From contig NZ_KL448323.1 in assembly GCF_000709345.1 (NCBI RefSeq), positions 1 through 64,000 of the forward strand: 64,000 bases of DNA. Reading direction: 5' to 3'. The first letter of the stretch is position 1, and each line of letters begins with the position of its first letter. Below the pieces are notes generated by a model, which saw only the letters and a program-made list of their open reading frames with translations, did not search any database and was not told the origin of the DNA. Made by a program: the position numbers and the translations under genes. Positions 1 through 64,000 of this stretch are shown piece after piece. The stretch comes from Polaromonas glacialis. GTDB lineage: Bacteria; Pseudomonadota; Gammaproteobacteria; Burkholderiales; Burkholderiaceae_C.

Positions 1-940
1 TGCGGGGCGCACCCGTAAGCGACTTGACGGCGGCCATGGCTTCCATCACGCCCATCTGCAGGTAGTCCTGCATGCCCAGATCGCGATCGCGGGCATCCGG
101 GTTGCGCCACGAGATCATGAACACCGTATACCCCTGGCCGACCAGGTAGCGCACCATGGAATTGGCGGGCGACAAGTCAAGAATGTAATACTTCATGATG
201 CATGAGGGCACGATCAGCAAAGGCTCCGGCACCACCTTGTCAGTGGTCGGTAGGTATTGAATCAGCTCCACCAGGTGATTGCGGAACACCACCTTGCCCG
301 GGGTCACCGCCACGTCCTTGCCAACTTCGTAAGCCAGTGGTTTGAGCGATCCGGAACCGACGACGGTTCGGGCCTTGTAATCCTCCTTCAGGTCCCGAAG
401 GTAGTTTTTTTGCCCCTGGAGCAAGCTCTTCCCCATGGACGCCTGGCTCTTCTTGAGCACTTCGGGATTGGTCAGCGGCCAGTTGGAAGGCGACAGCGCA
501 TCGAGCCATTGGCGGCTGAAAAAGTCAACGACATGCTGGTGATGTTTGGCCACGCCATCCACTCTGGCGGATTCCCGTCGCCAGGAGTCACTGGCCTTGA
601 AGCCTTCTTTCAGTGCTTTGTAAGGCCATGATTTCCATGATTCATCGTTAAAGCGGTGGTCATTTTCCTGGCCCGGTGTTTCATGCGCATCGACGCCAGT
701 TCGGGTTTGCAAGGTATTGACCCAGGCCTCCCAGGAAAGCGACATGCCTAACCTGCCCAGGCGCGCTTGGCGGCTCGGCGAGACGGCAAGGTGCAGGGCC
801 CAATCTGCAAATGCCAAACCGAGCGAGATTGGTGACAGGCCCATGCTGGACTTGGAAAGCTGCAAATGCAACGCCCTGTCAATCGATGTCTCGATCGGAT
901 GTGACGGTTTTAGTGTCAACGCAGAAGGGATGAATTTCAT
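1..940 (-). CDS. phaC: Class I poly(3-hydroxyalkanoate) synthase, N-terminal part (runs off left edge)
   Basis: Polymerises hydroxyacyl-CoA into PHA granules. The frame is open from an ATG at 938-940 (a TGA stands in frame 30 bases upstream) to the window edge, giving about 313 residues. Recognisable class I PhaC sequence includes LGLAFADWALHLAVSPSRQA near residue 40, the stretch with NWPLTNPEVL, the long LLIVPSCIMKYYILDLSP segment and FMISWRNPD. Many annotators might start at the internal ATG at 745 (MSLSWEAW), but the conserved ADWALHLA block lies upstream of it, so I favour 940. The catalytic GYCLGG box would lie just outside the window. Bases 1-74 are repeated almost exactly at 6333-6406. 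Confidence 0.85.
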   Translation of the reverse strand, partial: MKFIPSALTLKPSHPIETSIDRALHLQLSKSSMGLSPISLGLAFADWALHLAVSPSRQARLGRLGMSLSWEAWVNTLQTRTGVDAHETPGQENDHRFNDESWKSWPYKALKEGFKASDSWRRESARVDGVAKHHQHVVDFFSRQWLDALSPSNWPLTNPEVLKKSQASMGKSLLQGQKNYLRDLKEDYKARTVVGSGSLKPLAYEVGKDVAVTPGKVVFRNHLVELIQYLPTTDKVVPEPLLIVPSCIMKYYILDLSPANSMVRYLVGQGYTVFMISWRNPDARDRDLGMQDYLQMGVMEAMAAVKSLTGAPR

Positions 941-967
941 GAGGTCTTGTGCGAATGAATTGAACAA

Positions 968-1018
968 TCAGGCAGCGGTGTGGCAACCGCCATCGACGTA
1001 AATTGTCTGGCCGGTCAT
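968..1018 (-). pseudogene. C-terminal remnant of an enoyl-ACP reductase (FabI)/SDR-type gene
   Basis: The minus strand reads GMTGQTIYVDGGCHTAA and then a TGA stop. This matches the usual C-terminal tail of FabI-like and other short-chain dehydrogenases (TGQ-I-YVDGG). Just upstream, from 1035, is the end of the dikinase-like gene, so at most about 22 codons remain and there is no room for a Rossmann domain. It sits where a fabI-like gene often follows phaC in Burkholderiales. I infer that most of such a gene was deleted. The short length limits certainty. Confidence 0.45.
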
Positions 1019-1034
1019 GCCGGTATGGCGGCAC

Positions 1035-2675
1035 TCATGAAGTGCTGTGTTTGGGGTGGTGATGATGGGCGGGGGCCTGCGCCTCTCGAAGTGCTCTGAG
1101 CCGATCGGCCATGGCGGCATCGGGCACGAAGACGGCGGCAACCTCGCCGGCGTAAACGATGCCTTCGTTGCCGTCCAGGCTGATGACATCGCCCTCCTTA
1201 AGCAGCAGATCCCCCAGGCGGATGGTCCGTGCGCTCAGGTCGATTCGCAGTGTTTCACAACCGACCAGACAGACTTTGCCCAGCTGTCGAGCCACCACAG
1301 CGGCGTGGGAAGTGCGCGCGCCACGCCCCGTCAGCAAGCCGGCTGCAAATTCAAGGGCCGCGATGTCACTGGTTTCGGCGTCCTGGCGGACCAGAACCAG
1401 GCTGGCACCTTCAGCAGCACGGACTGCGGCGCGTGCGCTGTCCAGCACAATTTCACCGGACACCACGCCGGAGCAGGCCGACATGGCCCGGCCGACCGGG
1501 CTAGCCTGCGCATCCGGTTCGCCTTGCGACGCCAGTTGCACCGTGCCAAGGTCTTCCTCGCTAAAGTCCTTCGTGCGCTCCAGGGCGGTGGCGGCGTCTA
1601 TCAGGCCCTCATCCAGGAGATCGAGTGCGATGCGGGCGGCAGCCAGGGGTGTTCGTTTGCCAGACCGTGTCTGCAGCATGTGCAGCACGCCGTCCTGTAC
1701 CGTGAATTCGAAATCCTGCATGTCAGAGAACTCACGCTCCAGGGTCTGCACCGCGTCCTGCAGCTTGCTCCAGGCGTCCGGCGCTACGCTGGCCAGAGCC
1801 TCGTGTCCATGGGCATTCCTGCGACCCGAAACAACGTCTTCGCCCTGGGCATTGGCCAGAAAATCCACCCATGGCTGGCGCTCGCCGGTCGTGGGATTGC
1901 GGGTGAAGCCGACGCCGGCACCCGAATGTCCACCGCTGTTGCCAAACACCATGCTTTGAATCGTCACGGCCGTCCCCACGGCAGCGTCGATCTGATTGAT
2001 CTCGCGGTAGGCCTGTGCCTTTTCCGCGTGCCATGACATGAAAACCCCCCGAATAGCTCCGGACAGCTGTGCATTGGCATCCTGCGGGAACGGCTGCCCG
2101 GTGTGCAACTGGTAGAGCGCCAGAAACTGGCGCGTCAGGCTGCGTAATTCAGCGAAGTCCAGCTGCCGCTCGTCGCGCCCTTGGGTGAGGCGCTCGATCT
2201 CGTCCTCAAACAGGGAGCCCGGCAAGCCTGCCACTACTTCGCCATAGCTGGCAATAAGCCGCCGGTAAGCATCCCAGACCAGTCTGGGATTACCGGTCTG
2301 GCGCAGCAGGCCGGGCAGGGTCTGGTCACACAGCCCGATGTTGAGCAGCGTCTCCATCATGCCCGGCATGGACACGGGGGCTCCGGAGCGGACTGAAACG
2401 ATCAATGGCCTGCGCACATCGCCAAGTACGCGTCCCGTCGCTTCCTGCAGGGCCGGCAGCCCGATGGTGAACACGGGCAGCATGCATTCTTCGGGTGATT
2501 TTGCGTAATGCGTTCCGATCACCAGCGCCGGCGGAACGGGCAGTCCGATACCTGTCATGCGCAGAAGGTTGTAGGCCTTGGACCCCATGGTCTCCCGGTT
2601 CGGCTTGTGATGGGGGGGCGTGTTGCCCTCGGCAATCAGATACAGATGTTTGGGCCAGAGGCTTACTGAGTTCAT
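1035..2675 (-). CDS. Pyruvate,phosphate dikinase-like protein lacking the PEP/pyruvate barrel
   Basis: 546 residues. The N-terminal ATP-grasp part shows ETMGSKAYNLLRM near residue 28, SVRSGAPVSMPGMMETLLN near 95 and a GVGFTRNPTTGE loop near 260. The swivelling phosphohistidine domain has GARTSHAAVVARQLGK, with the likely phosphoryl-accepting His near residue 457. PPDK proper is about 870-900 residues with a C-terminal TIM barrel that binds PEP/pyruvate. Here the protein ends soon after the His domain in a His-rich tail (AHHHHPKH). It may therefore phosphorylate its own His from ATP and pass the phosphate to a separate partner. Its ATG overlaps the stop of the upstream gene in ATGA, so the two are translationally coupled. 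PPDK family membership is clear; the substrate is unknown. Confidence 0.8.
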   Translation of the reverse strand: MNSVSLWPKHLYLIAEGNTPPHHKPNRETMGSKAYNLLRMTGIGLPVPPALVIGTHYAKSPEECMLPVFTIGLPALQEATGRVLGDVRRPLIVSVRSGAPVSMPGMMETLLNIGLCDQTLPGLLRQTGNPRLVWDAYRRLIASYGEVVAGLPGSLFEDEIERLTQGRDERQLDFAELRSLTRQFLALYQLHTGQPFPQDANAQLSGAIRGVFMSWHAEKAQAYREINQIDAAVGTAVTIQSMVFGNSGGHSGAGVGFTRNPTTGERQPWVDFLANAQGEDVVSGRRNAHGHEALASVAPDAWSKLQDAVQTLEREFSDMQDFEFTVQDGVLHMLQTRSGKRTPLAAARIALDLLDEGLIDAATALERTKDFSEEDLGTVQLASQGEPDAQASPVGRAMSACSGVVSGEIVLDSARAAVRAAEGASLVLVRQDAETSDIAALEFAAGLLTGRGARTSHAAVVARQLGKVCLVGCETLRIDLSARTIRLGDLLLKEGDVISLDGNEGIVYAGEVAAVFVPDAAMADRLRALREAQAPAHHHHPKHSTS

Positions 2676-4627
2676 GCCGTCATACCTGTTTTGGTGAGGA
2701 CCATCTTGCGCAGCGCATAACCGGCTGCGAGCAGGCCGTCAGAAGCTTTTTCGATCGTGGTGGCCAGGTCGTTGGCCAGGAGCATGCCGGCAGGCGAGGC
2801 ATGGAGCGAGATGACAATGCTCTTGCGGGCTTGACGCGACAATTCATCGCACAGCCGCTCCGCGCGCAACATGCGCCAGAGTGTCTGCAGAAACAGGTCG
2901 CTGTCGGCCGCGTCGCCGTGCTCACTGACCTGGCGCGCGATCTCGATGACCTTGACCTGATCCTGAATGGCTGTCAGGGTCGTGTCCGCCAGCTTGCGCA
3001 GCACCTCGGTGACCGGTGTCGGAAGCCCCTGAAGAGGCTCCCCTAGTGTCATGGAGTGGATGAAGAAGGCTTCTTCCAGGGCATCGGCCACATCATCGGA
3101 CTTCTCCAGAAGTTCTACTACCGGGCGCCACCGGCTTTGCCTCTCCGCGCGCTGGCGAGCGTCCATTAGCAGATGATCCGCCTGCCGTTCCCAGGTTTTT
3201 GCGCGCAGTACGAGGCTGGCGCTTTGCGACGAATCCATCGCTGCTCCGTTTTCAAGTGCATCGCACAGTGCCAGCGCAATCGCATGACAGTACGCCGCAT
3301 GCTCGGCCAGCAAATCGAACTCGAAAGTGCGCTGGCGCAGCACGCGAGCGAGCAGCATTTGTGCTTCGTCGGCCACCAGTGCCACAGGCTGCTGCTGACG
3401 CAGCATGATGCTGGACATGCGCAGGAGCGCCAGCAAAAATTCGCTTGCCGATGCCTCCCCTAGAACGTCATCAAGCCGATCACCGACGCGAAAAGCCTCG
3501 CTGTCCACCGCCTGCATTGTGCTGAAAACCAGCCGTTCTCCGCCCGCCAGAAGCCATGCCATGTGTCCCAGTTCCTCATCTGCGGCACGGCGCAGGATCG
3601 CCTGCGCCTGAGGCTTTTTAACGAAGTTCTGCAGGCGTTTGCGGGCGCGGTTCCAGTCAATGACAAACACGATGCGGGAGGCGACGGCCTCGAGTCCGTC
3701 CATGAGCAGCTCGTCGTCATCGGCTTTGAGTTCGGCCTTTCCCACCTGGTACGGCTTGCCTGCATTGAGACCGTCGGAGGTTACAGGGTCGTACACCGTC
3801 CATTCGAAACCTGCGGCCTCCAGCATCTGGCGAAAAAATTCAAAGCGCCCGGCATGAAGATCGGAATAGGTCAGGTTGATGGTGCGATGCTCCACCTCGA
3901 TCACCAGGACATGCACATCGTTGGTGCCAATGTCGTTCTGGATCAGGAGTTGCGAGCCATTGCGGGTCACGGCGGTGTCCAGGCCGGGGTGGTAAAACTT
4001 GAGCGGCGCCGTTCGATGCAGGCCTCGCATGAAGGCTTTGATCAGCGGGCGATCAGCTTCGTCGATTTGCCAGACATGGGCTCCATCAATGTCTTCGGTG
4101 GCGATCTCGCTGGCCATGGCGTTGAGTTGCTTGTGCAAATCCATCACCAGGATATGGAAACTGTCGCCATGCTTTCGGTCTCCACGGGTCAGGTCAGCCA
4201 GTGCCTGAGGCCCAAGCCCTTCCTCGTCTTCCATGACATGAAGTTTCTGCAACCAAAGGTCTCGCCGGGCCATCAGCTCCGGATGACGTTCACGCCCCCC
4301 TTCTGCAAGAGGACGGGCCATCAGGGTTAAATCCGACGCCAGCGCACCAAGCAACTGCCCCAGTTGGGGAATGACCAGCGTCCGGTCATCAAGGTAAGCC
4401 GTCTTGACCAGTTCCTGGAGCCAGGCCGTGCCATGCAGGCCGCACTGCGCAAGCTCCCGTCCCCAGTCTGCCGCAGGGTTATCCGGCGAAGCGGCATGCT
4501 GGGCAGCGGACTGGATCATTGACAGGTACAACTTCAGGCGATCATTCGCCAGCAGCGCCGCCTTGACCCAGGCGGGCATCAGCAGGGATGACTGTCCCAG
4601 GGATGCGACCGCTTTTTCTTTAAGCAT
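2672..4627 (-). CDS. Uncharacterised protein with PhoU/DUF47-like C-terminal region
   Basis: 651 residues, no signal peptide or membrane segment. I do not recognise residues 1 to about 380, which include a mixed alpha/beta stretch with LLIQNDIGTNDVHVLVIEVE and WTVYDPVTSDGLNAGKPYQVG. From about 400 on it is helical, with paired helices and acidic runs (EKSDDVADALEEAFF, LRKLADTTLTAIQD) like the PhoU/DUF47 helical bundles that bind metal and regulate phosphate uptake. It is the first gene of a pair with the dikinase-like gene (4-base ATGA overlap), which argues for a joint phosphotransfer or phosphate-sensing role. The PhoU-like assignment is from pattern only; function unknown. Confidence 0.6.
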   Translation of the reverse strand: MLKEKAVASLGQSSLLMPAWVKAALLANDRLKLYLSMIQSAAQHAASPDNPAADWGRELAQCGLHGTAWLQELVKTAYLDDRTLVIPQLGQLLGALASDLTLMARPLAEGGRERHPELMARRDLWLQKLHVMEDEEGLGPQALADLTRGDRKHGDSFHILVMDLHKQLNAMASEIATEDIDGAHVWQIDEADRPLIKAFMRGLHRTAPLKFYHPGLDTAVTRNGSQLLIQNDIGTNDVHVLVIEVEHRTINLTYSDLHAGRFEFFRQMLEAAGFEWTVYDPVTSDGLNAGKPYQVGKAELKADDDELLMDGLEAVASRIVFVIDWNRARKRLQNFVKKPQAQAILRRAADEELGHMAWLLAGGERLVFSTMQAVDSEAFRVGDRLDDVLGEASASEFLLALLRMSSIMLRQQQPVALVADEAQMLLARVLRQRTFEFDLLAEHAAYCHAIALALCDALENGAAMDSSQSASLVLRAKTWERQADHLLMDARQRAERQSRWRPVVELLEKSDDVADALEEAFFIHSMTLGEPLQGLPTPVTEVLRKLADTTLTAIQDQVKVIEIARQVSEHGDAADSDLFLQTLWRMLRAERLCDELSRQARKSIVISLHASPAGMLLANDLATTIEKASDGLLAAGYALRKMVLTKTGMTA

Positions 4628-4961
4628 GTGAATTCTCGATTTGGAGTGAAATTCACAGGCAATGCTAAAAGTTGGATGTGTCGAATTGATGACAATGACA
4701 GTCTTTGTGTTTCTAAATGCTTACATCTTTAGTTAAAAAAGCCTTTGCTGATACTAGGAATGATTTCATTCGATTCGCATTAGGTTACTGACCATGCATG
4801 GGTCACAGCCTTCCATGGGGACGTGAATTCACTCTGAGTCTGACTCGCTTTCGTGTCGCAATACGCCTTTTCCTATCCGCGTCCTTGTCATGATTCGTAT
4901 ACGCAATTCTGGTAGTCTTTTTCTCGGGAGCTACTTTTTTGCTAACCATGAAAGGTATCAA
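4628..4961. other. Intergenic region upstream of the 651-aa gene
   Basis: AT-richer than its surroundings, especially 4660-4780 (runs such as TTTAGTTAAAAAA). It should hold the promoter of the minus-strand pair that starts at 4627, and the 5' region of the small plus-strand ORF at 4962. No clear -35/-10 pair or operator could be assigned by eye. Confidence 0.4.
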
Positions 4962-5120
4962 ATGAGCGAAAGCCGCAAAGAACGATCTGAGCGCAAGGAA
5001 CGGCATGCCGAGCAAAGTCGTACCAGCCAACGCCGACGTGACAAGCAACAGCTCGCTGAACGGTATGAGGGGCGCCCAATTTTTCCGGAGCCTGAACCAA
5101 AGGGGGTTTACCGGCCGTGA
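4962..5120 (+). CDS. Small very basic/charged hypothetical protein
   Basis: 52 residues, beginning MSESRKERSERKERHAEQ and ending PEPEPKGVYRP. It is extremely rich in Arg, Lys, Glu and Gln, so likely a charged helix with a proline-rich tail. The frame is open 72 bases further upstream (ATG at 4890), but the ATG at 4962 has AAAGG 7-10 bases before it. No family recognised; it could be a non-functional ORF. Confidence 0.35.
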   Translation: MSESRKERSERKERHAEQSRTSQRRRDKQQLAERYEGRPIFPEPEPKGVYRP

Positions 5121-5328
5121 TCGGCCGCGTAGTAATCATTGCCGAGTTGATAACGTACCGCGCTCGCCTAGAGACTGAAGTCAAGTACACGCCATTAATG
5201 CAATCAAATCACAGGGCTACTTCCCCATCGTTGTCAGTCTGCCCAACCTAACTTGAATGCTGGGGTAGATAGCCGACACATTGCAGGCGTGGCAACCCCC
5301 GCGAACAATGAATACTGTCGAAAATAGG

Positions 5329-5363
5329 AGCTGCCAGCGCTTGATAGGCAAGCGCTGGCAGCT
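5329..5363. repeat. Perfect 14-bp-stem hairpin (AGCTGCCAGCGCTT arms)
   Basis: AGCTGCCAGCGCTT at 5329-5342 pairs perfectly with AAGCGCTGGCAGCT at 5350-5363 across a 7-base loop. The sequence around it (AAATAGG before, CTTTTGAC after) resembles the intergenic palindrome common in Comamonadaceae. It lies about 22 bases beyond the stop of the DASS remnant on the minus strand and may act as its terminator. Confidence 0.65.
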
Positions 5364-5385
5364 CTTTTGACTTGCAACCCGTGGC

Positions 5386-5665
5386 TCAGGCGCCAGGCAG
5401 CGTCATGTAGCCCATCATGGGCCAGTAGGTCAGGTCGAACACCACCAGCAGCACGGCCGCCAGGGTGAGGACGAAGCCGGTGCGCACGAAGTCGCGCGCC
5501 TCGAACGTGTCGGTGTGTCACCTGGCCCGACGCAGGCAGACCTTGCGCGGAGGGCATCAGCACGACGGCGGCCAGCGCTACTAGCGCAGCGATGAGGCCC
5601 GCGCGTTTGAGCCATCCGGTGGGTGCGGGAGCCTCCCCGGAAGGCGCTGGAATAGGAGTGTTCAT
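5386..5665 (-). pseudogene. DASS/SLC13-type anion transporter with a large internal deletion
   Basis: The start is intact: AAGGAATTCA before ATG at 5665, then MNTPIPAPSGEAPAPTGW, a membrane helix (LIAALVALAAVVLMP) and GLPASGQ, as in the first helix of DASS carboxylate/anion transporters. After about 50 codons the reading shifts and the sequence becomes ARDFVRTGFVLTLAAVLL ... TYWPMMGYMTLPGA and stop at 5386, the typical last helix of the same family. About 400 central codons are missing and the two ends are out of frame, so this is a clear deletion relic. Confidence 0.7.
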
Positions 5666-6406
5666 TGAATTCCTTCTTCGTGCTGATGCCTGCAATGGGC
5701 AGGTCTGTTTCCATTGCACCAGCGTCCATTGTCTGCCGACAATGGACTTCCCACTTCCGCCAGTGGCCTTGCGGGTCCGGCATCGAGAAGGTGAATCTTG
5801 TAGACAGAGCGCCAAGGCGAGACGTGATCCCGCATGGTGCCCACTACCAGCATGGGCGCCTTGATGTCCATGAGGGACACGCCCGTGCCCCCCAAACGGT
5901 AATGCCCGCAGGCCAGCGCGTTGTCAAGATAAAGCGAAGACAGGTATTCCGAATGCATGCGCTCGGTCAGGCGCGTCACGTTGGTGTTCCAGCTCATCAT
6001 GTCGTTGCCCACGTCGTCCTCGCCCAGCAGGTAACGATGCGTCTGGCGAGACCAGATCAACTCGCGGGAATTGAGAAACTGGAAGGCGCCGCCCATCTGC
6101 CGCCCCGACATGTAGCCGGTGCGTGCCATGGTCTCGCGTAAGGTCTGGATCTGGTCATCGTCGATAAAAACGCCAAGTTCGCCGGGTTCACTGAAGTCGG
6201 TCAACGACGCCAGCAGGGTGACCGTGGCCAACTCGGGCAGATAGCCCCATCGGGCGGCATTTTCCTTCAGGCCCAGCGCGGCGGCCACGATGGACAGGAA
6301 CGTGCCGCCCAGGCAGTAGCCCATCGCGTGAATGCGGGGCGCACCCGTAAGCGACTTGACGGCGGCCATGGCTTCCATCACGCCCATCTGCAGGTAGTCT
6401 TGCATG
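5662..6406 (-). pseudogene. Truncated duplicate of phaC (central/C-terminal part)
   Basis: Open frame of 247 residues beginning MQDYLQMGVMEAMAAVKSLTG, the same residues reached at the left edge of the window. 6333-6406 matches bases 1-74 with about one mismatch. It carries the catalytic-cysteine box GYCLGGTF near residue 31 and the Asp motif TMRDHVSPW. PhaC homology stops at SVYKIHLL: the C-terminal GGHNAG catalytic His segment is replaced by unrelated sequence (AGPARPLAEVG ...). There is no N-terminal half and the catalytic His is missing, so I call it a non-functional duplicate rather than a second synthase. Its stop overlaps the start of the DASS remnant. Confidence 0.75.
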
Positions 6407-6411
6407 GGGCC

Positions 6412-6492
6412 TACTACTTTCGCGTTGGCATTGTGCTGACGTTGCCTGTTTTGTTGGTCACGCTGGCAGCGCTCGCCCTTCGGCTGAGCTAG
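6412..6492 (+). pseudogene. C-terminal tail of an ArsB-like anion permease
   Basis: The plus strand encodes YYFRVGIVLTLPVLL ... ALRLS followed by TAG. This looks like the last membrane helix of ArsB-type arsenite permeases, which end in a similar RxGxxLTxPVLLxTLxAL pattern. The sequence begins abruptly six bases after the duplicated phaC segment ends at 6406, so 6406/6407 marks a recombination junction. Only 26 codons, so the family call is tentative. Confidence 0.4.
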
Positions 6493-6563
6493 AGAGGGAA
6501 GGGCGGCGCATCTCGGACAGTGCGATCCATCACAACCCCCCCATTGAGCACCTCGCGTGAAAG

Positions 6564-8072
6564 TCAGTTCGAACGCTCCTGCCCCACCGCGACGCCGCGC
6601 AAGAACTCTGCCAGTTCATGGTCTGCTTCAACCTTAACCACCAGCAGATTTGCCTGCACGAGATCGCGCGCCATGCCAATGTTCGTCTGCAAATCCGTGG
6701 CCTGCCGATACCAGCGTTTGGTGCGCTGCCGGTTCAGGAGCGGCTTCAATGCTTCGATGCCGTAGCGCGTTCGCTTGGCCAGAATGCGGGCTTGGTGTTG
6801 ACCTTCGAGCGTATCGGCATCATGCAGCGCCCCTTTGAGCTGCTTGTGCAGGCGGGCAATGCAGCGCCTGGCCCAGCGGCGAAACGACATGTCGAGAGCA
6901 TCCAGAGCTTTCCCTGATTCCTTCTGCTGAGGCAGCTCTTCCAGCCATTGCGTGATTCCAAGCAAGGCCGCGCCGACACTTGGCACTTCGAGTGCGTAGC
7001 AAATGGCTTTGCGCTGAACGTCTGCCGACTGCGTCAAGGCTTGATTCAACGCCTGCCACTTTTCTTCCCGACGGACATTGCCTGCCGTGTAGGCGTCCGC
7101 GAACTTCGGCAGGGTTTCAGTTCGTGCCACATCCAGGTCTCGCAGTTCACCGACCAGCGTCAAAAGCGTTTTCAGTGGCTCCCAGGAGGGTACCGTATCG
7201 GCATCAAGGACGGGCTTGAAAAGCCGGCAGGCACTTCTGAATCGTCGCCAGCCGACCCGTGCCTGATGTAGCACCTCAGGGGCATTTGAATGACGCAGTG
7301 TATTGAGGTTGGCCGTGAACTGACAGAACATTTCCCGGAGCACGCACTGCGCCGCCTCGGCGGGAACCATTTTGGCGTGCAACGGTGGCGGCTGCGCTCG
7401 CAGTGGGCGGTCCAGCGAATCCTCGGCCAATGCATAACCGCGCTCGGCTTTGCTCCGCGTTTCCGGCATCACCGCGATGCTGCGTGCGATCTGCCGGGCA
7501 AGACCAAACAGCGCTGATGGCTGGCCTGCCAGCAGTTCGAGTTCAAGCTCGCAAATAGGAATGCTTTTGCCCTCAACCACAATCTGTCCGACGTCGAGCG
7601 ACACCTCGACGATACTGCCGCCCGGCTTGCGCACGGCCCAGCTGGTCCGGTCAAAGCTGGTCACAAAGCATGGCGCAAGCTTGCGAAACAGATCGCCGTC
7701 AGGATCGATGTCTATCCAAGGCGTGGCTTCAAGCGCCGGCAAGGCCAATTGGGCACCAGGCACGGAGGTTTCCCATTCGCCGCGCTGGCTCAAGGCCGAG
7801 TTGCCTGTGCCACCCATCTTGAGGGTCTGCAGCCATTCAGGCTTTGCATCACTGCCCACGCGCCTGAGCCGCAAGGCCACACGCTTGCGGCGCAGCGTTT
7901 GCTCAGGGGTGTCGTAGTAGGTATTGTGCAACTGCAGATGGCTTGGCTTGCGGCGCGCCAGCCCAGGCATGCGGGCCAGTTTTTTTTCCAGTTCAGCCGG
8001 GTCGCATGCTGGTAGCGCAAGCTTGAGTTCTAACTCTTGTGGTCGGCGGGATAAGGCGTCGTCTTTTTTCAT
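6564..8072 (-). CDS. CYTH and CHAD domain protein (triphosphatase-like, polyphosphate-associated)
   Basis: 502 residues from the ATG at 8072 (MKKDDALS). The frame is open to an ATG at 8123 but the extra 17 residues look untranslated. The CYTH domain starts with ELELKLALP near residue 12 and keeps basic and acidic tunnel residues (RRKRVALRLRRVG, ICELELELL). The CHAD domain fills residues from about 235 to the end, with the histidine-containing helices HQARVGWRRFRSACRLF and HQARILAKRTRYGIEALKP. CYTH proteins hydrolyse inorganic or organic triphosphates. CHAD domains bind polyphosphate, and some decorate PHA granules, which would fit the nearby phaC. Transcribed alone. Confidence 0.85.
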   Translation of the reverse strand: MKKDDALSRRPQELELKLALPACDPAELEKKLARMPGLARRKPSHLQLHNTYYDTPEQTLRRKRVALRLRRVGSDAKPEWLQTLKMGGTGNSALSQRGEWETSVPGAQLALPALEATPWIDIDPDGDLFRKLAPCFVTSFDRTSWAVRKPGGSIVEVSLDVGQIVVEGKSIPICELELELLAGQPSALFGLARQIARSIAVMPETRSKAERGYALAEDSLDRPLRAQPPPLHAKMVPAEAAQCVLREMFCQFTANLNTLRHSNAPEVLHQARVGWRRFRSACRLFKPVLDADTVPSWEPLKTLLTLVGELRDLDVARTETLPKFADAYTAGNVRREEKWQALNQALTQSADVQRKAICYALEVPSVGAALLGITQWLEELPQQKESGKALDALDMSFRRWARRCIARLHKQLKGALHDADTLEGQHQARILAKRTRYGIEALKPLLNRQRTKRWYRQATDLQTNIGMARDLVQANLLVVKVEADHELAEFLRGVAVGQERSN

Positions 8073-8546
8073 GGCGTTCCGTTCACATTTCACAGTTGAT
8101 GGCGCAAGGGGCGACTGACCCAAGAGGATGCCGGGCTACCTGATGGTATGCAACCGAAAATTGTTACGGCCGCTGTAGCCAATTTTTACCCAAGGTCGCC
8201 AGAACTCATGAAAGCTGCTTGATCGGTCTTCAGAAGCCCTGTTTCAAGTTACGATTTTCTACCAATTTCAAAGTAGTCTCTTTAGGGCAAGCATGCAAAA
8301 TACGCGGCATGACAGCATGCAGGCAAAGCGTGAACAAGGAAATCGCCACCAGTGCAGTCACGGCGTCGCGTAATTGACCACGCCCGGTTTCGTTGCGGTT
8401 TTTGTTGCACTGCCGAATTCGATACCCCCATGCGGTTTTGCATGGATTCGTTGCCAATGACACGGAATTTCACACCTTCGGTGCAAAGTTGCGAGGTTTG
8501 AGGCGCTTTCAGAGGCCATTGTGCCTTTCAAATGGAGAAAAAGCTG
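8073..8546. other. 474-base gap before a small ORF
   Basis: Holds the promoter region of the CYTH-CHAD gene (minus) and the leader of the small gene at 8547. Short open frames on both strands lack codon bias and ribosome sites. No terminator, repeat or RNA gene recognised. Confidence 0.4.
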
Positions 8547-8741
8547 ATGCACAAACACCTTCAAAATCTCGAAAGACTCTGCCAAAAACTGCAGTTCCGG
8601 TATGGCCAGGACGATGAGTTGGTCATGCAGGTGAAGCGTGAAATCGAGTCAAATATGACCAGGTATTCAAAGAATCATCTCAGTGAAAACCAAGGTCGAC
8701 ACTGGGAGCGCAAGGAAGCGTTCTCTGCACCCATGCACTGA
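8547..8741 (+). CDS. Small conserved-looking hypothetical protein
   Basis: 64 residues beginning MHKHLQNLERLCQKLQFRYG and continuing DDELVMQVKREIESN. GGAG at 8534-8537 is well placed for the ATG at 8547 and not for the ATG five codons earlier. Mostly helical and charged, no signal or membrane segment. I recall similar short proteins in Burkholderiales but cannot give a family name. No function can be inferred. Confidence 0.55.
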   Translation: MHKHLQNLERLCQKLQFRYGQDDELVMQVKREIESNMTRYSKNHLSENQGRHWERKEAFSAPMH

Positions 8742-8787
8742 AAAGCTGGCTTGGAAGACGCTAAGTTGTTGCAAAAATCCTGGCGTT

Positions 8788-9678
8788 TTATCTCAAATCA
8801 GACGTTGAATCGGACTTGTTTCCTTCTTGGCCCAGTACAAGCAGTACAGGTTGATGGTCAGATGCGTCACTCATCGCGTCCACCCGCATTTCCTTTACCC
8901 GGGGCGCAAGATCCTCGCTAACCAAAATGAAGTCGAAGGTAAACGGCGGGTCCGGCCACTGGCTCTTATCGTAAATCCCCACTGTCGGGGCATGTGGTTC
9001 GCTGCCATGGGTGATTTCCCAAGCATCACGGTAAGGCCGCGTGGCATTGTCCATCGCAGCGAGCAGTCTCGCCTTTTCAGCCGACTCTGGCAGGCAGTTG
9101 AAGTCACCGGTAAGAATCGATGCTGCAGCACGTGGCACGAAGAAGAACGGGCCTTCTGATGCCTGACCGGGTCGCACGCTACATGCCTGTGCCGTGGCTT
9201 CCTGGTGCAATTGGCGCAGCCGTTCAATCTGGGACGCGCGTTGCCGGCTGGAATAAAATTCCAGATGGGTGGTGGTGACGCGAACCAAACCCAATGGAGT
9301 GTCCAGTGTGGCTTCCAGGGCAATCCGTTGCATGCTTGGGACACCCGGGTCAGCCGGCCACGGCAACAGGTGGCGGAATACCTGCTGCACAGGAAAACGC
9401 GAAAAAATCATGTTGCCGAATGTGCGGCGGCCACCCGTTGGATGGGGGGTGTCGGTAGCCACGCCCGCGATTGCGGTGTAGCCCGGCAGACGATCGGCCA
9501 GATACTGGAACTGGTCTCGACCATCGCAGCCCGGCAATTCGGGATAACCGGCTGAAACCTCTTGCAGGCAGAGCACGTCGAAATCAGCCACACGGCGTGC
9601 ATGGGCCACGATCCGGTCGAGATCAACCCTGCCGTCGGCGCCGCGTCCCCATTGGATGTTCCACGTAACGAGTTTCAT
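8788..9678 (-). CDS. Endonuclease/exonuclease/phosphatase (EEP) family protein
   Basis: 296 residues with all hallmark motifs of the EEP fold: TWNIQWG at residue 4, LCLQEV near 37, VTTTHLEFYS near 138, the catalytic ILTGDFNCLPES near 188, FTFDFILVSE near 248 and SDASDHQPVLLVL near 270. These supply the Asn, Glu, Asp and His needed for metal-dependent phosphodiester hydrolysis. The family covers DNA repair nucleases, lipid phosphatases and cytosolic hydrolases; the exact substrate is not evident. No signal peptide. Single gene, facing away from the sulfur operon. Confidence 0.85.
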   Translation of the reverse strand: MKLVTWNIQWGRGADGRVDLDRIVAHARRVADFDVLCLQEVSAGYPELPGCDGRDQFQYLADRLPGYTAIAGVATDTPHPTGGRRTFGNMIFSRFPVQQVFRHLLPWPADPGVPSMQRIALEATLDTPLGLVRVTTTHLEFYSSRQRASQIERLRQLHQEATAQACSVRPGQASEGPFFFVPRAAASILTGDFNCLPESAEKARLLAAMDNATRPYRDAWEITHGSEPHAPTVGIYDKSQWPDPPFTFDFILVSEDLAPRVKEMRVDAMSDASDHQPVLLVLGQEGNKSDSTSDLR

Positions 9679-9872
9679 ACTTCGTCAGAAAATTTGGTTC
9701 AAAAGCAATCGCCTGAGTCTGCGATAACTTTAGCGTACCCTGGTTAACGACTCCAGACGGCAAAAACGTTTTTTGCATAAAGAAGCTACATATTCTTCTT
9801 TTGAGTTTTAAGCGAAGGCTTTCAAAATTCACGCATTCAACTTTTTGCATCTATTGATCGGGGAACACCGCT

Positions 9873-10916
9873 ATGGCCACACGTCGTCACTTTGTCACTT
9901 TTTCAACCCGTACCCTGCTGGCCCTGAGCTTCGGGGGGGCACTTGCCGGAACAAGCCTGGTCAGCCACGCCCAGCAGCCACCCGTGACGCTGCTCAATGT
10001 GTCCTACGACCCGACCCGCGAACTCTATGTGGACTACAACGCGGCCTTTGCCAAATACTGGAAGGTCAAGGCCGGCCAGGATGTGACGATCAAGCAGTCG
10101 CACGGCGGCTCGGGCAAGCAGGCGCGCTCGGTGATCGACGGGATTGATGCGGATGTGGTCACCCTGGCGCTGGCCGGCGATGTCGATGCGCTGGTCAAGA
10201 ACGGCGCCCTGATTCCCAAGGATTGGCAAAAACGCCTGGCGCACAATTCGGCGCCCTACACCTCGAACATCGTGTTCCTGGTGCGCAAGGGCAACCCCAA
10301 GGGCATCAAGGACTGGGACGACCTGGCCAAGCCCGGCGTGGCCGTCATCACGCCCAACCCCAAGACCTCGGGCGGCGCGCGCTGGAACTACCTGGCCGCC
10401 TGGGAATTCGCCAAGCGCAAGAACGCCGGCAGCGACGCCAAGGCGAAGGAATTCGTCGGCCAGCTGTATAAAAACGTCCCCGTGCTGGACACCGGCGCGC
10501 GCGGCTCGACCATCACCTTTGTGCAGCGCAATGTCGGCGACGTGCTACTGGCCTGGGAAAACGAAGCCTTCCTGGCACTCAAGGAGTTTGGCGCTGACAA
10601 GTTCCAGGTCGTCGTGCCGTCCATCAGCATTCTGGCCGAGCCGACGGTGACGCTGGTCGATAAAAACGTTGACAAGAAGGGTACACGCGCGGTGGCCACC
10701 GCCTACCTCGACTACCTCTACTCCGAAGAAGGCCAGGACATTGCCGGGCGCAACTACTACCGCCCGACCGGCGAGAAGGCCAAGGCCAAGTACGCCAGCC
10801 AGTTCCCCAAGCTGACGCTGTTCACGATCGACCAGGGTTTTGGCGGCTGGACGAAGGCGGACAAGGACCACTTCGCTGACGGCGCCTCGTTCGACCAGAT
10901 CTACACGCAGAAGTAA
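9873..10916 (+). CDS. sbp: Periplasmic sulfate-binding protein of an ABC transporter
   Basis: 347 residues. Signal peptide with a basic start ([10 protein letters not shown]), hydrophobic core and a likely cleavage after SHAQ near residue 34. The mature protein begins [15 protein letters not shown] and carries the sulfate-site loop [12 protein letters not shown] near 70 and GSTITF near 210, typical of Sbp/CysP. GGGGAA lies 8 bases before the ATG. It heads a run of sulfonate genes but no cysTWA permease or ATPase genes are present here, so it must work with components encoded elsewhere. The region 9680-9872 upstream is AT-rich and should hold the operon promoter. Confidence 0.9.
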
Positions 10917-10965
10917 AGCCTTCCGCCAACAACTGTTTCCATCGAGCCACCAGAGAACCCCCCAC

Positions 10966-11565
10966 ATGTCCGTAGCGTCCACCGTCCTCTTGATTGCCGG
11001 CAGCCCGTCCGAGTCTTCCCGTTCCGCCGCGCTGCTCGATTCGGTCAGTCTCCGGCTGGCGCGCAGCGGCGGCCTGAAGGTCGAACGCCTGAACATCCGC
11101 GAGCTGCCTGCCCAGGCGCTATTGCTGGCCGAGTGGGGCGATCCCGAAATTGTCAAGGCGCTGGCGCAGGTGCAGCGCGCCCGGGCCATCGTCGTGGCCA
11201 CGCCGGTGTACAAGGCGGCCTACAGCGGCGTGCTCAAGGTGTTCCTGGATTTATTGCCGCAAACCGCGCTGAAGGAAAAAACCGTGCTGCCGCTGGCCAC
11301 CGGCGGCAGTCCTCACCACATGCTGGCGCTCGACTATGCGCTGCGGCCGGTGCTGCAGTCGCTCTCGGCGCGCCACATCCTGCCCGGCGTGTATGCCACC
11401 GATGCACAGATTGCGCGCTCGGCCGACGGCCGTTACACGCTCGATGCGGACATCGCGACCCGGCTCGACGAGGCCGTGGCCACGCTGCTGGCCGAGGGCT
11501 TTCGAATGCCGCAGCCGACCCGCTTCGATCCGGTGCTGTTTTCGCAGGTGCGATGTAGCGTCTGA
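10966..11565 (+). CDS. ssuE: NADPH-dependent FMN reductase of the alkanesulfonate system
   Basis: 199 residues from the ATG at 10966 (MSVASTVLLIAGSPSESSRS). The flavodoxin-like FMN-binding loop GSPSxxSRS is at residues 12-19, VVATPVYKAAYSGVLKVFLDLLP near 78 and LPLATGGSPHHMLALDYALRPVL near 110, all diagnostic of SsuE. It makes the FMNH2 used by SsuD. The longer frame to 10840 overlaps sbp and is not used. It lies 49 bases after sbp, in the same direction. Confidence 0.92.
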   Translation: MSVASTVLLIAGSPSESSRSAALLDSVSLRLARSGGLKVERLNIRELPAQALLLAEWGDPEIVKALAQVQRARAIVVATPVYKAAYSGVLKVFLDLLPQTALKEKTVLPLATGGSPHHMLALDYALRPVLQSLSARHILPGVYATDAQIARSADGRYTLDADIATRLDEAVATLLAEGFRMPQPTRFDPVLFSQVRCSV

Positions 11566-11689
11566 CGCTGCCGGTCCTTGCGGCCTGGCCTGAATTCCAA
11601 TTTTTTTAAATACCGCCATGCAGTCGGGTGGCAGCGCCTTGCCTGCAGACACCCAGCCAGCGCCGGCAAATCCCATCAAAGGCTTCAAA

Positions 11690-12709
11690 ATGACTTTTTC
11701 CCTTACTGCCCAGCCTCCTCTGGCGGCCTCTTCATGTGCCTTTCGGCTGATCCTGCACGATCTGATCGCAAGCGTCCTGCTGGTTGCCGCCGTGGCGCTG
11801 GTCAGCCTTTTTCTGCTGCCGAAAGCGCATGCCCAGGACAAGATCGAACTGCGCATTGGCTACCAGAAGTCGGCCAGCCTGTTCGTGCTGCAAAAAGTCC
11901 AGGGCACACTGGAAAGGCGCCTGGCGCCGCTGAAGGCCAGCGTCAAATGGGTGGAGTTTCCAGCCGGCCCGCAACTGCTCGAAGGGCTGAACCTGGTTTC
12001 GGTCGATGTCGGCTACGTGGGCGAAGCGCCGCCGATTTTTGCCCAGGCTGCCGGTGCCCGGTTTGCCTACATCGGCTACGACCCGGCCGCGCCTGAAGCT
12101 GAAGCGCTGCTGGTGCCCAAGGACTCCGCCATCAAGTCCGTGGCCGACCTCAAGGGCAAGAAAGTCGCGCTGAACAAGGGCAGCAATGTGCATTACCTGC
12201 TGGTCAGGCTGCTGGAGAAAAACGGCCTCAAGCCAGGTGACATCCAGCCGATCTACCTGCCGCCGGCCGATGCGCGCGCCGCCTTCGAAAGCGGCCGCGT
12301 CGATGCCTGGGCGATCTGGGACCCGTTTGCCGCCGCCGCTGAAAAAGCCATTGGCGCCCGCGTGCTGGCCAGCGGCCGGGGCGTGGTCAACAACTACGCC
12401 TATTACCTGGCCGAACGCAATTTCACCGCCAGGAACCCCAAGGTCATCCAGGCGCTGTTCGACGACTCCGTCGAGCGGGGCGCCTGGCTCAAGGCCAACA
12501 TCAAAAAAGCAGCCGAACAGATCGCGCCGCTGCAGGGCTTGCCGGTCGAGGTCGTTGAACTCAGCCTGCACCGCTATGAATTCAACGTCAGGCCGGTTCC
12601 TGACAGCGTGATTGCCGAGCAGCAAAAGCTGGCCGACACCTTCTTTGACCTCAAGCTGATTCCCAAGGCCATCGCCGTGCGCGATGCCGCCTACAAAGCC
12701 GCGCCCTGA
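11690..12709 (+). CDS. ssuA: Aliphatic sulfonate-binding periplasmic protein, first copy
   Basis: 339 residues from the ATG at 11690 (AAAGG 9 bases upstream). An unusually long N-terminus precedes the hydrophobic signal helix (LLVAAVALVSLFLLPKAHAQ). The mature part starts [21 protein letters not shown] and has the SsuA-type motifs [47 protein letters not shown] and [15 protein letters not shown]. It captures alkanesulfonates for the SsuBC importer. Roughly half identical by eye to the next gene, so the pair is a tandem duplication with divergence. Confidence 0.9.
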   Translation: MTFSLTAQPPLAASSCAFRLILHDLIASVLLVAAVALVSLFLLPKAHAQDKIELRIGYQKSASLFVLQKVQGTLERRLAPLKASVKWVEFPAGPQLLEGLNLVSVDVGYVGEAPPIFAQAAGARFAYIGYDPAAPEAEALLVPKDSAIKSVADLKGKKVALNKGSNVHYLLVRLLEKNGLKPGDIQPIYLPPADARAAFESGRVDAWAIWDPFAAAAEKAIGARVLASGRGVVNNYAYYLAERNFTARNPKVIQALFDDSVERGAWLKANIKKAAEQIAPLQGLPVEVVELSLHRYEFNVRPVPDSVIAEQQKLADTFFDLKLIPKAIAVRDAAYKAAP

Positions 12710-12733
12710 AGCGCACTGAAAGGAAAACACGTC

Positions 12734-13774
12734 ATGAACACGCAAACACCTTTTCAGCTACGCCGGCGCTTTCTCGCCATTGCCGGCACCACCGCCGCCT
12801 GGTGGGGCTTGGGGCTCGGCCGCGCCCATGCGCAGCCAGCGCCCGAAAAAGCCGCCGAACCCTTGCAGCCACTGCAGCAACTCAGGATCGGCTACCAGAA
12901 GTCCGCCGTCAACCTGGTCGTCCTGAAGCAGCAGGGCGTGCTCGAAAAGCGCTTTCCTGGTGTCAAGATGACCTGGGCCGAGTTTCCGGCCGGCCCGCAA
13001 CTGCTCGAAGCGCTGGCGGTCGGCAGCCTGGAGTTCGGCCTGACGGGCGACTCGCCGCCAGTGTTCGCCCAGGCCGCCGGCAAGGATTTGCTGTATGTCG
13101 CCGCCGAGCCGCCCAAGCCCGACAGTTCGGCAATCCTGGTGCTGGCCGACTCGCCCATCAAGACGCTGGCTGATTTGAAGGGCAAGAAAATCGCCCTTCA
13201 AAAAGGCTCCAGCGAGCACTACCTCGTGGTGCGCGCCGTTGAAAAAGCCGGTTTGAAGTGGAGCGACATCCAGCCGATTTACCTCGTGCCGGCCGATGCG
13301 CGCGCCGCCTTTGAACGCAAGAGCGTCGATGCCTGGGCCATCTGGGACCCGTTTTATGCCGCCATCGAACTCGACATCAGGCCGCGCGTGCTCGCCTCCG
13401 GCCGCGAGCTGTCGAGCAACAACTCGTTTTACCTCGCGTCGCGGGCCTTTGCCGTGCAGCACGGACAGGCGCTGGCGGTGCTGCTGGACGAACTGACGCG
13501 CGCCGACGCCTTCGTGCAGGCCAGGCGCAAGGACGCCATCAAGCTGATCGCCGATTTCAGCGGGCTGGACGCTGGCATCGTCAGCCTGTTTCTCCGGCGC
13601 CGCCCGGCCTCGCCTGTTGGCCCGCTGAGCGCGGCGACAGTGGCCGACCAGCAGCGCGTGGCCGACGCCTTTTTCAAGCTGGGCCTGATTCCCCGGCCGG
13701 TACAGGTCGCGCAGATCGTCTGGCAGCTTGACGCGGCGCGGCTGGCACAGCGCAACCCCATCACCCACAAATAA
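12734..13774 (+). CDS. ssuA: Aliphatic sulfonate-binding periplasmic protein, second copy
   Basis: 346 residues. The signal peptide begins with [18 protein letters not shown], close to a twin-arginine pattern, with cleavage after AHA. Motifs match the first copy: [92 protein letters not shown] precedes the ATG by 8 bases. It is followed 11 bases later by ssuD. Two binding proteins for one permease suggests a broader sulfonate range. Confidence 0.92.
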
Positions 13775-13785
13775 GGAGTTTCACC

Positions 13786-14949
13786 ATGCAAGTTTTCTGG
13801 TTCATCCCCACCCACGGCGACAGCCGCTACCTCGGCACCAGTGAAGGCGCCCGCGAAGTCAGCTTTGACTACCTCAAGCAAGTCGCCGTGGCCGCCGACA
13901 CGCTGGGCTACGAAGGCGTCCTGATTCCCACCGGCCGCTCGTGCGAAGACCCGTGGGTGGTGGCGTCCAGCCTGCTGCCAGTGGCGAAAAACCTCAAGTT
14001 CCTGGTGGCCGTGCGGCCGGGGCTGCACCAGCCCAGCCTGGCCGCGCGCATGGCCGCGACCTTTGACCGGCTCTCGGGCGGGCGGCTGCTGATCAACCTG
14101 GTGACCGGCGGCGACCAGACCGAGCTGGAGGGCGACGGCGTATCCCTGAACCATGCCGAACGCTACGAGCAGTCGGCCGAGTTCATCCGCATCTGGCGCG
14201 AGATCATCGCGCGCAGCCACACCGGCGAGAGTTTCGACTACGAAGGCAGGCACCTGAGCGTCAAGGGCGCCAAGCTGCTCTATCCGCCGGTGCAAAAGCC
14301 TTATCCGCCGGTGTATTTCGGTGGCTCGTCGCCAGCAGCCCACGACCTGGCGGCCGAGCAGGTCGATGCTTATCTGACCTGGGGCGAGCCGCCCGCCGAG
14401 GTGGCCAGGAAAGTGGCCGATGTGCGAGCGCGCGCCGCAAAACATGGCCGCACGGTGAAGTTCGGCATCCGCCTGCACATCATCGTTCGCGAGACCGACG
14501 ACGACGCCTGGCGCGCCGCTGAAAGCCTGATCAGCCGGCTCGATGACGACACGGTGATCCGGGCGCAGGCGGCGTTTGCGCGCATGGATTCGGAAGGCCA
14601 GCGCCGCATGGCCGCGCTGCATTCTGGTGGCAAGAAGCGCACGCGCGCTGACCTGGAAATCAGCCCCAACCTGTGGGCCGGCGTCGGGCTGGTGCGTGGC
14701 GGCGCGGGAACGGCGCTGGTGGGCGACGCCAAAACCGTGGCCGCCCGTATCGAGGAATATGCCGCGCTGGGAATTGACACCTTTGTCTTCTCGGGCTATC
14801 CGCATCTGGAGGAAGCCTACCGCTTCGCCGAACTGGTGTTTCCGCTGCTGCCGCGCAAGCTGCGCCAAAAGCTGCCGGGCAGCGGCCTGACCGGCCCGTT
14901 TGGCGAAGTCGTGGCCAACAACTACCTGCCGCGCGCGTCGCAAAGCTGA
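13786..14949 (+). CDS. ssuD: FMNH2-dependent alkanesulfonate monooxygenase
   Basis: 387 residues, the standard length. It cleaves C2-C10 sulfonates to sulfite and an aldehyde with O2 and FMNH2. Recognised from [21 protein letters not shown] at the start, [50 protein letters not shown] and the late [22 protein letters not shown], all SsuD-specific within the bacterial luciferase-like family. AAGGAG is 6 bases before the ATG. Confidence 0.96.
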
Positions 14950-14994
14950 TGCGGCACAGCAGATTCGCATGGACGACTTTTCAAGGAACTACCG

Positions 14995-15897
14995 ATGACA
15001 CAAGCAACGCGCGAACTCCAGATAACGCCCATGCCCGACGTGATCAACAGGCCGGGGCTGGGACTTTTACCGTGGAGCGGCGGCCTGCGACTGCCGCGCC
15101 TTGACGACAGCGCCTTGCTGCGCGACCTGGGCCAGCGCGCGCTGCCCTGGCTGGTGCCGGTCGGGTTGATCGTGTTCTGGCAGGTGGCGGCGTCGCTCGG
15201 CTGGCTCTCGACCCGCGTGCTGCCCGCTCCCGCGGAAGTCGTCAAGGCCGCCTGGGCGCTCACGCTGTCAGGCGAACTCTGGACGCATGTGAAGGTCAGC
15301 GCCGGGCGCGCGCTGTCGGGGCTGGCCATCGGCGGCGGGCTGGGGCTGGCGCTGGGCCTGTTGACCGGTTCGGTGAAGTTTTTCGAGACCTTGCTGGACT
15401 CGACCCTCCAGATGGTGCGCAACATTCCGGCGCTGGCCCTGATTCCACTGGTGATCTTGTGGTTCGGCATCGACGAGACCGCCAAGCTGTTCCTGATTGC
15501 CGTGTCGGTGTTCTTTCCGATCTACCTCAACACCTTTCACGGCATCCGCAATGTGGACCCAGGCCTGATCGAGATGGGCCGCAGCTACGGACTCACGCGC
15601 TGGCAGCTGTACCGCGAAGTGATTTTGCCCGGCGCAATGTCGTCGATCCTGGTCGGGCTTCGTTTTTCGCTGGGGCTGATGTGGGTGATCCTGATCGTCG
15701 CCGAAACCATCTCGGCGCAGGCCGGCATCGGCTACCTGACGATGAATGCGCGCGAGTTTTTGCAGACCGATGTGGTGCTGGTCGGCATCCTGCTCTACGC
15801 CTTGCTCGGCAAGCTGGCCGATGTGTTTGCGCGCGGGCTGGAGCGTTACTGGCTGCGCTGGCATCCGGGCTACCAGAGCGCATCTTCAACGGCATGA
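14995..15897 (+). CDS. ssuC: Alkanesulfonate ABC transporter permease
   Basis: 300 residues. After a polar N-terminus of about 45 residues there are six membrane segments and the EAA loop (YGLTRWQLYREVILPGAMSSILVGLRFSLGLMW) that docks the ATPase. AAGGAA precedes the ATG at 14995. It pairs with SsuB. The C-terminus runs into an interspersed repeat copy that fills the ssuC-ssuB gap. Confidence 0.93.
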   Translation: MTQATRELQITPMPDVINRPGLGLLPWSGGLRLPRLDDSALLRDLGQRALPWLVPVGLIVFWQVAASLGWLSTRVLPAPAEVVKAAWALTLSGELWTHVKVSAGRALSGLAIGGGLGLALGLLTGSVKFFETLLDSTLQMVRNIPALALIPLVILWFGIDETAKLFLIAVSVFFPIYLNTFHGIRNVDPGLIEMGRSYGLTRWQLYREVILPGAMSSILVGLRFSLGLMWVILIVAETISAQAGIGYLTMNAREFLQTDVVLVGILLYALLGKLADVFARGLERYWLRWHPGYQSASSTA

Positions 15898-15910
15898 ATA
15901 ATCATTTTTT

Positions 15911-15939
15911 GATAGCTGCTTGCGCAATACCTGCGTGCG
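15911..15939. repeat. Interspersed repeat copy between ssuC and ssuB
   Basis: GATAGCTGCTTGCGCAATAC and following bases to GCG match the family core (ATAGCT then TGCGCA, then a second CGTGCG). It supplies nearly the whole ssuC-ssuB spacer. The ssuB ribosome site GGGAGAG follows directly. Confidence 0.6.
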
Positions 15940-15951
15940 GGAGAGACCATT

Positions 15952-16767
15952 TTGACCATTAAAACTGCCAAAGAGAATGCACGCGGCCTTCGCCTTGACG
16001 TGCGCGGCCTGTCCAAGCATTACGGCCAGCGCCAGGTGCTGCGGCATGCCGAACTGATGATTGAACCGGGCGAGTTCGTCGCCATCGTCGGCCGCAGCGG
16101 CTGCGGCAAAAGCACCTTGCTGCGCCTGGTGGCCGGGCTGGAGCCGGCGACGCAGGGCGTGATCGAACTCGATGCGCAGGAGGTCAAAGGCCTGCGCGAC
16201 GACATCCGCGTCATGTTCCAGGACTCGCGCCTGCTGCCGTGGCGCCGGGTGATCAACAACGTGGCGCTGGGTCTGGGCGCTGCCGGTCACCACGCAGCGG
16301 CCGGCGTGCTGGCGCAGGTCGGGCTGGCCGACCGGCAGGTGGACTGGCCGGCGCGGCTGTCGGGCGGGCAGCGCCAGCGCGTCTCGCTGGCCCGAGCCTT
16401 GGTACACAACCCGCGCCTGCTGCTGTTAGATGAGCCGCTGGGTGCGCTCGACGCCTTGACCCGCATCGAAATGCACCAGCTGATCGAGGGCCTGTGGCAG
16501 CGCAATGGTTTCACCGCGCTGCTGGTCACGCACGACGTGCAGGAAGCCGTGGCGCTGGCCGACCGGGTGATCCTGATCGAGGACGGCCGCATCGCGCTTG
16601 ACGAGCGGATTCCCTTGGCGCGTCCGCGCCAGCGCAGCGACCCGCTGTTCGGCGTGATCGAAAAACGGATTCTGGACCGCGTGCTGCAGCAGCCGGCGGA
16701 AGAAATGCCGTCACGCGAGCCGGCCTGGCCCGCCACCCCCGCGCATGGCCTGCGCTGGGCAGTTTGA
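15952..16767 (+). CDS. ssuB: Alkanesulfonate ABC transporter ATPase
   Basis: 271 residues read from a TTG at 15952, chosen because GGGAGAG sits 7 bases upstream and no ATG is available near the conserved start. Walker A is [13 protein letters not shown] near residue 45, the Q-loop is [13 protein letters not shown], the signature [15 protein letters not shown] near 135, Walker [13 protein letters not shown] and the switch His in [12 protein letters not shown] full nitrate/sulfonate/taurine-class ATPase. Confidence 0.93.
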
Positions 16768-16770
16768 TGA

Positions 16771-16826
16771 TAAAAAAAGCCTTTTGCGCAAGTGGGGCGT
16801 GCGCATGCAGCTATTGATTTCATAGT
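16771..16826. repeat. Interspersed repeat copy upstream of the Mop gene
   Basis: Contains GCCTTTTGCGCAAG, then GTGCGCATGCAGCTATTGATT in the inverse orientation of the copy at 15911. The repeat lies between ssuB and the small TOBE gene and forms most of their spacer. Confidence 0.6.
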
Positions 16827-16869
16827 ATTTTTGATTTTCCAATTTTTTAACCGTTCCAGGAGAACCTTC

Positions 16870-17091
16870 ATGTCCCAAGCCATCCAGGCCATCAACGTGC
16901 GCAACCAGTTTCGCGGCAAGGTCAAGGAAATCATTCGCGGCGATGTCGTGTCCGAGATCGATGTCGAAACGCCGTGGGGCATCGTCACCTCGGTGATCAC
17001 CACGCGATCAGTGGACCAGCTCGAACTCGTCATCGGCAGCGAGGTGGTGGCGCTGGTCAAATCGACCGAAGTGTCGATTGCCAAGCTGTGA
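16870..17091 (+). CDS. Single-TOBE (Mop) domain molybdopterin/oxyanion-binding protein
   Basis: 73 residues from the ATG at 16870, with AGGAG 8 bases upstream. One TOBE/Mop domain: RNQFRGKVKEIIRGDVVSEIDVETPWGIVTSVIT, then VIGSEVVALVKSTEVSIAKL. Mop proteins bind molybdate or similar oxyanions. Ssu operons of pseudomonads carry a comparable gene (ssuF). It ends the sulfonate operon, 10 bases from the end of the convergent LysR gene. Confidence 0.85.
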   Translation: MSQAIQAINVRNQFRGKVKEIIRGDVVSEIDVETPWGIVTSVITTRSVDQLELVIGSEVVALVKSTEVSIAKL

Positions 17092-17100
17092 GGCAGATTT

Positions 17101-18099
17101 TTATATCGTGATTTCCTCCGGCCCGCTGAGCGACAGCCTTTCAGGCAAGGCCGCAGACTCCGCCCGTTCCAAAGGCGTTCCGGCGCTGCTCAAGGCTTGC
17201 TCGACGATGCTGCGGGTGAGCATGGGTGCGAAAGACTCGACGAAGGCGTACACGTAGCCGCGCAGGTAGGTGCCGCGCCGCACCGCCAGCTTGGTCAGGT
17301 TGATGCCGAACAGCTCGCCTGCATCGATGGCGCGCAGCGCCAGGTCGCGCTCGGCCTCGAAAGCAATCGACGCCACGATGCCCACGCCCATGCCGAGTTC
17401 CACATATGTCTTGATGACGTCGGCGTCCATTGCATTGAGCGTGATGTCGGGCGTGAGGTGTTGCGCCTTGAAGGCCTCGTCAATGCGCGTGCGGCCGGTG
17501 AAACCGGTGTCGTAGGTGATCAAGGTATAGCCGGCCAGCCGCTGCAGCGTCAGCGGCTCATCGAGCAGCGCGTGTCCCGGCGGCACGATGACCGAGTGCG
17601 TCCAGCGGTAGCAGGGCAGCGCGATCAGTTCATCGTACTGGGCAAGCGCCTCGGTGGCGATGCCCACATCGGCCTCGCCGGACAGCAGCATTTCGGCCAC
17701 CTGTTCGGGCGAGCCCTGGTGCAGGTGCAGCTTGATGTCGGGGAACTGCGCGCGAAATGCCTGCACGGCCATGGGCAGGGCGTAACGCGCCTGGGAGTGC
17801 GTGGCGGCAATCGACAGCAGGCCGCTTTGCTGCGACGCAAATTCCGCCCCGGCCTGGCGCAGGTTGCTGCTGCCGAGCAGGATGTGTTCGATGATGGGCA
17901 AGACGTGGCGGCCCGGGTCGGTCAGGCCGGTCAGTCGCTTGCCGGCGCGAGCGAACAGTTCAATGCCGAGTTCCTCCTCCAGTTCGCGGATCTGCCGGCT
18001 GACGCCCGGTTGCGAGGTGTGCAGCGTGTTGGCCACTTCGGTGAGGTTGAAGCCGCACCGCACCGCCTCCCGCACGGAACGCAGTTGCTGGAAATTCAT
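17101..18099 (-). CDS. CysB/Cbl-type LysR transcriptional regulator of sulfur assimilation
   Basis: 332 residues from the ATG at 18099, with GGAGG 12 bases upstream. Winged helix at the N-terminus (MNFQQLRSVREAVRCGFNLT ... LHTSQPGVSRQIRELEEELG), then a substrate-binding region with IAATHSQARYALP and TLITYDTGFTGRTRIDEAF, the sulfate/acetylserine pocket of CysB. Length and motifs match CysB or Cbl. It converges on the ssu operon and probably controls it. The AT-rich dyad at 18147-18170 before the gene may be an autoregulatory site. Confidence 0.92.
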   Translation of the reverse strand: MNFQQLRSVREAVRCGFNLTEVANTLHTSQPGVSRQIRELEEELGIELFARAGKRLTGLTDPGRHVLPIIEHILLGSSNLRQAGAEFASQQSGLLSIAATHSQARYALPMAVQAFRAQFPDIKLHLHQGSPEQVAEMLLSGEADVGIATEALAQYDELIALPCYRWTHSVIVPPGHALLDEPLTLQRLAGYTLITYDTGFTGRTRIDEAFKAQHLTPDITLNAMDADVIKTYVELGMGVGIVASIAFEAERDLALRAIDAGELFGINLTKLAVRRGTYLRGYVYAFVESFAPMLTRSIVEQALSSAGTPLERAESAALPERLSLSGPEEITI

Positions 18100-18241
18100 A
18101 AAAAACAAGCCTCCTTCATAACCAGGAGGATTATGAAATCCAATATTTATTTCTACAAAGAATAAATTGTAGATTCGATATGGCTTATTGATCTGGATTT
18201 TGGCCGGCAGCGCTGGCAAAGCGCACGGCTTGCGAATCGGG

Positions 18242-19045
18242 CTACGCAGTGGCCCGCGCGCGAATCGCCCATGCCCTGGCTGTCATCGGGATGGAGCCAT
18301 CGGCAAGCATGGGGACGCGCTCCCTGAGGCGTTCCTCCAGCCGCTTGCGTGCCGCGGCATCAAGCGACATGGCGTAGGCCGGTGCGGCCCCCTGGCCGCC
18401 CAGGAATGGCTGCCAGTAGTCGTCAAAATTCGCAAACGGCGTGGCGATGTCGATAGCCGTGACCTCGATATGTTCGAGCCCTGCACGGGTAAAAAGTCCG
18501 GTCAGGGCTTCGGGCCGGCACAGGGGGAAGCGTTTTCCCTCGTCGAGCTTGAGGGCGCCGGCTTCTTGTGAGACAGCGGCATCCCAGAAAAACTGCATCA
18601 GTTCCATCTTGTCCGTGTAGTCCCAGACGTAGGCGCCAATGATTCCCTCCTGGTGCGTGACCCTTTTCATTTCGGCCAGTGCAGCCGCCTGGTCTGGAAC
18701 GAAGTTGAGCACCAGCCCTGACACCGTCACATCAACCGAGCCATCGTCCAGGGGCAGGGCGGTCGCGTTGCCGCAATGAAACGTTGCCCGGCTGCCGATC
18801 TGCCGACGCGCGGACGCCAGAAACCCCTGCGAAGGATCAACCCCATCGAGCGACGAGGGCGCGCAGGCTTGCACAATGGCAGCGCAGAGGGCGCCTGTGC
18901 CGCAGCCGATGTCCAGCCATCGGCGGCCAGCCGGAACGTCCAGCCAGTCCAGAAACAAGGGCGCGACCTTGCGGCTCCACCGGCCGACATAGCGCTCATA
19001 GGGATCGCCGCGCTCCCACGTATCGGGCACTTGCTTCGGGTGCAT
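18242..19045 (-). CDS. Class I SAM-dependent methyltransferase
   Basis: 267 residues from the ATG at 19045 (GGAG 9 bases upstream). The SAM-binding motif is RRWLDIGCGTGALCAAIVQ near residue 46; VDPSQGFLASARRQ (motif II), GNATALPLDDGSVDVTVSGLVLNFVPD (motif III) and EMKRVTHQEGIIGAYVWDY follow. Methyltransferase_11/UbiE-like. The substrate is unknown. It is divergent from greB across about 210 bases. Confidence 0.85.
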   Translation of the reverse strand: MHPKQVPDTWERGDPYERYVGRWSRKVAPLFLDWLDVPAGRRWLDIGCGTGALCAAIVQACAPSSLDGVDPSQGFLASARRQIGSRATFHCGNATALPLDDGSVDVTVSGLVLNFVPDQAAALAEMKRVTHQEGIIGAYVWDYTDKMELMQFFWDAAVSQEAGALKLDEGKRFPLCRPEALTGLFTRAGLEHIEVTAIDIATPFANFDDYWQPFLGGQGAAPAYAMSLDAAARKRLEERLRERVPMLADGSIPMTARAWAIRARATA

Positions 19046-19255
19046 GGAAAAACTCCTTTCCGAATCAGCCAATGCCACCATGATGCATGCGCCTGCCCCG
19101 TTTTTTACGCCAGTCCATCCTTCCACATGTTTCAAAAGTTTTTCGCTGCCGGGCCCATAAAGGGAAAAACCGGCAACGAAAGTTGCAGGCTTTTTCGTTT
19201 GGCACCGTTCGCCACGGGCAAAGTTGGCGCGCGCGAATGCTATTCTGGCGCCAGC

Positions 19256-19828
19256 ATGAACAAAGCATTCACCAAAGAATCCGATGCGGACGACGAGGAC
19301 GAACTGCCCGTTCCCAGCCAGCCGGCCAGCGGAAAGAACTACATCACGCCTCAGGGCTATGCGCGTTTGCGGGAGGAGTTGTTCGACCTGATCGACAACG
19401 AGCGGCCCAAGGTTGTCGATATCGTCCACTGGGCGGCAAGCAACGGCGACCGGTCGGAAAACGGCGATTACCTGTACGGCAAGAAACGCCTTCGGGAGAT
19501 TGACCGGCGCATCCGCTTTTTGACGCAGCGGCTGGAAATCGCTGAAATCAGCGACCCCGGCCTTCACCACGGCAACGACCAGGTGTTTTTTGGCGCCACG
19601 GTCACCTACGCCGATGAGGAAGGGCTCGAAAGAACCGTGACCATTCTCGGCATTGACGAAGCCGTCAGTGCCATGGGGCAGATCAGCTGGATTTCGCCCG
19701 TGGCCCGCGCGTTGCTGAAAGCGCGCACAGGCGACGAAGTGAGCCTGGTCACGCCCCAGGGAACGCAGTTGCTGGAAGTGCTGAAGGTGGCCTATCCCGA
19801 GGCCGGCGCGGCGGCCGGGCCAGCCTGA
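19256..19828 (+). CDS. greB: Transcript cleavage factor GreB
   Basis: 190 residues from the ATG at 19256. An acidic 25-residue leader precedes the Gre coiled-coil (YITPQGYARLREELFDLIDNERPKVVDIVHWAASNGDRSENGDY), whose tip holds the acidic residues that stimulate RNA polymerase cleavage, followed by the GreB-type YLYGKKRLREIDRRIRFL. The C-terminal FKBP-like domain ends with TPQGTQLLEVLKVAYPE. It rescues backtracked RNA polymerase. Convergent with spoT. Confidence 0.95.
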   Translation: MNKAFTKESDADDEDELPVPSQPASGKNYITPQGYARLREELFDLIDNERPKVVDIVHWAASNGDRSENGDYLYGKKRLREIDRRIRFLTQRLEIAEISDPGLHHGNDQVFFGATVTYADEEGLERTVTILGIDEAVSAMGQISWISPVARALLKARTGDEVSLVTPQGTQLLEVLKVAYPEAGAAAGPA

Positions 19829-19862
19829 TCGGTTCAATCCACGAAAGCCAAGGCCACGCTTT

Positions 19863-22109
19863 TCAGGCGCTGGCCTTGAAGCGCTGAACCCGAAGCACCG
19901 ACGGAGTGCGCCTGACATTGCGCATCGCAGCGGCCAGGTGAACGCGGTCGCGCACCGCCACGCTGAACCTCAGGTCGGTGGCTCCGTTGGCCGGTTCATG
20001 GCCCATGTCCACATGGGTGATGTCCACCTCGGCACCGGCAAGCGCGGCGGCCACCTTGGCCAGCACGCCCTTGCCATTGGAAACCGTGACCATGAGATTG
20101 GTTTCAAACGTTCTGGTGGGCTCGTCTGACCAGTCCACGGCAATGAAGCGTTCAATGTCGCGTTGCTGCAGGCGCTTGGCCACTGCGCAGTCCTCGGTGT
20201 GCACGAACAGGCCCTCGCCCCGCCCGAGGTAACCCACGATGGTGTCGCCGGGAATCGGGCTGCAGCATCGGGCAAACTGGACCGAGCTTTTCTCGCTGCC
20301 ATCGAGCACCAGGCCGCCTTGCGAGATGGATTCGTGCGGAATGTAGCGTTCCCGGCTCATCAGCAAGGCATCGGGTTTCTCGCCTTTCTCAGCCAGAAAC
20401 GAGACGATGCGCTTGGCGATCATGCTGGCAATGCGCTTGCCCATGCCGATGTCGGTCAGCAACTCGGCGCGCGAACGGTTGCCGGTGAAGCGAAGGATTT
20501 TCTCCCAGGTCGCGTGGTGGGCGTCGTCGTCTTCCGAAAGACGCTGCCGGTCGATGCCCTCGGCACGTAGCGCCTGGGCAAGCATTTTTTCACCGAGTTC
20601 CTGTGATTCGGTGATGGCCATGCTCTTGAGGTGATGGCGTATTTTTGAACGTGCCTTGCCGGTTCGGACAAACCCCAGCCAGGCAGGATTCGGCGTGGAA
20701 ACCGGCGCGGTGATGATTTCGATGACATCGCCGTTCAGCAGTTCGGTGCGCAGCGGAACCTGTTCGCCGTTGACCTTGGCGGCAATTGCATGGTGGCCCA
20801 CATCGCTGTGAATGGCATAGGCAAAGTCCACAATCGTGGCGCCGCGCGGCATCGCCATGATCTGGCTCTTGGGGGTGAAGACGTAGACCGCCTCGGGGAA
20901 CAGGTCGATCTTGACGTGGTCCCAGAACTCGGCTGCGTCATGGGTTTCATTCTGGATGTCGAGCAGCGACTGCAGCCATTTGGTTCCCAGACGCTGCGAC
21001 GTGTCGCTGTTCGGATCGGACGCCTTGTACAGCCAGTGGGCCGCCACGCCTGCCTCGGCCACCACATGCATCGCATCGGTGCGCATCTGGAACTCGATGT
21101 TGGTTCCGAACGGGCCGACCAGTGTGGTGTGCAGCGACTGGTAGCCGTTGACCTTGGGAATGGCGATGTAGTCCTTGAACTTTCCCGGCAAGGGCTTGTA
21201 GAGCTGGTGCAGGATGCCCATGGCGCTGTAGCAGGCGGTCACATCGTTCACGATGACCCGGAAACCATACAGGTCGGTCACCTGTGCAAAAGACAAATGC
21301 TTTTGATCCATCTTGTGATAGATGGAATAAAGCGTTTTTTCGCGGCCATAAATCCGGACAGGAATCTGCGCGGTGGCAAATGCAGCCTCGACTTCAGATT
21401 GCACCCGCTTGATCACGTCGCGTCGGCGTCCGCGCGCCCGTGTCAGGGCCTTGGACAAAATGGCATAGCGCCACGGATGCAGGTGCTGGAACGACCGGTC
21501 CTGCAGTTCGCGGTAGGTCGAGTTCAGGCCCAGGCGGTGCGCAATCGGGGCGTAGATGTCCAGCGTTTCGCTGGAAATCCGTTTCCACTTCGTGCGCGGC
21601 GCGTCGCCAAGCGTTCGCATGTTGTGGATGCGGTCCGCCAGCTTGATCAAGATGACCCGCACATCGCGCGCCATGGCCAGCAGCATCTTGCGGAAAGACT
21701 CCGCCTGGTTTTCTTCGCGGGTGTTGAATTCGAGTTTTTCCAGCTTCGTCAGCCCATCGACCAGATCGGCCACCGGCGCGCCAAAGCGCTCGATCAGCTC
21801 GGGCTTGCTGACATCGCAGTCTTCCATCGCGTCGTGTAGCAGCGCCGCCATCAGGGCTTGCGCATCGAGTTTCCATTCGGCGCACTGCTGGGCCACGGCA
21901 ATCGGATGCGTGATGTAGGGCTCGCCGCTGTTCCTCAATTGCCCCAGGTGGGCCTCGTCGGCAAAGCGGTAGGCCTGCCGGACATTTTCTATGTCGGCGG
22001 CGTTCAAGTAGTCGAGTTTGGCGGTCAGGGCCGCAAAACTTGCCGCCGCCGCATTGGCTGCGGCAGGTGTCGGCTTGTGGGGAACGGCGGTGGTCGGCAT
22101 GGCGTTCAT
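19863..22109 (-). CDS. spoT: Bifunctional (p)ppGpp synthetase/hydrolase
   Basis: 748 residues in the standard order: HD hydrolase domain (YITHPIAVAQQC ... ALLHDAMEDC near 90, KLADRIHNMRTL), synthetase domain (YGREKTLYSIYHKM, DLYGFRVIVNDVTACYSAMG, KFKDYIAIPKVNGYQSLHTT, EFQMRTDAMH), TGS domain (VYVFTPKSQIMAMPRGATIVDFAYAIH) and a C-terminal ACT domain. Both catalytic halves keep their key residues, as expected for the stringent-response enzyme. It lies downstream of rpoZ on the same strand, separated by a terminator hairpin. Confidence 0.96.
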   Translation of the reverse strand: MNAMPTTAVPHKPTPAAANAAAASFAALTAKLDYLNAADIENVRQAYRFADEAHLGQLRNSGEPYITHPIAVAQQCAEWKLDAQALMAALLHDAMEDCDVSKPELIERFGAPVADLVDGLTKLEKLEFNTREENQAESFRKMLLAMARDVRVILIKLADRIHNMRTLGDAPRTKWKRISSETLDIYAPIAHRLGLNSTYRELQDRSFQHLHPWRYAILSKALTRARGRRRDVIKRVQSEVEAAFATAQIPVRIYGREKTLYSIYHKMDQKHLSFAQVTDLYGFRVIVNDVTACYSAMGILHQLYKPLPGKFKDYIAIPKVNGYQSLHTTLVGPFGTNIEFQMRTDAMHVVAEAGVAAHWLYKASDPNSDTSQRLGTKWLQSLLDIQNETHDAAEFWDHVKIDLFPEAVYVFTPKSQIMAMPRGATIVDFAYAIHSDVGHHAIAAKVNGEQVPLRTELLNGDVIEIITAPVSTPNPAWLGFVRTGKARSKIRHHLKSMAITESQELGEKMLAQALRAEGIDRQRLSEDDDAHHATWEKILRFTGNRSRAELLTDIGMGKRIASMIAKRIVSFLAEKGEKPDALLMSRERYIPHESISQGGLVLDGSEKSSVQFARCCSPIPGDTIVGYLGRGEGLFVHTEDCAVAKRLQQRDIERFIAVDWSDEPTRTFETNLMVTVSNGKGVLAKVAAALAGAEVDITHVDMGHEPANGATDLRFSVAVRDRVHLAAAMRNVRRTPSVLRVQRFKASA

Positions 22110-22174
22110 ATCCCCGACTGTAACGCCAGCTGAATAAAGACGATGAAAAATGGCTTTGGAAAGCTTTCAAAATG

Positions 22175-22202
22175 AAAAAAGCACCTGTCAAGGTGCTTTT
22201 TT
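22175..22202. terminator. Bidirectional rho-independent terminator between rpoZ and spoT
   Basis: AAAAAAGCACC and GGTGCTTTTTT flank a 6-base loop, giving a stem with U-runs on both strands. On the minus strand it follows rpoZ and precedes spoT by about 65 bases, so spoT transcription either reads through or begins downstream. Confidence 0.8.
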
Positions 22203-22218
22203 CATGAATTTGGCAGTT

Positions 22219-22422
22219 CTAGTTGGGGACTTTTTTCAGCATCTCCAGGCCAACCTTGCCTGCGGCGATTTCCCGCAGGGCGGTGACGCCGGGCTTGTTC
22301 TTGCTTTCGATCCTGGCGGCATGGCCCTGGCTGAGCATGCGGGCGCGGTAGGTGGCGGCCAGAACCAGCTGGAAGCGGTTCGGGATTTTTTCAAGGCAGT
22401 CTTCAACGGTAATGCGGGCCAT
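22219..22422 (-). CDS. rpoZ: RNA polymerase omega subunit
   Basis: 67 residues, [20 protein letters not shown] ..., with the conserved RARML and [17 protein letters not shown] segments. Binds the beta-prime subunit and helps RNA polymerase respond to ppGpp, which fits its place between gmk and spoT, the usual proteobacterial order. Confidence 0.97.
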
Positions 22423-22461
22423 GGTGTTCTTTCAGGTGATCGTTGACTTGGTGACGTTTAT

Positions 22462-23082
22462 TTAGGGAATTTGAAGCGCCATGAAAGTCTCGGCTCTGGC
22501 GCGTCGCTGGGCCGAATATTTCAGCCGCTGGGCATGCACAATGGTTTTCAAGTCGAAAACTGCCCGCTCAAACAACTCATTAATTATAACGAAGTCGAAT
22601 CTTTGCGCCTGTGCCATCTCCACGGCAGCGTTCTGGAGCCGCAGTTCGATAACCTGCGCACTGTCTTCGCCGCGTCGCTGCAGGCGCGAGCGCAGTTCTT
22701 CCCAGCTGGGCGGAAGAATGAAGATCAGGACCGCGTTGGCAAAAATCTGCTTGATGTTGATGGCGCCCTGGAAATCGATTTCCAGGATCACGTCGGCGCC
22801 ATGCGCCACCCGTTCCTCGATGGTGTGGCGCGACGTGCCGTAGCGGTGGCCGTGGACATGCGCCCATTCCAGGAAGGCGTCGCGCGTCACCATGCCGTCA
22901 AACTCTTCGGGCGAGAGAAAAAAGTATTCCCTGCCGTGCTTTTCCTGTCCGCGTGGCGGGCGGGTGGTATGCGAAACCGCAGGCTGGATGGCCGAATCGA
23001 GTTCCATCAAGGCTTTGACCAGGCTGGATTTTCCAGCCCCGCTGGGGGCGGCTACAACAAAGAGATTTCCGGGATAGTCCAT
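22462..23082 (-). CDS. gmk: Guanylate kinase
   Basis: 206 residues. P-loop [16 protein letters not shown] at residue 8, GMP-binding [21 protein letters not shown] near 37, [16 protein letters not shown] near 98, [22 protein letters not shown] near 118. Phosphorylates GMP to GDP. Short spacing to rpoZ (39 bases) suggests co-transcription. Confidence 0.97.
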
Positions 23083-23135
23083 ACTTGGCGAGCGATGTTT
23101 GCTATTGATTTAGAAGTTATAGAAAGCGTGCGGTC

Positions 23136-24053
23136 TTATTCGATGTTCTGCACCTGCTCGCGAATCTGCTCGATCAGCACCTTCATGTCGACCGACACGC
23201 GCGTCAGTTCCAGCGATGCCGATTTGGAGCCCAGGGTGTTGGCCTCGCGGTGCAGTTCCTGAATCAGGAAATCCAGTCGCTTGCCCAGTTCGCCGCCACT
23301 GGCCAGCAGGCGGTCGATTTCATCGAGGTGCGATGCCAGGCGGGTGATTTCCTCTGCCACGTCAATCCGGATGGCAAACGCGGTCGCCTCGGTCAGCGCC
23401 CGGTCCTCGGCTATTTCCGGCAGCACGCTGCTGCTGCCCAGCTTCAGCGCTTCTTTCCAGCGTTCCAGAAAACGGTTTTTTTGCTGCTCGACCAGTTTGG
23501 GAACCATGGGTACGGCGGATTCGGCCAATACCCGCAGTTGCGCGGTGCGATCCAGCAGCATGAGGCTCAGGCGGGCGCCTTCCCGCTCACGCGCAGCCAT
23601 CAACTCATGCACCGCCTGTCGGGCAGTCTGCAGCAATTCCTCGCTGTAGTCGTGCGGCTTTTTATCTTCGTTCGTGGCAATGCGCAGCACATCGGCCACG
23701 CTGAGCGGCGCAGCCTGCGGCAGCCAGGACTTGATGCTGTCTTCGAGCGAACCGAGCCGCTGCAGCGTGGCCGGAGACGGCGCGCGCAGGCTGCTGGCCG
23801 CCGTGCTTTCAAGCGAGACGCGCACCTCGACCTTGCCGCGCTTGAGTTTGCTGGTCAGCAACTCGCGCAGCGCCGGTTCGGCCTGGCGCAGTTCATCGGG
23901 CAGGCGAAAAGCCAGGTCCAGAAAGCGGCTGTTGACGGAACGGATTTCAATGCCCAGCCGGGAACTGCTGTCGCGCGACGGTTCGGTTTCAAGGGCCGTT
24001 TGCGCGGTGCTGGACTGCAGGCTTGCATAGCCCGTCATGCTGTAAACTGACAT
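23136..24053 (-). CDS. yicC: YicC family endoribonuclease
   Basis: 305 residues. The N-terminus MSVYSMTGYASLQ and EIRSVNSRFLDLAFRLPDELR are diagnostic; the C-terminal half shows DVAEEITRLASHLDEIDRL and GKRLDFLIQELHREANTLGSKS. The family cleaves RNA and has been linked to small-RNA turnover. Upstream of gmk as in many proteobacteria. Divergent from the kinase gene at 24122. Confidence 0.93.
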   Translation of the reverse strand: MSVYSMTGYASLQSSTAQTALETEPSRDSSSRLGIEIRSVNSRFLDLAFRLPDELRQAEPALRELLTSKLKRGKVEVRVSLESTAASSLRAPSPATLQRLGSLEDSIKSWLPQAAPLSVADVLRIATNEDKKPHDYSEELLQTARQAVHELMAAREREGARLSLMLLDRTAQLRVLAESAVPMVPKLVEQQKNRFLERWKEALKLGSSSVLPEIAEDRALTEATAFAIRIDVAEEITRLASHLDEIDRLLASGGELGKRLDFLIQELHREANTLGSKSASLELTRVSVDMKVLIEQIREQVQNIE

Positions 24054-24121
24054 TCGCTTTCTACGCCTTACTAAAGAGAAAAGAGACTGGGCGAACTTTT
24101 ACCCAGCCCACCAGAGAATTT

Positions 24122-25129
24122 ATGTCAAAGGTCAAGCCTTCACCCCTGCCGCCTGACACCATGATCGGGGGCTATCGCATTGAACGAAAACTCTCGGCCG
24201 GTGGATTCGGTGTAGTTTACTTGGCCGTTGACAGCGGGGGCCAGCAGTTTGCCATCAAGGAGTACCTGCCGTCCTCCCTGGCCAGCCGCGCCGCCGGCGA
24301 ATTGCTGCCGCAGGTACTGCCCGAAAAACTTTCGCTCTACCGCCTGGGCCTGAAGAGTTTTTTCGAGGAAGGCCGTTCGCTGGCCCAGATTTCGCACGGC
24401 TCGGTGGTCAGCGTGCTGAACTTCTTTCGTGAGAATGAAACCGTCTACATGGTCATGAACTATCTGGAGGGGGGAACCCTGCAGGACTTCATCATCACGG
24501 CGCGCGACCTGAAAAATTCCAAGGTGTTTCGCGAGTCAACCATTCGCTCGTTGTTCGACGAAATCCTGCGCGGGCTGCGCATCGTGCATCAGCACAAGAT
24601 GCTGCACCTGGACATCAAGCCGGCCAACATCTTCATCACCGACGACAACCGGGCAGTGATGATTGACTTTGGCGCGGCCAGAGAGGTGCTGAGCAAGGAG
24701 GGCAACTTCATCCGGCCCATGTACACGCCCGGCTTTGCAGCGCCCGAAATGTACCGGCGCGACTCGTCCATGGGGCCCTGGACCGACATCTATGCAATAG
24801 GCGCCTGCATCTACGCCAGCATGCAGGGCTATCCGCCCAACGACGCGCCGCAGCGGATTGAAAAAGACCGGCTGTCGCTGGCCTTGTCCAGGCTGCGTGG
24901 CGTTTATTCGGACAACCTGATCGAGGTCGTCCAGTGGTGCATGGCGCTCGACCCGCTGGCCCGGCCGCAATCGGTGTTTGCCCTGCAAAAGGAACTGAGC
25001 CGTGAAAGCGCGCGCCGCTACACCAAGCTCACGGTCGGCGAACGGGTCCGGCTGCAGTTTGACAGCGTGGTGTCCGACACCAAGAAAACAGCGCGCAAGG
25101 CCAATGTGCCGGGAACCCGGTTCAAATGA
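24122..25129 (+). CDS. Bacterial Ser/Thr protein kinase (Hanks type)
   Basis: 335 residues from the ATG at 24122. Glycine loop KLSAGGFGVVYLAVD near residue 25, catalytic Lys in FAIKEYLPS near 48, HRD-equivalent LHLDIKPANIF near 160 (HLD rather than HRD), DFGAAR near 185 and PGFAAPEMY in the activation segment. It ends about 60 residues after the kinase fold with no membrane segment, so it is cytosolic. Its TGA overlaps the ATG of the PP2C gene (ATGA). Confidence 0.92.
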   Translation: MSKVKPSPLPPDTMIGGYRIERKLSAGGFGVVYLAVDSGGQQFAIKEYLPSSLASRAAGELLPQVLPEKLSLYRLGLKSFFEEGRSLAQISHGSVVSVLNFFRENETVYMVMNYLEGGTLQDFIITARDLKNSKVFRESTIRSLFDEILRGLRIVHQHKMLHLDIKPANIFITDDNRAVMIDFGAAREVLSKEGNFIRPMYTPGFAAPEMYRRDSSMGPWTDIYAIGACIYASMQGYPPNDAPQRIEKDRLSLALSRLRGVYSDNLIEVVQWCMALDPLARPQSVFALQKELSRESARRYTKLTVGERVRLQFDSVVSDTKKTARKANVPGTRFK

Positions 25130-26028
25130 AATTTTCGGTTTTTCAGCTCAGCCGTAGCGGCGGCCGGGCCATGAACGAAGACCGCATGGGCTACTGCTAT
25201 ACCCGCGAGTCTGGCCTGTTTGTGCTGGCCGACGGCATGGGCGGACATCCTGAAGGCGAAGTTGCCGCCCAGTTCGCGCTCGACACGATTTCGGCCCTGT
25301 ACCAGAAGGAGGCCAAGCCCCTGGTCAGCAATCCCGCTGGATTTCTTGCCGACGCGGCGCTGGCGGCGCATCACCGGATCATTCGCCATGCTTCCCAGAA
25401 AGGCATGCTTGACACCCCGCGAACCACGCTGGTGGCAGCGGTGGTGCAGGGCGCCAGTGCCACCTGGGTGCATTGCGGCGATTCGCGCCTGTACCTGGTG
25501 CGCGATGGCCAGTTGCTGCTGCGCACCCGGGACCATTCATTTCTTGAGCAGGAGCAGGCCGGGCTGAACGAATTCGAGCCCGTGAACCGCAACATCCTGT
25601 TCACCTGCCTGGGCTCGCCCGCCAGGCCAACACTGGAAATTGCGGGGCCGTTTGCCTTGCAGCAGGGCGACAGGCTGATGCTCTGCTCGGACGGTTTGTG
25701 GGGCAGCCTGAGCGATGCGCAGATCGTTGCGCAATTAAGCGGCCAGCGCGTTTCCGAGGCGGTCCCGGCCCTGGTGGAAAGCGCCTTGGTAGCCGGGGGA
25801 AAGCACAGCGACAACGTGACCGTGCTGGCCATGGAGTGGGAGACGCCCGATGAATTTGCGCCCACACGCTTCGGCGCTGCCGACAGCGCGATGGACGGCG
25901 GTTTCGCCTCTACCCTCGAAGCAGGAGGGGGCTTTGACACCGCCGACGACCTCGATGAAGCCATGATCGAGCGCTCGATTGCCGAAATCAACGCAGCCAT
26001 CCGCCGTTCGGGTGTCAGGAAAACCTGA
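25126..26028 (+). CDS. PP2C-family Ser/Thr protein phosphatase
   Basis: 300 residues. Metal-binding motifs of PP2C/Stp: GGRAMNEDRMGY near 10, VLADGMGGHPEGEVAA near 34, WVHCGDSRLYLVRDGQ near 112, LMLCSDGLWGSLSD near 182 and SDNVTVLAMEW near 227. About 65 acidic and low-complexity C-terminal residues follow. Its overlap with the kinase gene shows they form a reversible phosphorylation pair. The targets are not evident from the context. Confidence 0.92.
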   Translation: MKFSVFQLSRSGGRAMNEDRMGYCYTRESGLFVLADGMGGHPEGEVAAQFALDTISALYQKEAKPLVSNPAGFLADAALAAHHRIIRHASQKGMLDTPRTTLVAAVVQGASATWVHCGDSRLYLVRDGQLLLRTRDHSFLEQEQAGLNEFEPVNRNILFTCLGSPARPTLEIAGPFALQQGDRLMLCSDGLWGSLSDAQIVAQLSGQRVSEAVPALVESALVAGGKHSDNVTVLAMEWETPDEFAPTRFGAADSAMDGGFASTLEAGGGFDTADDLDEAMIERSIAEINAAIRRSGVRKT

Positions 26029-26130
26029 TCGGCGTTTTCGTTGCCGGCGTGGCGTTTTTTTCCAGGAAATGGATACGCTGCTCTGCCTGGCCAAAAGCAG
26101 CATCCGCGAACTTGTGGCATTGCATTAAAA

Positions 26131-26183
26131 TTCACTATTAAATTAATAGCTATTTACGCATGCCAGGTAAGCGCAAAAGCACT
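26131..26183. repeat. Interspersed repeat copy upstream of rdgB
   Basis: AAATTAATAGCTATTTACGC, then ATGCCAGGTAAGCGCAAAAG. One of the best-preserved copies, with an AT-rich left part and a GCGCAAAAGC end. It lies just before the rdgB start. Confidence 0.7.
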
Positions 26184-26191
26184 ATTTCATC

Positions 26192-26821
26192 ATGAAAATC
26201 GTTCTCGCATCCAACAACCAGGGCAAACTGGCCGAACTCCAGGCCATGCTGGAGCCGCTCGGCCTGGAACTGGTCAGGCAGTCCGATCTGGCCATCCCGG
26301 AGGCCGAAGAGCCATTTCGCACCTTTGTCGAAAATGCGCTCGCCAAGGCACGCCATGCATCACTCCTCAGCGGCCTGCCGGCGCTGGCCGATGACGCCGG
26401 CCTGTGCGTGGAAGCGTTTGGCGGACAGCCGGGCGTGGACACCGCGTTTTATGCCACGCAGTTTGGCTATGCCAAGGGCGACGACAACAACGTCAAGGCC
26501 TTGCTGGAACAAATGGCGCACCTGACGCAGCGCGAGCAACGGCGCGCCGCCCTGGTCAGCACGCTGGTTGCGGTGCGCTCGGCCGATGACCCCGAGCCGC
26601 TGATCGCCAGCGGGCGCGTGGCCGGCGAAATCGCCCTGGCGCCCGTCGGTGGCAACGGCTTTGGCTTTGACCCGGTGATGTTCGTTCCCGCGTTCGGCCA
26701 GACCTTTGCGCAACTGCCGGTCAGCGTGAAGAACGCCAACAGCCACCGCGGCAAGGCCATGCGGCAGATGATTGAATTGCTGCGTGAACGATGGCTGCCA
26801 ACCGGAATCACATCGCCATGA
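26192..26821 (+). CDS. rdgB: Non-canonical purine NTP pyrophosphatase (ITP/XTP)
   Basis: 209 residues. MKIVLASNNQGKLAELQAML is the family start; ALADDAGLCVEAFGGQPGVDTAFYA, NGFGFDPVMFVP and NSHRGKAMRQM follow. It removes dITP and XTP from nucleotide pools. Its TGA overlaps the ATG of hemW. Confidence 0.96.
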   Translation: MKIVLASNNQGKLAELQAMLEPLGLELVRQSDLAIPEAEEPFRTFVENALAKARHASLLSGLPALADDAGLCVEAFGGQPGVDTAFYATQFGYAKGDDNNVKALLEQMAHLTQREQRRAALVSTLVAVRSADDPEPLIASGRVAGEIALAPVGGNGFGFDPVMFVPAFGQTFAQLPVSVKNANSHRGKAMRQMIELLRERWLPTGITSP

Positions 26822-28020
26822 TCCCCTCCCTGACCCCACACGACGTTCAGCACTACATGCGCGCTGGCACGCTGCAACTGGCGGCCTTGCCGCCGCTGTC
26901 GCTGTATGTGCATTTGCCCTGGTGCATCAAAAAATGCCCGTACTGCGACTTCAATTCGCATGAAATGACTGGCGAGATGCCCGAGCAGCGCTACATCGAT
27001 GCACTCGTGGCCGACCTGGAGACGTCGCTGCCGCTGGTCTGGGGCCGCACGGTACACAGCATTTTCATCGGCGGCGGCACGCCCAGCCTGTTTTCGCCGC
27101 AGGCCATCGACCGCCTGCTGGGCGACATCCGCGCCCGGCTCAAGCTGACGGCCGACTGCGAAATCACCCTCGAAGCGAATCCCGGCACGTTTGAAAAAGA
27201 CCGCTTCAAGGCGTTTCGCAGCGCCGGGGTGAACCGCCTGTCGGTCGGCGTGCAGAGTTTCGACGATTCGCACCTGAAGGCGCTGGGCCGGGTTCACGAC
27301 CGCGCCCAGGCGATTGCGGCGGTCGAAGAGGCGGCGCAGGCCTTCGACACATTCAACCTCGACATCATGTACGCGCTGCCCGGCCAGACGCTGGAAAACC
27401 AGGCGCAGGACATGCGCCAGGCGCTGGCCATGGACCCACCCCACATCTCGATCTACCACCTGACGATCGAACCCAACACCTACTTCGCGAAGTTTCCGCC
27501 GGTGATTCCCGAGGAAGATACGGCCTACGCCATGCTCGACCAGATCACCGAAATGACCGAAGGCGCCGGGCTGCAGCGCTATGAAGTGTCGGCCTATGCT
27601 AAGCCCGGCCACCGCTGCTTTCAAAACACCAACTACTGGCAGTTCGGCGACTACCTGGGCATAGGCGCCGGCGCGCACAGCAAGCTCAGTTTTGCGCACC
27701 GGGTGGTGCGCCAGGTGCGTTACCGCGAACCCAAGCTCTACATGGACAAGGCGCTGGCCGGCCAGGCGGTGGCGCAGGAAACCGAGGTCAGCCGTGCCGA
27801 TCTGCCGTTTGAATTCATGCTCAACGCCTTGCGGCTGCGGGACGGCTTCAAGCTGCAAGACTTTACCGACAAGACCGGCCTGCCGTTCACCGCGATCCAG
27901 AAAGGGCTGGAAGAGGCCGAGCGCAAGGGGCTGATCGAGCGCGATTTTGTCCATGTCCGGCCGACCGAGCGCGGCTTTGATTTTTTGAACGACCTGCAAT
28001 CGCTTTTCCTGGCTGACTGA
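26818..28020 (+). CDS. hemW: Radical SAM heme chaperone HemW (HemN-like)
   Basis: 400 residues from the ATG at 26818, which overlaps the rdgB stop in ATGA; an upstream ATG at 26791 is less likely. The cluster motif is WCIKKCPYCDFNSH (CxxxCxxC) at about 28-41, then FIGGGTPSLFSPQAI and VGVQSFDD. HemW proteins carry this CxxxCxxC arrangement and lack the catalytic features of true coproporphyrinogen dehydrogenase, so a heme-insertion role is preferred. Confidence 0.9.
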   Translation: MIPSLTPHDVQHYMRAGTLQLAALPPLSLYVHLPWCIKKCPYCDFNSHEMTGEMPEQRYIDALVADLETSLPLVWGRTVHSIFIGGGTPSLFSPQAIDRLLGDIRARLKLTADCEITLEANPGTFEKDRFKAFRSAGVNRLSVGVQSFDDSHLKALGRVHDRAQAIAAVEEAAQAFDTFNLDIMYALPGQTLENQAQDMRQALAMDPPHISIYHLTIEPNTYFAKFPPVIPEEDTAYAMLDQITEMTEGAGLQRYEVSAYAKPGHRCFQNTNYWQFGDYLGIGAGAHSKLSFAHRVVRQVRYREPKLYMDKALAGQAVAQETEVSRADLPFEFMLNALRLRDGFKLQDFTDKTGLPFTAIQKGLEEAERKGLIERDFVHVRPTERGFDFLNDLQSLFLAD

Positions 28021-28037
28021 CCGGGCAACCACACACC

Positions 28038-28268
28038 ATGGAACTGGAAACTTCAAGCATTGTCCTGCTGGCCGTCAGCACCGCCGTGAGCTTCGGCCTG
28101 GGGCGCACCTTCATGCATTTTCGCAAGAAGAAGCAGAAAAAAGACGCCCAGGAACGCGAGGCGCGAGCCCTGCGCGAGCAGCCTGCCGAGCCGGAATCGA
28201 AAAACAAGAGCAAACGCAAGCGGCAGCTTCAGCAGGCGCAAAAAGGGTTCTCCGGCCCGAAGCGCTGA
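28038..28268 (+). CDS. Small single-pass membrane protein
   Basis: 76 residues: an N-terminal membrane helix (SSIVLLAVSTAVSFGLGRTFMHF), then a strongly basic and charged tail (RKKKQKKDAQEREARALREQ ... KSKRKRQL). The positive tail predicts a cytoplasmic C-terminus. It starts 17 bases after hemW and is probably co-transcribed. No family recognised. Confidence 0.6.
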   Translation: MELETSSIVLLAVSTAVSFGLGRTFMHFRKKKQKKDAQEREARALREQPAEPESKNKSKRKRQLQQAQKGFSGPKR

Positions 28269-28380
28269 ACCGCTTCACACCAGGCCAGGAAAGGCCGCGT
28301 GATTTTTCAGGCGGGCATGGCCCGGCACCACGGAAGAGGTGCAACTTTCCGAATGCCGAAATTGGCGTTTGGAGGTGAAC

Positions 28381-28875
28381 GTGGCAAACCCAGAACTCAA
28401 GAAATACCAGTATGCGACAAGGGCTGACAAGCTGAGCAAGGGCGTCGAGCATGCACGGGAACTCCATGCGCAGTTTTTCGCGCTGTTCGACGAGTTCAGG
28501 CCGGCGCTTCTGCGCCTCGATATTTCTTCAGAGTTGATGCCCCAGCGAGATGGCCCGGCCCGCCTGCGCATCATCACGCCGTTTGGCGACCTTTTTGCCA
28601 CTGCCGCCTAGACCTTCGACGACGGCCATGTGGGCGCCGCGATGATTTTCACCGATGAGAAAAAAGTCGATGACCGATCCGTCTCGCGAAAACTCAACGC
28701 CGTGCTCCTGGCGCGGGACGGATACTGGACCGACTCCGATGGCGACCGGGTGAAAACGCCTTTCGTAGAGATGGGTGAGCACCTCGCCTACGCGGCTGTC
28801 CACAAGGCGTTGGCCGCCAAGTTGAAGTCTGACTCGGAATACGTCTCCAGTTTTACGCGCGCATTCCTGCTGTAG
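28381..28875 (+). pseudogene. Hypothetical protein gene interrupted by one in-frame TAG
   Basis: A GTG at 28381 follows GGAGG by 5 bases and opens MANPELKKYQYATRADKLSK. The frame runs through TPFGDLFATAA, meets TAG at 28609-28611, and then continues in the same frame as TFDDGHVGAAMIFTDEKKVD to TAG at 28873. Both halves share composition and codon use and would make about 164 residues if joined. It may be a recent nonsense mutation, a two-gene reading, or readthrough; a single broken gene is the simplest. No family recognised. Confidence 0.55.
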
Positions 28876-29074
28876 GTGCGAGCTTGCCGAATGCGGCTTG
28901 GGCGCGAAATCCTGCGGGTCGCCGGACTAGATTTTTGAACGTTGAAGCTGATGCCAATGTCCCGAAGGATTAAGGGCACAATAAAAACCGTTTTCAGGAA
29001 TTTCAGCGATTGGGGGGTAACAGTGCGGTGGTGTCACCTGATTGTCATGAAACCTGCATGAATGCCAGGGTTCC

Positions 29075-29164
29075 TGGCGGAAGCGGTGAGATTCGAACTC
29101 ACGGAGGACTCGCATCCTCGGCAGTTTTCAAGACTGCTGCATTCAACCGCTCTGCCACGCTTCC
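29075..29164 (-). tRNA. serU: tRNA-Ser (anticodon UGA)
   Basis: On the minus strand the acceptor GGAAGCG pairs with CGCTTCC, followed by G and an encoded CCA (29075-29077). The anticodon arm GCAGT-CTTGAAA-ACTGC gives anticodon TGA. A long variable arm and the T-arm GTGAG-TTCGAAT-CTCAC are typical of serine tRNA. About 90 bases with CCA. Confidence 0.95.
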
Positions 29165-29224
29165 AAGCCCGCTAGTTTAACCGCAGGGCATGCCGACTTC
29201 GGGAGCGGTCTTGAAAAATAAGGA

Positions 29225-29881
<657 letters not shown>

Positions 29882-29919
29882 GAGGATTCTCCTTAGAGGG
29901 TTGAAGATGCGGCGTTTCG

Positions 29920-30621
29920 TCAGGAGCGAAAAAGCCGTGAGTATTGGGTTTCGTGCTGGGCCGAAAGAATCGCCAGCATGGGCGAAAACGCCTGGCGTTC
30001 GCACTCTGGCAACCGCAGGGCCGATTCGACCGCTGCCGGAATGTCCCGGCTCAGGCGGGCCAGGATGCGCTGACCAGCGCTTTGCCCGAGCGGCACCGAC
30101 TTGAGCGCGGCCTGCATCATGTTTTCAGCCCAGCCAAAGGCGTAGGCCAGCATGCAGTCGCGCGTACCGGCCGCCGTTTGTGATGCCGCCAGCGCAAAGG
30201 CGACGGGATAGGTCGGCTGCATTTTGGCGCAGGCGTCAATGTGCGCGGCGTTGGCTCCGTCATGGTTGCGCAGCCAGTCGAGCAGCGAGCGGCCCATCTG
30301 CTCGGCCTGCAAGCGCAACTCGCTGGTTTCGCGGGTTTGCAGCACCCAGTCGTTGAGCTGCCGGATACGAATCAGGTCGGCTTCGCGCCAGGCCGGGATG
30401 GACTGGGCAATCACGGCCAGGTCGCCGCGGGCCAGCGTCAGGTGAAGCTGGTCTGTCAGCCAGTCGGATGCTATGCTTTCTGCAGCTACTCCCGCACGGT
30501 CTACGGCTGCTTCAAGCACTTCTGAATATGAAAATCCGCCCACGGGCAAGGCCGGGGAGGCGAGCCAGATCAGCTGGAGCAGGCTGGCCGCTGGCAGGGC
30601 TTGTGCGGTTTGATCAGGCAA
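29920..30621 (-). CDS. ureF: Urease accessory protein UreF
   Basis: 233 residues. There is no ATG before the conserved part; a TTG at 30621 (reading [20 protein letters not shown]) is 13 bases after the ureE stop and is the best start. Family motifs are [37 protein letters not shown] and [13 protein letters not shown]; the C-terminus QYSRLFRS is typical. UreF activates the UreG GTPase in the nickel-insertion complex. Confidence 0.93.
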
Positions 30622-30634
30622 TCCCGGGCCTGAT

Positions 30635-31249
30635 TCAGTGGCTGTGCGGCTTACGCGGATGGATCTGAATCGCGACCGGCTTGATGGCGTCAGCCGGCCC
30701 GTGCTCGTGGCCATGGTTGCAGTCGGGCCCATGCACATGGGGCGCGGGCGCCGTAACCGGTGCATGGGCGTGGCCGTCCGCATGGCCATGACCGCCTGCG
30801 CTGTAGGCGCCGCCTTCGGGCTCGAAGGCTTCGGCAACTTCCTGAACCGTCAGGTGCATTGCGCGCAGCATGTCGGCCAGCACATGGTCGGGTTCGATTT
30901 TGAGGTGGTCGGGCTTGAGTTCTATCGGCACATGGCGGTTGCCCAGGTGGTAGGCGGCACGGGTCAGGTCGAACGGCGAGCCGTGCGTCGTGCAGGCCGT
31001 GATGCGCAGCACGGCCTGCGGCGCGGCAATCACGCGGAGCATGGAACCGTCTTCGGCCACCAGCACATCGCCGCCGCGCACAAGCGTGCCCCGCGGCAGG
31101 AACACGCCGAGCTGGCGGCCCAGCGAGTCGGTCGCGTCAAAGCGGCTTTTCTGGCGCACATCCCAGTCGAGCTCAAGGGTGGACGCGCGTTTGACCAGCA
31201 CCGGGGCCAGACCGGCACCCTGCGAAATGATTTTGGAGATTTGAAGCAT
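30635..31249 (-). CDS. ureE: Urease accessory nickel metallochaperone UreE
   Basis: 204 residues. UreE N-terminal peptide-binding domain ([39 protein letters not shown]), then the metal-binding domain with [12 protein letters not shown], where the His binds nickel at the dimer interface. A His-rich tail ([13 protein letters not shown] ... [14 protein letters not shown]) from about 150 provides extra nickel storage. Lies 7 bases after ureC. Confidence 0.96.
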
Positions 31250-31256
31250 CGCCTGA

Positions 31257-32974
<1,718 letters not shown>

Positions 32975-32975
<1 letters not shown>

Positions 32976-33280
32976 TAAAGCGCTCCCTGAACAAGGCCGC
33001 GAAAGCCGTAGATGTTGCGTTCGCCGGCGTACTCCACCAGTTCGACCGTGCGCTGCTGGCCGGGTTCGAAGCGCACGGCGCTCCCCGACGCGATATTGAG
33101 CCGCATGCCGCGCGCGGCCTCGCGGTCAAAACCCAGCGCCGCGTTGGTTTCGGCAAAGTGATAATGCGAGCCGACCTGGATCGGCCGGTCGGCCGTGTTT
33201 TGCACGACCAGCGTCAAGGTACGCCGGCCTTCGTTGAGCTGGTGGTCGGGGCCGTCGGTAAAGAGTTCGCCTGGAATCAT
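32975..33280 (-). CDS. ureB: Urease beta subunit
   Basis: 101 residues starting [20 protein letters not shown], with [14 protein letters not shown] and [23 protein letters not shown], all standard UreB. It is a separate polypeptide here, as in other proteobacteria. Its stop overlaps the ureC start by a base or more. Confidence 0.97.
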
Positions 33281-33293
33281 GATGGTGCTTTCT

Positions 33294-33887
33294 TCAGGCC
33301 AGTTGGGCCAGCAGCGTCACACCCAGCGTCGCAACGCCTGCGCCTGCCAGCCGCGTCACCAGGGAGGTGTTGCGCGCAGCCCGGCCCAATGCCAGGCCGG
33401 CGGCGTGCAGCGCCAGCGTCGAGATCAGCATGCCCAGCAGCGGCGCCATGAAGTTTGCCGAACCGGCCAGTTCGGTGCCATGCGCCGCACCATGAAAAAC
33501 CGCAAACACGCCGACCAGCGCCGCCGCCAGCACGGCTGGCAGGTGCATGCGCAAGGCCACCAGCAAGCCCAGCACCAGCAGCGAGGCGGCAATCATCGGC
33601 TCGACCGCCGGAAGTTCGATGCCGGCCTGGCCGATCAGTGCGCCTGCCAGCAGCATGGCGGCGAAAGCCAGCGGTGCGGCCCACAGGCGCCGTGCGCTCA
33701 AGGCACTCCAGAAACCCACGGCCAGCATGGCGGCCAGGTGGTCCAGGCCGGTGAAGGGGTGCAGCAGGCCGTCGATGAAACCAATCTCTGCATGGGTGCC
33801 AGAATCCGTGCCAATGTGGGCTGATGCGCTTGTCGCCAGGGCGCAGGCAGCTATCAATAAAAGAGCGCGATGCAGTTTGCCGGACAT
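33294..33887 (-). CDS. ureJ: HupE/UreJ family nickel permease-like membrane protein
   Basis: 197 residues from the ATG at 33887. Signal-like first helix ([19 protein letters not shown]), then the family motif [21 protein letters not shown] with metal-binding His and Asp, [11 protein letters not shown], and about six membrane segments. Members bring nickel to urease or hydrogenase. It is inserted between ureA and ureB, an order common in Burkholderiales, and supports nickel supply for this urease. Confidence 0.93.
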
Positions 33888-33921
33888 AAGTAATTTCCTC
33901 AAAAAAGTGTCGAAAAATGGA

Positions 33922-33965
33922 TTTTCCGCAAGCTGGTATTGCATATGCAGCTATCAAAAAATGAG
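33922..33965. repeat. Interspersed repeat copy between ureA and ureJ
   Basis: TTTTCCGCAAG, then TATTGCATATGCAGCTATCAAAAAATGAG. This is the repeat core in the same orientation as the copy at 16771. It fills the ureA-ureJ spacer. Confidence 0.55.
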
Positions 33966-33981
33966 TGAATGAACAGGCGTT

Positions 33982-34284
33982 TCACACAATCGGCTGATGG
34001 ACGGTCACCAGCTTGGTGCCGTCCGGAAAGGTGGCTTCGACCTGGATGTCGGGAATCAGCTCGGCGATGCCGTCCATTACGTCGGCGCGGCTCAAGATGG
34101 TTCGCCCTTCGCTCATCAGCTGGGCGACGGTCTTGCCGTCGCGCGCGCCTTCCATCACGGCGGCGCTGATCAGCGCCACGGCTTCAGGGTAGTTGAGCTT
34201 CAGGCCACGGGCGCGGCGCCGCTCGGCCAGCAGCGAGGCGGTAAAAATCAGCAACTTGTCTTTTTCGCGGGGGGTCAATTCCAT
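33982..34284 (-). CDS. ureA: Urease gamma subunit
   Basis: 100 residues, exactly the family length, [20 protein letters not shown] ... [31 protein letters not shown] ... [32 protein letters not shown]. First gene of the ure operon. Start at 34284 set by the conserved [12 protein letters not shown] perfect sigma-54 promoter consensus lies about 32 bases upstream. Confidence 0.98.
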
Positions 34285-34315
34285 GAGGGCTCTTTCGGGT
34301 TCGGCTTCCTGAAAA

Positions 34316-34332
34316 ATGCAAGATTGGTGCCA
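34316..34332 (-). promoter_or_regulatory. Sigma-54 (RpoN) promoter of ureA
   Basis: The minus strand reads TGGCACCAATCTTGCAT, an exact match to the TGGCAC-N5-TTGCA consensus, with GG and GC separated by 10 bases. It points at ureA, with an expected start site near 34306 and a leader of about 20 bases. This implies nitrogen-responsive control by an NtrC-type activator. Confidence 0.75.
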
Positions 34333-34356
34333 CCGGCCTTTGGGCCGTTGCCCGGG

Positions 34357-34372
34357 TGGCACAGAAGGTGCA
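34357..34372 (+). promoter_or_regulatory. Sigma-54-like promoter of the NCS1-kinase gene
   Basis: The plus strand reads TGGCACAGAAGGTGCA: TGGCAC, 5 bases, then GTGCA instead of TTGCA, with correct GG-N10-GC spacing. It points at the fusion gene at 34421, with an expected start site near 34384. It is back to back with the ureA promoter, 24 bases apart. One mismatch, so weaker than the ureA site. Confidence 0.55.
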
Positions 34373-34420
34373 GCAATCACCGGCCTTCCAATCTTCACTT
34401 GACCTGCCCCATTTTTTTTC

Positions 34421-37400
34421 ATGGACACTTCCGCCACGCCTTCACCGCCACCGCTTTCCCCGGCCCCGTCGGATGAGGGACGGGGCGCAGGCGCGACTGC
34501 CGAGGTGCCGGTGCAGCGCATCATCAAAATCCGGCGCGACTACAACAGCTGGGTCGCCAGCGAAACCATGGAAGATTACGCGCTGCGCTTCACGCCGCAG
34601 CGCTTTCGCAAATGGTCGGAATGGCGGGTGGCGAACACTGCCTTTGGCGCGGCCTCGTTCCTGATTCTTGAGGCCGTGGGCGCGACCTTGCTGGTGAAAT
34701 ACGGCTTCACCAATGCGTTCTGGGCCATCGTGGCGACAGGGCTGATCATTTTCCTGGCCGGGTTGCCGATCAGCATTTATGCAGCGCGCTATGGCGTGGA
34801 CATGGATTTGTTGACGCGCGGCGCGGGCTTTGGCTACATCGGCTCGACGCTGACATCGCTGATCTACGCCTCGTTCACCTTCATTTTCTTTGCGCTGGAG
34901 GCCGCTGTCATGGCCTATGCGCTGGAACTGGCCTTTGGCATCCCGCCCAAATGGGGCTATCTGGTTTGCGCGCTGATTGTGATTCCGCTGGTCACCCACG
35001 GGGTTTCGACCATCAGCCGGCTGCAGGTCTGGACGCAGGCGCTTTGGCTGGTCTTGCTGGTGGTGCCTTTCGTTTACGTTTTTGTGCTCGCTCCTGGTGC
35101 ATTTTCAGGCGTCGTCAATTACGCCGGCGAAAAAGGTCGCAGCGGCGTGTTTGATTTGCACCTTTTTGGTGCTGCATTGACGGTCGGCATCGCCTTGATT
35201 ACCCAGATGGGCGAGCAGGCTGACTATTTACGCTTCATGCCGGTGCAGACCCCAGCCAACCGATGGCGCTGGTGGGGCGGGGTGCTTGTCGGCGGGCCGG
35301 GCTGGGTGCTGCTGGGCGTGGTCAAGATGCTGGGCGGCGCGCTGCTGGCCTACCTGGCGATTTCCAACATGGTTCCGCTGGACCGGGCGGTAGACCCGAA
35401 CCAGATGTACCTGGCGGCTTATGAATATGTGTTTGCGGACTACGGCTGGGCGGTCGGGGCGACGGCGCTGTTCGTCGTCGTGTCCCAGCTCAAGATCAAT
35501 GTGACCAATGCCTATGCCGGCTCGCTGGCCTGGTCGAACTTTTTCTCGCGCCTGACGCACAGCCATCCGGGCCGGGTGGTCTGGCTGGTGTTCAACACCG
35601 CCATTGCCTTCATGCTGATGGAGATGAATGTGTTCCAGGCACTCGGCGACGTGCTGGGGCTGTATTCGAACATCGCGATTGCCTGGGTCATGGCGGTGGT
35701 GGCTGACTTGGTCGTCAACAAGCCGCTGGGCCTGTCGCCGCCGGGCATCGAGTTCAAGCGCGCTCATCTGTATGACATCAATCCGGTCGGCGTGGGCGCG
35801 ATGGCGCTGGCGTCGCTGCTGTCGGTCACCGCGCACCTGGGGCTGTACGGCGAGCTGGCGCAGGCATTCTCGGCCGTCATCGCGATGACCACGGCGTTCG
35901 TGGCGGCGCCGCTGATCGCCTGGGCCACAAAAGGACGCTATTACATCGCCCGCCGTTCGGAGCCACTGGCCGCCGAGGGGATCTACCAACGCTACGCGAC
36001 CCAGCGCTGCGTGATTTGCGAGCGCAGCTACGAAGGCCCCGACATGGCGCATTGCCCGGCCTACCAGGGGCCGATCTGCTCGCTGTGCTGCACGCTGGAC
36101 GCGCGTTGCGGCGATTTGTGCAAGCCCCATGCTTCTCTGTCGGTGCAGTGGTCGGCGGCCCTGCGCTGGCTGCTGCCGCGCCGCATCTGGCCCTACCTGG
36201 ACACCGGCCTGAGCCACTTCTTGCTGCTGATGGGAATCATCGTGCCGCTGCTGGCCGCCATGTTCGGCCTGCTTTATCGGCAGGAAATCAGTTCGCTGGC
36301 CGAACTGGCGGCGTCCGAATCGGCCTTGCGCTCGGGTTTTTTGAAGGCCTACATGGCGCTGCTGGTGATGGCCGGGCTGGTCGCCTGGTGGCTGGTGCTG
36401 GCGCACAAGAGCCGGCAGGTGGCGCAGGAAGAGTCGAACCGCCAGACGCACTTGCTGATGCAGGAAATCGAGTCGCACCGGCAGACTGACGAAGCCCTGC
36501 AGCAGGCCAAGCGCGTGGCCGACCAGGCCAACCAGGCCAAGAGCCGCTACATCAGCGCCATCAGCCACGAGTTGCGCACGCCGCTCAACAGCATTCTGGG
36601 CTATGCGCAGCTCATGGGCGAGGATGCCTGCATTCCGCCGCATCGCAAGCAGGCGGTCAGCGTCATCAAGCGCGGCGGCGAGCATCTGCTGTCGCTGATC
36701 GAGGGCACGCTGGACATCGCCCGCATCGAGGCCGGCAAGCTCACGCTCAACGTCAGGCCGATGCAGTTCGCCGACTGCGTGCACGAGGTGGCCGGCATGT
36801 TCGAGCTGCAGGCGGCGGCCAAGGGCTTGCGCTTTGTTTTTGAAGCTACAGGCCATCTGCCCGAACTGGTTCGCGCCGACGAGCAGCGGGTCCGCCAGGT
36901 CTTGATCAACCTGCTGGGCAACGCCATCAAGTTCACCGCCGAGGGCCAGGTCACCTTCCGGGTGCGCCACACGCGTGAAATGGCTTATATCGACATCGAG
37001 GACACCGGCCCCGGCATGCGCGCGGCCGAACTGGAGAAGATTTTCGAGCCCTTCGCGCGCGGCAGCACGGCGGGTCAGAGCGTGGGCGGCGCATCGGGCG
37101 CCGGCCTGGGGCTGACTATCGCCAAGATGCTGACCGACCTGATGGGCGGCGAGATGCGGGTGGACAGCACGCCGGGCCGGGGCTCGGTGTTTCGCATCCG
37201 GCTGTTCCTGCCGGAAGTGCATCTGGCGGCGGGCAGTTTTCCTGACACCAAGGTCCGTGATGCCAGGCGCCGGCCGCAGGGTTACGAAGGCCCGCGCCGC
37301 AAGCTGCTGGTGGTGGACAACGAGGAGCCCGACCGCGAACTGCTGGTGCATCTGCTGGAACCCATGGGTTTCCAACTGCGCACCGCCGCCAGCGGCCACG

Positions 37401-37936
37401 ACTGCCTGGACCTGCTGGCGGCGGGCTATCGGCCCGACGTGATCTTCATGGACCTGGCCATGGCAGGCATTGACGGCTGGGAAACGATGCGCCGCGTGCG
37501 CAAGTCGGGGCATGCCGGCATTGATCTGGCGATTGTGTCGGCCAACGCCTTTGACAAGGGGCTCGACAACGACGTCGGCATACGCCCCGAGGACTTCATC
37601 CTCAAACCCGTGCGCCACACCGAATTGCTCGACTGGCTGGAGCGAAACCTGGGCCTGGTCTGGTCCTATGACGCCCCGGCAGAAAACCCTGTTCCGGTGC
37701 TTGACGTGCCCGCAAAGCGTGTCCTGCCGGATGCGCTGCAGCTCGCCAGCCTGCTCGAAGTGGTCCATCTGGGCTTTTACCGTGGCATCCTCAACAAGCT
37801 GGCGGAAATTGAAACGCAGCAACCCGCCACCGCTGCCTTTGTCGAGGAAATGCGCCTGATGGCGCGCCAATTCCGGTTTGAAGCCATGGCCAGAGAGCTC
37901 ACACAGAAAGAACCCGGCCATGAACAAGATGCCTGA
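34421..37936 (+). CDS. NCS1 permease - Cys-rich segment - hybrid histidine kinase fusion
   Basis: 1,171 residues. About residues 40-515 form an NCS1 (nucleobase/allantoin:cation) symporter with about 12 helices; its start ([36 protein letters not shown]) is typical of the family. Residues 530-570 carry C530, C533, C545, C553, C556, C557, C563, C567 and H570, a likely metal site. Two membrane helices and a coiled coil follow, then the HisKA H-box [10 protein letters not shown] (phospho-His H716), HATPase motifs ([26 protein letters not shown]) and a receiver with D1011 in FMDLAMAG. It looks like a transporter-sensor that reports a nitrogenous solute to the next gene. Divergent from ureA. Ligand unknown. 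Confidence 0.9.
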
Positions 37937-38957
37937 AAACAGCCCGATGCCGGACAGCCGCCTGGACCAGACGCTGGACCGCGCCAACAGCGACGTCGTG
38001 CTGATTGTTGACGATGTGCCTGACAACCTGTCGGTGCTGCATGACGCGCTCGATGAATCGGGCTACACCGTGCTGGTCGCCACCAGCGGCGAAGCCGCGC
38101 TGCAGCGGGCCCGGCAGGCCGTGCCCGACATCGTATTGCTGGACGCCATGATGCCAGGCATGGATGGCTTTGAAGTGGCAAGGCGACTCAAGGCGATGCC
38201 GGAAACGGCTCACATTCCCATCATCTTCATGACCGGCCTGACCGAAACCGAGCACCTGGTGGCCGCCTTGCAGGCCGGCGGCGTGGACTATGTGACCAAG
38301 CCGATCAAGCCCAAGGAAGTGATGGCGCGCATGGGCGTACACCTGCAGGGCGCGCGCCGGGCGAGGCAGGAGGCGCGGCAGGCCGGCCAGGCGCGCAACG
38401 CGCTCGACGCGTTTGGCTACGCCAGCATGACGGTGCGCATGAATGCCGATGGACAAGGCGACGGCAAGCTGGTCTGGCAAACGCCGCTGGCGCGCGAGCT
38501 GCTCATGCGCTACTACGGCACCACGGCGCCGCAAACGCCTGAACCGGTCCTGCAATGGCTGCGCCGCCATCTGCCGGATGCCGAACGACAGATCGAGCCG
38601 CCGCGCCTGACGGTCGAGCAAGGGCCGCGCCGCCTGACATTCCGGCTGCACCAGCAAACCGATGACAACGACAGCGGCGGCGACTGGCTCATCGTGATGC
38701 GTGAAATTTCCGACGATGCCGTGGTCGAGGCGATAGCCTTGAGCTTCAAGCTCACCGCCCGAGAGGCCGAGGTGCTGTACTGGGTGGTCAAGGGAAAGGT
38801 CAACCGCGACATTGGCGACATCCTGGGCGCCAGCCCGGCGACGATCAAGAAACACCTGGAGCGCGTGTACGCCAAGCTCGGCGTGGAAACCCGCACGGCA
38901 GCAGCCGGCCGGGCCATGAACCGCATCCGCCAGCTTCATCCGCAGTTTGAATGCTGA
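37920..38957 (+). CDS. LuxR-type response regulator with a PAS-like middle domain
   Basis: 345 residues from the ATG at 37920, overlapping the kinase gene by 17 bases. Receiver domain: VVLIVDDVPDNLSVLHDALDE, phospho-acceptor D75 in IVLLDAMMPGMDGFEV, and the switch Lys in YVTKPIKP. The middle part (about 155-270) looks PAS-like (MTVRMNADG ... KLVWQTPLARELL ... GDWLIVMREISDD). The C-terminal LuxR helix-turn-helix is LTAREAEVLYWVVKGKVNRD ... ASPATIKKHLERVYAKLGVETRT. It is the obvious output partner of the NCS1-kinase. A target could be the urease or urea-transport genes (inference). Confidence 0.9.
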   Translation: MNKMPENSPMPDSRLDQTLDRANSDVVLIVDDVPDNLSVLHDALDESGYTVLVATSGEAALQRARQAVPDIVLLDAMMPGMDGFEVARRLKAMPETAHIPIIFMTGLTETEHLVAALQAGGVDYVTKPIKPKEVMARMGVHLQGARRARQEARQAGQARNALDAFGYASMTVRMNADGQGDGKLVWQTPLARELLMRYYGTTAPQTPEPVLQWLRRHLPDAERQIEPPRLTVEQGPRRLTFRLHQQTDDNDSGGDWLIVMREISDDAVVEAIALSFKLTAREAEVLYWVVKGKVNRDIGDILGASPATIKKHLERVYAKLGVETRTAAAGRAMNRIRQLHPQFEC

Positions 38958-39300
38958 AGAAAGAAAGGTACCTGACTGGCTGTCCGGTTATAATGGCGGG
39001 TTCGGTAACGCATCAGCGTTTTTCATCGAAGTCACCATTTCATCCGGCTTCTTTCTCAAATGCGGCGCTTCCCAGAGCCCGAATTCCCAGCGATCTGGCA
39101 CTGCTTTCACAGGTTTTTCAGCCTTGATGCCCACAGCACTGTTTCATCTCCTGGCGAGCACTTCCACCAACGGTGCCCACTCATGGCTCAATCTGTCCGG
39201 CTTTCAAGAGCCTGGCGGCCAGTACCGAATACACGTTGGCTTGGCTTCCAAGCTGGTTACTCTCCCATGAAGCCGGAAAAAATATCCGGCAAAGACTTTT
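38958..39300. other. 343-base leader region with a TATAAT box
   Basis: TATAAT at 38989-38994 follows the response regulator closely and could be a -10 element; no good -35 was found 17 bases upstream. The rest, up to the small gene at 39301, has no convincing ORF (the frame starting at 38947 is poor). A long 5' leader for the small gene and infA is possible. Confidence 0.4.
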
Positions 39301-39540
39301 ATGAACATGAACGATACCCAATTAGAGGTAGGCAAATATCTCGTCTCGCCCACTGCCAAAGCGCAGGGCGAAGGCCGCTTCGCGGCTTCAGTTTCCATCC
39401 GCTCCGGTCGCGGCAGCGGCACCCATGACCGGGTGCTGCGTTTCACCGGAATTTTTGACAGCGCCGCCGCTGCCGTACATTACGCTACCGAACACGCCCT
39501 GGGCTGGATTCACGAGCGTTCATCGCCGGTTTGCGCATGA
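39301..39540 (+). CDS. Small conserved-looking hypothetical protein upstream of infA
   Basis: 79 residues: MNMNDTQLEVGKYLVSPTAK ... GRFAASVSIRSGRGSGTHDRVLRFTGIFDSAAAAVHYATEHALGWI. A compact alpha/beta protein with no membrane segment. Codon use is that of a real gene. It lies 62 bases before infA in the same direction. I recall similar short proteins in Burkholderiales but no named function. Confidence 0.65.
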   Translation: MNMNDTQLEVGKYLVSPTAKAQGEGRFAASVSIRSGRGSGTHDRVLRFTGIFDSAAAAVHYATEHALGWIHERSSPVCA

Positions 39541-39602
39541 TGCACAGCCAGCCCGCGTGGGCTGGCGACACCCCATAATTTTGAAATATCAGGAGTTGAT
39601 AG

Positions 39603-39860
39603 ATGGCCAAAGAAGAATTGATTGAGATGCATGGTCTGGTTGATGAAGTCCTGCCCGACTCGCGCTTTCGCGTGACGCTGGACAACGGCCACAAGCTCGT
39701 GGCCTACACCTCGGGCAAGATGCGCAAGAACCATATCCGCATCCTGGCAGGCGACCAGGTGTCGCTGGAACTCTCACCCTACGACCTGAGCAAGGGCCGT
39801 ATCACCTTCCGTCACATCGCCGGTCGCGGGCCAGGACCTGCGCCACGCCAGAACCGCTAA
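39603..39860 (+). CDS. infA: Translation initiation factor IF-1 (second-type, beta-proteobacterial)
   Basis: 85 residues: [22 protein letters not shown].. then [48 protein letters not shown], an S1/OB fold. It has a 13-residue basic tail ([11 protein letters not shown]) beyond the usual 72 residues. Burkholderiales often have two infA genes; this tailed form is commonly the one outside the ribosomal operon. Confidence 0.95.
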
Positions 39861-39961
39861 CTAGCCAAGCCCTTCCCGCAGTTTTCCATGGCACCCGGTG
39901 CCATGGCTTTCGGGCACCATGCACCCGATGCACCCGGCTGGGTGCGGTTTTCCCAGGCAGG

Positions 39962-41305
39962 TCAGTGCCCCACGGCCATGTGCTCCGTCTTTTCGTCCAG
40001 CACCATTTCCGGTTCCTGGGCTTCCTCCCACGTCTCGTTGTTCAGGCCGGCATGCAGCCGCTCCACATCAAGCTCGTTGGTCCACTTGGCCACGACCAGC
40101 GTCGCCACGCCGTTGCCGATCAGGTTGGTCAGCGCGCGCGCTTCCGACATGAAGCGGTCGATGCCCAGAATCAAGGCCAGGCCGGCCACCGGCACGGTGC
40201 CGACCGCCGACAGCGTGGCCGCCAGCACGATGAAGCCGCTTCCGGTCACGCCCGCAGCGCCTTTCGAGGTCAGCAGCAACACGCCCAGCAGCGTGATTTC
40301 CTGCATCAGCGTCATCGGCGTGTTGGTCGCCTGCGCGATGAAGACCGCCGCCATCGTCAGGTAGATCGATGTTCCATCCAGGTTGAACGAATAGCCGGTG
40401 GGAATGACCAGGCCCACGGTCGTCTTTTTGGCGCCCAGGTTTTCCATCTTTTCCATCATGCGCGGCAGCACCGATTCGGACGACGAGGTGCCGAGCACGA
40501 TCAGCAGTTCTTCCTTGATGTACTTGATGAATTTCCAGATGCTGAAGCCGTGGAGCTTGGCAATCGTGCCGAGCACGATAAAGATGAAGATCAGGCAGGT
40601 CAGGTAGAACGCACCCATCAGCTTGCCGAGTGAAAACAGCGAGCCGACGCCGTATTTGCCAATGGTGAACGCCATGGCGCCAAACGCACCGATCGGCGCG
40701 ACCTTCATGATGAAGCCGACGATGGTGAACAGCACATGCGAGGTCTTCTCGATCATGTCGAACACCATCGTGCCCCGGCCGCCGAAGCGGTGCAAGGCAA
40801 AGCCGAACAGCAGCGCCAGCAGCAGCACCTGCAAGATCTCGCCTTTGGCAAAGGCATCGACAAAGGCGGTCGGGATGACGTTCATGATGAAGTCGGTCGT
40901 GCTGACCATCTTGCCCGGTCCGGTGTAGGCTGCAATGGCCTTGGTGTCCAGCGTGGCCGGGTCCACATTCATGCCGACGCCCGGTTTGAGCACGTTGACC
41001 AGCACCAGCCCGATGATCAGCGCGAAGGTGCTGACGACTTCAAAGTACAGCAGCGCCAGTCCGCCGGTCTTGCCCACCTTCTTCATGTCTTCCATGCCGG
41101 CGATGCCGACGACCACGGTGCAGAAAATGATCGGCGCGATCATCATCTTGATGAGCTTGATAAAGCCATCGCCGAGCGGCTTCATGCTTTCGCCCACCGA
41201 AGGGTAGAAAAACCCCAGTGCGACGCCTGCAATGACGGCGCAGATCACCTGGAAATACAGGGAACGGTAAAGCGGCAATTTGCGCGGGAGTGTTGAGGTG
41301 GTCAT
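39962..41305 (-). CDS. dctA: C4-dicarboxylate transporter DctA
   Basis: 447 residues, the family's usual length. Recognised from [46 protein letters not shown], the serine-rich [21 protein letters not shown] re-entrant loop, [30 protein letters not shown] and the conserved [33 protein letters not shown] family Na+/H+ symporter for succinate, fumarate and malate. Single gene; no dctB/dctD nearby. Confidence 0.96.
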
Positions 41306-41608
41306 GCGTGGGGTGCATCGGCTGATGCGGCAGTAAAAGATTGAGGAAAGCCAATATAGCCAGCGTGTCCCGATTGAATATACGTAGTAGCCACAAAAAG
41401 GGATGTTTTCAACACTTAAATTCGGGATGGACGTTTTTTTCGGATTCTATGACCGGCCAGTTCTTGTGGATATCTCGACAGGAGCTGAAAAACAAAAAAT
41501 ACGCTGCCGTCCTACATTCATGCACAGGAGCGAATGCTTAGATGACTGTCCTGCCGGTGCGAGCCATCAGCCCGCTACGACTGCATTCCCTACACAAGGA
41601 GTTCCTCC
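41306..41608. other. Divergent gap between dctA and a small gene
   Basis: Should hold the promoter for dctA on the minus strand and the leader of the 75-aa gene at 41609. I looked for the sigma-54 element often found before dctA and saw none. No repeat or RNA gene recognised. Confidence 0.35.
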
Positions 41609-41836
41609 ATGTCTTTGAACACGACACCTTCGCTTCACAGCAGCTACCTTGCCAATGAACTGGCGAATGCCGACCTCCAGACTGAATACGCCCGTATGCG
41701 TGAAGAGCTGGAGCGCCTGCTGACCGAGCCGGACAAGGATTTTCAAAGAATTGATGCGCTGGTTGACCAGCTTGAACTGGTTCAGCTCGCCTTCAAGGAA
41801 CAGCACGGCATCAAGGGCAACAACCCGAATGAATGA
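41609..41836 (+). CDS. Small hypothetical protein with helical C-terminus
   Basis: 75 residues: MSLNTTPSLHSSYLANELAN, then charged helices (LQTEYARMREELERLLTEP, FQRIDALVDQLELVQLAFKEQHG). AAGGAG lies 8 bases before the ATG. Cytosolic, possibly a helical hairpin. No family named. Confidence 0.65.
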   Translation: MSLNTTPSLHSSYLANELANADLQTEYARMREELERLLTEPDKDFQRIDALVDQLELVQLAFKEQHGIKGNNPNE

Positions 41837-42144
41837 GTTGCTGCAAGCTCGAAGAATGTTTGCAAAACGCGCCTGACAGCGTGCGCGGCGGAGTGTTTTC
41901 CTACAAGGCGCGGCGCTCTATTTTTTATAGCTGTTAACGACCGCCAGTATTGCGCAAGAAGCCTGTTTGTCATTTATTTCAGGCCGCGTTCCATGGCTTT
42001 CCCAGTGGCGGCACGGTTTTACAGAACTACACGGTCTTCGGAGATTTCTTACGGGCGTCTGTCTTGCAGGCTGGCAAGCACCGCAAGCGATTCCTTTTAA
42101 CTTAGGGCTGTCAACCGGACAGATCCACTTCAAAGGAAATCAAC
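41837..42144. other. 308-base gap with an interspersed repeat and a leader
   Basis: 41919-41966 holds a copy of the interspersed repeat (TATTTTTTATAGCTGTTAAC, then TATTGCGCAAGAAGCCTG). The remainder, 41970-42130, looks like a promoter and leader for the 24-residue gene at 42145. No other ORF supported. Confidence 0.5.
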
Positions 42145-42219
42145 ATGCCCATCATTGCCTGGTTACTCGGTGTCCCCATCACCGTCATCTTGTTGCTGAT
42201 GCTTTTCGGGGTGTTCTGA
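42145..42219 (+). CDS. 24-residue membrane micropeptide
   Basis: AAAGGAA at 42132-42138 is well spaced for the ATG at 42145. The peptide starts MPIIAWLLGVPITVILLLML and ends FGVF with a TGA at 42217. It is one hydrophobic helix with a Pro kink. It is followed directly by a terminator, so it looks like a complete independent gene. I recall near-identical tiny ORFs in Burkholderiales, without a known function. Confidence 0.6.
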   Translation: MPIIAWLLGVPITVILLLMLFGVF

Positions 42220-42248
42220 AAAGCTGCCTGCCACCCTGAAAAGGATGC

Positions 42249-42276
42249 AAAAAAACCCGCCTCGGCGGGTTTTTTC
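42249..42276. terminator. Bidirectional rho-independent terminator
   Basis: AAAAAACCCGCC and GGCGGGTTTTTT form a tight stem with a tiny loop, with A/T runs on both sides. It ends the micropeptide transcript (plus) and abuts the stop codon of the helicase gene (minus). Confidence 0.9.
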
Positions 42277-44665
42277 ATGGCTGCACGCCATCGGCTGACA
42301 CCCACACGCGCCTGTCTGCATCGGTTACGCTGGCAGGGCGGAGGCGCATTTGCCGCACCTGCCACCATGAAGGCAGCAAGCGTTGGACTTGCGGCCGCGC
42401 AAACCGGTCGTCCATCAGGAAGATCACGCCCTGGTCCCGCGTGGTGCGTATCACCCGGCCTGCGGCCTGCACGACTTTCTGGATTCCCGGGTAAAGGTAG
42501 GTGTAGTCATAAGCCTGCCGGGCGCCAAAATTTTCAGCCATCCGCAGCTTGATCTGCTCGTTGACCGGGTTGACCTGCGGCAGGCCCAGCGTGGCGATGA
42601 AGGCGCCAATCAGCCGCTGGCCGGGCAGGTCGATGCCCTCGGCAAACGCGCCGCCCAGCACGGCAAAACCAATGCCGCGTCCCTCCGGCACAAAGCGCGC
42701 CAGGAATTCGTCACGCGCCGCTTCATCCATGCGCCGGGTCTGCTGCCATATCGGCACCTGCGGGTGCAATTGCCGGAAGCGCTCGGCCAGCTTTTCCAGA
42801 TAGTCGTAGCTGCTCAGGAACACCAGGTAGTTGCCCGGCTTGTCGTCGTACTGCCGCGCCATCAGGTGCGCGATGGGCGCCAGCGACCCCTCGCGGTGCT
42901 GGTAACGGGTCGAGATGTCGCTCACCACCTGCACCGCCAGCTGCTCGGCCAGGAACGGCGACGGCACATCGACCCAGGCCGTGTCGGCCGGCAGGCCCAG
43001 CGTGTCGGCATGATATTTTTGCGGGCTCAGCGTCGCGGAAAACAGCGCGGCCGACCGGGCAGCGGCAAAGCGCGGCGCCAGGAAAGGCGCGGGCACGACG
43101 TTGCGGATGCACAGCCGGCTGAACCGGGCCGCCGGGCGGCTGGAGCCGAAAGGGCCATTGCGGACACGCGCATCGTCAAGCGTGATGTCAAACAGCGAAT
43201 GCGCGCCAAAGCTTTCGGCAATGCGCGAGAAATGCAGCGCATCGAAGTAAAAGCGCTGGAGCGCAGCATCCACTCGCGTCGGATGCGCCTCCAGGTCATC
43301 GGTTATGGCGGCCGTAGCCTGTTGCAAGGCCAGCAGGAACTTGTCCGGCGGACTGTCGCACACCTGATAGGCTTGTTCTGGCGGATGCTGTGGCCCCCTG
43401 GCCAGGTCGCGCCAAGCGCGGTGCAGGCGGTCGAGCGGCTTTTTCAGCGCCGGCCCGGCCGACTGCCGCACGCCGGCCAGTTCGGCCTGGTCCAGTTCGG
43501 CCGAATACATCTTTCGCGCCCGGTCCACCAGGTTGTGCGCTTCATCGACCAGCACGCTGACGCGCCAGCCATTGGCCACCGTCAGGCCATGGAGGAGGGC
43601 GCTCACGTCAAAGTAATAGTTGTAGTCGCCGACCACCACATCGCTCCAGCGCACCAGGTCCTGGCTCAGGTAATACGGGCACACGCCATGCGCCAGCGCC
43701 ACCGTACGCAGCGCTTCCTTGTCGAGCAGGCCGCCCGCCCCCGGTTCGGCCAGCGCCGCGCTGCGCGCAGCCGGCAGGCGGTCGTAAAACCCCCGGGCCA
43801 GCGGGCACGACTCGCCATGGCAGGCCTTGTCCAGGTGCTCGCACGCCTTGTCGCGCGCCACCAGCTCGATGATGCGCAGGGGAAGGGTCGGCGCGCTTCG
43901 ATTGATCAGCGCCAGCGCATCGAGTGCCAGCCGGCGGCCGGGGGTCTTGGCCGCCAGAAAGAACACCTTGTCGATGTGCTGCCGGGGCGCGGCCTTGAGC
44001 AGCGGAAAGACCGTGGCTATGGTCTTGCCGATGCCGGTGGGTGCCTGCGCCATCAGGCAGCGGCTGCTGGCGGCCGAGCGGTACACCGCCTCGGCCAGTT
44101 CGCGCTGGCCGGTGCGAAAGGCCGCATGCGGAAAAGCCAGCGCCGCCAGCGCTGCATCGCGTGCCGCGCGGTGCGCCAGTTCCTGCCGCGCCCAGTCCAG
44201 GAATTTTTCGCACTGCGCTTCAAAATAGCCTTTCAGCGCCTCGGCGGTGAAGCATTCCGCCAGCACCGTTTCCTGCTGGCTGCCGATGTCCAGGTAAACC
44301 AGCGCCAGCCTCACCTCGGCCAGCTCCAGCTTCTGGCACAGCAGCCAGCCATAGACCTTGACCTGCGCCCAGTGCAACTGGCGGTGGTTTTCCGGCATGT
44401 CGGCCAGGTCGCCCCGGAAGGTCTTGACCTCTTCGAGCTGCCTGTTTTGCGCGTCGTAGCCATCGGCGCGGCCGCGCACCCGCAGCTCCTTGTAGTCGCC
44501 GCTCAGGCTCACTTCGGCCTGGTAGAGCGCGCCGCGTCGGGATGCGACCAGCGCATGGCCGGCAATGCCTTCCTGCGCGGAAGGCGAGGGCGTGAAACGC
44601 AGGTCCAGGTCCCCCTGCTTGGCGGTGAATTCGCACAGCGCCCGGACGGCGACGACATAGCGCAA
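42275..44665 (-). CDS. PD-(D/E)XK nuclease - XPD/DinG-type helicase fusion
   Basis: 796 residues. Residues about 25-160 contain a Cas4/RecB-like nuclease core (RVRGRADGYD, EEVKTFRG, HWAQVKVYGWLL). The helicase follows: Walker A APTGIGKTIATVFPLL near 211, an Fe-S cluster region with Cys in ACEHLDKACHGESCPLARGFYD near 275, DEAH box VLVDEAHNLVDRAR near 373, and late motifs FLSSYDYLEKL and QAAGRVIRTTRDQGVIFLMDDRFA. Related to YoaA/DinG-like repair helicases that unwind DNA 5' to 3'. The cluster suggests a redox-sensitive DNA repair role. Confidence 0.88.
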   Translation of the reverse strand: MRYVVAVRALCEFTAKQGDLDLRFTPSPSAQEGIAGHALVASRRGALYQAEVSLSGDYKELRVRGRADGYDAQNRQLEEVKTFRGDLADMPENHRQLHWAQVKVYGWLLCQKLELAEVRLALVYLDIGSQQETVLAECFTAEALKGYFEAQCEKFLDWARQELAHRAARDAALAALAFPHAAFRTGQRELAEAVYRSAASSRCLMAQAPTGIGKTIATVFPLLKAAPRQHIDKVFFLAAKTPGRRLALDALALINRSAPTLPLRIIELVARDKACEHLDKACHGESCPLARGFYDRLPAARSAALAEPGAGGLLDKEALRTVALAHGVCPYYLSQDLVRWSDVVVGDYNYYFDVSALLHGLTVANGWRVSVLVDEAHNLVDRARKMYSAELDQAELAGVRQSAGPALKKPLDRLHRAWRDLARGPQHPPEQAYQVCDSPPDKFLLALQQATAAITDDLEAHPTRVDAALQRFYFDALHFSRIAESFGAHSLFDITLDDARVRNGPFGSSRPAARFSRLCIRNVVPAPFLAPRFAAARSAALFSATLSPQKYHADTLGLPADTAWVDVPSPFLAEQLAVQVVSDISTRYQHREGSLAPIAHLMARQYDDKPGNYLVFLSSYDYLEKLAERFRQLHPQVPIWQQTRRMDEAARDEFLARFVPEGRGIGFAVLGGAFAEGIDLPGQRLIGAFIATLGLPQVNPVNEQIKLRMAENFGARQAYDYTYLYPGIQKVVQAAGRVIRTTRDQGVIFLMDDRFARPQVQRLLPSWWQVRQMRLRPASVTDADRRVWVSADGVQP

Positions 44666-44728
44666 TTCAGGCGCCCGCTGGCAGCGTCGGCTGGCTGGCT
44701 GGGGCGCGGGCCAAGTTGTGAAGCGCCG

Positions 44729-45166
44729 TCACTGGGGCTTGACGTAGTTCATGGCCGTGTCGAATTCCTCGCGCGACAGGAAGCCGTCCTGGTTGGTGTC
44801 GGCCCGATCAAAATTTTTCGCCACGCCGCGAAAGCCCGAGGCTTCCTGCCAGCTGACCTTGCCGTCGCGGTTGCCGTCCATGAAACCAAAGGCCCGTTCC
44901 AGGTCGCTGGCCGCGTAGCGCGGCGCCGGCGCAGAAACTTCCGCAGCGGCCGCGCCCGAAGTGGCGGCAGTGGGGGAATCGGTGCCTTGGGCCTGGGCGC
45001 CCAGGGCCCACAGCGCAGCGGCCGCGCTCACGCCGAGCATCCTGGACCAGACCTGCAACGAAGTTCTGCCAGTGCGCACGGCGGAAAGGGCCGGATTTCG
45101 GTTAACGGGATGGACGGAAAAGACCGTGGAAAAATTCATGGGTCGGCTCATTAAAAGGTCAAACAT
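44729..45166 (-). CDS. Secreted EF-hand calcium-binding protein
   Basis: Up to 145 residues. An internal hydrophobic stretch (MLGVSAAAALWALGAQAQG) looks like the real signal peptide, so the start may be the ATG 42 codons in rather than 45166. Two EF-hand loops are visible: DGNRDGKVSWQEA near 107 and DTNQDGFLSREEF near 128. A short Ala/Thr-rich linker precedes them. Probably a periplasmic calcium-binding protein. No operon partner. Confidence 0.75.
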   Translation of the reverse strand: MFDLLMSRPMNFSTVFSVHPVNRNPALSAVRTGRTSLQVWSRMLGVSAAAALWALGAQAQGTDSPTAATSGAAAAEVSAPAPRYAASDLERAFGFMDGNRDGKVSWQEASGFRGVAKNFDRADTNQDGFLSREEFDTAMNYVKPQ

Positions 45167-45411
45167 GCCTGCGATTGGACGCCAGTTTGCCCGGCGGCTC
45201 CAGCAAACTTGCAGCGTGTTTCGCAGCTTTACCTGGCGGGCACACCGCGCGCACTGCTTTGCCGTTGCGACGGGCCTGATCCGGTTTCATGCCATGGCAA
45301 TGCATGCGCTTGCGGCTGACAGCACGGGCATGGACTGTCCCACAGCAGCCACTGGGCCGGCTTTCGACAATCAGGGCTTCCATATGGATTTTAAAAGCAC
45401 AAGGAAACACC

Positions 45412-45798
45412 ATGGCAACCAGCAGCATTCTGGGCGGCTCCAAGGCCCCCGAGGAAATCAGCGGTAAAGACCTGCATGCCCTGGGTCCCAGCGACAACTC
45501 CGACAGCGGCAGCGATGCGGTGGGCGCCTATGGCGACGACGAACTGTCGAGCGACAGCGACGCCGTGGGCACCGGCGAGCGCGCCTCCGCAGGCCTTGAC
45601 CGCAACCAGCCCGATGCGGACATCCTGCCCGACCGCATCGAACAGGCGCCTGGCACCGATTCGGACAGCGATGTCGACGCCGATGCCGGCGACGACTTCA
45701 ATGACCTGAGCGAAGTCGAGGACCTGGCCGATGACGGCGATGACCTGGACATCGATGTGGAAGATGACGGCGACGAAACTGCGAACGCGTCACGCTGA
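45412..45798 (+). CDS. Highly acidic Asp/Ser-rich small protein
   Basis: 128 residues from the ATG at 45412 (AAGGAAA 6 bases upstream): MATSSILGGSKAPEEISGKD, then an almost unbroken acidic tract with the near-repeats SDSGSDAVGAYGDDE and SSDSDAVGTGE, ending DLDIDVEDDGDETANASR. Predicted disordered with a very low isoelectric point. Similar proteins occur in Comamonadaceae. Role unknown. Confidence 0.65.
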   Translation: MATSSILGGSKAPEEISGKDLHALGPSDNSDSGSDAVGAYGDDELSSDSDAVGTGERASAGLDRNQPDADILPDRIEQAPGTDSDSDVDADAGDDFNDLSEVEDLADDGDDLDIDVEDDGDETANASR

Positions 45799-46029
45799 AA
45801 TCCTGCCCTTTTCCCGGCCAGCGGCTTGCGGCCATGCGCCGAACCCGTCGCGGTAGCCACGTTTTCAACTCATGCCTGCGCAGCGTAGCGGGCTCCTGGG
45901 CAGGCCTCGAACCGGGCAGCCAAGACAATTTGGGCCTGGCCCGCTGGCTTGCGCGCAACAGCTTCCAGTATTGGCAATCGATACCGTTACCATGGGCGCT
46001 CCAGTTCCTTCAACCCTTTGTGCAAGCCT

Positions 46030-47121
46030 ATGAAACTCTCAAAAATGGCCAAGTCTTCCCGTCTGGAAGACCGCTCCTTCCTGCTCCTGCTGGTCCTGGT
46101 TTCACTGGCTTTTTTCTGGGTGCTCTGGCCTTATTACGGCGCGGTCTTCTGGGGCTCGGTGCTGGCCATCCTGTTCAATGCGCTGTTCCTGCGCCTGCTC
46201 AGAAAAATGCCGCAAAAGCGAACGCTGGCCGCCTTGCTGACGCTTTCCATCATCCTGGTGCTGGTCATCTTGCCGGTCGGGCTGATCAGCGCCTTGCTGA
46301 CGCAGGAAGCGGCCAGCGTGTACCAGCGCGTGCAGTCCGGCGAACTGAGTTTTGGCCGCTATTTCCAGCAAATCTACAACGCCCTTCCGTCATGGGTGAA
46401 CGGAATCCTTGGCCGTTCGGGCCTGGACAACCTGGGGCTGATCCAGGACCGCGTGACCAGCAGCCTGACGCAGGGCAGCCAGTTCATCGCCACGCAGGCA
46501 CTCAACATCGGGCAGAACGCCTTCGATTTTTTCGTCAGCTTTTTCATCATGCTGTACCTGCTGTTTTTCTTTCTGCGCGACGGCGGCGCCCTGTCGCGGC
46601 GCATCAAGGAAGCGATTCCGCTCGAAGCCGAGATCAAGCGCAACATCTTCAGCAAGTTCACCACCGTCATTCGCGCCACCGTCAAGGGCAACATCGTCGT
46701 GGCCATGCTGCAGGGCGCCCTGGGCGGGCTCATCTTCTGGTTCCTCGGCATTCACGCGCCGGTGCTGTGGGGCACGCTGATGGCGTTTTTGTCGCTGCTG
46801 CCAGCCGTCGGCGCGGCCATCGTGTGGATTCCCGTCGCCATCTATTTTTTGGCCACCGGCGCGATCTGGCAGGGCGTGCTGCTGATTGCCTATGGCGTGC
46901 TGGTGATCGGCCTGGTCGACAACATCCTGCGCCCGGTGCTGGTCGGCAAGGACACCAAGATGCCCGACTATGTGGTGCTGGTTTCCACGATTGGCGGCAT
47001 GTCGCTGTTCGGCCTGAACGGCTTTGTCATCGGCCCGGTGATCGCGGCCATGTTCATGGCGGCGTGGGACATTTTCATGAAGGCCCGGGAGGATGAACTG
47101 GCCGAACCGCCATTGCCCTGA
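46030..47121 (+). CDS. AI-2E (PerM/TqsA) family membrane transporter
   Basis: 363 residues from the ATG at 46030 (no clear ribosome site; a second ATG is at 46045). About eight membrane segments in the paired pattern of the family, including FFVSFFIMLYLLFFFLRDGGALSRRI and the end IGGMSLFGLNGFVIGPVIAAMFMAAWDIF. Members export small signals or ions; the substrate is not deducible. The interspersed repeat at 47139 follows. Confidence 0.85.
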   Translation: MKLSKMAKSSRLEDRSFLLLLVLVSLAFFWVLWPYYGAVFWGSVLAILFNALFLRLLRKMPQKRTLAALLTLSIILVLVILPVGLISALLTQEAASVYQRVQSGELSFGRYFQQIYNALPSWVNGILGRSGLDNLGLIQDRVTSSLTQGSQFIATQALNIGQNAFDFFVSFFIMLYLLFFFLRDGGALSRRIKEAIPLEAEIKRNIFSKFTTVIRATVKGNIVVAMLQGALGGLIFWFLGIHAPVLWGTLMAFLSLLPAVGAAIVWIPVAIYFLATGAIWQGVLLIAYGVLVIGLVDNILRPVLVGKDTKMPDYVVLVSTIGGMSLFGLNGFVIGPVIAAMFMAAWDIFMKAREDELAEPPLP

Positions 47122-47138
47122 ACCACCGGGTTTTATCG

Positions 47139-47196
47139 ATAAAAAAGGCTGTTTGCGCAGTAGCTGCGGGCGCGGGCAGCTATTGATTAAATAGCA
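47139..47196. repeat. Interspersed repeat copy between the AI-2E and alcohol dehydrogenase genes
   Basis: AAAAAAGGCTGTTTGCGCAG, then GCGGGCAGCTATTGATTAAATAGC. Same orientation as the copy at 16771. It lies between convergent genes and may terminate transcription. Confidence 0.6.
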
Positions 47197-48275
47197 GGCT
47201 GGACCGGGGTCGGCTGCTGGCCGATGGGCAGTGTGGCCATGTCCACCACGAAGCGGTACTTCACATCGCTCTTGAGCATGCGCTCGTAGGCCGTCTCGAT
47301 CTCGTCCATGCGGATCGCCTCGATGTCCGACACCAGCCCGTGCTGCGCGCAGAAATCCAGCATTTCCTGGGTTTCCCGGATGCCGCCGATCAGCGAGCCG
47401 GCCAGGCGGCGGCGCTTCATGATCAGGTTGAACACGCCAGGCGACGGGTGCGGGGTGGCGGGCGCGCCGACCAGCGTCATGGTGCCGTCGAGCTTGAGCA
47501 GCACCAAAAAAGCGTCCAGGTCATGCGGCGCGGCCACCGTGTTCAGGATGAAATCGAAACTGCCGGCATGCGCGGCCATTTCGTCGGCATTTTTGGACAC
47601 CACGACTTCCTTGGCGCCCAGGCGCAGCGCGTCCTCGCGCTTGTTCGCCGAGGTGGTGAACAGCACCACATGCGCGCCCATAGCGGCGGCAATCTTCACG
47701 CCCATGTGCCCCAGCCCGCCCAGCCCGACAATGCCGACCTTGTGGCCCGGGCCGACCTTCCACTGGCGCAGCGGCGAATAGGTGGTGATGCCCGCGCACA
47801 GCAGCGGCGCGACAGCGGCCAGGTCGGCCTCGGGATGCGAAATGCGCAGCACGAACGATTCGCGCACCACGATGTGGCTGGAATAGCCGCCGTAGGTGTT
47901 GGCGCCGGTGCCCTGCTCGGGGCCGTTGTAGGTGCCGGTAAAACCGTTGTCGCAGTATTGCTCCAGGCCGCCTTCGCAGGGCGCGCAATGCTGGCAGCTG
48001 TCCACCATGCAGCCCACGCCGACGATGTCGCCGACCTTGAACTTGCTCACCAGCTCGCCAACCGCCGTGACGCGCCCGACGATTTCGTGGCCCGGCACCG
48101 ATGGATACACGGTGTTTTGCCATTCATTGCGCGCCGTGTGCAGGTCGGAGTGGCAGACGCCGCAATACAGGATGTCGAGCGCCACATCAAGCTGGCCGGG
48201 TGAACGGCGTTCGAAGGTGAAGGGCGCGAGCGGGGTGGTGGCGGAGGTGGCGGCGTAGCCGAGTGCTTGGGTCAT
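47187..48275 (-). CDS. Zinc-dependent NAD(P) alcohol dehydrogenase (YahK/CAD type)
   Basis: 362 residues. Catalytic zinc ligands in ILYCGVCHSDLHTARNEW near 39 and PSVPGHEIVGRVTAVG near 61; structural zinc in CMVDSCQHCAPCEGGLEQYC near 95. The nucleotide-binding loop GIVGLGGLGHMGVKIAAAMGA is near 177. Matches the cinnamyl-alcohol-dehydrogenase-like group that reduces aldehydes with NADPH. Single gene, broad-range aldehyde reductase likely. Confidence 0.9.
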   Translation of the reverse strand: MTQALGYAATSATTPLAPFTFERRSPGQLDVALDILYCGVCHSDLHTARNEWQNTVYPSVPGHEIVGRVTAVGELVSKFKVGDIVGVGCMVDSCQHCAPCEGGLEQYCDNGFTGTYNGPEQGTGANTYGGYSSHIVVRESFVLRISHPEADLAAVAPLLCAGITTYSPLRQWKVGPGHKVGIVGLGGLGHMGVKIAAAMGAHVVLFTTSANKREDALRLGAKEVVVSKNADEMAAHAGSFDFILNTVAAPHDLDAFLVLLKLDGTMTLVGAPATPHPSPGVFNLIMKRRRLAGSLIGGIRETQEMLDFCAQHGLVSDIEAIRMDEIETAYERMLKSDVKYRFVVDMATLPIGQQPTPVQPAI

Positions 48276-48616
48276 GACGAAATCCAGGAGTTGTGAGTTG
48301 GCAAGCGACTCATGCTAGCCCTTTAGCGAGTCTGCCGCATGACCCGACTGCCCAAACCCGCGTAGGACCCGGCTTCATTGTCCAATCGTCCATTTCATGC
48401 ATGGTTTGCATGCTTTGCGCATATCAGGTAAGCATAGGCAGCTATATATTTTGTAGCAGGCAGTAAACGGGGGTTTAAAACGCGGGCTGAATTTGCCGCC
48501 GCGCCTGCCTGCAAACCCCCCTTGTTTGGGGGATAGCCATCATCAAGCGCTTTGGTCACGATGGCTTGACGGTGCGCGCAAGCACCGTTGGACAAAAAGT
48601 AACAAGGGGGATGAAG
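48276..48616. other. 341-base divergent gap with an interspersed repeat copy
   Basis: 48408-48457 matches the repeat family in a weak form (TTGCATGCTTTGCGCATATC, AGGTAAGCATAGGCAGCTATA). At 48507-48530 a CCCCCC ... GGGGG palindrome could form a short hairpin. Otherwise it holds the promoters of the dehydrogenase and the 178-aa gene. No ORF supported. Confidence 0.45.
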
Positions 48617-49153
48617 ATGCTTATTTTCAGCAGCCGTGAATCGGAAGGCCGCGCTGCCACGTCAGCCGTCGAGCAACAATTTACAGCCGGTGCGGACCCG
48701 CTGGCGCGGGCCACCCGCCAGCATGCGCCGCAGACACAGGAAGAAGACTGGAAAGTGGTGCAAATCGACTGCGACGTGGACGATGCCGAATCCATGAATG
48801 AATTGTTACAGTTGTTTCAGGAAGCGCGACCGCTGCTGCTTTACCTGCATGGCTACAACAGCACGCCGGCCGCCTGTTTTGAACGTTGCGACCGTCTGGA
48901 ATCGCTCTACGGCCTGGAAATGGTCAGATTTTCATGGTCAGCCAAAAAACACCTGCTCGCCGATGGCATGCGCCCCGGTTTCGAGGCAGGGACAGACCCT
49001 GGCCTGCGGCGGGAACTGGCTCGCCTGTTTGGTTCGCAGAAAGGTTCGCCGTCCAGAAAATACCCCGCGCCGCTTGATCCGGTGGCCTGCGATCTGGAAA
49101 ACGTGACCTGCGCATGGTGGCTGCTGATGGCCCTGCCAGGCGCCCGCCATTGA
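48617..49153 (+). CDS. DUF900-like alpha/beta-hydrolase N-terminal protein, apparently truncated
   Basis: 178 residues from the ATG at 48617; AAGGGGG lies 6 bases upstream. An alternative ATG is at 48611. A polar 55-residue start leads to a beta strand and loop LLLYLHGYNSTPAACFERCDRLESLYGLEMVRFSWSAKKH, like the HGYN oxyanion region of DUF900-type alpha/beta hydrolases. The nucleophile elbow and catalytic His are not present. It may be a decayed hydrolase or a binding-only derivative. Confidence 0.55.
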   Translation: MLIFSSRESEGRAATSAVEQQFTAGADPLARATRQHAPQTQEEDWKVVQIDCDVDDAESMNELLQLFQEARPLLLYLHGYNSTPAACFERCDRLESLYGLEMVRFSWSAKKHLLADGMRPGFEAGTDPGLRRELARLFGSQKGSPSRKYPAPLDPVACDLENVTCAWWLLMALPGARH

Positions 49154-49170
49154 TCCGGCGCTGGCTTGGT

Positions 49171-49479
49171 TCAGATCAGCCGCGTCTCGCCCATCATCAG
49201 GTCCACGCCGGCGCCGGCAAAGTTGGCCAGGTCGGCGGCGGCGGCCTGGCCTTGCGGCGACGCCATGGCCGCTTCAATAGCCGCCATCGAATCGAATTCC
49301 AGGATGGCGACCCGGTACACGCCGTGCTTGCCGGTCGCGCCCATCACGTCACCCTGCGTGACTTCATAGCCGCGCAGGCCCGGCAGCGTCTTGGCCAGCG
49401 GCGCATGCTTGCTGAAGTAGTAGTCATCGAATGCAGCGGTGTCGGCGGGCTGCTGGTAAACCGCGAAAAGCTTGGCCAT
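49171..49479 (-). CDS. EthD family protein
   Basis: 102 residues: MAKLFAVYQQPADTAAFDDYYFSKHAPLAKTLPGLRGYEV, the EthD-type ferredoxin-like fold (xxYxxPxDxxxFxxYYxxxHxPLxxxxPGL). EthD members are often linked to degradation pathways; this one is isolated, so the role is unclear. RBS GGAG is about 9 bases before the ATG. Confidence 0.85.
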   Translation of the reverse strand: MAKLFAVYQQPADTAAFDDYYFSKHAPLAKTLPGLRGYEVTQGDVMGATGKHGVYRVAILEFDSMAAIEAAMASPQGQAAAADLANFAGAGVDLMMGETRLI

Positions 49480-49612
49480 GGTTTGTCTCCGGTTTGAGTG
49501 ATCTGGCCCGCAACGCGCGGGCAGGGATGCAATTTAGCAGTTGATCGGGGGCCATGCCGTAATGCACGACAGCCTTAACATCGGCACTTCGACGTACACG
49601 AAAAGCAATCGA

Positions 49613-50377
49613 ATGAACCCTGGTGACAAAGTTTGACCCGCCGAGCCTGAAGCCGTCGCGCCCGGGCCTCTGCTGGGCCGCTTGCGCGAACTGATCGTGC
49701 AGGTGCGCACGCAGGCGCTGCGTGCGGTCGATGCAATCCAGGTCCAGACCTGCTGGGAAATTGGCCGCCATATCGTGGAGTTCGAGCAGCAGGGCCAGGC
49801 GCGCGCAACGTATGGCGCGCGCCTGGCCGAACGCTTGACGCAAGAGTTTGGCCGGGGTTTTGACGCCAGCAATTTGCGCAATATGCGGATGTTTTTTCAA
49901 ACGTTTCCAATTCGTGACGCACTGCGTCACGAATTGAGCTGGACGCATTACCGGCGCCTATTACGGGTCGAAAGCGAAGCTGCCCGCCAGTGGTATGTGA
50001 GCGAAGCGGTCCGCCAGAACTGGAGTTCCCGCGCGCTGGAGCGGCAGATCAGCACGCTGTATTACGAGCGCCTGCTGGCCAGCCAGGACAAGGCCGCCGT
50101 GGCGTCGGAAGCCGACGCCTTGCTGGCGCCCTTGCGCCAGACGCCGCGCGAATTTGTCCGCGACCCGGTGCTGCTGGAGTTTTTGGGCCTGCCGGGCACC
50201 GGGCGCTTGCTCGACTCCGACCTGGAGCAGGGATTGATGGACAAGCTGCAGGCGTTTTTGCTGGAACTGGACAAGGGCTTTGCCTTCGTGGCGCGGCAGC
50301 AGAGTATCAGCACCGGGAACAAGGACTTCTATATCGACCTGGTTTTTTACAACTACTCAATACCTCGTGCTGTTTAA
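49613..50377 (+). pseudogene. DUF1016/PDDEXK nuclease (YhcG-type), broken at both ends
   Basis: From an ATG at 49613 the frame reads MNPGDKV and hits TGA at 49634-49636, then stays open to 50377. The DUF1016 N-terminal domain is complete (CWEIGRHIVEFEQQGQARATYGARLAERLTQEFGRGFDASNLRNMRMFFQTFP, LSWTHYRRLL). The nuclease domain starts (DPVLLEFLGLPG, LDKGFAFVARQQSISTGNKDFYIDLVFYNY) but ends before the Asp/Glu-x-Lys active-site strand, where unrelated low-GC sequence begins near 50355. Some members form anti-phage or toxin-like systems; this copy should be inactive. Confidence 0.75.
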
Positions 50378-50389
50378 GTGATTTTTGGT

Positions 50390-50444
50390 TAACGAAATTA
50401 ACCAGTTAATCAAAGTTGACGAATCAATCGAAGTTAACTAGAAT
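50390..50444 (+). promoter_or_regulatory. Strong sigma-70 promoter embedded in GTTAAC-type repeats
   Basis: TTGACG at 50416-50421 and TAGAAT at 50439-50444 are 17 bases apart, near-consensus. The surrounding sequence has GGTTAACGAAATTAACC (dyad), AGTTAATC, GTTGACGAATCAATC and GTTAAC, roughly one per helical turn, as in an operator array. It points toward the nrdA fragment and the toxin-antitoxin genes; its regulator is unknown. Confidence 0.6.
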
Positions 50445-50501
50445 TTAGCCAGCATGTTGATCGCCCCGCGTCGGTGCGGTTCATGCGACCTGGAGGCTTA
50501 A

Positions 50502-50666
50502 ATGCTTACTTGGGACGAAATTGACATCGCAGATACACAGCCACTGGCTCACTACCAAATCATTCGTCGCAATGGCTCAGTGGTGGCGTTCGAGCCTAGC
50601 AAGATTGAGATAGCCATGAGGAAGGCTTATTTGGCGGTTCATGGAAAGAACGATGGTCATAGTGGC
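50502..50666 (+). pseudogene. N-terminal fragment of ribonucleotide reductase alpha subunit (ATP cone)
   Basis: MLTWDEIDIADTQPLAHYQI, then IRRNGSVVAFEPSKIEIAMRKAYLAVHG matches the ATP-cone start of class I NrdA in beta-proteobacteria. Similarity ends after about 50 codons (HGKNDGHSG), and the ORF continues in unrelated sequence to 50857. TGGAGG is 8 bases upstream, so the ribosome site came along too. It looks like a transferred or recombined scrap; intact nrdA should be elsewhere. Confidence 0.65.
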
Positions 50667-50879
50667 AACGTTGAGCATTGCCTTTGCGTGTATGAAATGC
50701 ATCAAGCAGGAAGTCGGATGGTGGCCTTCATGAGCTTGCATATACATCGCTTGCTGGTGCGACCTTTGCTGCGCTCTAGAGCCGACAGCGTGGCTTGTCC
50801 TCGGTTGATCTGTTTTTTCTGGTCCGGAAAAGTCAACCTGCGTAACGCGCCCTAAAGCGCATTTTTTCAGAGTCAACGC

Positions 50880-51350
50880 ATGAACACCCTAACCATCCAC
50901 TCACCGTTTTCCACCAAAACCGCTCAGCCACGCCAAGAAGCGAATGACAGTCCATATGCCCCCGCCACGCAGACAGCGGCCTTGTTGCGCTCGGGCGTGC
51001 AGTACCGACGCGACCGCATGGAGGCTACCGACATGATCACCACCGAGGAAGCCGCCGAACTGGCGGGCACCAGCCGTGTGACGATCAATGCCTGGATTAA
51101 AAGCGGGCGCTGCATCGGCGTGTCTAACTTGCGCCGGGGCTTCAAACTGCCGCGCTGGCAGTTCGAGCCTGCCATCTGGCCCGCATTGCAGCCCATCGCG
51201 AAGAGCCTGGGCACCAGCGATGGCTGGCAACTGCTTGGGTTTCTGGAGTCGCCGGCCGCTGCGCTTGACGGCCAGACACCGCGCGCCGCACTGGAGCAAG
51301 GCGCCCCGCTGGAGCGAATCCTGACACTGGCAACGGCTGAGGCACATTGA
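50880..51350 (+). CDS. Xre/MbcA-like antitoxin of an Xre-RES pair
   Basis: 156 residues. A poorly structured N-terminus of about 45 residues, then a MerR/excisionase-like helix-turn-helix (MITTEEAAELAGTSRVTINAWIKSGRCIGV) and a C-terminal DUF2384-like toxin-binding region (GTSDGWQLLGFLESPAAALDGQTPRAALEQG). It neutralises the RES toxin and probably represses its own promoter. Overlaps the toxin start (TTGA). Confidence 0.85.
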   Translation: MNTLTIHSPFSTKTAQPRQEANDSPYAPATQTAALLRSGVQYRRDRMEATDMITTEEAAELAGTSRVTINAWIKSGRCIGVSNLRRGFKLPRWQFEPAIWPALQPIAKSLGTSDGWQLLGFLESPAAALDGQTPRAALEQGAPLERILTLATAEAH

Positions 51351-51940
51351 CCTCATCCATGAACTTCAAAGAACTGAACCCACCCATCACTGAACTTCCT
51401 ACCCGCCAAATTTGGCACCGCGTGCAGCGCAAAACGGCACGCATCGACAGTGTGCGAGTCAATGGTTTCTTGCTAGCGCCACTGGGTGGCTTGACCGGCC
51501 GCTTTGACCTTGCGGACGAACCCATTGCCTACCTGGGTGACAGCCCGGAAACGGCGTTGTATGAATCACTGTTCCGAAGAGAAGTGCGCAGCTGCCACTG
51601 GGACAGGTTGCAGCAGCGCGTACTGGCCCGCTTTGAAACGCTGCATCGACTGCGCCTGGTTGATTTGCGTGGGCTGGAAGAGCTCTACCCCGTGTTGCAG
51701 TCGCTCCGCTATGAATCCACGCAAAGCTTTGCGCTGGACTGCCGACGGCAAGACCTGGACGGCATTTTCTATGCCTCGGCCCAACATCCGCACCATGGCT
51801 GTGTCTGTCTTTTTAAATCTGGCATTGACAAGACAAAACGAACATCCTCAACACCGCTTGTCAAACCAGGCACTGAGCAATTGCACACTGCGGTGGTGGC
51901 AGCCGCTTGGGGCTCTCAAGTGCCAATTGTTCGAGAGTAG
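51347..51940 (+). CDS. RES-domain toxin (NAD+-degrading type)
   Basis: 197 residues from a TTG at 51347 that overlaps the antitoxin stop and has GAGG 5 bases before it; an ATG at 51359 is an alternative. Family residues: IWHRVQ near 23, Arg in GLTGRFD near 52, Glu in SPETALYESLFRR near 68 and Ser in FYASAQHP near 145. RES toxins break down NAD+. Directly upstream of urtA on the same strand. Confidence 0.87.
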   Translation: MTSSMNFKELNPPITELPTRQIWHRVQRKTARIDSVRVNGFLLAPLGGLTGRFDLADEPIAYLGDSPETALYESLFRREVRSCHWDRLQQRVLARFETLHRLRLVDLRGLEELYPVLQSLRYESTQSFALDCRRQDLDGIFYASAQHPHHGCVCLFKSGIDKTKRTSSTPLVKPGTEQLHTAVVAAAWGSQVPIVRE

Positions 51941-52191
51941 GTAGCGACGTACTTTAGCTTTTCTTTCAAGGCTTCGGATGTTGTGGCGCTAATTTCTGCT
52001 CAGGTTTGCACGGCATGACGATCTTTTTTGATGCTGGAGGCGTATTGAATTCAAGCAAGCCCATACGCCACCCGGCGTATTCCCCAATCCCCAGCTTCTC
52101 CCTAAAGTTCACCCATCGCGACGAAAAAGGCCCGGTTCCCCAGGCCCCACCCAGCGAAACGGAAACTTGTCAACCCACCGGAGAAGCACTC

Positions 52192-53475
52192 ATGCAACGT
52201 CGATTCACCCTCAAGGCGCTCACCGCCGCCGTCGCCCTGACCACCCTGTCCGCGCTGCCCGCTTATGCGGCGGAAGACACCATCAAGGTCGGCATCCTGC
52301 ACAGCCTGTCGGGCACCATGGCGATTTCCGAGACCGTGCTGAAAGACACCGTCCTGATGGCAATTGACGAGATCAATGCCAAGGGCGGCGTGCTCGGCAA
52401 GAAGCTCGAACCCGTGGTCGTTGACCCGGCTTCCAACTGGCCGCTGTTCGCCGAAAAAACCAAGCAGCTGCTCGGCCAGGACAAGGTTTCCGTCATCTTC
52501 GGCTGCTGGACCTCGGTGTCGCGCAAGTCGGTGCTGCCGGTGGTCGAGGAAATGAACGGCCTGCTGTTCTACCCCGTCCAGTACGAAGGCGAGGAACTGA
52601 GCAAGAACGTGTTCTACACGGGTGCAGCGCCAAACCAGCAGGCCATTCCTGCCGTCGATTACCTGATGAGCAAGGCCGGCGGCGGCGCCAAGCGCTGGGT
52701 GCTGCTGGGCACCGACTATGTGTACCCGCGCACCACCAACAAGATCCTGCGCGCCTACCTGAAATCCAAGGGCGTGGCCGACAAGGACATCGACGAGAAA
52801 TACACCCCGTTCGGCCATTCGGACTACCAGACCATCGTCGCTGACGTGAAGAAGTTCAGTCAAGGCGGCAAGACGGCGGTGGTTTCGACCATCAACGGCG
52901 ACTCCAACGTGCCTTTCTACAAGGAACTGGGCAACGCCGGCCTCAAAGCCAAGGACGTGCCGGTCGTGGCGTTCAGCGTGGGTGAAGAAGAGCTGCGCGG
53001 CGTGGACACCAAGCCGCTGGTCGGCCACCTGGCGGCCTGGAACTACTTCATGTCGATCAAGAACCCGACCAACACCGAGTTCATCAAGAAGTGGAGCGAC
53101 TATGCCAAGGCCAAGAACATTGCCGGCCACAAGGACAAGCCTTTGACCAACGACCCGATGGAAGCGACCTACATCGGCATCAACATGTGGAAGCAGGCAG
53201 TTGAAAAAGCCAAGTCCACCGACACCGACAAGGTGATTGCCGCCATGGCCGGCCAGACCTTCAAGGCGCCGTCGGGCATCCTGAGCAAGATGGACGAGAA
53301 GAACCACCACCTGCACAAGTCGGTGTTCATCGGCGAGATCAAGGCCGATGGCCAGTTCAACGTGGTCTGGAAAACGCCCGGCCCGGTGAAAGCCAAGCCA
53401 TGGAGCCCGTACATCGAAGGCAACGACAAGAAGCCTGACGAGCCGGTCAAGGGCATGACCGTCGTCAAGAAGTAA
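52192..53475 (+). CDS. urtA: Urea ABC transporter substrate-binding protein
   Basis: 427 residues from the ATG at 52192 (GGAGAAG 7 bases upstream). Signal peptide MQRRFTLKALTAAVALTTLS with cleavage after AYA. Mature protein starts EDTIKVGILHSLSGTMAISE and has SVIFGCWTSVSRKSVLPVVEEMNGLLFYPVQYEGEE and MSIKNPTNTEFI, diagnostic for UrtA. First gene of urtABCDE. Confidence 0.97.
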   Translation: MQRRFTLKALTAAVALTTLSALPAYAAEDTIKVGILHSLSGTMAISETVLKDTVLMAIDEINAKGGVLGKKLEPVVVDPASNWPLFAEKTKQLLGQDKVSVIFGCWTSVSRKSVLPVVEEMNGLLFYPVQYEGEELSKNVFYTGAAPNQQAIPAVDYLMSKAGGGAKRWVLLGTDYVYPRTTNKILRAYLKSKGVADKDIDEKYTPFGHSDYQTIVADVKKFSQGGKTAVVSTINGDSNVPFYKELGNAGLKAKDVPVVAFSVGEEELRGVDTKPLVGHLAAWNYFMSIKNPTNTEFIKKWSDYAKAKNIAGHKDKPLTNDPMEATYIGINMWKQAVEKAKSTDTDKVIAAMAGQTFKAPSGILSKMDEKNHHLHKSVFIGEIKADGQFNVVWKTPGPVKAKPWSPYIEGNDKKPDEPVKGMTVVKK

Positions 53476-53505
53476 ATCCGGATTTCGGGTGCGGCCCCAC
53501 CCCGA

Positions 53506-53526
53506 CCCTCCCCCAGCGGGGGAGGG
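53506..53526. terminator. Stable 9-bp GC hairpin after urtA
   Basis: CCCTCCCCC, loop AGC, GGGGGAGGG. Very stable but without a T-run. It may stabilise the urtA mRNA or attenuate transcription before urtB, which would favour high amounts of the binding protein. Confidence 0.6.
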
Positions 53527-53569
53527 AGGAAGGGACGCAGAAGTTTCCGATGTACCCCATGTCATGCCG

Positions 53570-53655
53570 GTCTGAGCCTGCCCCGGACCTGATCCGGGGA
53601 CCCGGCATCCATGAATTCGGGGCCATGGATTGCGGGTCAAGCCCGCAATGACAGC
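53570..53655. repeat. REP-like palindromic repeat in the urtA-urtB gap
   Basis: CCCCGGACCTGATCCGGGG (53581-53599) inside an outer ATGCCGG ... CCGGCAT dyad, then ATTGCGGGTCAAGCCCGCAAT (53629-53649). The second unit is a motif repeated in many proteobacterial genomes. It lies between urtA and urtB. Confidence 0.7.
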
Positions 53656-53744
53656 CATTTGAAATCGGCGTAACCGCTTTTCAAGGAAATTGCAGTCTGG
53701 GCGTACCGCCACAGGGCGTGCCCGCCCAACCTACAGGTTCTTTT

Positions 53745-55319
53745 ATGCTATTTCGACATCTACTCCTGCTTGCTACGCTATTCATAGCTGGTCACGCTCA
53801 TGCCTTAAGCGCAGACGAGGTAAAAGGCATTATTTTTGGCGAAACCGAAGCGCGCGTCGAGGCGCTGGCCAAGGCGGCCGTCACCGCCGATGAAAAAACC
53901 GCCGCCTTCATCCAGGCGCTGGCCGACGATGCCGTCAAGACCAGCGGCGAGAAGGTGTTCGTGGTCAAGGATGAAAAAGCCTTTGACCCGATCACCGGCG
54001 CCGAGCAGCCGCTGCCGCCTGATGCCGAAGACGTGATCAATCCCAACCTGATGCGCAGCGAACTGGACAACGCCCTGGCGGCAATCAAGCTGCTGTCCAA
54101 AGACGAAAAGCTCCGCAGCGAAGCCATCAGGACGCTGGCCGGCGAAAGCGACGAGGCGCGCCTGCCGCTGATCGAGAAAGCCTGGGCGGCTGAAACGGTA
54201 CCTGCGCTCAAGAGCCAGCTCGAAGTCATGCGCGCCGCCATCCTGCTCGGCAGCAGCGACAAGGCCAAACGCCTGGATGCGGCCGCGCTGCTGTCGGCCA
54301 GCAACAACCCGGCCACCAAGACCGTATTGATCGAGCGGCTGGGCACTGAAACCGATGCCGATGTGAAGGTCGCCTTGCAGTCCGCATTGACAAAAGTTCA
54401 GGCCTCGCTGGCCTGGGGCGACAAGCTGGGCGCGATTTTCAGCGGCATCAGCCTGGGCAGCATCCTGCTGCTGGTGGCGCTTGGCCTGGCGATCACCTAC
54501 GGCCTGATGGGCGTCATCAACATGGCGCACGGCGAACTGATGATGATCGGCGCCTACGCCACCTACGTGGTGCAGGGCTTGTTCCAGAAATACCTGCCCG
54601 GCGCGTTCGACTGGTATTTGCTGGCGGCCGTGCCTGTCGCCTTCCTGGCCTCGGCGCTGATGGGCGCGGCGCTGGAACGCAGCGTGATCCGCTTCCTCTA
54701 CGGCCGGCCGCTGGAGACGCTGCTGGCGACCTGGGGCATCAGCCTGATGCTGCAGCAGCTGGTGCGCTCGATTTTCGGCGCACAGAACGTCGGCGTCGAG
54801 AACCCGGTCTGGATGAGCGGCGGCGTGCAGGTGCTGGGCAATTTGTCGCTGCCCTACAACCGGCTGGTCATCATCGGCTTTGCGATTGCCGTGCTCCTTA
54901 GCATGGCTTGGCTGATCAGCAAGACGCGGCTGGGCCTGTTCGTTCGCGGCGTGACGCAAAACCGCCCGATTGCCTCCTGCATGGGCGTGAACACCGCGCG
55001 CATCGACACCTACGCCTTTGCGCTGGGTTCCGGGATTGCCGGACTCGCCGGCTGCGCATTGAGCCAGGTCGGCAACGTCGGGCCGGACCTGGGGCAGGGC
55101 TACATCGTCGATGCCTTCATGGTCGTGGTGCTGGGCGGCGTGGGCCAACTGGCCGGAACGGTGTACGCCGCCATGGGGCTGGGCATCCTGAACAAATTCC
55201 TCGAAGGCTGGACCGGCGCCGTGCTGGCCAAGATCGCCGTGCTCGTACTCATCATCGTCTTCATCCAGAAGCGGCCCCAGGGCATCTTCGCGATGAAGGG
55301 CCGTTCGGCAGAGGCATAA
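53745..55319 (+). CDS. urtB: Urea ABC transporter permease UrtB (with HEAT-like N-terminal domain)
   Basis: 524 residues from the ATG at 53745. Signal peptide (LLLLATLFIAGHAHALSADE), then a periplasmic helical region of about 200 residues typical of UrtB, then eight membrane segments from about 235 with YGLMGVINMAHGELMMIGAY and GRPLETLLATWGISLMLQQLVR. LivH-type permease fold. The codons for the end of the signal peptide resemble the interspersed repeat. Confidence 0.95.
   Translation: MLFRHLLLLATLFIAGHAHALSADEVKGIIFGETEARVEALAKAAVTADEKTAAFIQALADDAVKTSGEKVFVVKDEKAFDPITGAEQPLPPDAEDVINPNLMRSELDNALAAIKLLSKDEKLRSEAIRTLAGESDEARLPLIEKAWAAETVPALKSQLEVMRAAILLGSSDKAKRLDAAALLSASNNPATKTVLIERLGTETDADVKVALQSALTKVQASLAWGDKLGAIFSGISLGSILLLVALGLAITYGLMGVINMAHGELMMIGAYATYVVQGLFQKYLPGAFDWYLLAAVPVAFLASALMGAALERSVIRFLYGRPLETLLATWGISLMLQQLVRSIFGAQNVGVENPVWMSGGVQVLGNLSLPYNRLVIIGFAIAVLLSMAWLISKTRLGLFVRGVTQNRPIASCMGVNTARIDTYAFALGSGIAGLAGCALSQVGNVGPDLGQGYIVDAFMVVVLGGVGQLAGTVYAAMGLGILNKFLEGWTGAVLAKIAVLVLIIVFIQKRPQGIFAMKGRSAEA
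53773..53813. repeat. Probable interspersed-repeat-derived sequence inside the urtB signal peptide
   Basis: TACGCTATTCATAGCTGGTC, then ACGCTCATGCCTTAAGCGCA can be lined up with the copy at 26131 (ATAGCT, T-ACGC, ATGCC, TAAGCGCA in order). The segment encodes the C-terminal part of the signal peptide. Similarity is by eye only. Confidence 0.4.
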
Positions 55320-55322
55320 ATC

Positions 55323-56534
55323 ATGAGCACACCATTTCCCACCATCAACGAATCCTTGCTGGCCGAGCAGGGCACCGATATGACACCTAAAGTGCCAGTT
55401 CAGGCCCGCCCGCCAGCGCCATCCAGCCCGGCGCGCGCCCTGCTTCCCGGCAAAGGCCCGCTGCTGACCCGCAGCGGCTGGAGCGCCTTCGTCATCGCGC
55501 TGATCGTCATCTGCGCCTTGGCGCCGGTGCTCAACCTGTGGGTGCACGAAGGCCATGCGCTGCACCTGAGCACCTACGCGGTGGCGCTGCTCGGCAAGAT
55601 CATGTGCTACGCCATTGCCGCGCTGGCGATGGACCTGATCTGGGGCTACACCGGCATTTTGTCGCTCGGCCACGGTGTGTTTTTTGCGCTCGGCGGCTAC
55701 GTGATGGGCATGTATTTGATGCGCCAGATCGGCGCGGACGGCAACTATAAAAGCGACTTGCCCGACTTCATGGTGTTCCTCGACTGGAAAGAGCTGCCCT
55801 GGCACTGGACCTTCAGCGACAGCTTTGTCGGCACGCTGTTCCTGATCGTCGCGGTGCCGGGCATCGTGGCCTTTGTGTTCGGCTACTTTGCGTTTCGCTC
55901 GCGCATCAAGGGGGTCTATTTTTCGATCATCACGCAGGCCATGACCTTTGCCGCGATGCTGCTGTTCTTTCGCAACGAGACCGGCTTTGGCGGCAACAAC
56001 GGCTTTACCGATTTCAAGCGCATCCTGGACATTTCGATTGCCACGCCGGCTATGCGCATGACGCTGTTCGTCATGACAGGCTTGACGCTGCTGGGTTTCT
56101 TCCTGTTCGCCAAATGGCTGGTCGGCAGCAAGTTCGGCCGCGTGCTGCAGGCGATCCGTGATGCCGAAACGCGCGTCATGTTCTCGGGCTACAGCCCGCT
56201 GGGCTACAAGCTGACGATCTGGGTGATCTCGGCCGTCATGTGCGCCGTAGCCGGTGCGCTGTACGTGCCGCAGGTCGGCATCATCAACCCGGGCGAGATG
56301 AGCCCGGCCAACTCGATTGAAATCGCCATCTGGGCGGCCGTAGGCGGGCGCGCCAGCCTGATCGGGCCGATTGTCGGCGCCTTCATCGTCAACGGAGCCA
56401 AGAGCTGGCTGACGGTGGCCTACCCCGAGTTCTGGCTTTATTTTCTGGGGGCGTTGTTCATTGGAGTGACCTTGTTTTTGCCCAACGGCGTCGTCGGGCT
56501 GGTGAAGAAACTCCGCAAGGGAGGTGAGCAATGA
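55323..56534 (+). CDS. urtC: Urea ABC transporter permease UrtC
   Basis: 403 residues, LivM-type. It has a longer polar N-terminus (55 residues), then about ten membrane segments with AMDLIWGYTGILSLGHGVFFALGGYVMGMYLMRQIG and NETGFGGNNGFTDFKRIL, characteristic of UrtC. Its TGA overlaps the urtD ATG. Confidence 0.96.
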   Translation: MSTPFPTINESLLAEQGTDMTPKVPVQARPPAPSSPARALLPGKGPLLTRSGWSAFVIALIVICALAPVLNLWVHEGHALHLSTYAVALLGKIMCYAIAALAMDLIWGYTGILSLGHGVFFALGGYVMGMYLMRQIGADGNYKSDLPDFMVFLDWKELPWHWTFSDSFVGTLFLIVAVPGIVAFVFGYFAFRSRIKGVYFSIITQAMTFAAMLLFFRNETGFGGNNGFTDFKRILDISIATPAMRMTLFVMTGLTLLGFFLFAKWLVGSKFGRVLQAIRDAETRVMFSGYSPLGYKLTIWVISAVMCAVAGALYVPQVGIINPGEMSPANSIEIAIWAAVGGRASLIGPIVGAFIVNGAKSWLTVAYPEFWLYFLGALFIGVTLFLPNGVVGLVKKLRKGGEQ

Positions 56535-57409
56535 CCCCCGACCTGCTGGAAGAGGGTGCGCGCCGGGTTGAACGCCATGGCGCGGCGCCGACGGGCCTCA
56601 ACAACACCGAATCCGGCGGCCGTAACGCCAGCACCGGCCGTATCAGCACGCCGGGCGAAGTCGATGTGACCCATGGCCGCATCCTGTATCTGGAAAATGT
56701 CAGCGTCAGCTTCGACGGCTTCAAGGCCATCAACAAGCTTTCACTGGACATTGCGCCGGGCGAGCTGCGCTGCATCATCGGGCCCAACGGCGCTGGCAAG
56801 ACGACGATGATGGACATCATCACCGGCAAGACCCGGCCCGATGAAGGCACGGTGTTTTTCGGCAGCACGATTGACCTGCTGCGCCACAAGGAGGCCGAGA
56901 TTGCGCAGCTCGGCATTGGCCGCAAGTTCCAGAAACCGACGGTGTTCGAGCAGCTCACGGTGTTTGAAAACCTGGAACTGGCGCTGAAAACCAACAAGGG
57001 CGTGAAGGCGTCGATGTTTTTCCGGCTGGACTCGCTGCAAAGCGACCGGCTGGCCGAGATTTTGGTGACGATTCACTTGGCTGGCAGCGTGAACCGGCTG
57101 GCGGGCAACCTGAGCCACGGGCAAAAGCAGTGGCTGGAAATCGGCATGCTGTTGATGCAGGACCCGAAGCTGCTGCTGCTCGACGAGCCGGTTGCTGGCA
57201 TGACCGATGAAGAGACTGCGCGAACGGCGGAGCTGTTTTTGACGCTCAAGGGCAAGCATTCGCTGATGGTGGTCGAGCACGACATGAGCTTTATCCGGAC
57301 TATTTCCGAGATTGTTACGGTGCTGTGCGACGGGTCTGTTTTGGCGCAGGGGACGCTGGACCAGGTGCAGGCGGATGAACGGGTGATTGAGGTTTATCTT
57401 GGGCGCTGA
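56531..57409 (+). CDS. urtD: Urea ABC transporter ATPase UrtD
   Basis: 292 residues. A 45-residue polar start, then Walker A IIGPNGAGKTTMMDIITGKTRP near 85, the UrtD-like GRKFQKPTVFEQLTVFENLELAL, the signature LSHGQKQWLEIGMLL near 195 and Walker B LLLLDEPVAGMTDEE. LivG-type. The start overlaps urtC in ATGA. Confidence 0.96.
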   Translation: MTPDLLEEGARRVERHGAAPTGLNNTESGGRNASTGRISTPGEVDVTHGRILYLENVSVSFDGFKAINKLSLDIAPGELRCIIGPNGAGKTTMMDIITGKTRPDEGTVFFGSTIDLLRHKEAEIAQLGIGRKFQKPTVFEQLTVFENLELALKTNKGVKASMFFRLDSLQSDRLAEILVTIHLAGSVNRLAGNLSHGQKQWLEIGMLLMQDPKLLLLDEPVAGMTDEETARTAELFLTLKGKHSLMVVEHDMSFIRTISEIVTVLCDGSVLAQGTLDQVQADERVIEVYLGR

Positions 57410-57478
57410 TATGGGCTTTGGCGGCTTTGGCGGCTTTGGTGTTTGCTCGTGGCTGGGTTACCGCTGCTTGCACTTGCT

Positions 57479-58096
57479 GGCCGGGGGTAGCCCGGCGGCT
57501 ACTCACTTTCTTTTGCTTCGCCAAAAGAAAGTAAGCAAAGAAAAGGCGACCCGACTGTCCGGGTCCCTACGCTGCGCTACGGGCAACCTGCGCTGCCCCG
57601 GAAAAACGGGGGTCGGCGCAAACTCGCTTCACTGCGTTGCGCTCAAACAGCGCGCCGCCCTGATCCCGTTTTTCCGGGGCATCACAGGCCCGGACAGACG
57701 GGACAGGCGGGGAAAAAAACCAAACAGCCAACAGCCACCGCGCCCATGCCGAAATTATGAATGCTACTAATTCAATAGCTGCTTGCGCAGGCGTAGAAAG
57801 CGGAAACAGCACTTTTTACGCAAAAGTGAGCGCATATGACCCCGAATCCGAATCCGCTCCCGCTCCCGCTCCCGCAAGTCCCGTTCTGGCTGAGCCTGTG
57901 AGAGTCCATCAAAACGGGATCAGGGCCGCGCGCTGTTTGAGCCGCAGGCGAGTTTGCGCGGACCCCCGTTTTGATGGGCTCTCACAGGTTGCCCGAAGCG
58001 AAGCGAAGGGACTCAGACAGTCGGGTCGCCTTTCTTTTGCTTACTTTTCTTTGGCGAAGCAAAGAAAAGTGAGTTGCCGCCGGGCAACCCCCGGCC
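57479..58096. repeat. Long imperfect inverted repeat (arms about 190 bases) between urtD and urtE
   Basis: Left arm 57479-57673 and right arm 57911-58096 match as reverse complements over nearly their whole length. Shared blocks include GGCCGGGGGT-GCCCGGCGGC, AAGAAAGTAAGCAAAGAAAA, GGCGACCCGACTGTC, GGGCAACCTG and AACGGGGGTC-GCGCAAACTCGC. Each arm also has its own small hairpin (TTTTGCTTCGCCAAAA). The centre (57674-57910) holds an interspersed repeat copy at 57761-57815 and no ORF. It splits the urt operon by 731 bases and would form a giant hairpin in any urtABCDE transcript. Confidence 0.85.
57761..57815. repeat. Interspersed repeat copy in the centre of the urtD-urtE inverted repeat
   Basis: ATGCTACTAATTCAATAGCT, GCTTGCGCAGGCGTAGAAAG, CGGAAACAGC: the family core in the plus orientation. 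It sits between the arms of the long inverted repeat. Confidence 0.65.
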
Positions 58097-58140
58097 TCCC
58101 AACATTGCAAACCTCTGCTGCCATTCCGGGAACAAAGTCA

Positions 58141-58835
58141 TGCTGACAGTCAAAAACATCAACCAATACTACGGCGGCGGCTCCCACATCCTGCGCGATG
58201 TGAGCCTGGAAGCGCATCTGGGGAAAGTCACCGTCCTGCTAGGCCGCAACGGCGTCGGCAAGACCACGCTGCTGAAATCCCTCATGGGCCTGGTGCCCAT
58301 CAAGACCGGAACCATCGAATTCAACGGCAAGCCAATCCAGAACGCCACTCCTTACGAGCGAGCAAGGGCCGGCATCGGCTTCGTCCCCCAGGGCCGTGAA
58401 ATCTTCGCCCGCCTGACGGTCGAGGAAAACCTGCGCATGGGCCTGGCCTACAAAAGCGCCAGCACGCCGATTCCCGCCGAACTGTTCGAACTGTTCCCGG
58501 TGCTCAGGCAGATGCTCAACCGCCGGGGCGGCGACCTGTCGGGCGGGCAGCAGCAGCAACTCGCCATTGCCCGGGCGCTGGCCGCCAAGCCCACGCTCCT
58601 GATCCTCGACGAGCCGACCGAAGGCATCCAACCCAGCATCATCAAGGACATCGGCCGGGTCATCCGCATGCTTGCCGACCGGGGCGACATGGCGATTTTG
58701 CTGGTCGAGCAGTACTATGACTTCGCCGAGGAACTGGCCGACGACTACCTGGTGATGGAGCGCGGCGAATTCATCGCGCGCGGGCAGGGCCGGGACATGC
58801 AGGCCAATGGCGTGCGCCAGCTGGTGGCGATTTGA
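58141..58835 (+). CDS. urtE: Urea ABC transporter ATPase UrtE
   Basis: 231 residues from the ATG at 58141. MLTVKNINQYYGGGSHILRD at the start, Walker A LGRNGVGKTTLLKSLMGL near 37, the LivF-type GIGFVPQGREIFARLTVEENLRMGL, signature LSGGQQQQLAIARAL near 136, Walker B LLILDEPTEGIQPS and a late VEQYYDFAEELADDYLVMERGE. Last gene of urtABCDE. Confidence 0.96.
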
Positions 58836-59001
58836 ACGCCGCCCCGGCGACAAGGCGGGTCAACGGTCCGGGCTGGCAAGCTGCTTGATCGCGTAGCGAC
58901 TTCTGCGGCCCTGCCTGCCCGGCGCCAGGCCAAAGCGCCGGCATGCTGGGGGATACTACAGGGCTATCCCCACTGGGCGCTTGAACGACGCGTTCGACTC
59001 G

Positions 59002-61614
59002 ATGAAAGCCCTTTTCCACTACCTGTCCGCTGGCCAAAGCAGTTCCGACGGCAATGTACGCACGATGCGGCTGGCCACGGCACTGGTGCTTGTCGCCGGG
59101 CTGGGCGCCACGGCGGCGGCCTTGCGCTGGCAGCAGCAAGACCTTCAGGCCCGGGCCAAAAACCGCTTCGACCAGCAGGTCGACCGCATCGAAGCCGATG
59201 TCAAGCACCACCTCAACCTGCCCTTCACCGGCCTGAAAGGGGCTGCGGGCGTCTATGCGGCCAGCCTCTCGGTGGAACGGGCCGAGTTCCGCGCCTTTGT
59301 CGAGTCGAGCAATGTCGGGCTCGAATACCCCGGAATCCGCGGCTTTGGTTTTGTCGAGCGGGTCAAAAGCGGCGCCGTGAAGGCTTTTGTTGCAGCGCAG
59401 CGGCGCGATGGCAGCCCCGGCTTCACGGTGAAAAACCGGGGCACGGCGCCAGACCTGTACATCATCAAGTTTTTGGAACCAGCCGCGCCCAACCAGGCCG
59501 CGCTGGGCCTTAATCTTGCCGAAGACCCGGTCCGGATGCAGGCGATCAAGCGCGCCATCACGACCGGCGAGGCCACGCTCAGCGGGCGTATCCAGCTGGT
59601 CCAGGATGATAGCCAGCGACCTGCGTTTGCCTTTTTCCTGCCGATCTACCGGCAAGGACTGCAGCCCGCCACGGTGCAGAAGCGGGAAGCCGAACTGCTG
59701 GGCATTTTGCTGGCGCCCGTGGTGGTGGAGGAAATCATGGCCCAGGTCGTCGCCGGAATGAGCGGCCAGACCCGCCTGGCCGTCCATGACAGCCTGGATG
59801 ATTCGGGCGCGACGCCCGATAATTTGCTGTTTGAACTCGGAGGCCTTTCCCGTCTGGCCAGGGATGCCACGCCGATGTTCGAGACCGCGCGCGTCGTGCT
59901 CGTCGGCGGCCGGCCGCTGACGCTGCGCATGGGTACCACGGCAGCCTTTGAAGCGCAGCAGGGCAGTCTGGCGCCCTGGCTCATGGGCTTGTCGGGCAGC
60001 GTGCTGAGCGGCCTGCTGGCCTTGACCATCTGGCTGCTGGGCAGCGGCCGGGCGCGCGCCCTGGCGCTGGCGCGGCGGATGACGGCTGACCTGGCGCGCG
60101 AACGCCAGCGGCTGCACAACATCGTGGAAGGCACGCATGTGGGGACGTGGGAGTGGCATGTGCAGACCGGAGCGCTTCAGCTCGATGAGCGATGGGCGGC
60201 GATGATGGGTTATGACCTGGCGCGGCTGGGTCCCCAGCAGATCAGCGACTGGCGCGACCGCATCCATCCTGACGATGCGCCAGCGATGAACGCCGCGCTG
60301 AAACGGCATTTCCGGGGAAAAAGCCAGTATTTTGAATGCGAACACCGGATACGCCATCGCGACGGGCGCTGGGTCTGGGTGCTGGACCGGGGAAAGGTGT
60401 CGACCTGGACACTGGCGGGCAAGCCTGACCTGATGTCCGGAACGCACATGGATATTTCCGACCGGCAGGCCGCGCAGCTGGCGCTGCGCACCAGCGAGGA
60501 AAATTTTCGCCAGCTGTTTGAAAGCAGCCTCCACGGCATTTTGCAGGCCATGCCGAATGGCTCGATCCAGTACGCCAATCCGGCCGCCTGCCAGCTGTTC
60601 GGGCTGACGCAGGAAGAGATCCGGCAGCGCGGACGTGCCGGACTGGTGGACCCGCATGACTCGCGCCTGCATATCCTGGTCGCGCAGGCGATGCTGTCCG
60701 GCCATGCCAGGGGCGAGGTCACGATGCACCGGGGCAACGGCTCGCGGTTTGAATGCGAACTGTCGCTGACCAATTACCTGACGCCCGGCGGCGAGGCTTG
60801 CAACAACCTGTTTTTGCGCGACGTGACCAAGCGCAAGCGGGCTGAGGCCGAGATCAGTGCGCTGAACGCGCAACTTGAGGACAAGGTCAGGAAACGCACA
60901 GCCGAACTGGAGTCCGCCAACAAGGAGCTGGAGGCTTTTTCGTATTCCGTCGCGCATGATCTGCGGGCGCCCTTGCGCTCGATTGACGGCTTCAGCCATT
61001 TGCTGGAAAAAACCATTGCCATCGAGACGGCGGAACGATCGCGGCACTACATGAATCGCATCCGCGCAGGCGTCAGGCAGATGGGAGAACTGACCGATGG
61101 CCTGCTGTCGCTGGCCCACGTGTCGCGCACCAGCCTGAAGAACGAATCCATCGACCTTGGCGCGGTATCCCAAGATGCGCTGCAGGCCTGCCGCGAGCGG
61201 GAGGCGCGCCGGCTGGTGACGGTTCACGTGCAGGCCGGGCTGGTCGCGATGGGCGACCGCGCCTTGCTGCGCCAGGTGATGGAAAACCTGATCGGCAATG
61301 CCTGGAAGTTCACGGCCCATGCGGCCGATGCGCAAATCTGGATCGGTCAATTGGCGCAGGATGGCCCGGAAATAACGACGTTCTTTGTTCGCGACAATGG
61401 CGCGGGTTTTGACATGGCGTATGTCGAAAAGCTTTTTGGCACTTTCCAGCGCCTGCATTCGCCGGGAGAATTCTCGGGCACCGGCATAGGGTTGGCCACC
61501 ACGCACCGGATCGTTGCCCGCCATGGCGGCCGCATCTGGGCGCAGGGCGCCGTGGGCGAAGGCGCGACGTTTTTCTTCACGCTTCCGGCAGCGCTGGCCG
61601 CAGATCCGGCGTAG
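59002..61614 (+). CDS. CHASE-PAS-PAS membrane histidine kinase
   Basis: 870 residues from the ATG at 59002; a TTG at 58981 is an alternative. A membrane helix (ATALVLVAGLGATAAAL), a periplasmic CHASE sensor domain (about 70-300, with FRAFVESSNVGLEYPGIRGFGFVERV), a second helix (LMGLSGSVLSGLLALTIWLLG), two PAS domains (GTWEWHVQTGALQLDERWAAMMGYD; LFESSLHGILQAMPNGSIQYANPAACQLFG), then HisKA (FSYSVAHDLRAPLRSIDGFSHLL) and HATPase (NLIGNAWKFT, DNGAGFD, GTGIGLATTHRI). No receiver or partner regulator beside it. Its position after urtE is suggestive but a urea link is unproven. Confidence 0.9.
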   Translation: MKALFHYLSAGQSSSDGNVRTMRLATALVLVAGLGATAAALRWQQQDLQARAKNRFDQQVDRIEADVKHHLNLPFTGLKGAAGVYAASLSVERAEFRAFVESSNVGLEYPGIRGFGFVERVKSGAVKAFVAAQRRDGSPGFTVKNRGTAPDLYIIKFLEPAAPNQAALGLNLAEDPVRMQAIKRAITTGEATLSGRIQLVQDDSQRPAFAFFLPIYRQGLQPATVQKREAELLGILLAPVVVEEIMAQVVAGMSGQTRLAVHDSLDDSGATPDNLLFELGGLSRLARDATPMFETARVVLVGGRPLTLRMGTTAAFEAQQGSLAPWLMGLSGSVLSGLLALTIWLLGSGRARALALARRMTADLARERQRLHNIVEGTHVGTWEWHVQTGALQLDERWAAMMGYDLARLGPQQISDWRDRIHPDDAPAMNAALKRHFRGKSQYFECEHRIRHRDGRWVWVLDRGKVSTWTLAGKPDLMSGTHMDISDRQAAQLALRTSEENFRQLFESSLHGILQAMPNGSIQYANPAACQLFGLTQEEIRQRGRAGLVDPHDSRLHILVAQAMLSGHARGEVTMHRGNGSRFECELSLTNYLTPGGEACNNLFLRDVTKRKRAEAEISALNAQLEDKVRKRTAELESANKELEAFSYSVAHDLRAPLRSIDGFSHLLEKTIAIETAERSRHYMNRIRAGVRQMGELTDGLLSLAHVSRTSLKNESIDLGAVSQDALQACREREARRLVTVHVQAGLVAMGDRALLRQVMENLIGNAWKFTAHAADAQIWIGQLAQDGPEITTFFVRDNGAGFDMAYVEKLFGTFQRLHSPGEFSGTGIGLATTHRIVARHGGRIWAQGAVGEGATFFFTLPAALAADPA

Positions 61615-61615
61615 C

Positions 61616-62059
61616 TTAGCGCGGCGCGGCAGGCACTGCGATTTCGCTCTGGCGCATCACACCGCCGCCGGCCACGCTGCCATCGAGCTGAGCTTGTGCC
61701 TCGATACGGGCGCGGCAGGCGGCCGCGTCTTCGCTGTCCTTGAAGACTTCGCAGCGCCGCATGGCGTTGGCGCTGTAGTCGCCGCCGTTGCGCAGCGTGC
61801 CGGCGCGTTTTTCCGCGTTCGCATTGCGCACTTCCGTGACGCAGGCGACCCGGTCCTGCTGGGTCTTGCCGCTGTTGCAGGCGGCCATTTCGCTCCGGGC
61901 ATTGCCCGAGGCATCCAGGCCGGTGGCGTCCAGGGGGGCAACCTGGGCAGTCGCTGCGGTCATGGCGAGCAAGGCGGTGAGTCCGAAATAGCCGACACCC
62001 TTGCCCAGACGGTTGATCCGCGAAGGGGCCAGGAAACGGGACTTGAGGGATGTGAACAT
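61616..62059 (-). CDS. Secreted hypothetical protein with paired cysteines
   Basis: 147 residues from the ATG at 62059 (AGGAG 8 bases upstream). The signal-like helix GYFGLTALLAMTAATAQVAP ends near 40. The mature part has four Cys in two pairs (MAACNSGKTQQDRVACVTEV and MRRCEVFKDSEDAAACRARIEA), which could form disulfides. Charged and helical; no family named. Confidence 0.7.
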   Translation of the reverse strand: MFTSLKSRFLAPSRINRLGKGVGYFGLTALLAMTAATAQVAPLDATGLDASGNARSEMAACNSGKTQQDRVACVTEVRNANAEKRAGTLRNGGDYSANAMRRCEVFKDSEDAAACRARIEAQAQLDGSVAGGGVMRQSEIAVPAAPR

Positions 62060-62230
62060 GATCGGGACTCCTGATAAATATTTATAAGAGGAGTGTGAAA
62101 CCACAAGGCTGTGCAGCTTGAGAGGAAATGCGGCGGGCCGGGCGCGTGCAATACCGGATTCAGTTGTAGGACCTGTCTTTCAGCAGGACGCACTTGCGGC
62201 GACTTGAAGTTTTGGTCATGAAACGATTGG

Positions 62231-63061
62231 CTACATCGACCAGATGCGCGGCGTGGACGCCGGCTGCTGCCAGAAATGGCCGCGCCAGGCCTGCCAGACC
62301 TGCCTGAGCAAGGCCATCGCCGGCTCGACCAGCGGCGCCAGCACCCTGACGACGACCACCTGTGCATCGGGACTGGTGGCGCCTGCCGTGGCGCGCAGTT
62401 CATGCGCCTCGATGACTTCCCGCGCCACCTCCAGCGCGGCCTGACGGCGGTTTCGCTCCAGCTTGCTGCCGGACACGAAGAAGATCGACGCCATGCAGCG
62501 GTGGCCCGCCAGGCCCAGCGGGCTGTCCATCAGGAGCGTGTCGCTGGCTTTGAGGCGCGCGCGTTCCAGCCACACGCCGGGCACTTCGATGTGCTGGCAA
62601 AAGCTGCCTTGCGCATACGGCAGTCTGGCTGCGGGCAGGCCGAACGCCGTCACGTCCCAGCCGATCAGTTCGGCGCCGGGCGCGAGGTCCATCGTCAGGT
62701 GGTTTTCCGCCAGGCAGCCGCTGTAGCAGATCGCCTCTAACGGCAGCCATTCCATGCGCGCGCCTGCCTGCAGCGACAAGCTGGTGCGCTGCAGCGCGGT
62801 CTCGCCGGTGGAGCGGTAAAAGCGCGTGGCGCCGGGCGTGGTGACCAGGCCATGCGCGCCCGGGCCGGCGCTGAAGGCCAGGTCCAGCGTGTCGCCACCC
62901 ACCAGCCCGCCGGGCGGATGGACGATGACGTTGTGGCAGATGCCTTCGCCCTCGGGGTACAGGCTTTGCAGGATGCGCAGCGGGCCGCTGTGGCGAAAAT
63001 GGGCGACGGTCTTTTCAGCCTGTCGGGTGTAGTCGAGTGCCAGCGTTGCGTTCCATGTCAT
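62231..63061 (-). CDS. ureD: Urease accessory protein UreD (UreH)
   Basis: 276 residues: ATLALDYTRQAEKTVAHFRHSGPLRILQSLYPEGEGICHNVIVHPPGGLVGGDTLDL is the family signature, with TTPGATRFYRS, WLPLEAICYSGC and LAENHLTMDL. UreD is the scaffold that, with UreF and UreG, delivers nickel to urease. It is about 28 kb from the other ure genes, next to the urt cluster. Confidence 0.96.
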   Translation of the reverse strand: MTWNATLALDYTRQAEKTVAHFRHSGPLRILQSLYPEGEGICHNVIVHPPGGLVGGDTLDLAFSAGPGAHGLVTTPGATRFYRSTGETALQRTSLSLQAGARMEWLPLEAICYSGCLAENHLTMDLAPGAELIGWDVTAFGLPAARLPYAQGSFCQHIEVPGVWLERARLKASDTLLMDSPLGLAGHRCMASIFFVSGSKLERNRRQAALEVAREVIEAHELRATAGATSPDAQVVVVRVLAPLVEPAMALLRQVWQAWRGHFWQQPASTPRIWSM

Positions 63062-63105
63062 CGCTGCAGTTTAACGCGGCCGCCAACCGAAAAGCCTGCA
63101 AGGCG

Positions 63106-63155
63106 CTACTAAATTAATAGCTGTTAACACCCGTGTGATATGCGCAAAAGGCCTT
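63106..63155. repeat. Interspersed repeat copy between ureD and the cyanophycin gene
   Basis: CTACTAAATTAATAGCTGTT, then AACACCCGTGTGATATGCGC and AAAAGGCC. Close to the copy at 26131. Located upstream of ureD on the minus strand, after the cyanophycin synthetase gene. Confidence 0.7.
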
Positions 63156-63191
63156 TTCCATTAAAAATGTCGGCCGGCCGCCGCCTTGGCT

Positions 63192-64000
63192 TCAAGGAAT
63201 CGCCATCAGCTTGTCCTTCGCCTCGCCGATGCGCAGCGCCAGGTGGTCCAGCGCTTCCTGCACCTGGTCGACCAGCACCAGGCACAGGTCGCCCGGCTGC
63301 AGGCGTGACAGCGCCTCGTCGATGGCGGCAAACTCGCCGCGCACCTCGTCGATACGCGCCGTGCGGCTGGCGCCCTGCAGGCCTTCGCGCAGCAGCGCCA
63401 TCACCTCGCCGTCGGCGCGGCCGCGCTGGGCGGCGTCCTGGTACAGGATCACCTCGTCGAACGCCGCGCCCAGAATGACCGTCTGGTCGGAGATGTCGCT
63501 GTCGCGCCGGTCGCCCGCGCCGCTGATGACCACGCTGCGGCGCTCGGCCGGCATGGCGTTGACGGCCGCCACCAGCGCCTGCATGGCGTCGGGGTTGTGG
63601 CCGTAGTCGGCAATCACGGTGGCGCCGGCATAGTCCATCACGTTGAAGCGGCCGGGCGCATTGTGGGTGTCGGTCACGAAACTGGCCAGGCCGCTTTTGA
63701 TCGTGTCCCAGCTCAGGTTGACGGCCCAGGCTGCCGCCACGGCCGCCATGGCGTTCTCGACCTGAAAGCCGATGCTGCCGCCGCGCGTCACCGGAATGCC
63801 TTGCAGCGGGATGCGCTCGACGCGCGAGCCTTCGGCGGCCACCAGCATGGCGCCATCGACAAACACCGTGCGCTTGCCCTGCGCCCGGTGCGTCGCCATC
63901 AGCGGGTGATGGCGGTCGGCGGCAAAAAATATCACCTTGCCGGGACAGGCAGGCGCCATCCGGGTGACCATGGCGTCGGCCGCGTTGAGCACCGCGTAGC
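63192..64000 (-). CDS. cphA: Cyanophycin synthetase-like protein, C-terminal part (runs off right edge)
   Basis: The last 269 residues, ending at 63192; the frame is open to the right edge. Mur-ligase-like domain with NAPGRFNVMDYAGATVIADYGHNPDAMQALVAAVN, SVVISGAGDRRDSDISDQTVILG, YQDAAQRGRADGEVMALLREGLQGA and GDLCLVLVDQVQEALDHLA, closely matching the C-terminal domain of cyanophycin synthetases (Arg addition) rather than MurE. The ATP-grasp part would lie outside. Cyanophycin is an Asp-Arg nitrogen reserve, which fits the nearby urea genes. Confidence 0.85.
   Translation of the reverse strand, partial: YAVLNAADAMVTRMAPACPGKVIFFAADRHHPLMATHRAQGKRTVFVDGAMLVAAEGSRVERIPLQGIPVTRGGSIGFQVENAMAAVAAAWAVNLSWDTIKSGLASFVTDTHNAPGRFNVMDYAGATVIADYGHNPDAMQALVAAVNAMPAERRSVVISGAGDRRDSDISDQTVILGAAFDEVILYQDAAQRGRADGEVMALLREGLQGASRTARIDEVRGEFAAIDEALSRLQPGDLCLVLVDQVQEALDHLALRIGEAKDKLMAIP

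Follow-up and report, generated by a model that had tools for sequence, protein, structure and literature searches.

In the window (the whole 64,000-nucleotide stretch of Polaromonas glacialis DNA that was analysed), the gap between urtD and urtE is filled by a single copy of a repeat unit that is dispersed and non-coding, has paired ends, and occurs in beta- and some gammaproteobacteria; this inverted repeat is more interesting for its ends than for its giant stem. In each end a Y1.R2 hairpin is kept together with a third run, mirroring R2, and a helix between the hairpin loop and the tail, a putative triplex-pseudoknot geometry disclosed by covariation and not by chemistry. The reading we favour, with somewhat better than even confidence, is that of a dispersed paired-end unit whose ends fold as a triplex-pseudoknot and serve as a handle for spread in trans, and which acts at urt as an intercistronic structure.

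If this holds, the third run and the loop-tail helix are under selection across several genera, and the ends are compact natural triple-helix candidates through which a long-suspected bacterial structure becomes testable by mutation. The reading also offers an account of a repeat common between Comamonadaceae genes, for which no name was found; the literature searched, which took in few subscription journals, contained no recognisable description of such an A/T-rich unit, and the words Burkholderia, Acidovorax, and Pasteurella are absent from PMC4666352.

The repeat unit between urtD and urtE

The five proteins UrtA-E of the host operon all exceed their curated NCBIfam cut-offs. The earlier note had described at this place a giant imperfect inverted repeat, with arms of about 190 nt around a centre of 237 nt; the location stands, but the arms comprise 234 and 226 nt and the centre 158 nt. 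Each end, read inward, comprises (i) P1, a G+C hairpin; (ii) the run Y1, a loop, and the run R2; (iii) a linker; (iv) the run R3; and (v) a tail. The features are as follows, with the evidence in parentheses.

56531..57409, + strand: urtD, upstream neighbour (NCBIfam TIGR03411, 389.2 bits against a cut-off of 304.1)
57479..57712, + strand: left arm of the unit (BLAST and inverted-repeat search)
57485-57504, + strand: left terminator-like site at P1, for transcripts coming from urtD
57487..57502, + strand: left-end P1, a small G+C hairpin, then a T-rich run (covarying pairs)
57506..57531, + strand: left-end hairpin Y1-loop-R2, type A (sequence, covariation)
57537..57549, + strand: left-end R3, mirroring R2, and loop-pairing tail (mirror rule, loop-tail pairing)
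57587..57688, + strand: left-arm inner hairpin, 24-nt stems 57587-57610 / 57665-57688 (stem sequence differs among copies)
57713..57870, + strand: centre of the unit (72-79% alike to the centres of five further own-genome copies)
57871..58096, - strand: right arm of the unit (BLAST and inverted-repeat search)
57895..57988, - strand: right-arm inner hairpin, 24-nt stems 57895-57918 / 57965-57988 (repeat search, alignment)
58026..58069, read on the + strand: right end, type B, starting with the loop-pairing tail
58030-58069, + strand: within the right end, third pyrimidine run 58030-58039, linker, Y1 58044-58053, loop, R2 58060-58069
58073..58088, + strand: right-end P1, a small G+C hairpin (covariation, terminator-like site)
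58140..58835, + strand: urtE, downstream neighbour (NCBIfam TIGR03410, 343 bits against a cut-off of 285.8)

According to BLAST the two arms, 57479-57712 and 57871-58096, are 81% alike as reverse complements, and the inverted-repeat search resolves them into outer arms of 149 nt (57479-57627/57948-58096, 85% complementary) and an inner block of 58 nt (57641-57698/57885-57942, 81% complementary). The right arm lies 43 nt from urtE. On the + strand the right end follows the pyrimidine-motif order, class IV of Holder et al., and a degenerate end pattern matches it at 58030-58052. Two mechanical ORFs of 127 and 129 aa span the inverted repeat, putative reading frames for whose status as genes no support was found. 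Rfam gave no match at gathering score within the unit and, below that score, only weak and implausible microRNA matches. Elsewhere in the window, the Rfam 5' ureB sRNA family (RF02514) matches 32525-32814 on the + strand with 122.5 bits.

Copies, layout, and taxonomic range

The proposal of the earlier note that the arm is a multicopy element of this bacterial family is borne out by 20 BLAST rows for the left arm in its own genome (including itself and short echoes of a 24-nt palindrome), by a left-arm match in at least 21 of 41 genomes, own included, and by 90 stretches carrying a 46-letter end pattern in named genome contigs. Counting the copies of the arm in its own genome, a check proposed in the same place, gave nine arm-bearing loci: six, the window copy counted, are pairs in arm-centre-arm order, two of them with IS30 in one end, and three are single-arm loci, one of them split by IS30; a tenth place holds a short fragment. 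Both ends, the arms, and much of the centre are common to six aligned copies, and the further suggestion of two separate insertions finds no support, the arm-centre-arm layout recurring as one unit. A second motif, of the AATTCAATAGCTGCTTGCGCA type, occupies window positions 57760-57789 and is also present in several own copies at their centre; at the right flank of locus L056 it seems on visual inspection to adjoin the unit.

Among the 80 of 90 end-pattern matches that were listed, the hosts comprise Polaromonas, Acidovorax, Variovorax, Simplicispira, Rhodoferax, Ramlibacter, and Amantichitinum, together with metagenome-assembled genomes (MAGs) named Nevskiaceae and Gammaproteobacteria. Matches in plasmid records extend to Variovorax, Paraburkholderia, Burkholderia, Pasteurella, Aeromonas, and Pseudoalteromonas, and in a single P. 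caribensis record 53 strong end matches and 50 short palindrome echoes were counted. Phages gave no match to the repeat, and E. coli genomes none to window positions 58000-58100. The interior of the unit varies more than its ends: the Variovorax interior is partly alike to that of the window unit (59% of the query covered), and in Pasteurella and Paraburkholderia the match is limited to the ends (17% and 8% covered, respectively). A search with the Variovorax locus returned, among the best 12 of 497 records, itself and matches to its neighbour genes.

The ends face each other in 55 of 56 neighbouring pairs not more than 1.2 kb apart, with a spacing of 420-1091 nt (median 587). A further 28 ends with 1 kb of room have no partner within 1.2 kb, five of them lying in IS-split own copies, and 29 ends in this pairing count sat at contig edges.

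The Pasteurella multocida copy (L180, 4001-4421) lies between dapF and a DUF484 gene, inside a gene row, in a record labelled as a plasmid whose genes look chromosomal. In the centre of a Variovorax unit (L184, about 3310-3430), inspection by eye suggests two TM-ECO-like, G/C-rich repeats in inverted orientation, so that one triplex repeat is seemingly nested in another.

Architecture and covariation of the ends

The conserved part of the unit is the outer ~75 nt of each arm, where the runs comprise T/A with mostly one C/G, R3 is the mirror image of R2, and the loop pairs with the tail after R3. A mirror of at least 7 nt is present in 236 of 237 parsed unique ends, against a mean of 146 and a maximum of 166 when R3 is shuffled among the ends (0 of 2000 shuffles as high); 58 of the 237 attain a score of 7 as direct repeats. 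The 43 unparsed ends, out of 280 unique ends, are truncated, IS-split, decayed, or mismatched. Since many loci had been found by pattern, the 114 ends picked up by the two exact search patterns were dropped, after which the mirror rule is obeyed by 122 of 123 ends, 44 of which come from one Paraburkholderia record; elsewhere it is obeyed by 78 of 79.

The degenerate pattern, which permits mirror and non-mirror forms alike, gave a similar picture. In the genus (61 genomes searched, 34 matching, the best 15 listed), 146 of the 150 matches listed are mirrors, one is a direct repeat, and three have lost a G; in the order (120 genomes), all 53 matches are mirrors, 42 of them outside the own genome. 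Beyond the two common types, five classes show runs changed in step. Three of these are symmetric, mirror and direct repeat being indistinguishable there; the other two are asymmetric and therefore distinguish them, namely (i) AAGAGAAAG with AAAGAGAAGG, in five ends from Polaromonas, Acidovorax, a gammaproteobacterial MAG, and a genome of the class; and (ii) AAGAAAAG with AAAAGAAGG, in one Variovorax end.

A 4-bp pairing between loop and tail, taken as the best of six registers, is present in all 68 ends with readable tails, 71 of 87 ends being parsed for this comparison and three of those having cut tails. The pairing reads CGCC/GGCG in 57 ends and differently in the other 11, e.g. GTCC/GGAC, GGTC/GACC, and CACC/GGTG; at least one of the 16 unparsed ends (L249, second end) has by eye no such pairing. 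Over all 87 aligned ends the loop-tail helix is 90.0% paired, with double changes in four of its five pairs, and the 23 proposed pairs are 89.7% paired, with both-side changes in 17. Double-change cells number 210, compared with 57.6 in shuffles (0 of 500 as high) and 14-52 in slid controls. Of 103 non-redundant ends, 16 are absent from this alignment, namely seven additional ones from Paraburkholderia, six that are split, decayed, or partial, and three others.

The third run and the loop-tail helix change in step with the hairpin, and this constitutes independent evidence of a selected triplex-pseudoknot. The same data bear on the alternative of a neutral relic, in which the repeats would be dead and their hairpins complementary only via template-switch correction during replication, with no selection. 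Correction between hairpin arms can create compensated palindromes, and some ends are indeed decayed, truncated, or split, as the unparsed fraction attests; the R2-R3 mirror and the loop-tail pairing are nevertheless unexpected from hairpin-arm correction alone, and we regard such a relic as improbable.

Types A and B are defined here by the place of the G in the runs. Both types are joined in 30 of the 38 units with both ends typed (25 of 63 units had an untyped end), a set biased by the many loci in which one end had been preselected as type B. A hand count of the pairs not selected by type, among the matches listed, gave 18 A+B, 8 A+A, 1 B+B, and 2 untyped, so that the preference, at 18 of 27 typed pairs, is milder than 30 of 38 suggests. 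The two common types could be old haplotypes kept by descent. Further inward, the inner hairpins of the arms vary strongly and remain largely paired within the arm.

The predicted triple-helix pseudoknot

Taken together, palindrome, mirror, and loop-tail helix correspond in geometry to an intrastrand triple helix that an H-type pseudoknot closes. Both window ends (57506-57546 and 58030-58069), like 236 of 237 parsed ends, display the elements of an intrastrand triplex motif, defined by runs of 6-15 nt, a Watson-Crick hairpin plus a mirroring third run, and loops of up to 6 nt; in addition, pairing between loop and flank spans the third strand, as in an H-type triple-helix pseudoknot. The third strand of the predicted triplex is read from covariation alone.

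The fold would form in single-stranded nucleic acid, either displaced or replicating DNA or RNA, and the folding strand would be the one with the pyrimidine third run. Among the mispairs of the ends, counted on the pyrimidine-motif strand, 92 are G.T/U and 20 are A.C, and another 111 fall in neither class; a single column pair accounts for 50 of the 92, and the mispairs of the inner arms show the opposite bias. This polarity lends support to the pyrimidine-run strand as the likely folding strand. The folded end, in turn, would be the handle by which a factor acting in trans spread the unit.

A more specific version, which we put forward only tentatively, is that the ends would be widespread natural RNA triple-helix pseudoknots, folding in transcripts with U.A-U and C+.G-C triples on the pyrimidine-motif strand and a loop-flank helix; they would either stabilise 3' ends or mark the end at which a mobile element is recognised. 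The concerted changes of hairpin, third strand, and loop-tail helix would then reflect maintenance of the fold across beta- and gammaproteobacteria, and the mobile element would move via a single-stranded or RNA form. Pyrimidine-type intrastrand triplexes occur as RNA too, according to the available text of PMC4666352.

The giant stem

The earlier note held that a transcript crossing the repeat would form a huge stem and could separate urtE expression from urtABCD. That a transcript could fold so is supported by prediction, well beyond chance: for the RNA of 57470-58105 the minimum free energy (MFE) comes to -413.8 kcal/mol, whereas 20 dinucleotide shuffles average -233.9 (sd 7.0, z -25.7), none of them being as low, and the three parts folded apart give -278.3 kcal/mol. 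The giant stem is the best fold of the unit. The evidence that evolution keeps it is mixed. Within a unit the arms are more alike than shuffled mates (identity 0.743 against 0.706, 0 of 5000 shuffles as high), in a comparison where kinship is uncontrolled; the mate is the nearest arm in sequence for none of 126 arms, and co-evolution of the giant stem is thus not clearly seen. Evolutionary upkeep of the stem appears doubtful, and the clear co-variation, as far as the alignments tell, belongs to the local end structures.

Two opposite insertions forming a giant RNA stem, with urtE separated from urtABCD in the manner of RNase III acting on Neisseria Correia elements, would be a very improbable account of the feature. 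The predicted fold, the likeness of arms within units, and the precedent of Correia element transcripts cut by RNase III (MITE review PMC10969869, in its available text) speak for it; the recurrence of the pair as one unit and the arm comparison speak against it. For the separation of urtE from urtABCD taken by itself, the terminator-like sites at both ends of the unit leave room.

History at the urt locus and elsewhere

UrtE is matched in 45 of 61 genomes of the genus, and 30 loci, own included, were compared: 13 carry both ends, five one end, and twelve none, three of the five one-end loci lying on cut stretches and one locus without ends (L083) being cut 144 nt upstream of urtE. On the urtD-urtE tree, the 18 loci with and 12 without the unit need 4 changes, compared with a mean of 9.6 when shuffled (0 of 500 as low), which argues for an old insertion with few gains or losses; by this tree the unit at urtD-urtE is old. 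In 10 of 13 cases the most similar unit again comes from a urt locus, within a comparison set that has few other units of the same genome.

Between the sister rows L064/L067, L065/L066, and L081/L086 (bootstrap 84-88) the unit differs in orientation as a whole, and likewise in L072/L079, but there the closest units sit elsewhere; the simplest explanation of such flipping is recombination between the two inverted ends. By eye, the urtD-urtE spacers of L062, L064, L072, L080, and L083 contain remnants of a GTTCGGGCTGAGC..GTCGAAGCC-type repeat or its complement, which stand beside the unit or replace it.

Presence differs between species at both loci examined. At the own locus 3097828, the flank alignments of at least six relatives are separated by just 13-32 nt, and in the closest of these, G024, the gap stretch belongs to another repeat. 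Locus L277, the site matching 3097828, holds a different palindromic insert of ~150-170 nt, the other relatives having a short gap.

Siting and transcription

Gene context, assigned by a simple ORF rule, was callable for 37 of the 51 units given, of which 16 have convergent, 19 tandem, and 2 divergent neighbours. The 90 other gaps in the same loci comprise 6 convergent, 60 tandem, and 24 divergent, so that convergent gaps are enriched (Fisher p = 3.5e-6) and divergent gaps depleted (p = 0.007). The window copy displays four terminator-like sites, against 1.5 (sd 1.2) in shuffles: two face inward, one per end, and two outward.

These data give some weight to a host-useful RNA element acting mainly in transcripts at gene 3' ends, an unlikely reading in our estimate, though the most serious of the rivals considered. 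P1 and the T-rich Y1 would slow or end transcription from whichever side it enters, and at the far end the pyrimidine-motif pseudoknot would be a barrier to 3'-to-5' exonucleases, a role that REP elements and triple-helix RNA ends have in other systems. The excess of terminator-like sites with its inward pair, the enrichment between convergent genes, the polarity of the end mispairs, and the long retention at urtD-urtE are all consistent with it. On the other hand, the remaining two sites face outward, avoidance of divergent gaps is also expected from harm to promoters, and the paired inverted layout with similar ends in distant taxa resembles mobility. According to the available text of PMC4666352, moreover, TM-ECO repeats displayed neither promoter nor terminator activity in an earlier study.

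Sited between a stop and a start codon and touching neither gene, the urt copy would, on the favoured reading, probably be mainly an intercistronic structure that, as a guess, damps read-through or stabilises the upstream RNA.

Mobility and transposases

Terminal inverted repeats of the kind found in miniature inverted-repeat transposable elements (MITEs) are present. No target-site duplication was resolved at the own locus 3097828 in at least six relatives, the flanks being too diverged, and P. caribensis relatives with records ~78-92% alike offered no clean empty site. No cognate or mobilising transposase was found at the Y1 transposase gene locus of the own genome or in the long copies inspected. 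An origin of the RAYT/REPIN kind was considered and rejected, the sole Y1 transposase gene (PF01797) of the own genome having no such end nearby; within its 3.3-kb locus the end profile reaches a best E of 0.87, in this genome only.

Nor did the long copies inspected reveal an autonomous parent: what makes them long is the insertion of IS elements from three unrelated families, the transposases inside them belonging to IS30, IS256, and IS5 family insertions. These copies comprise three of the own genome and two of three from the P. caribensis megaplasmid (all but L217). In all three IS30-bearing own copies (L051, 2556-4302; L052, 2499-4322; L053, 2280-3643), the IS30 family element occupies the same point, between linker and R3, which makes the end itself an insertion target.

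Comparison with known systems

BIME/REPIN elements comprise paired inverted REP sequences with palindromic conserved ends and a variable middle, and are extragenic, often at 3' ends. The present unit shares with them the inverted pairs of palindromic ends around a variable middle, but is longer than a REPIN, its end would be three-stranded as judged from covariation, and no end motif adjoins the Y1 transposase gene in the own genome. Telomerase RNA likewise combines a third pyrimidine strand, a stem, and a loop pairing with the flank; unlike it, the present ends have no known ligand or partner, and their fold is deduced from covariation only. MITEs such as Correia/NEMIS and ERIC are also non-coding and intergenic with inverted ends, whereas here, among the copies and sites inspected, neither a parent IS nor a target-site duplication was found and the ends are, on the covariation, folded motifs.

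The BRE is a dispersed betaproteobacterial repeat of ~90 bp, with 29 copies in Polaromonas sp. JS666, often in tandem and with 69% G+C in Bordetella (PMC3110155, available text). Compared by description only, it resembles the present unit in being dispersed and present in Polaromonas, and differs from it in the frequent tandem arrangement and the 69% G+C.

Bacterial intrastrand triplex motifs have been known since about 2000, while support for a significance of their third strand to the cell had been wanting. In the PIT elements of Hoyne and Maher and the TM-ECO repeats of Holder et al. (2015, PMC4666352), as far as the available text describes them, a Y run, an R run, and a mirroring third R run follow one another as in the present ends, and the elements are likewise intergenic and multicopy. 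According to the same text, TM-ECO forms a triplex as isolated DNA, in vivo footprinting gave no support for a stable triplex, and inverted pairs join two types in 5 of 5 cases, compared with 18 of the 27 typed pairs listed here; the labels themselves differ, types A and B denoting the loop sequence in TM-ECO and the G position in the present ends. The G/C-rich TM-ECO consensus CCCTCNCCC...GGGNGAGGG...GGGNGAGGG does not describe these ends, which consist of T/A runs. Unlike TM-ECO, the present elements are A/T-rich with usually one G per run, add a covarying loop-tail helix and a P1 hairpin, and form units of several hundred nucleotides with long arms in other hosts. The bacterial intrastrand triplex motifs (PIT/TM-ECO) are the closest known kind, to which the unit adds features beyond those described for them, and it is classed with these and not as a REPIN.
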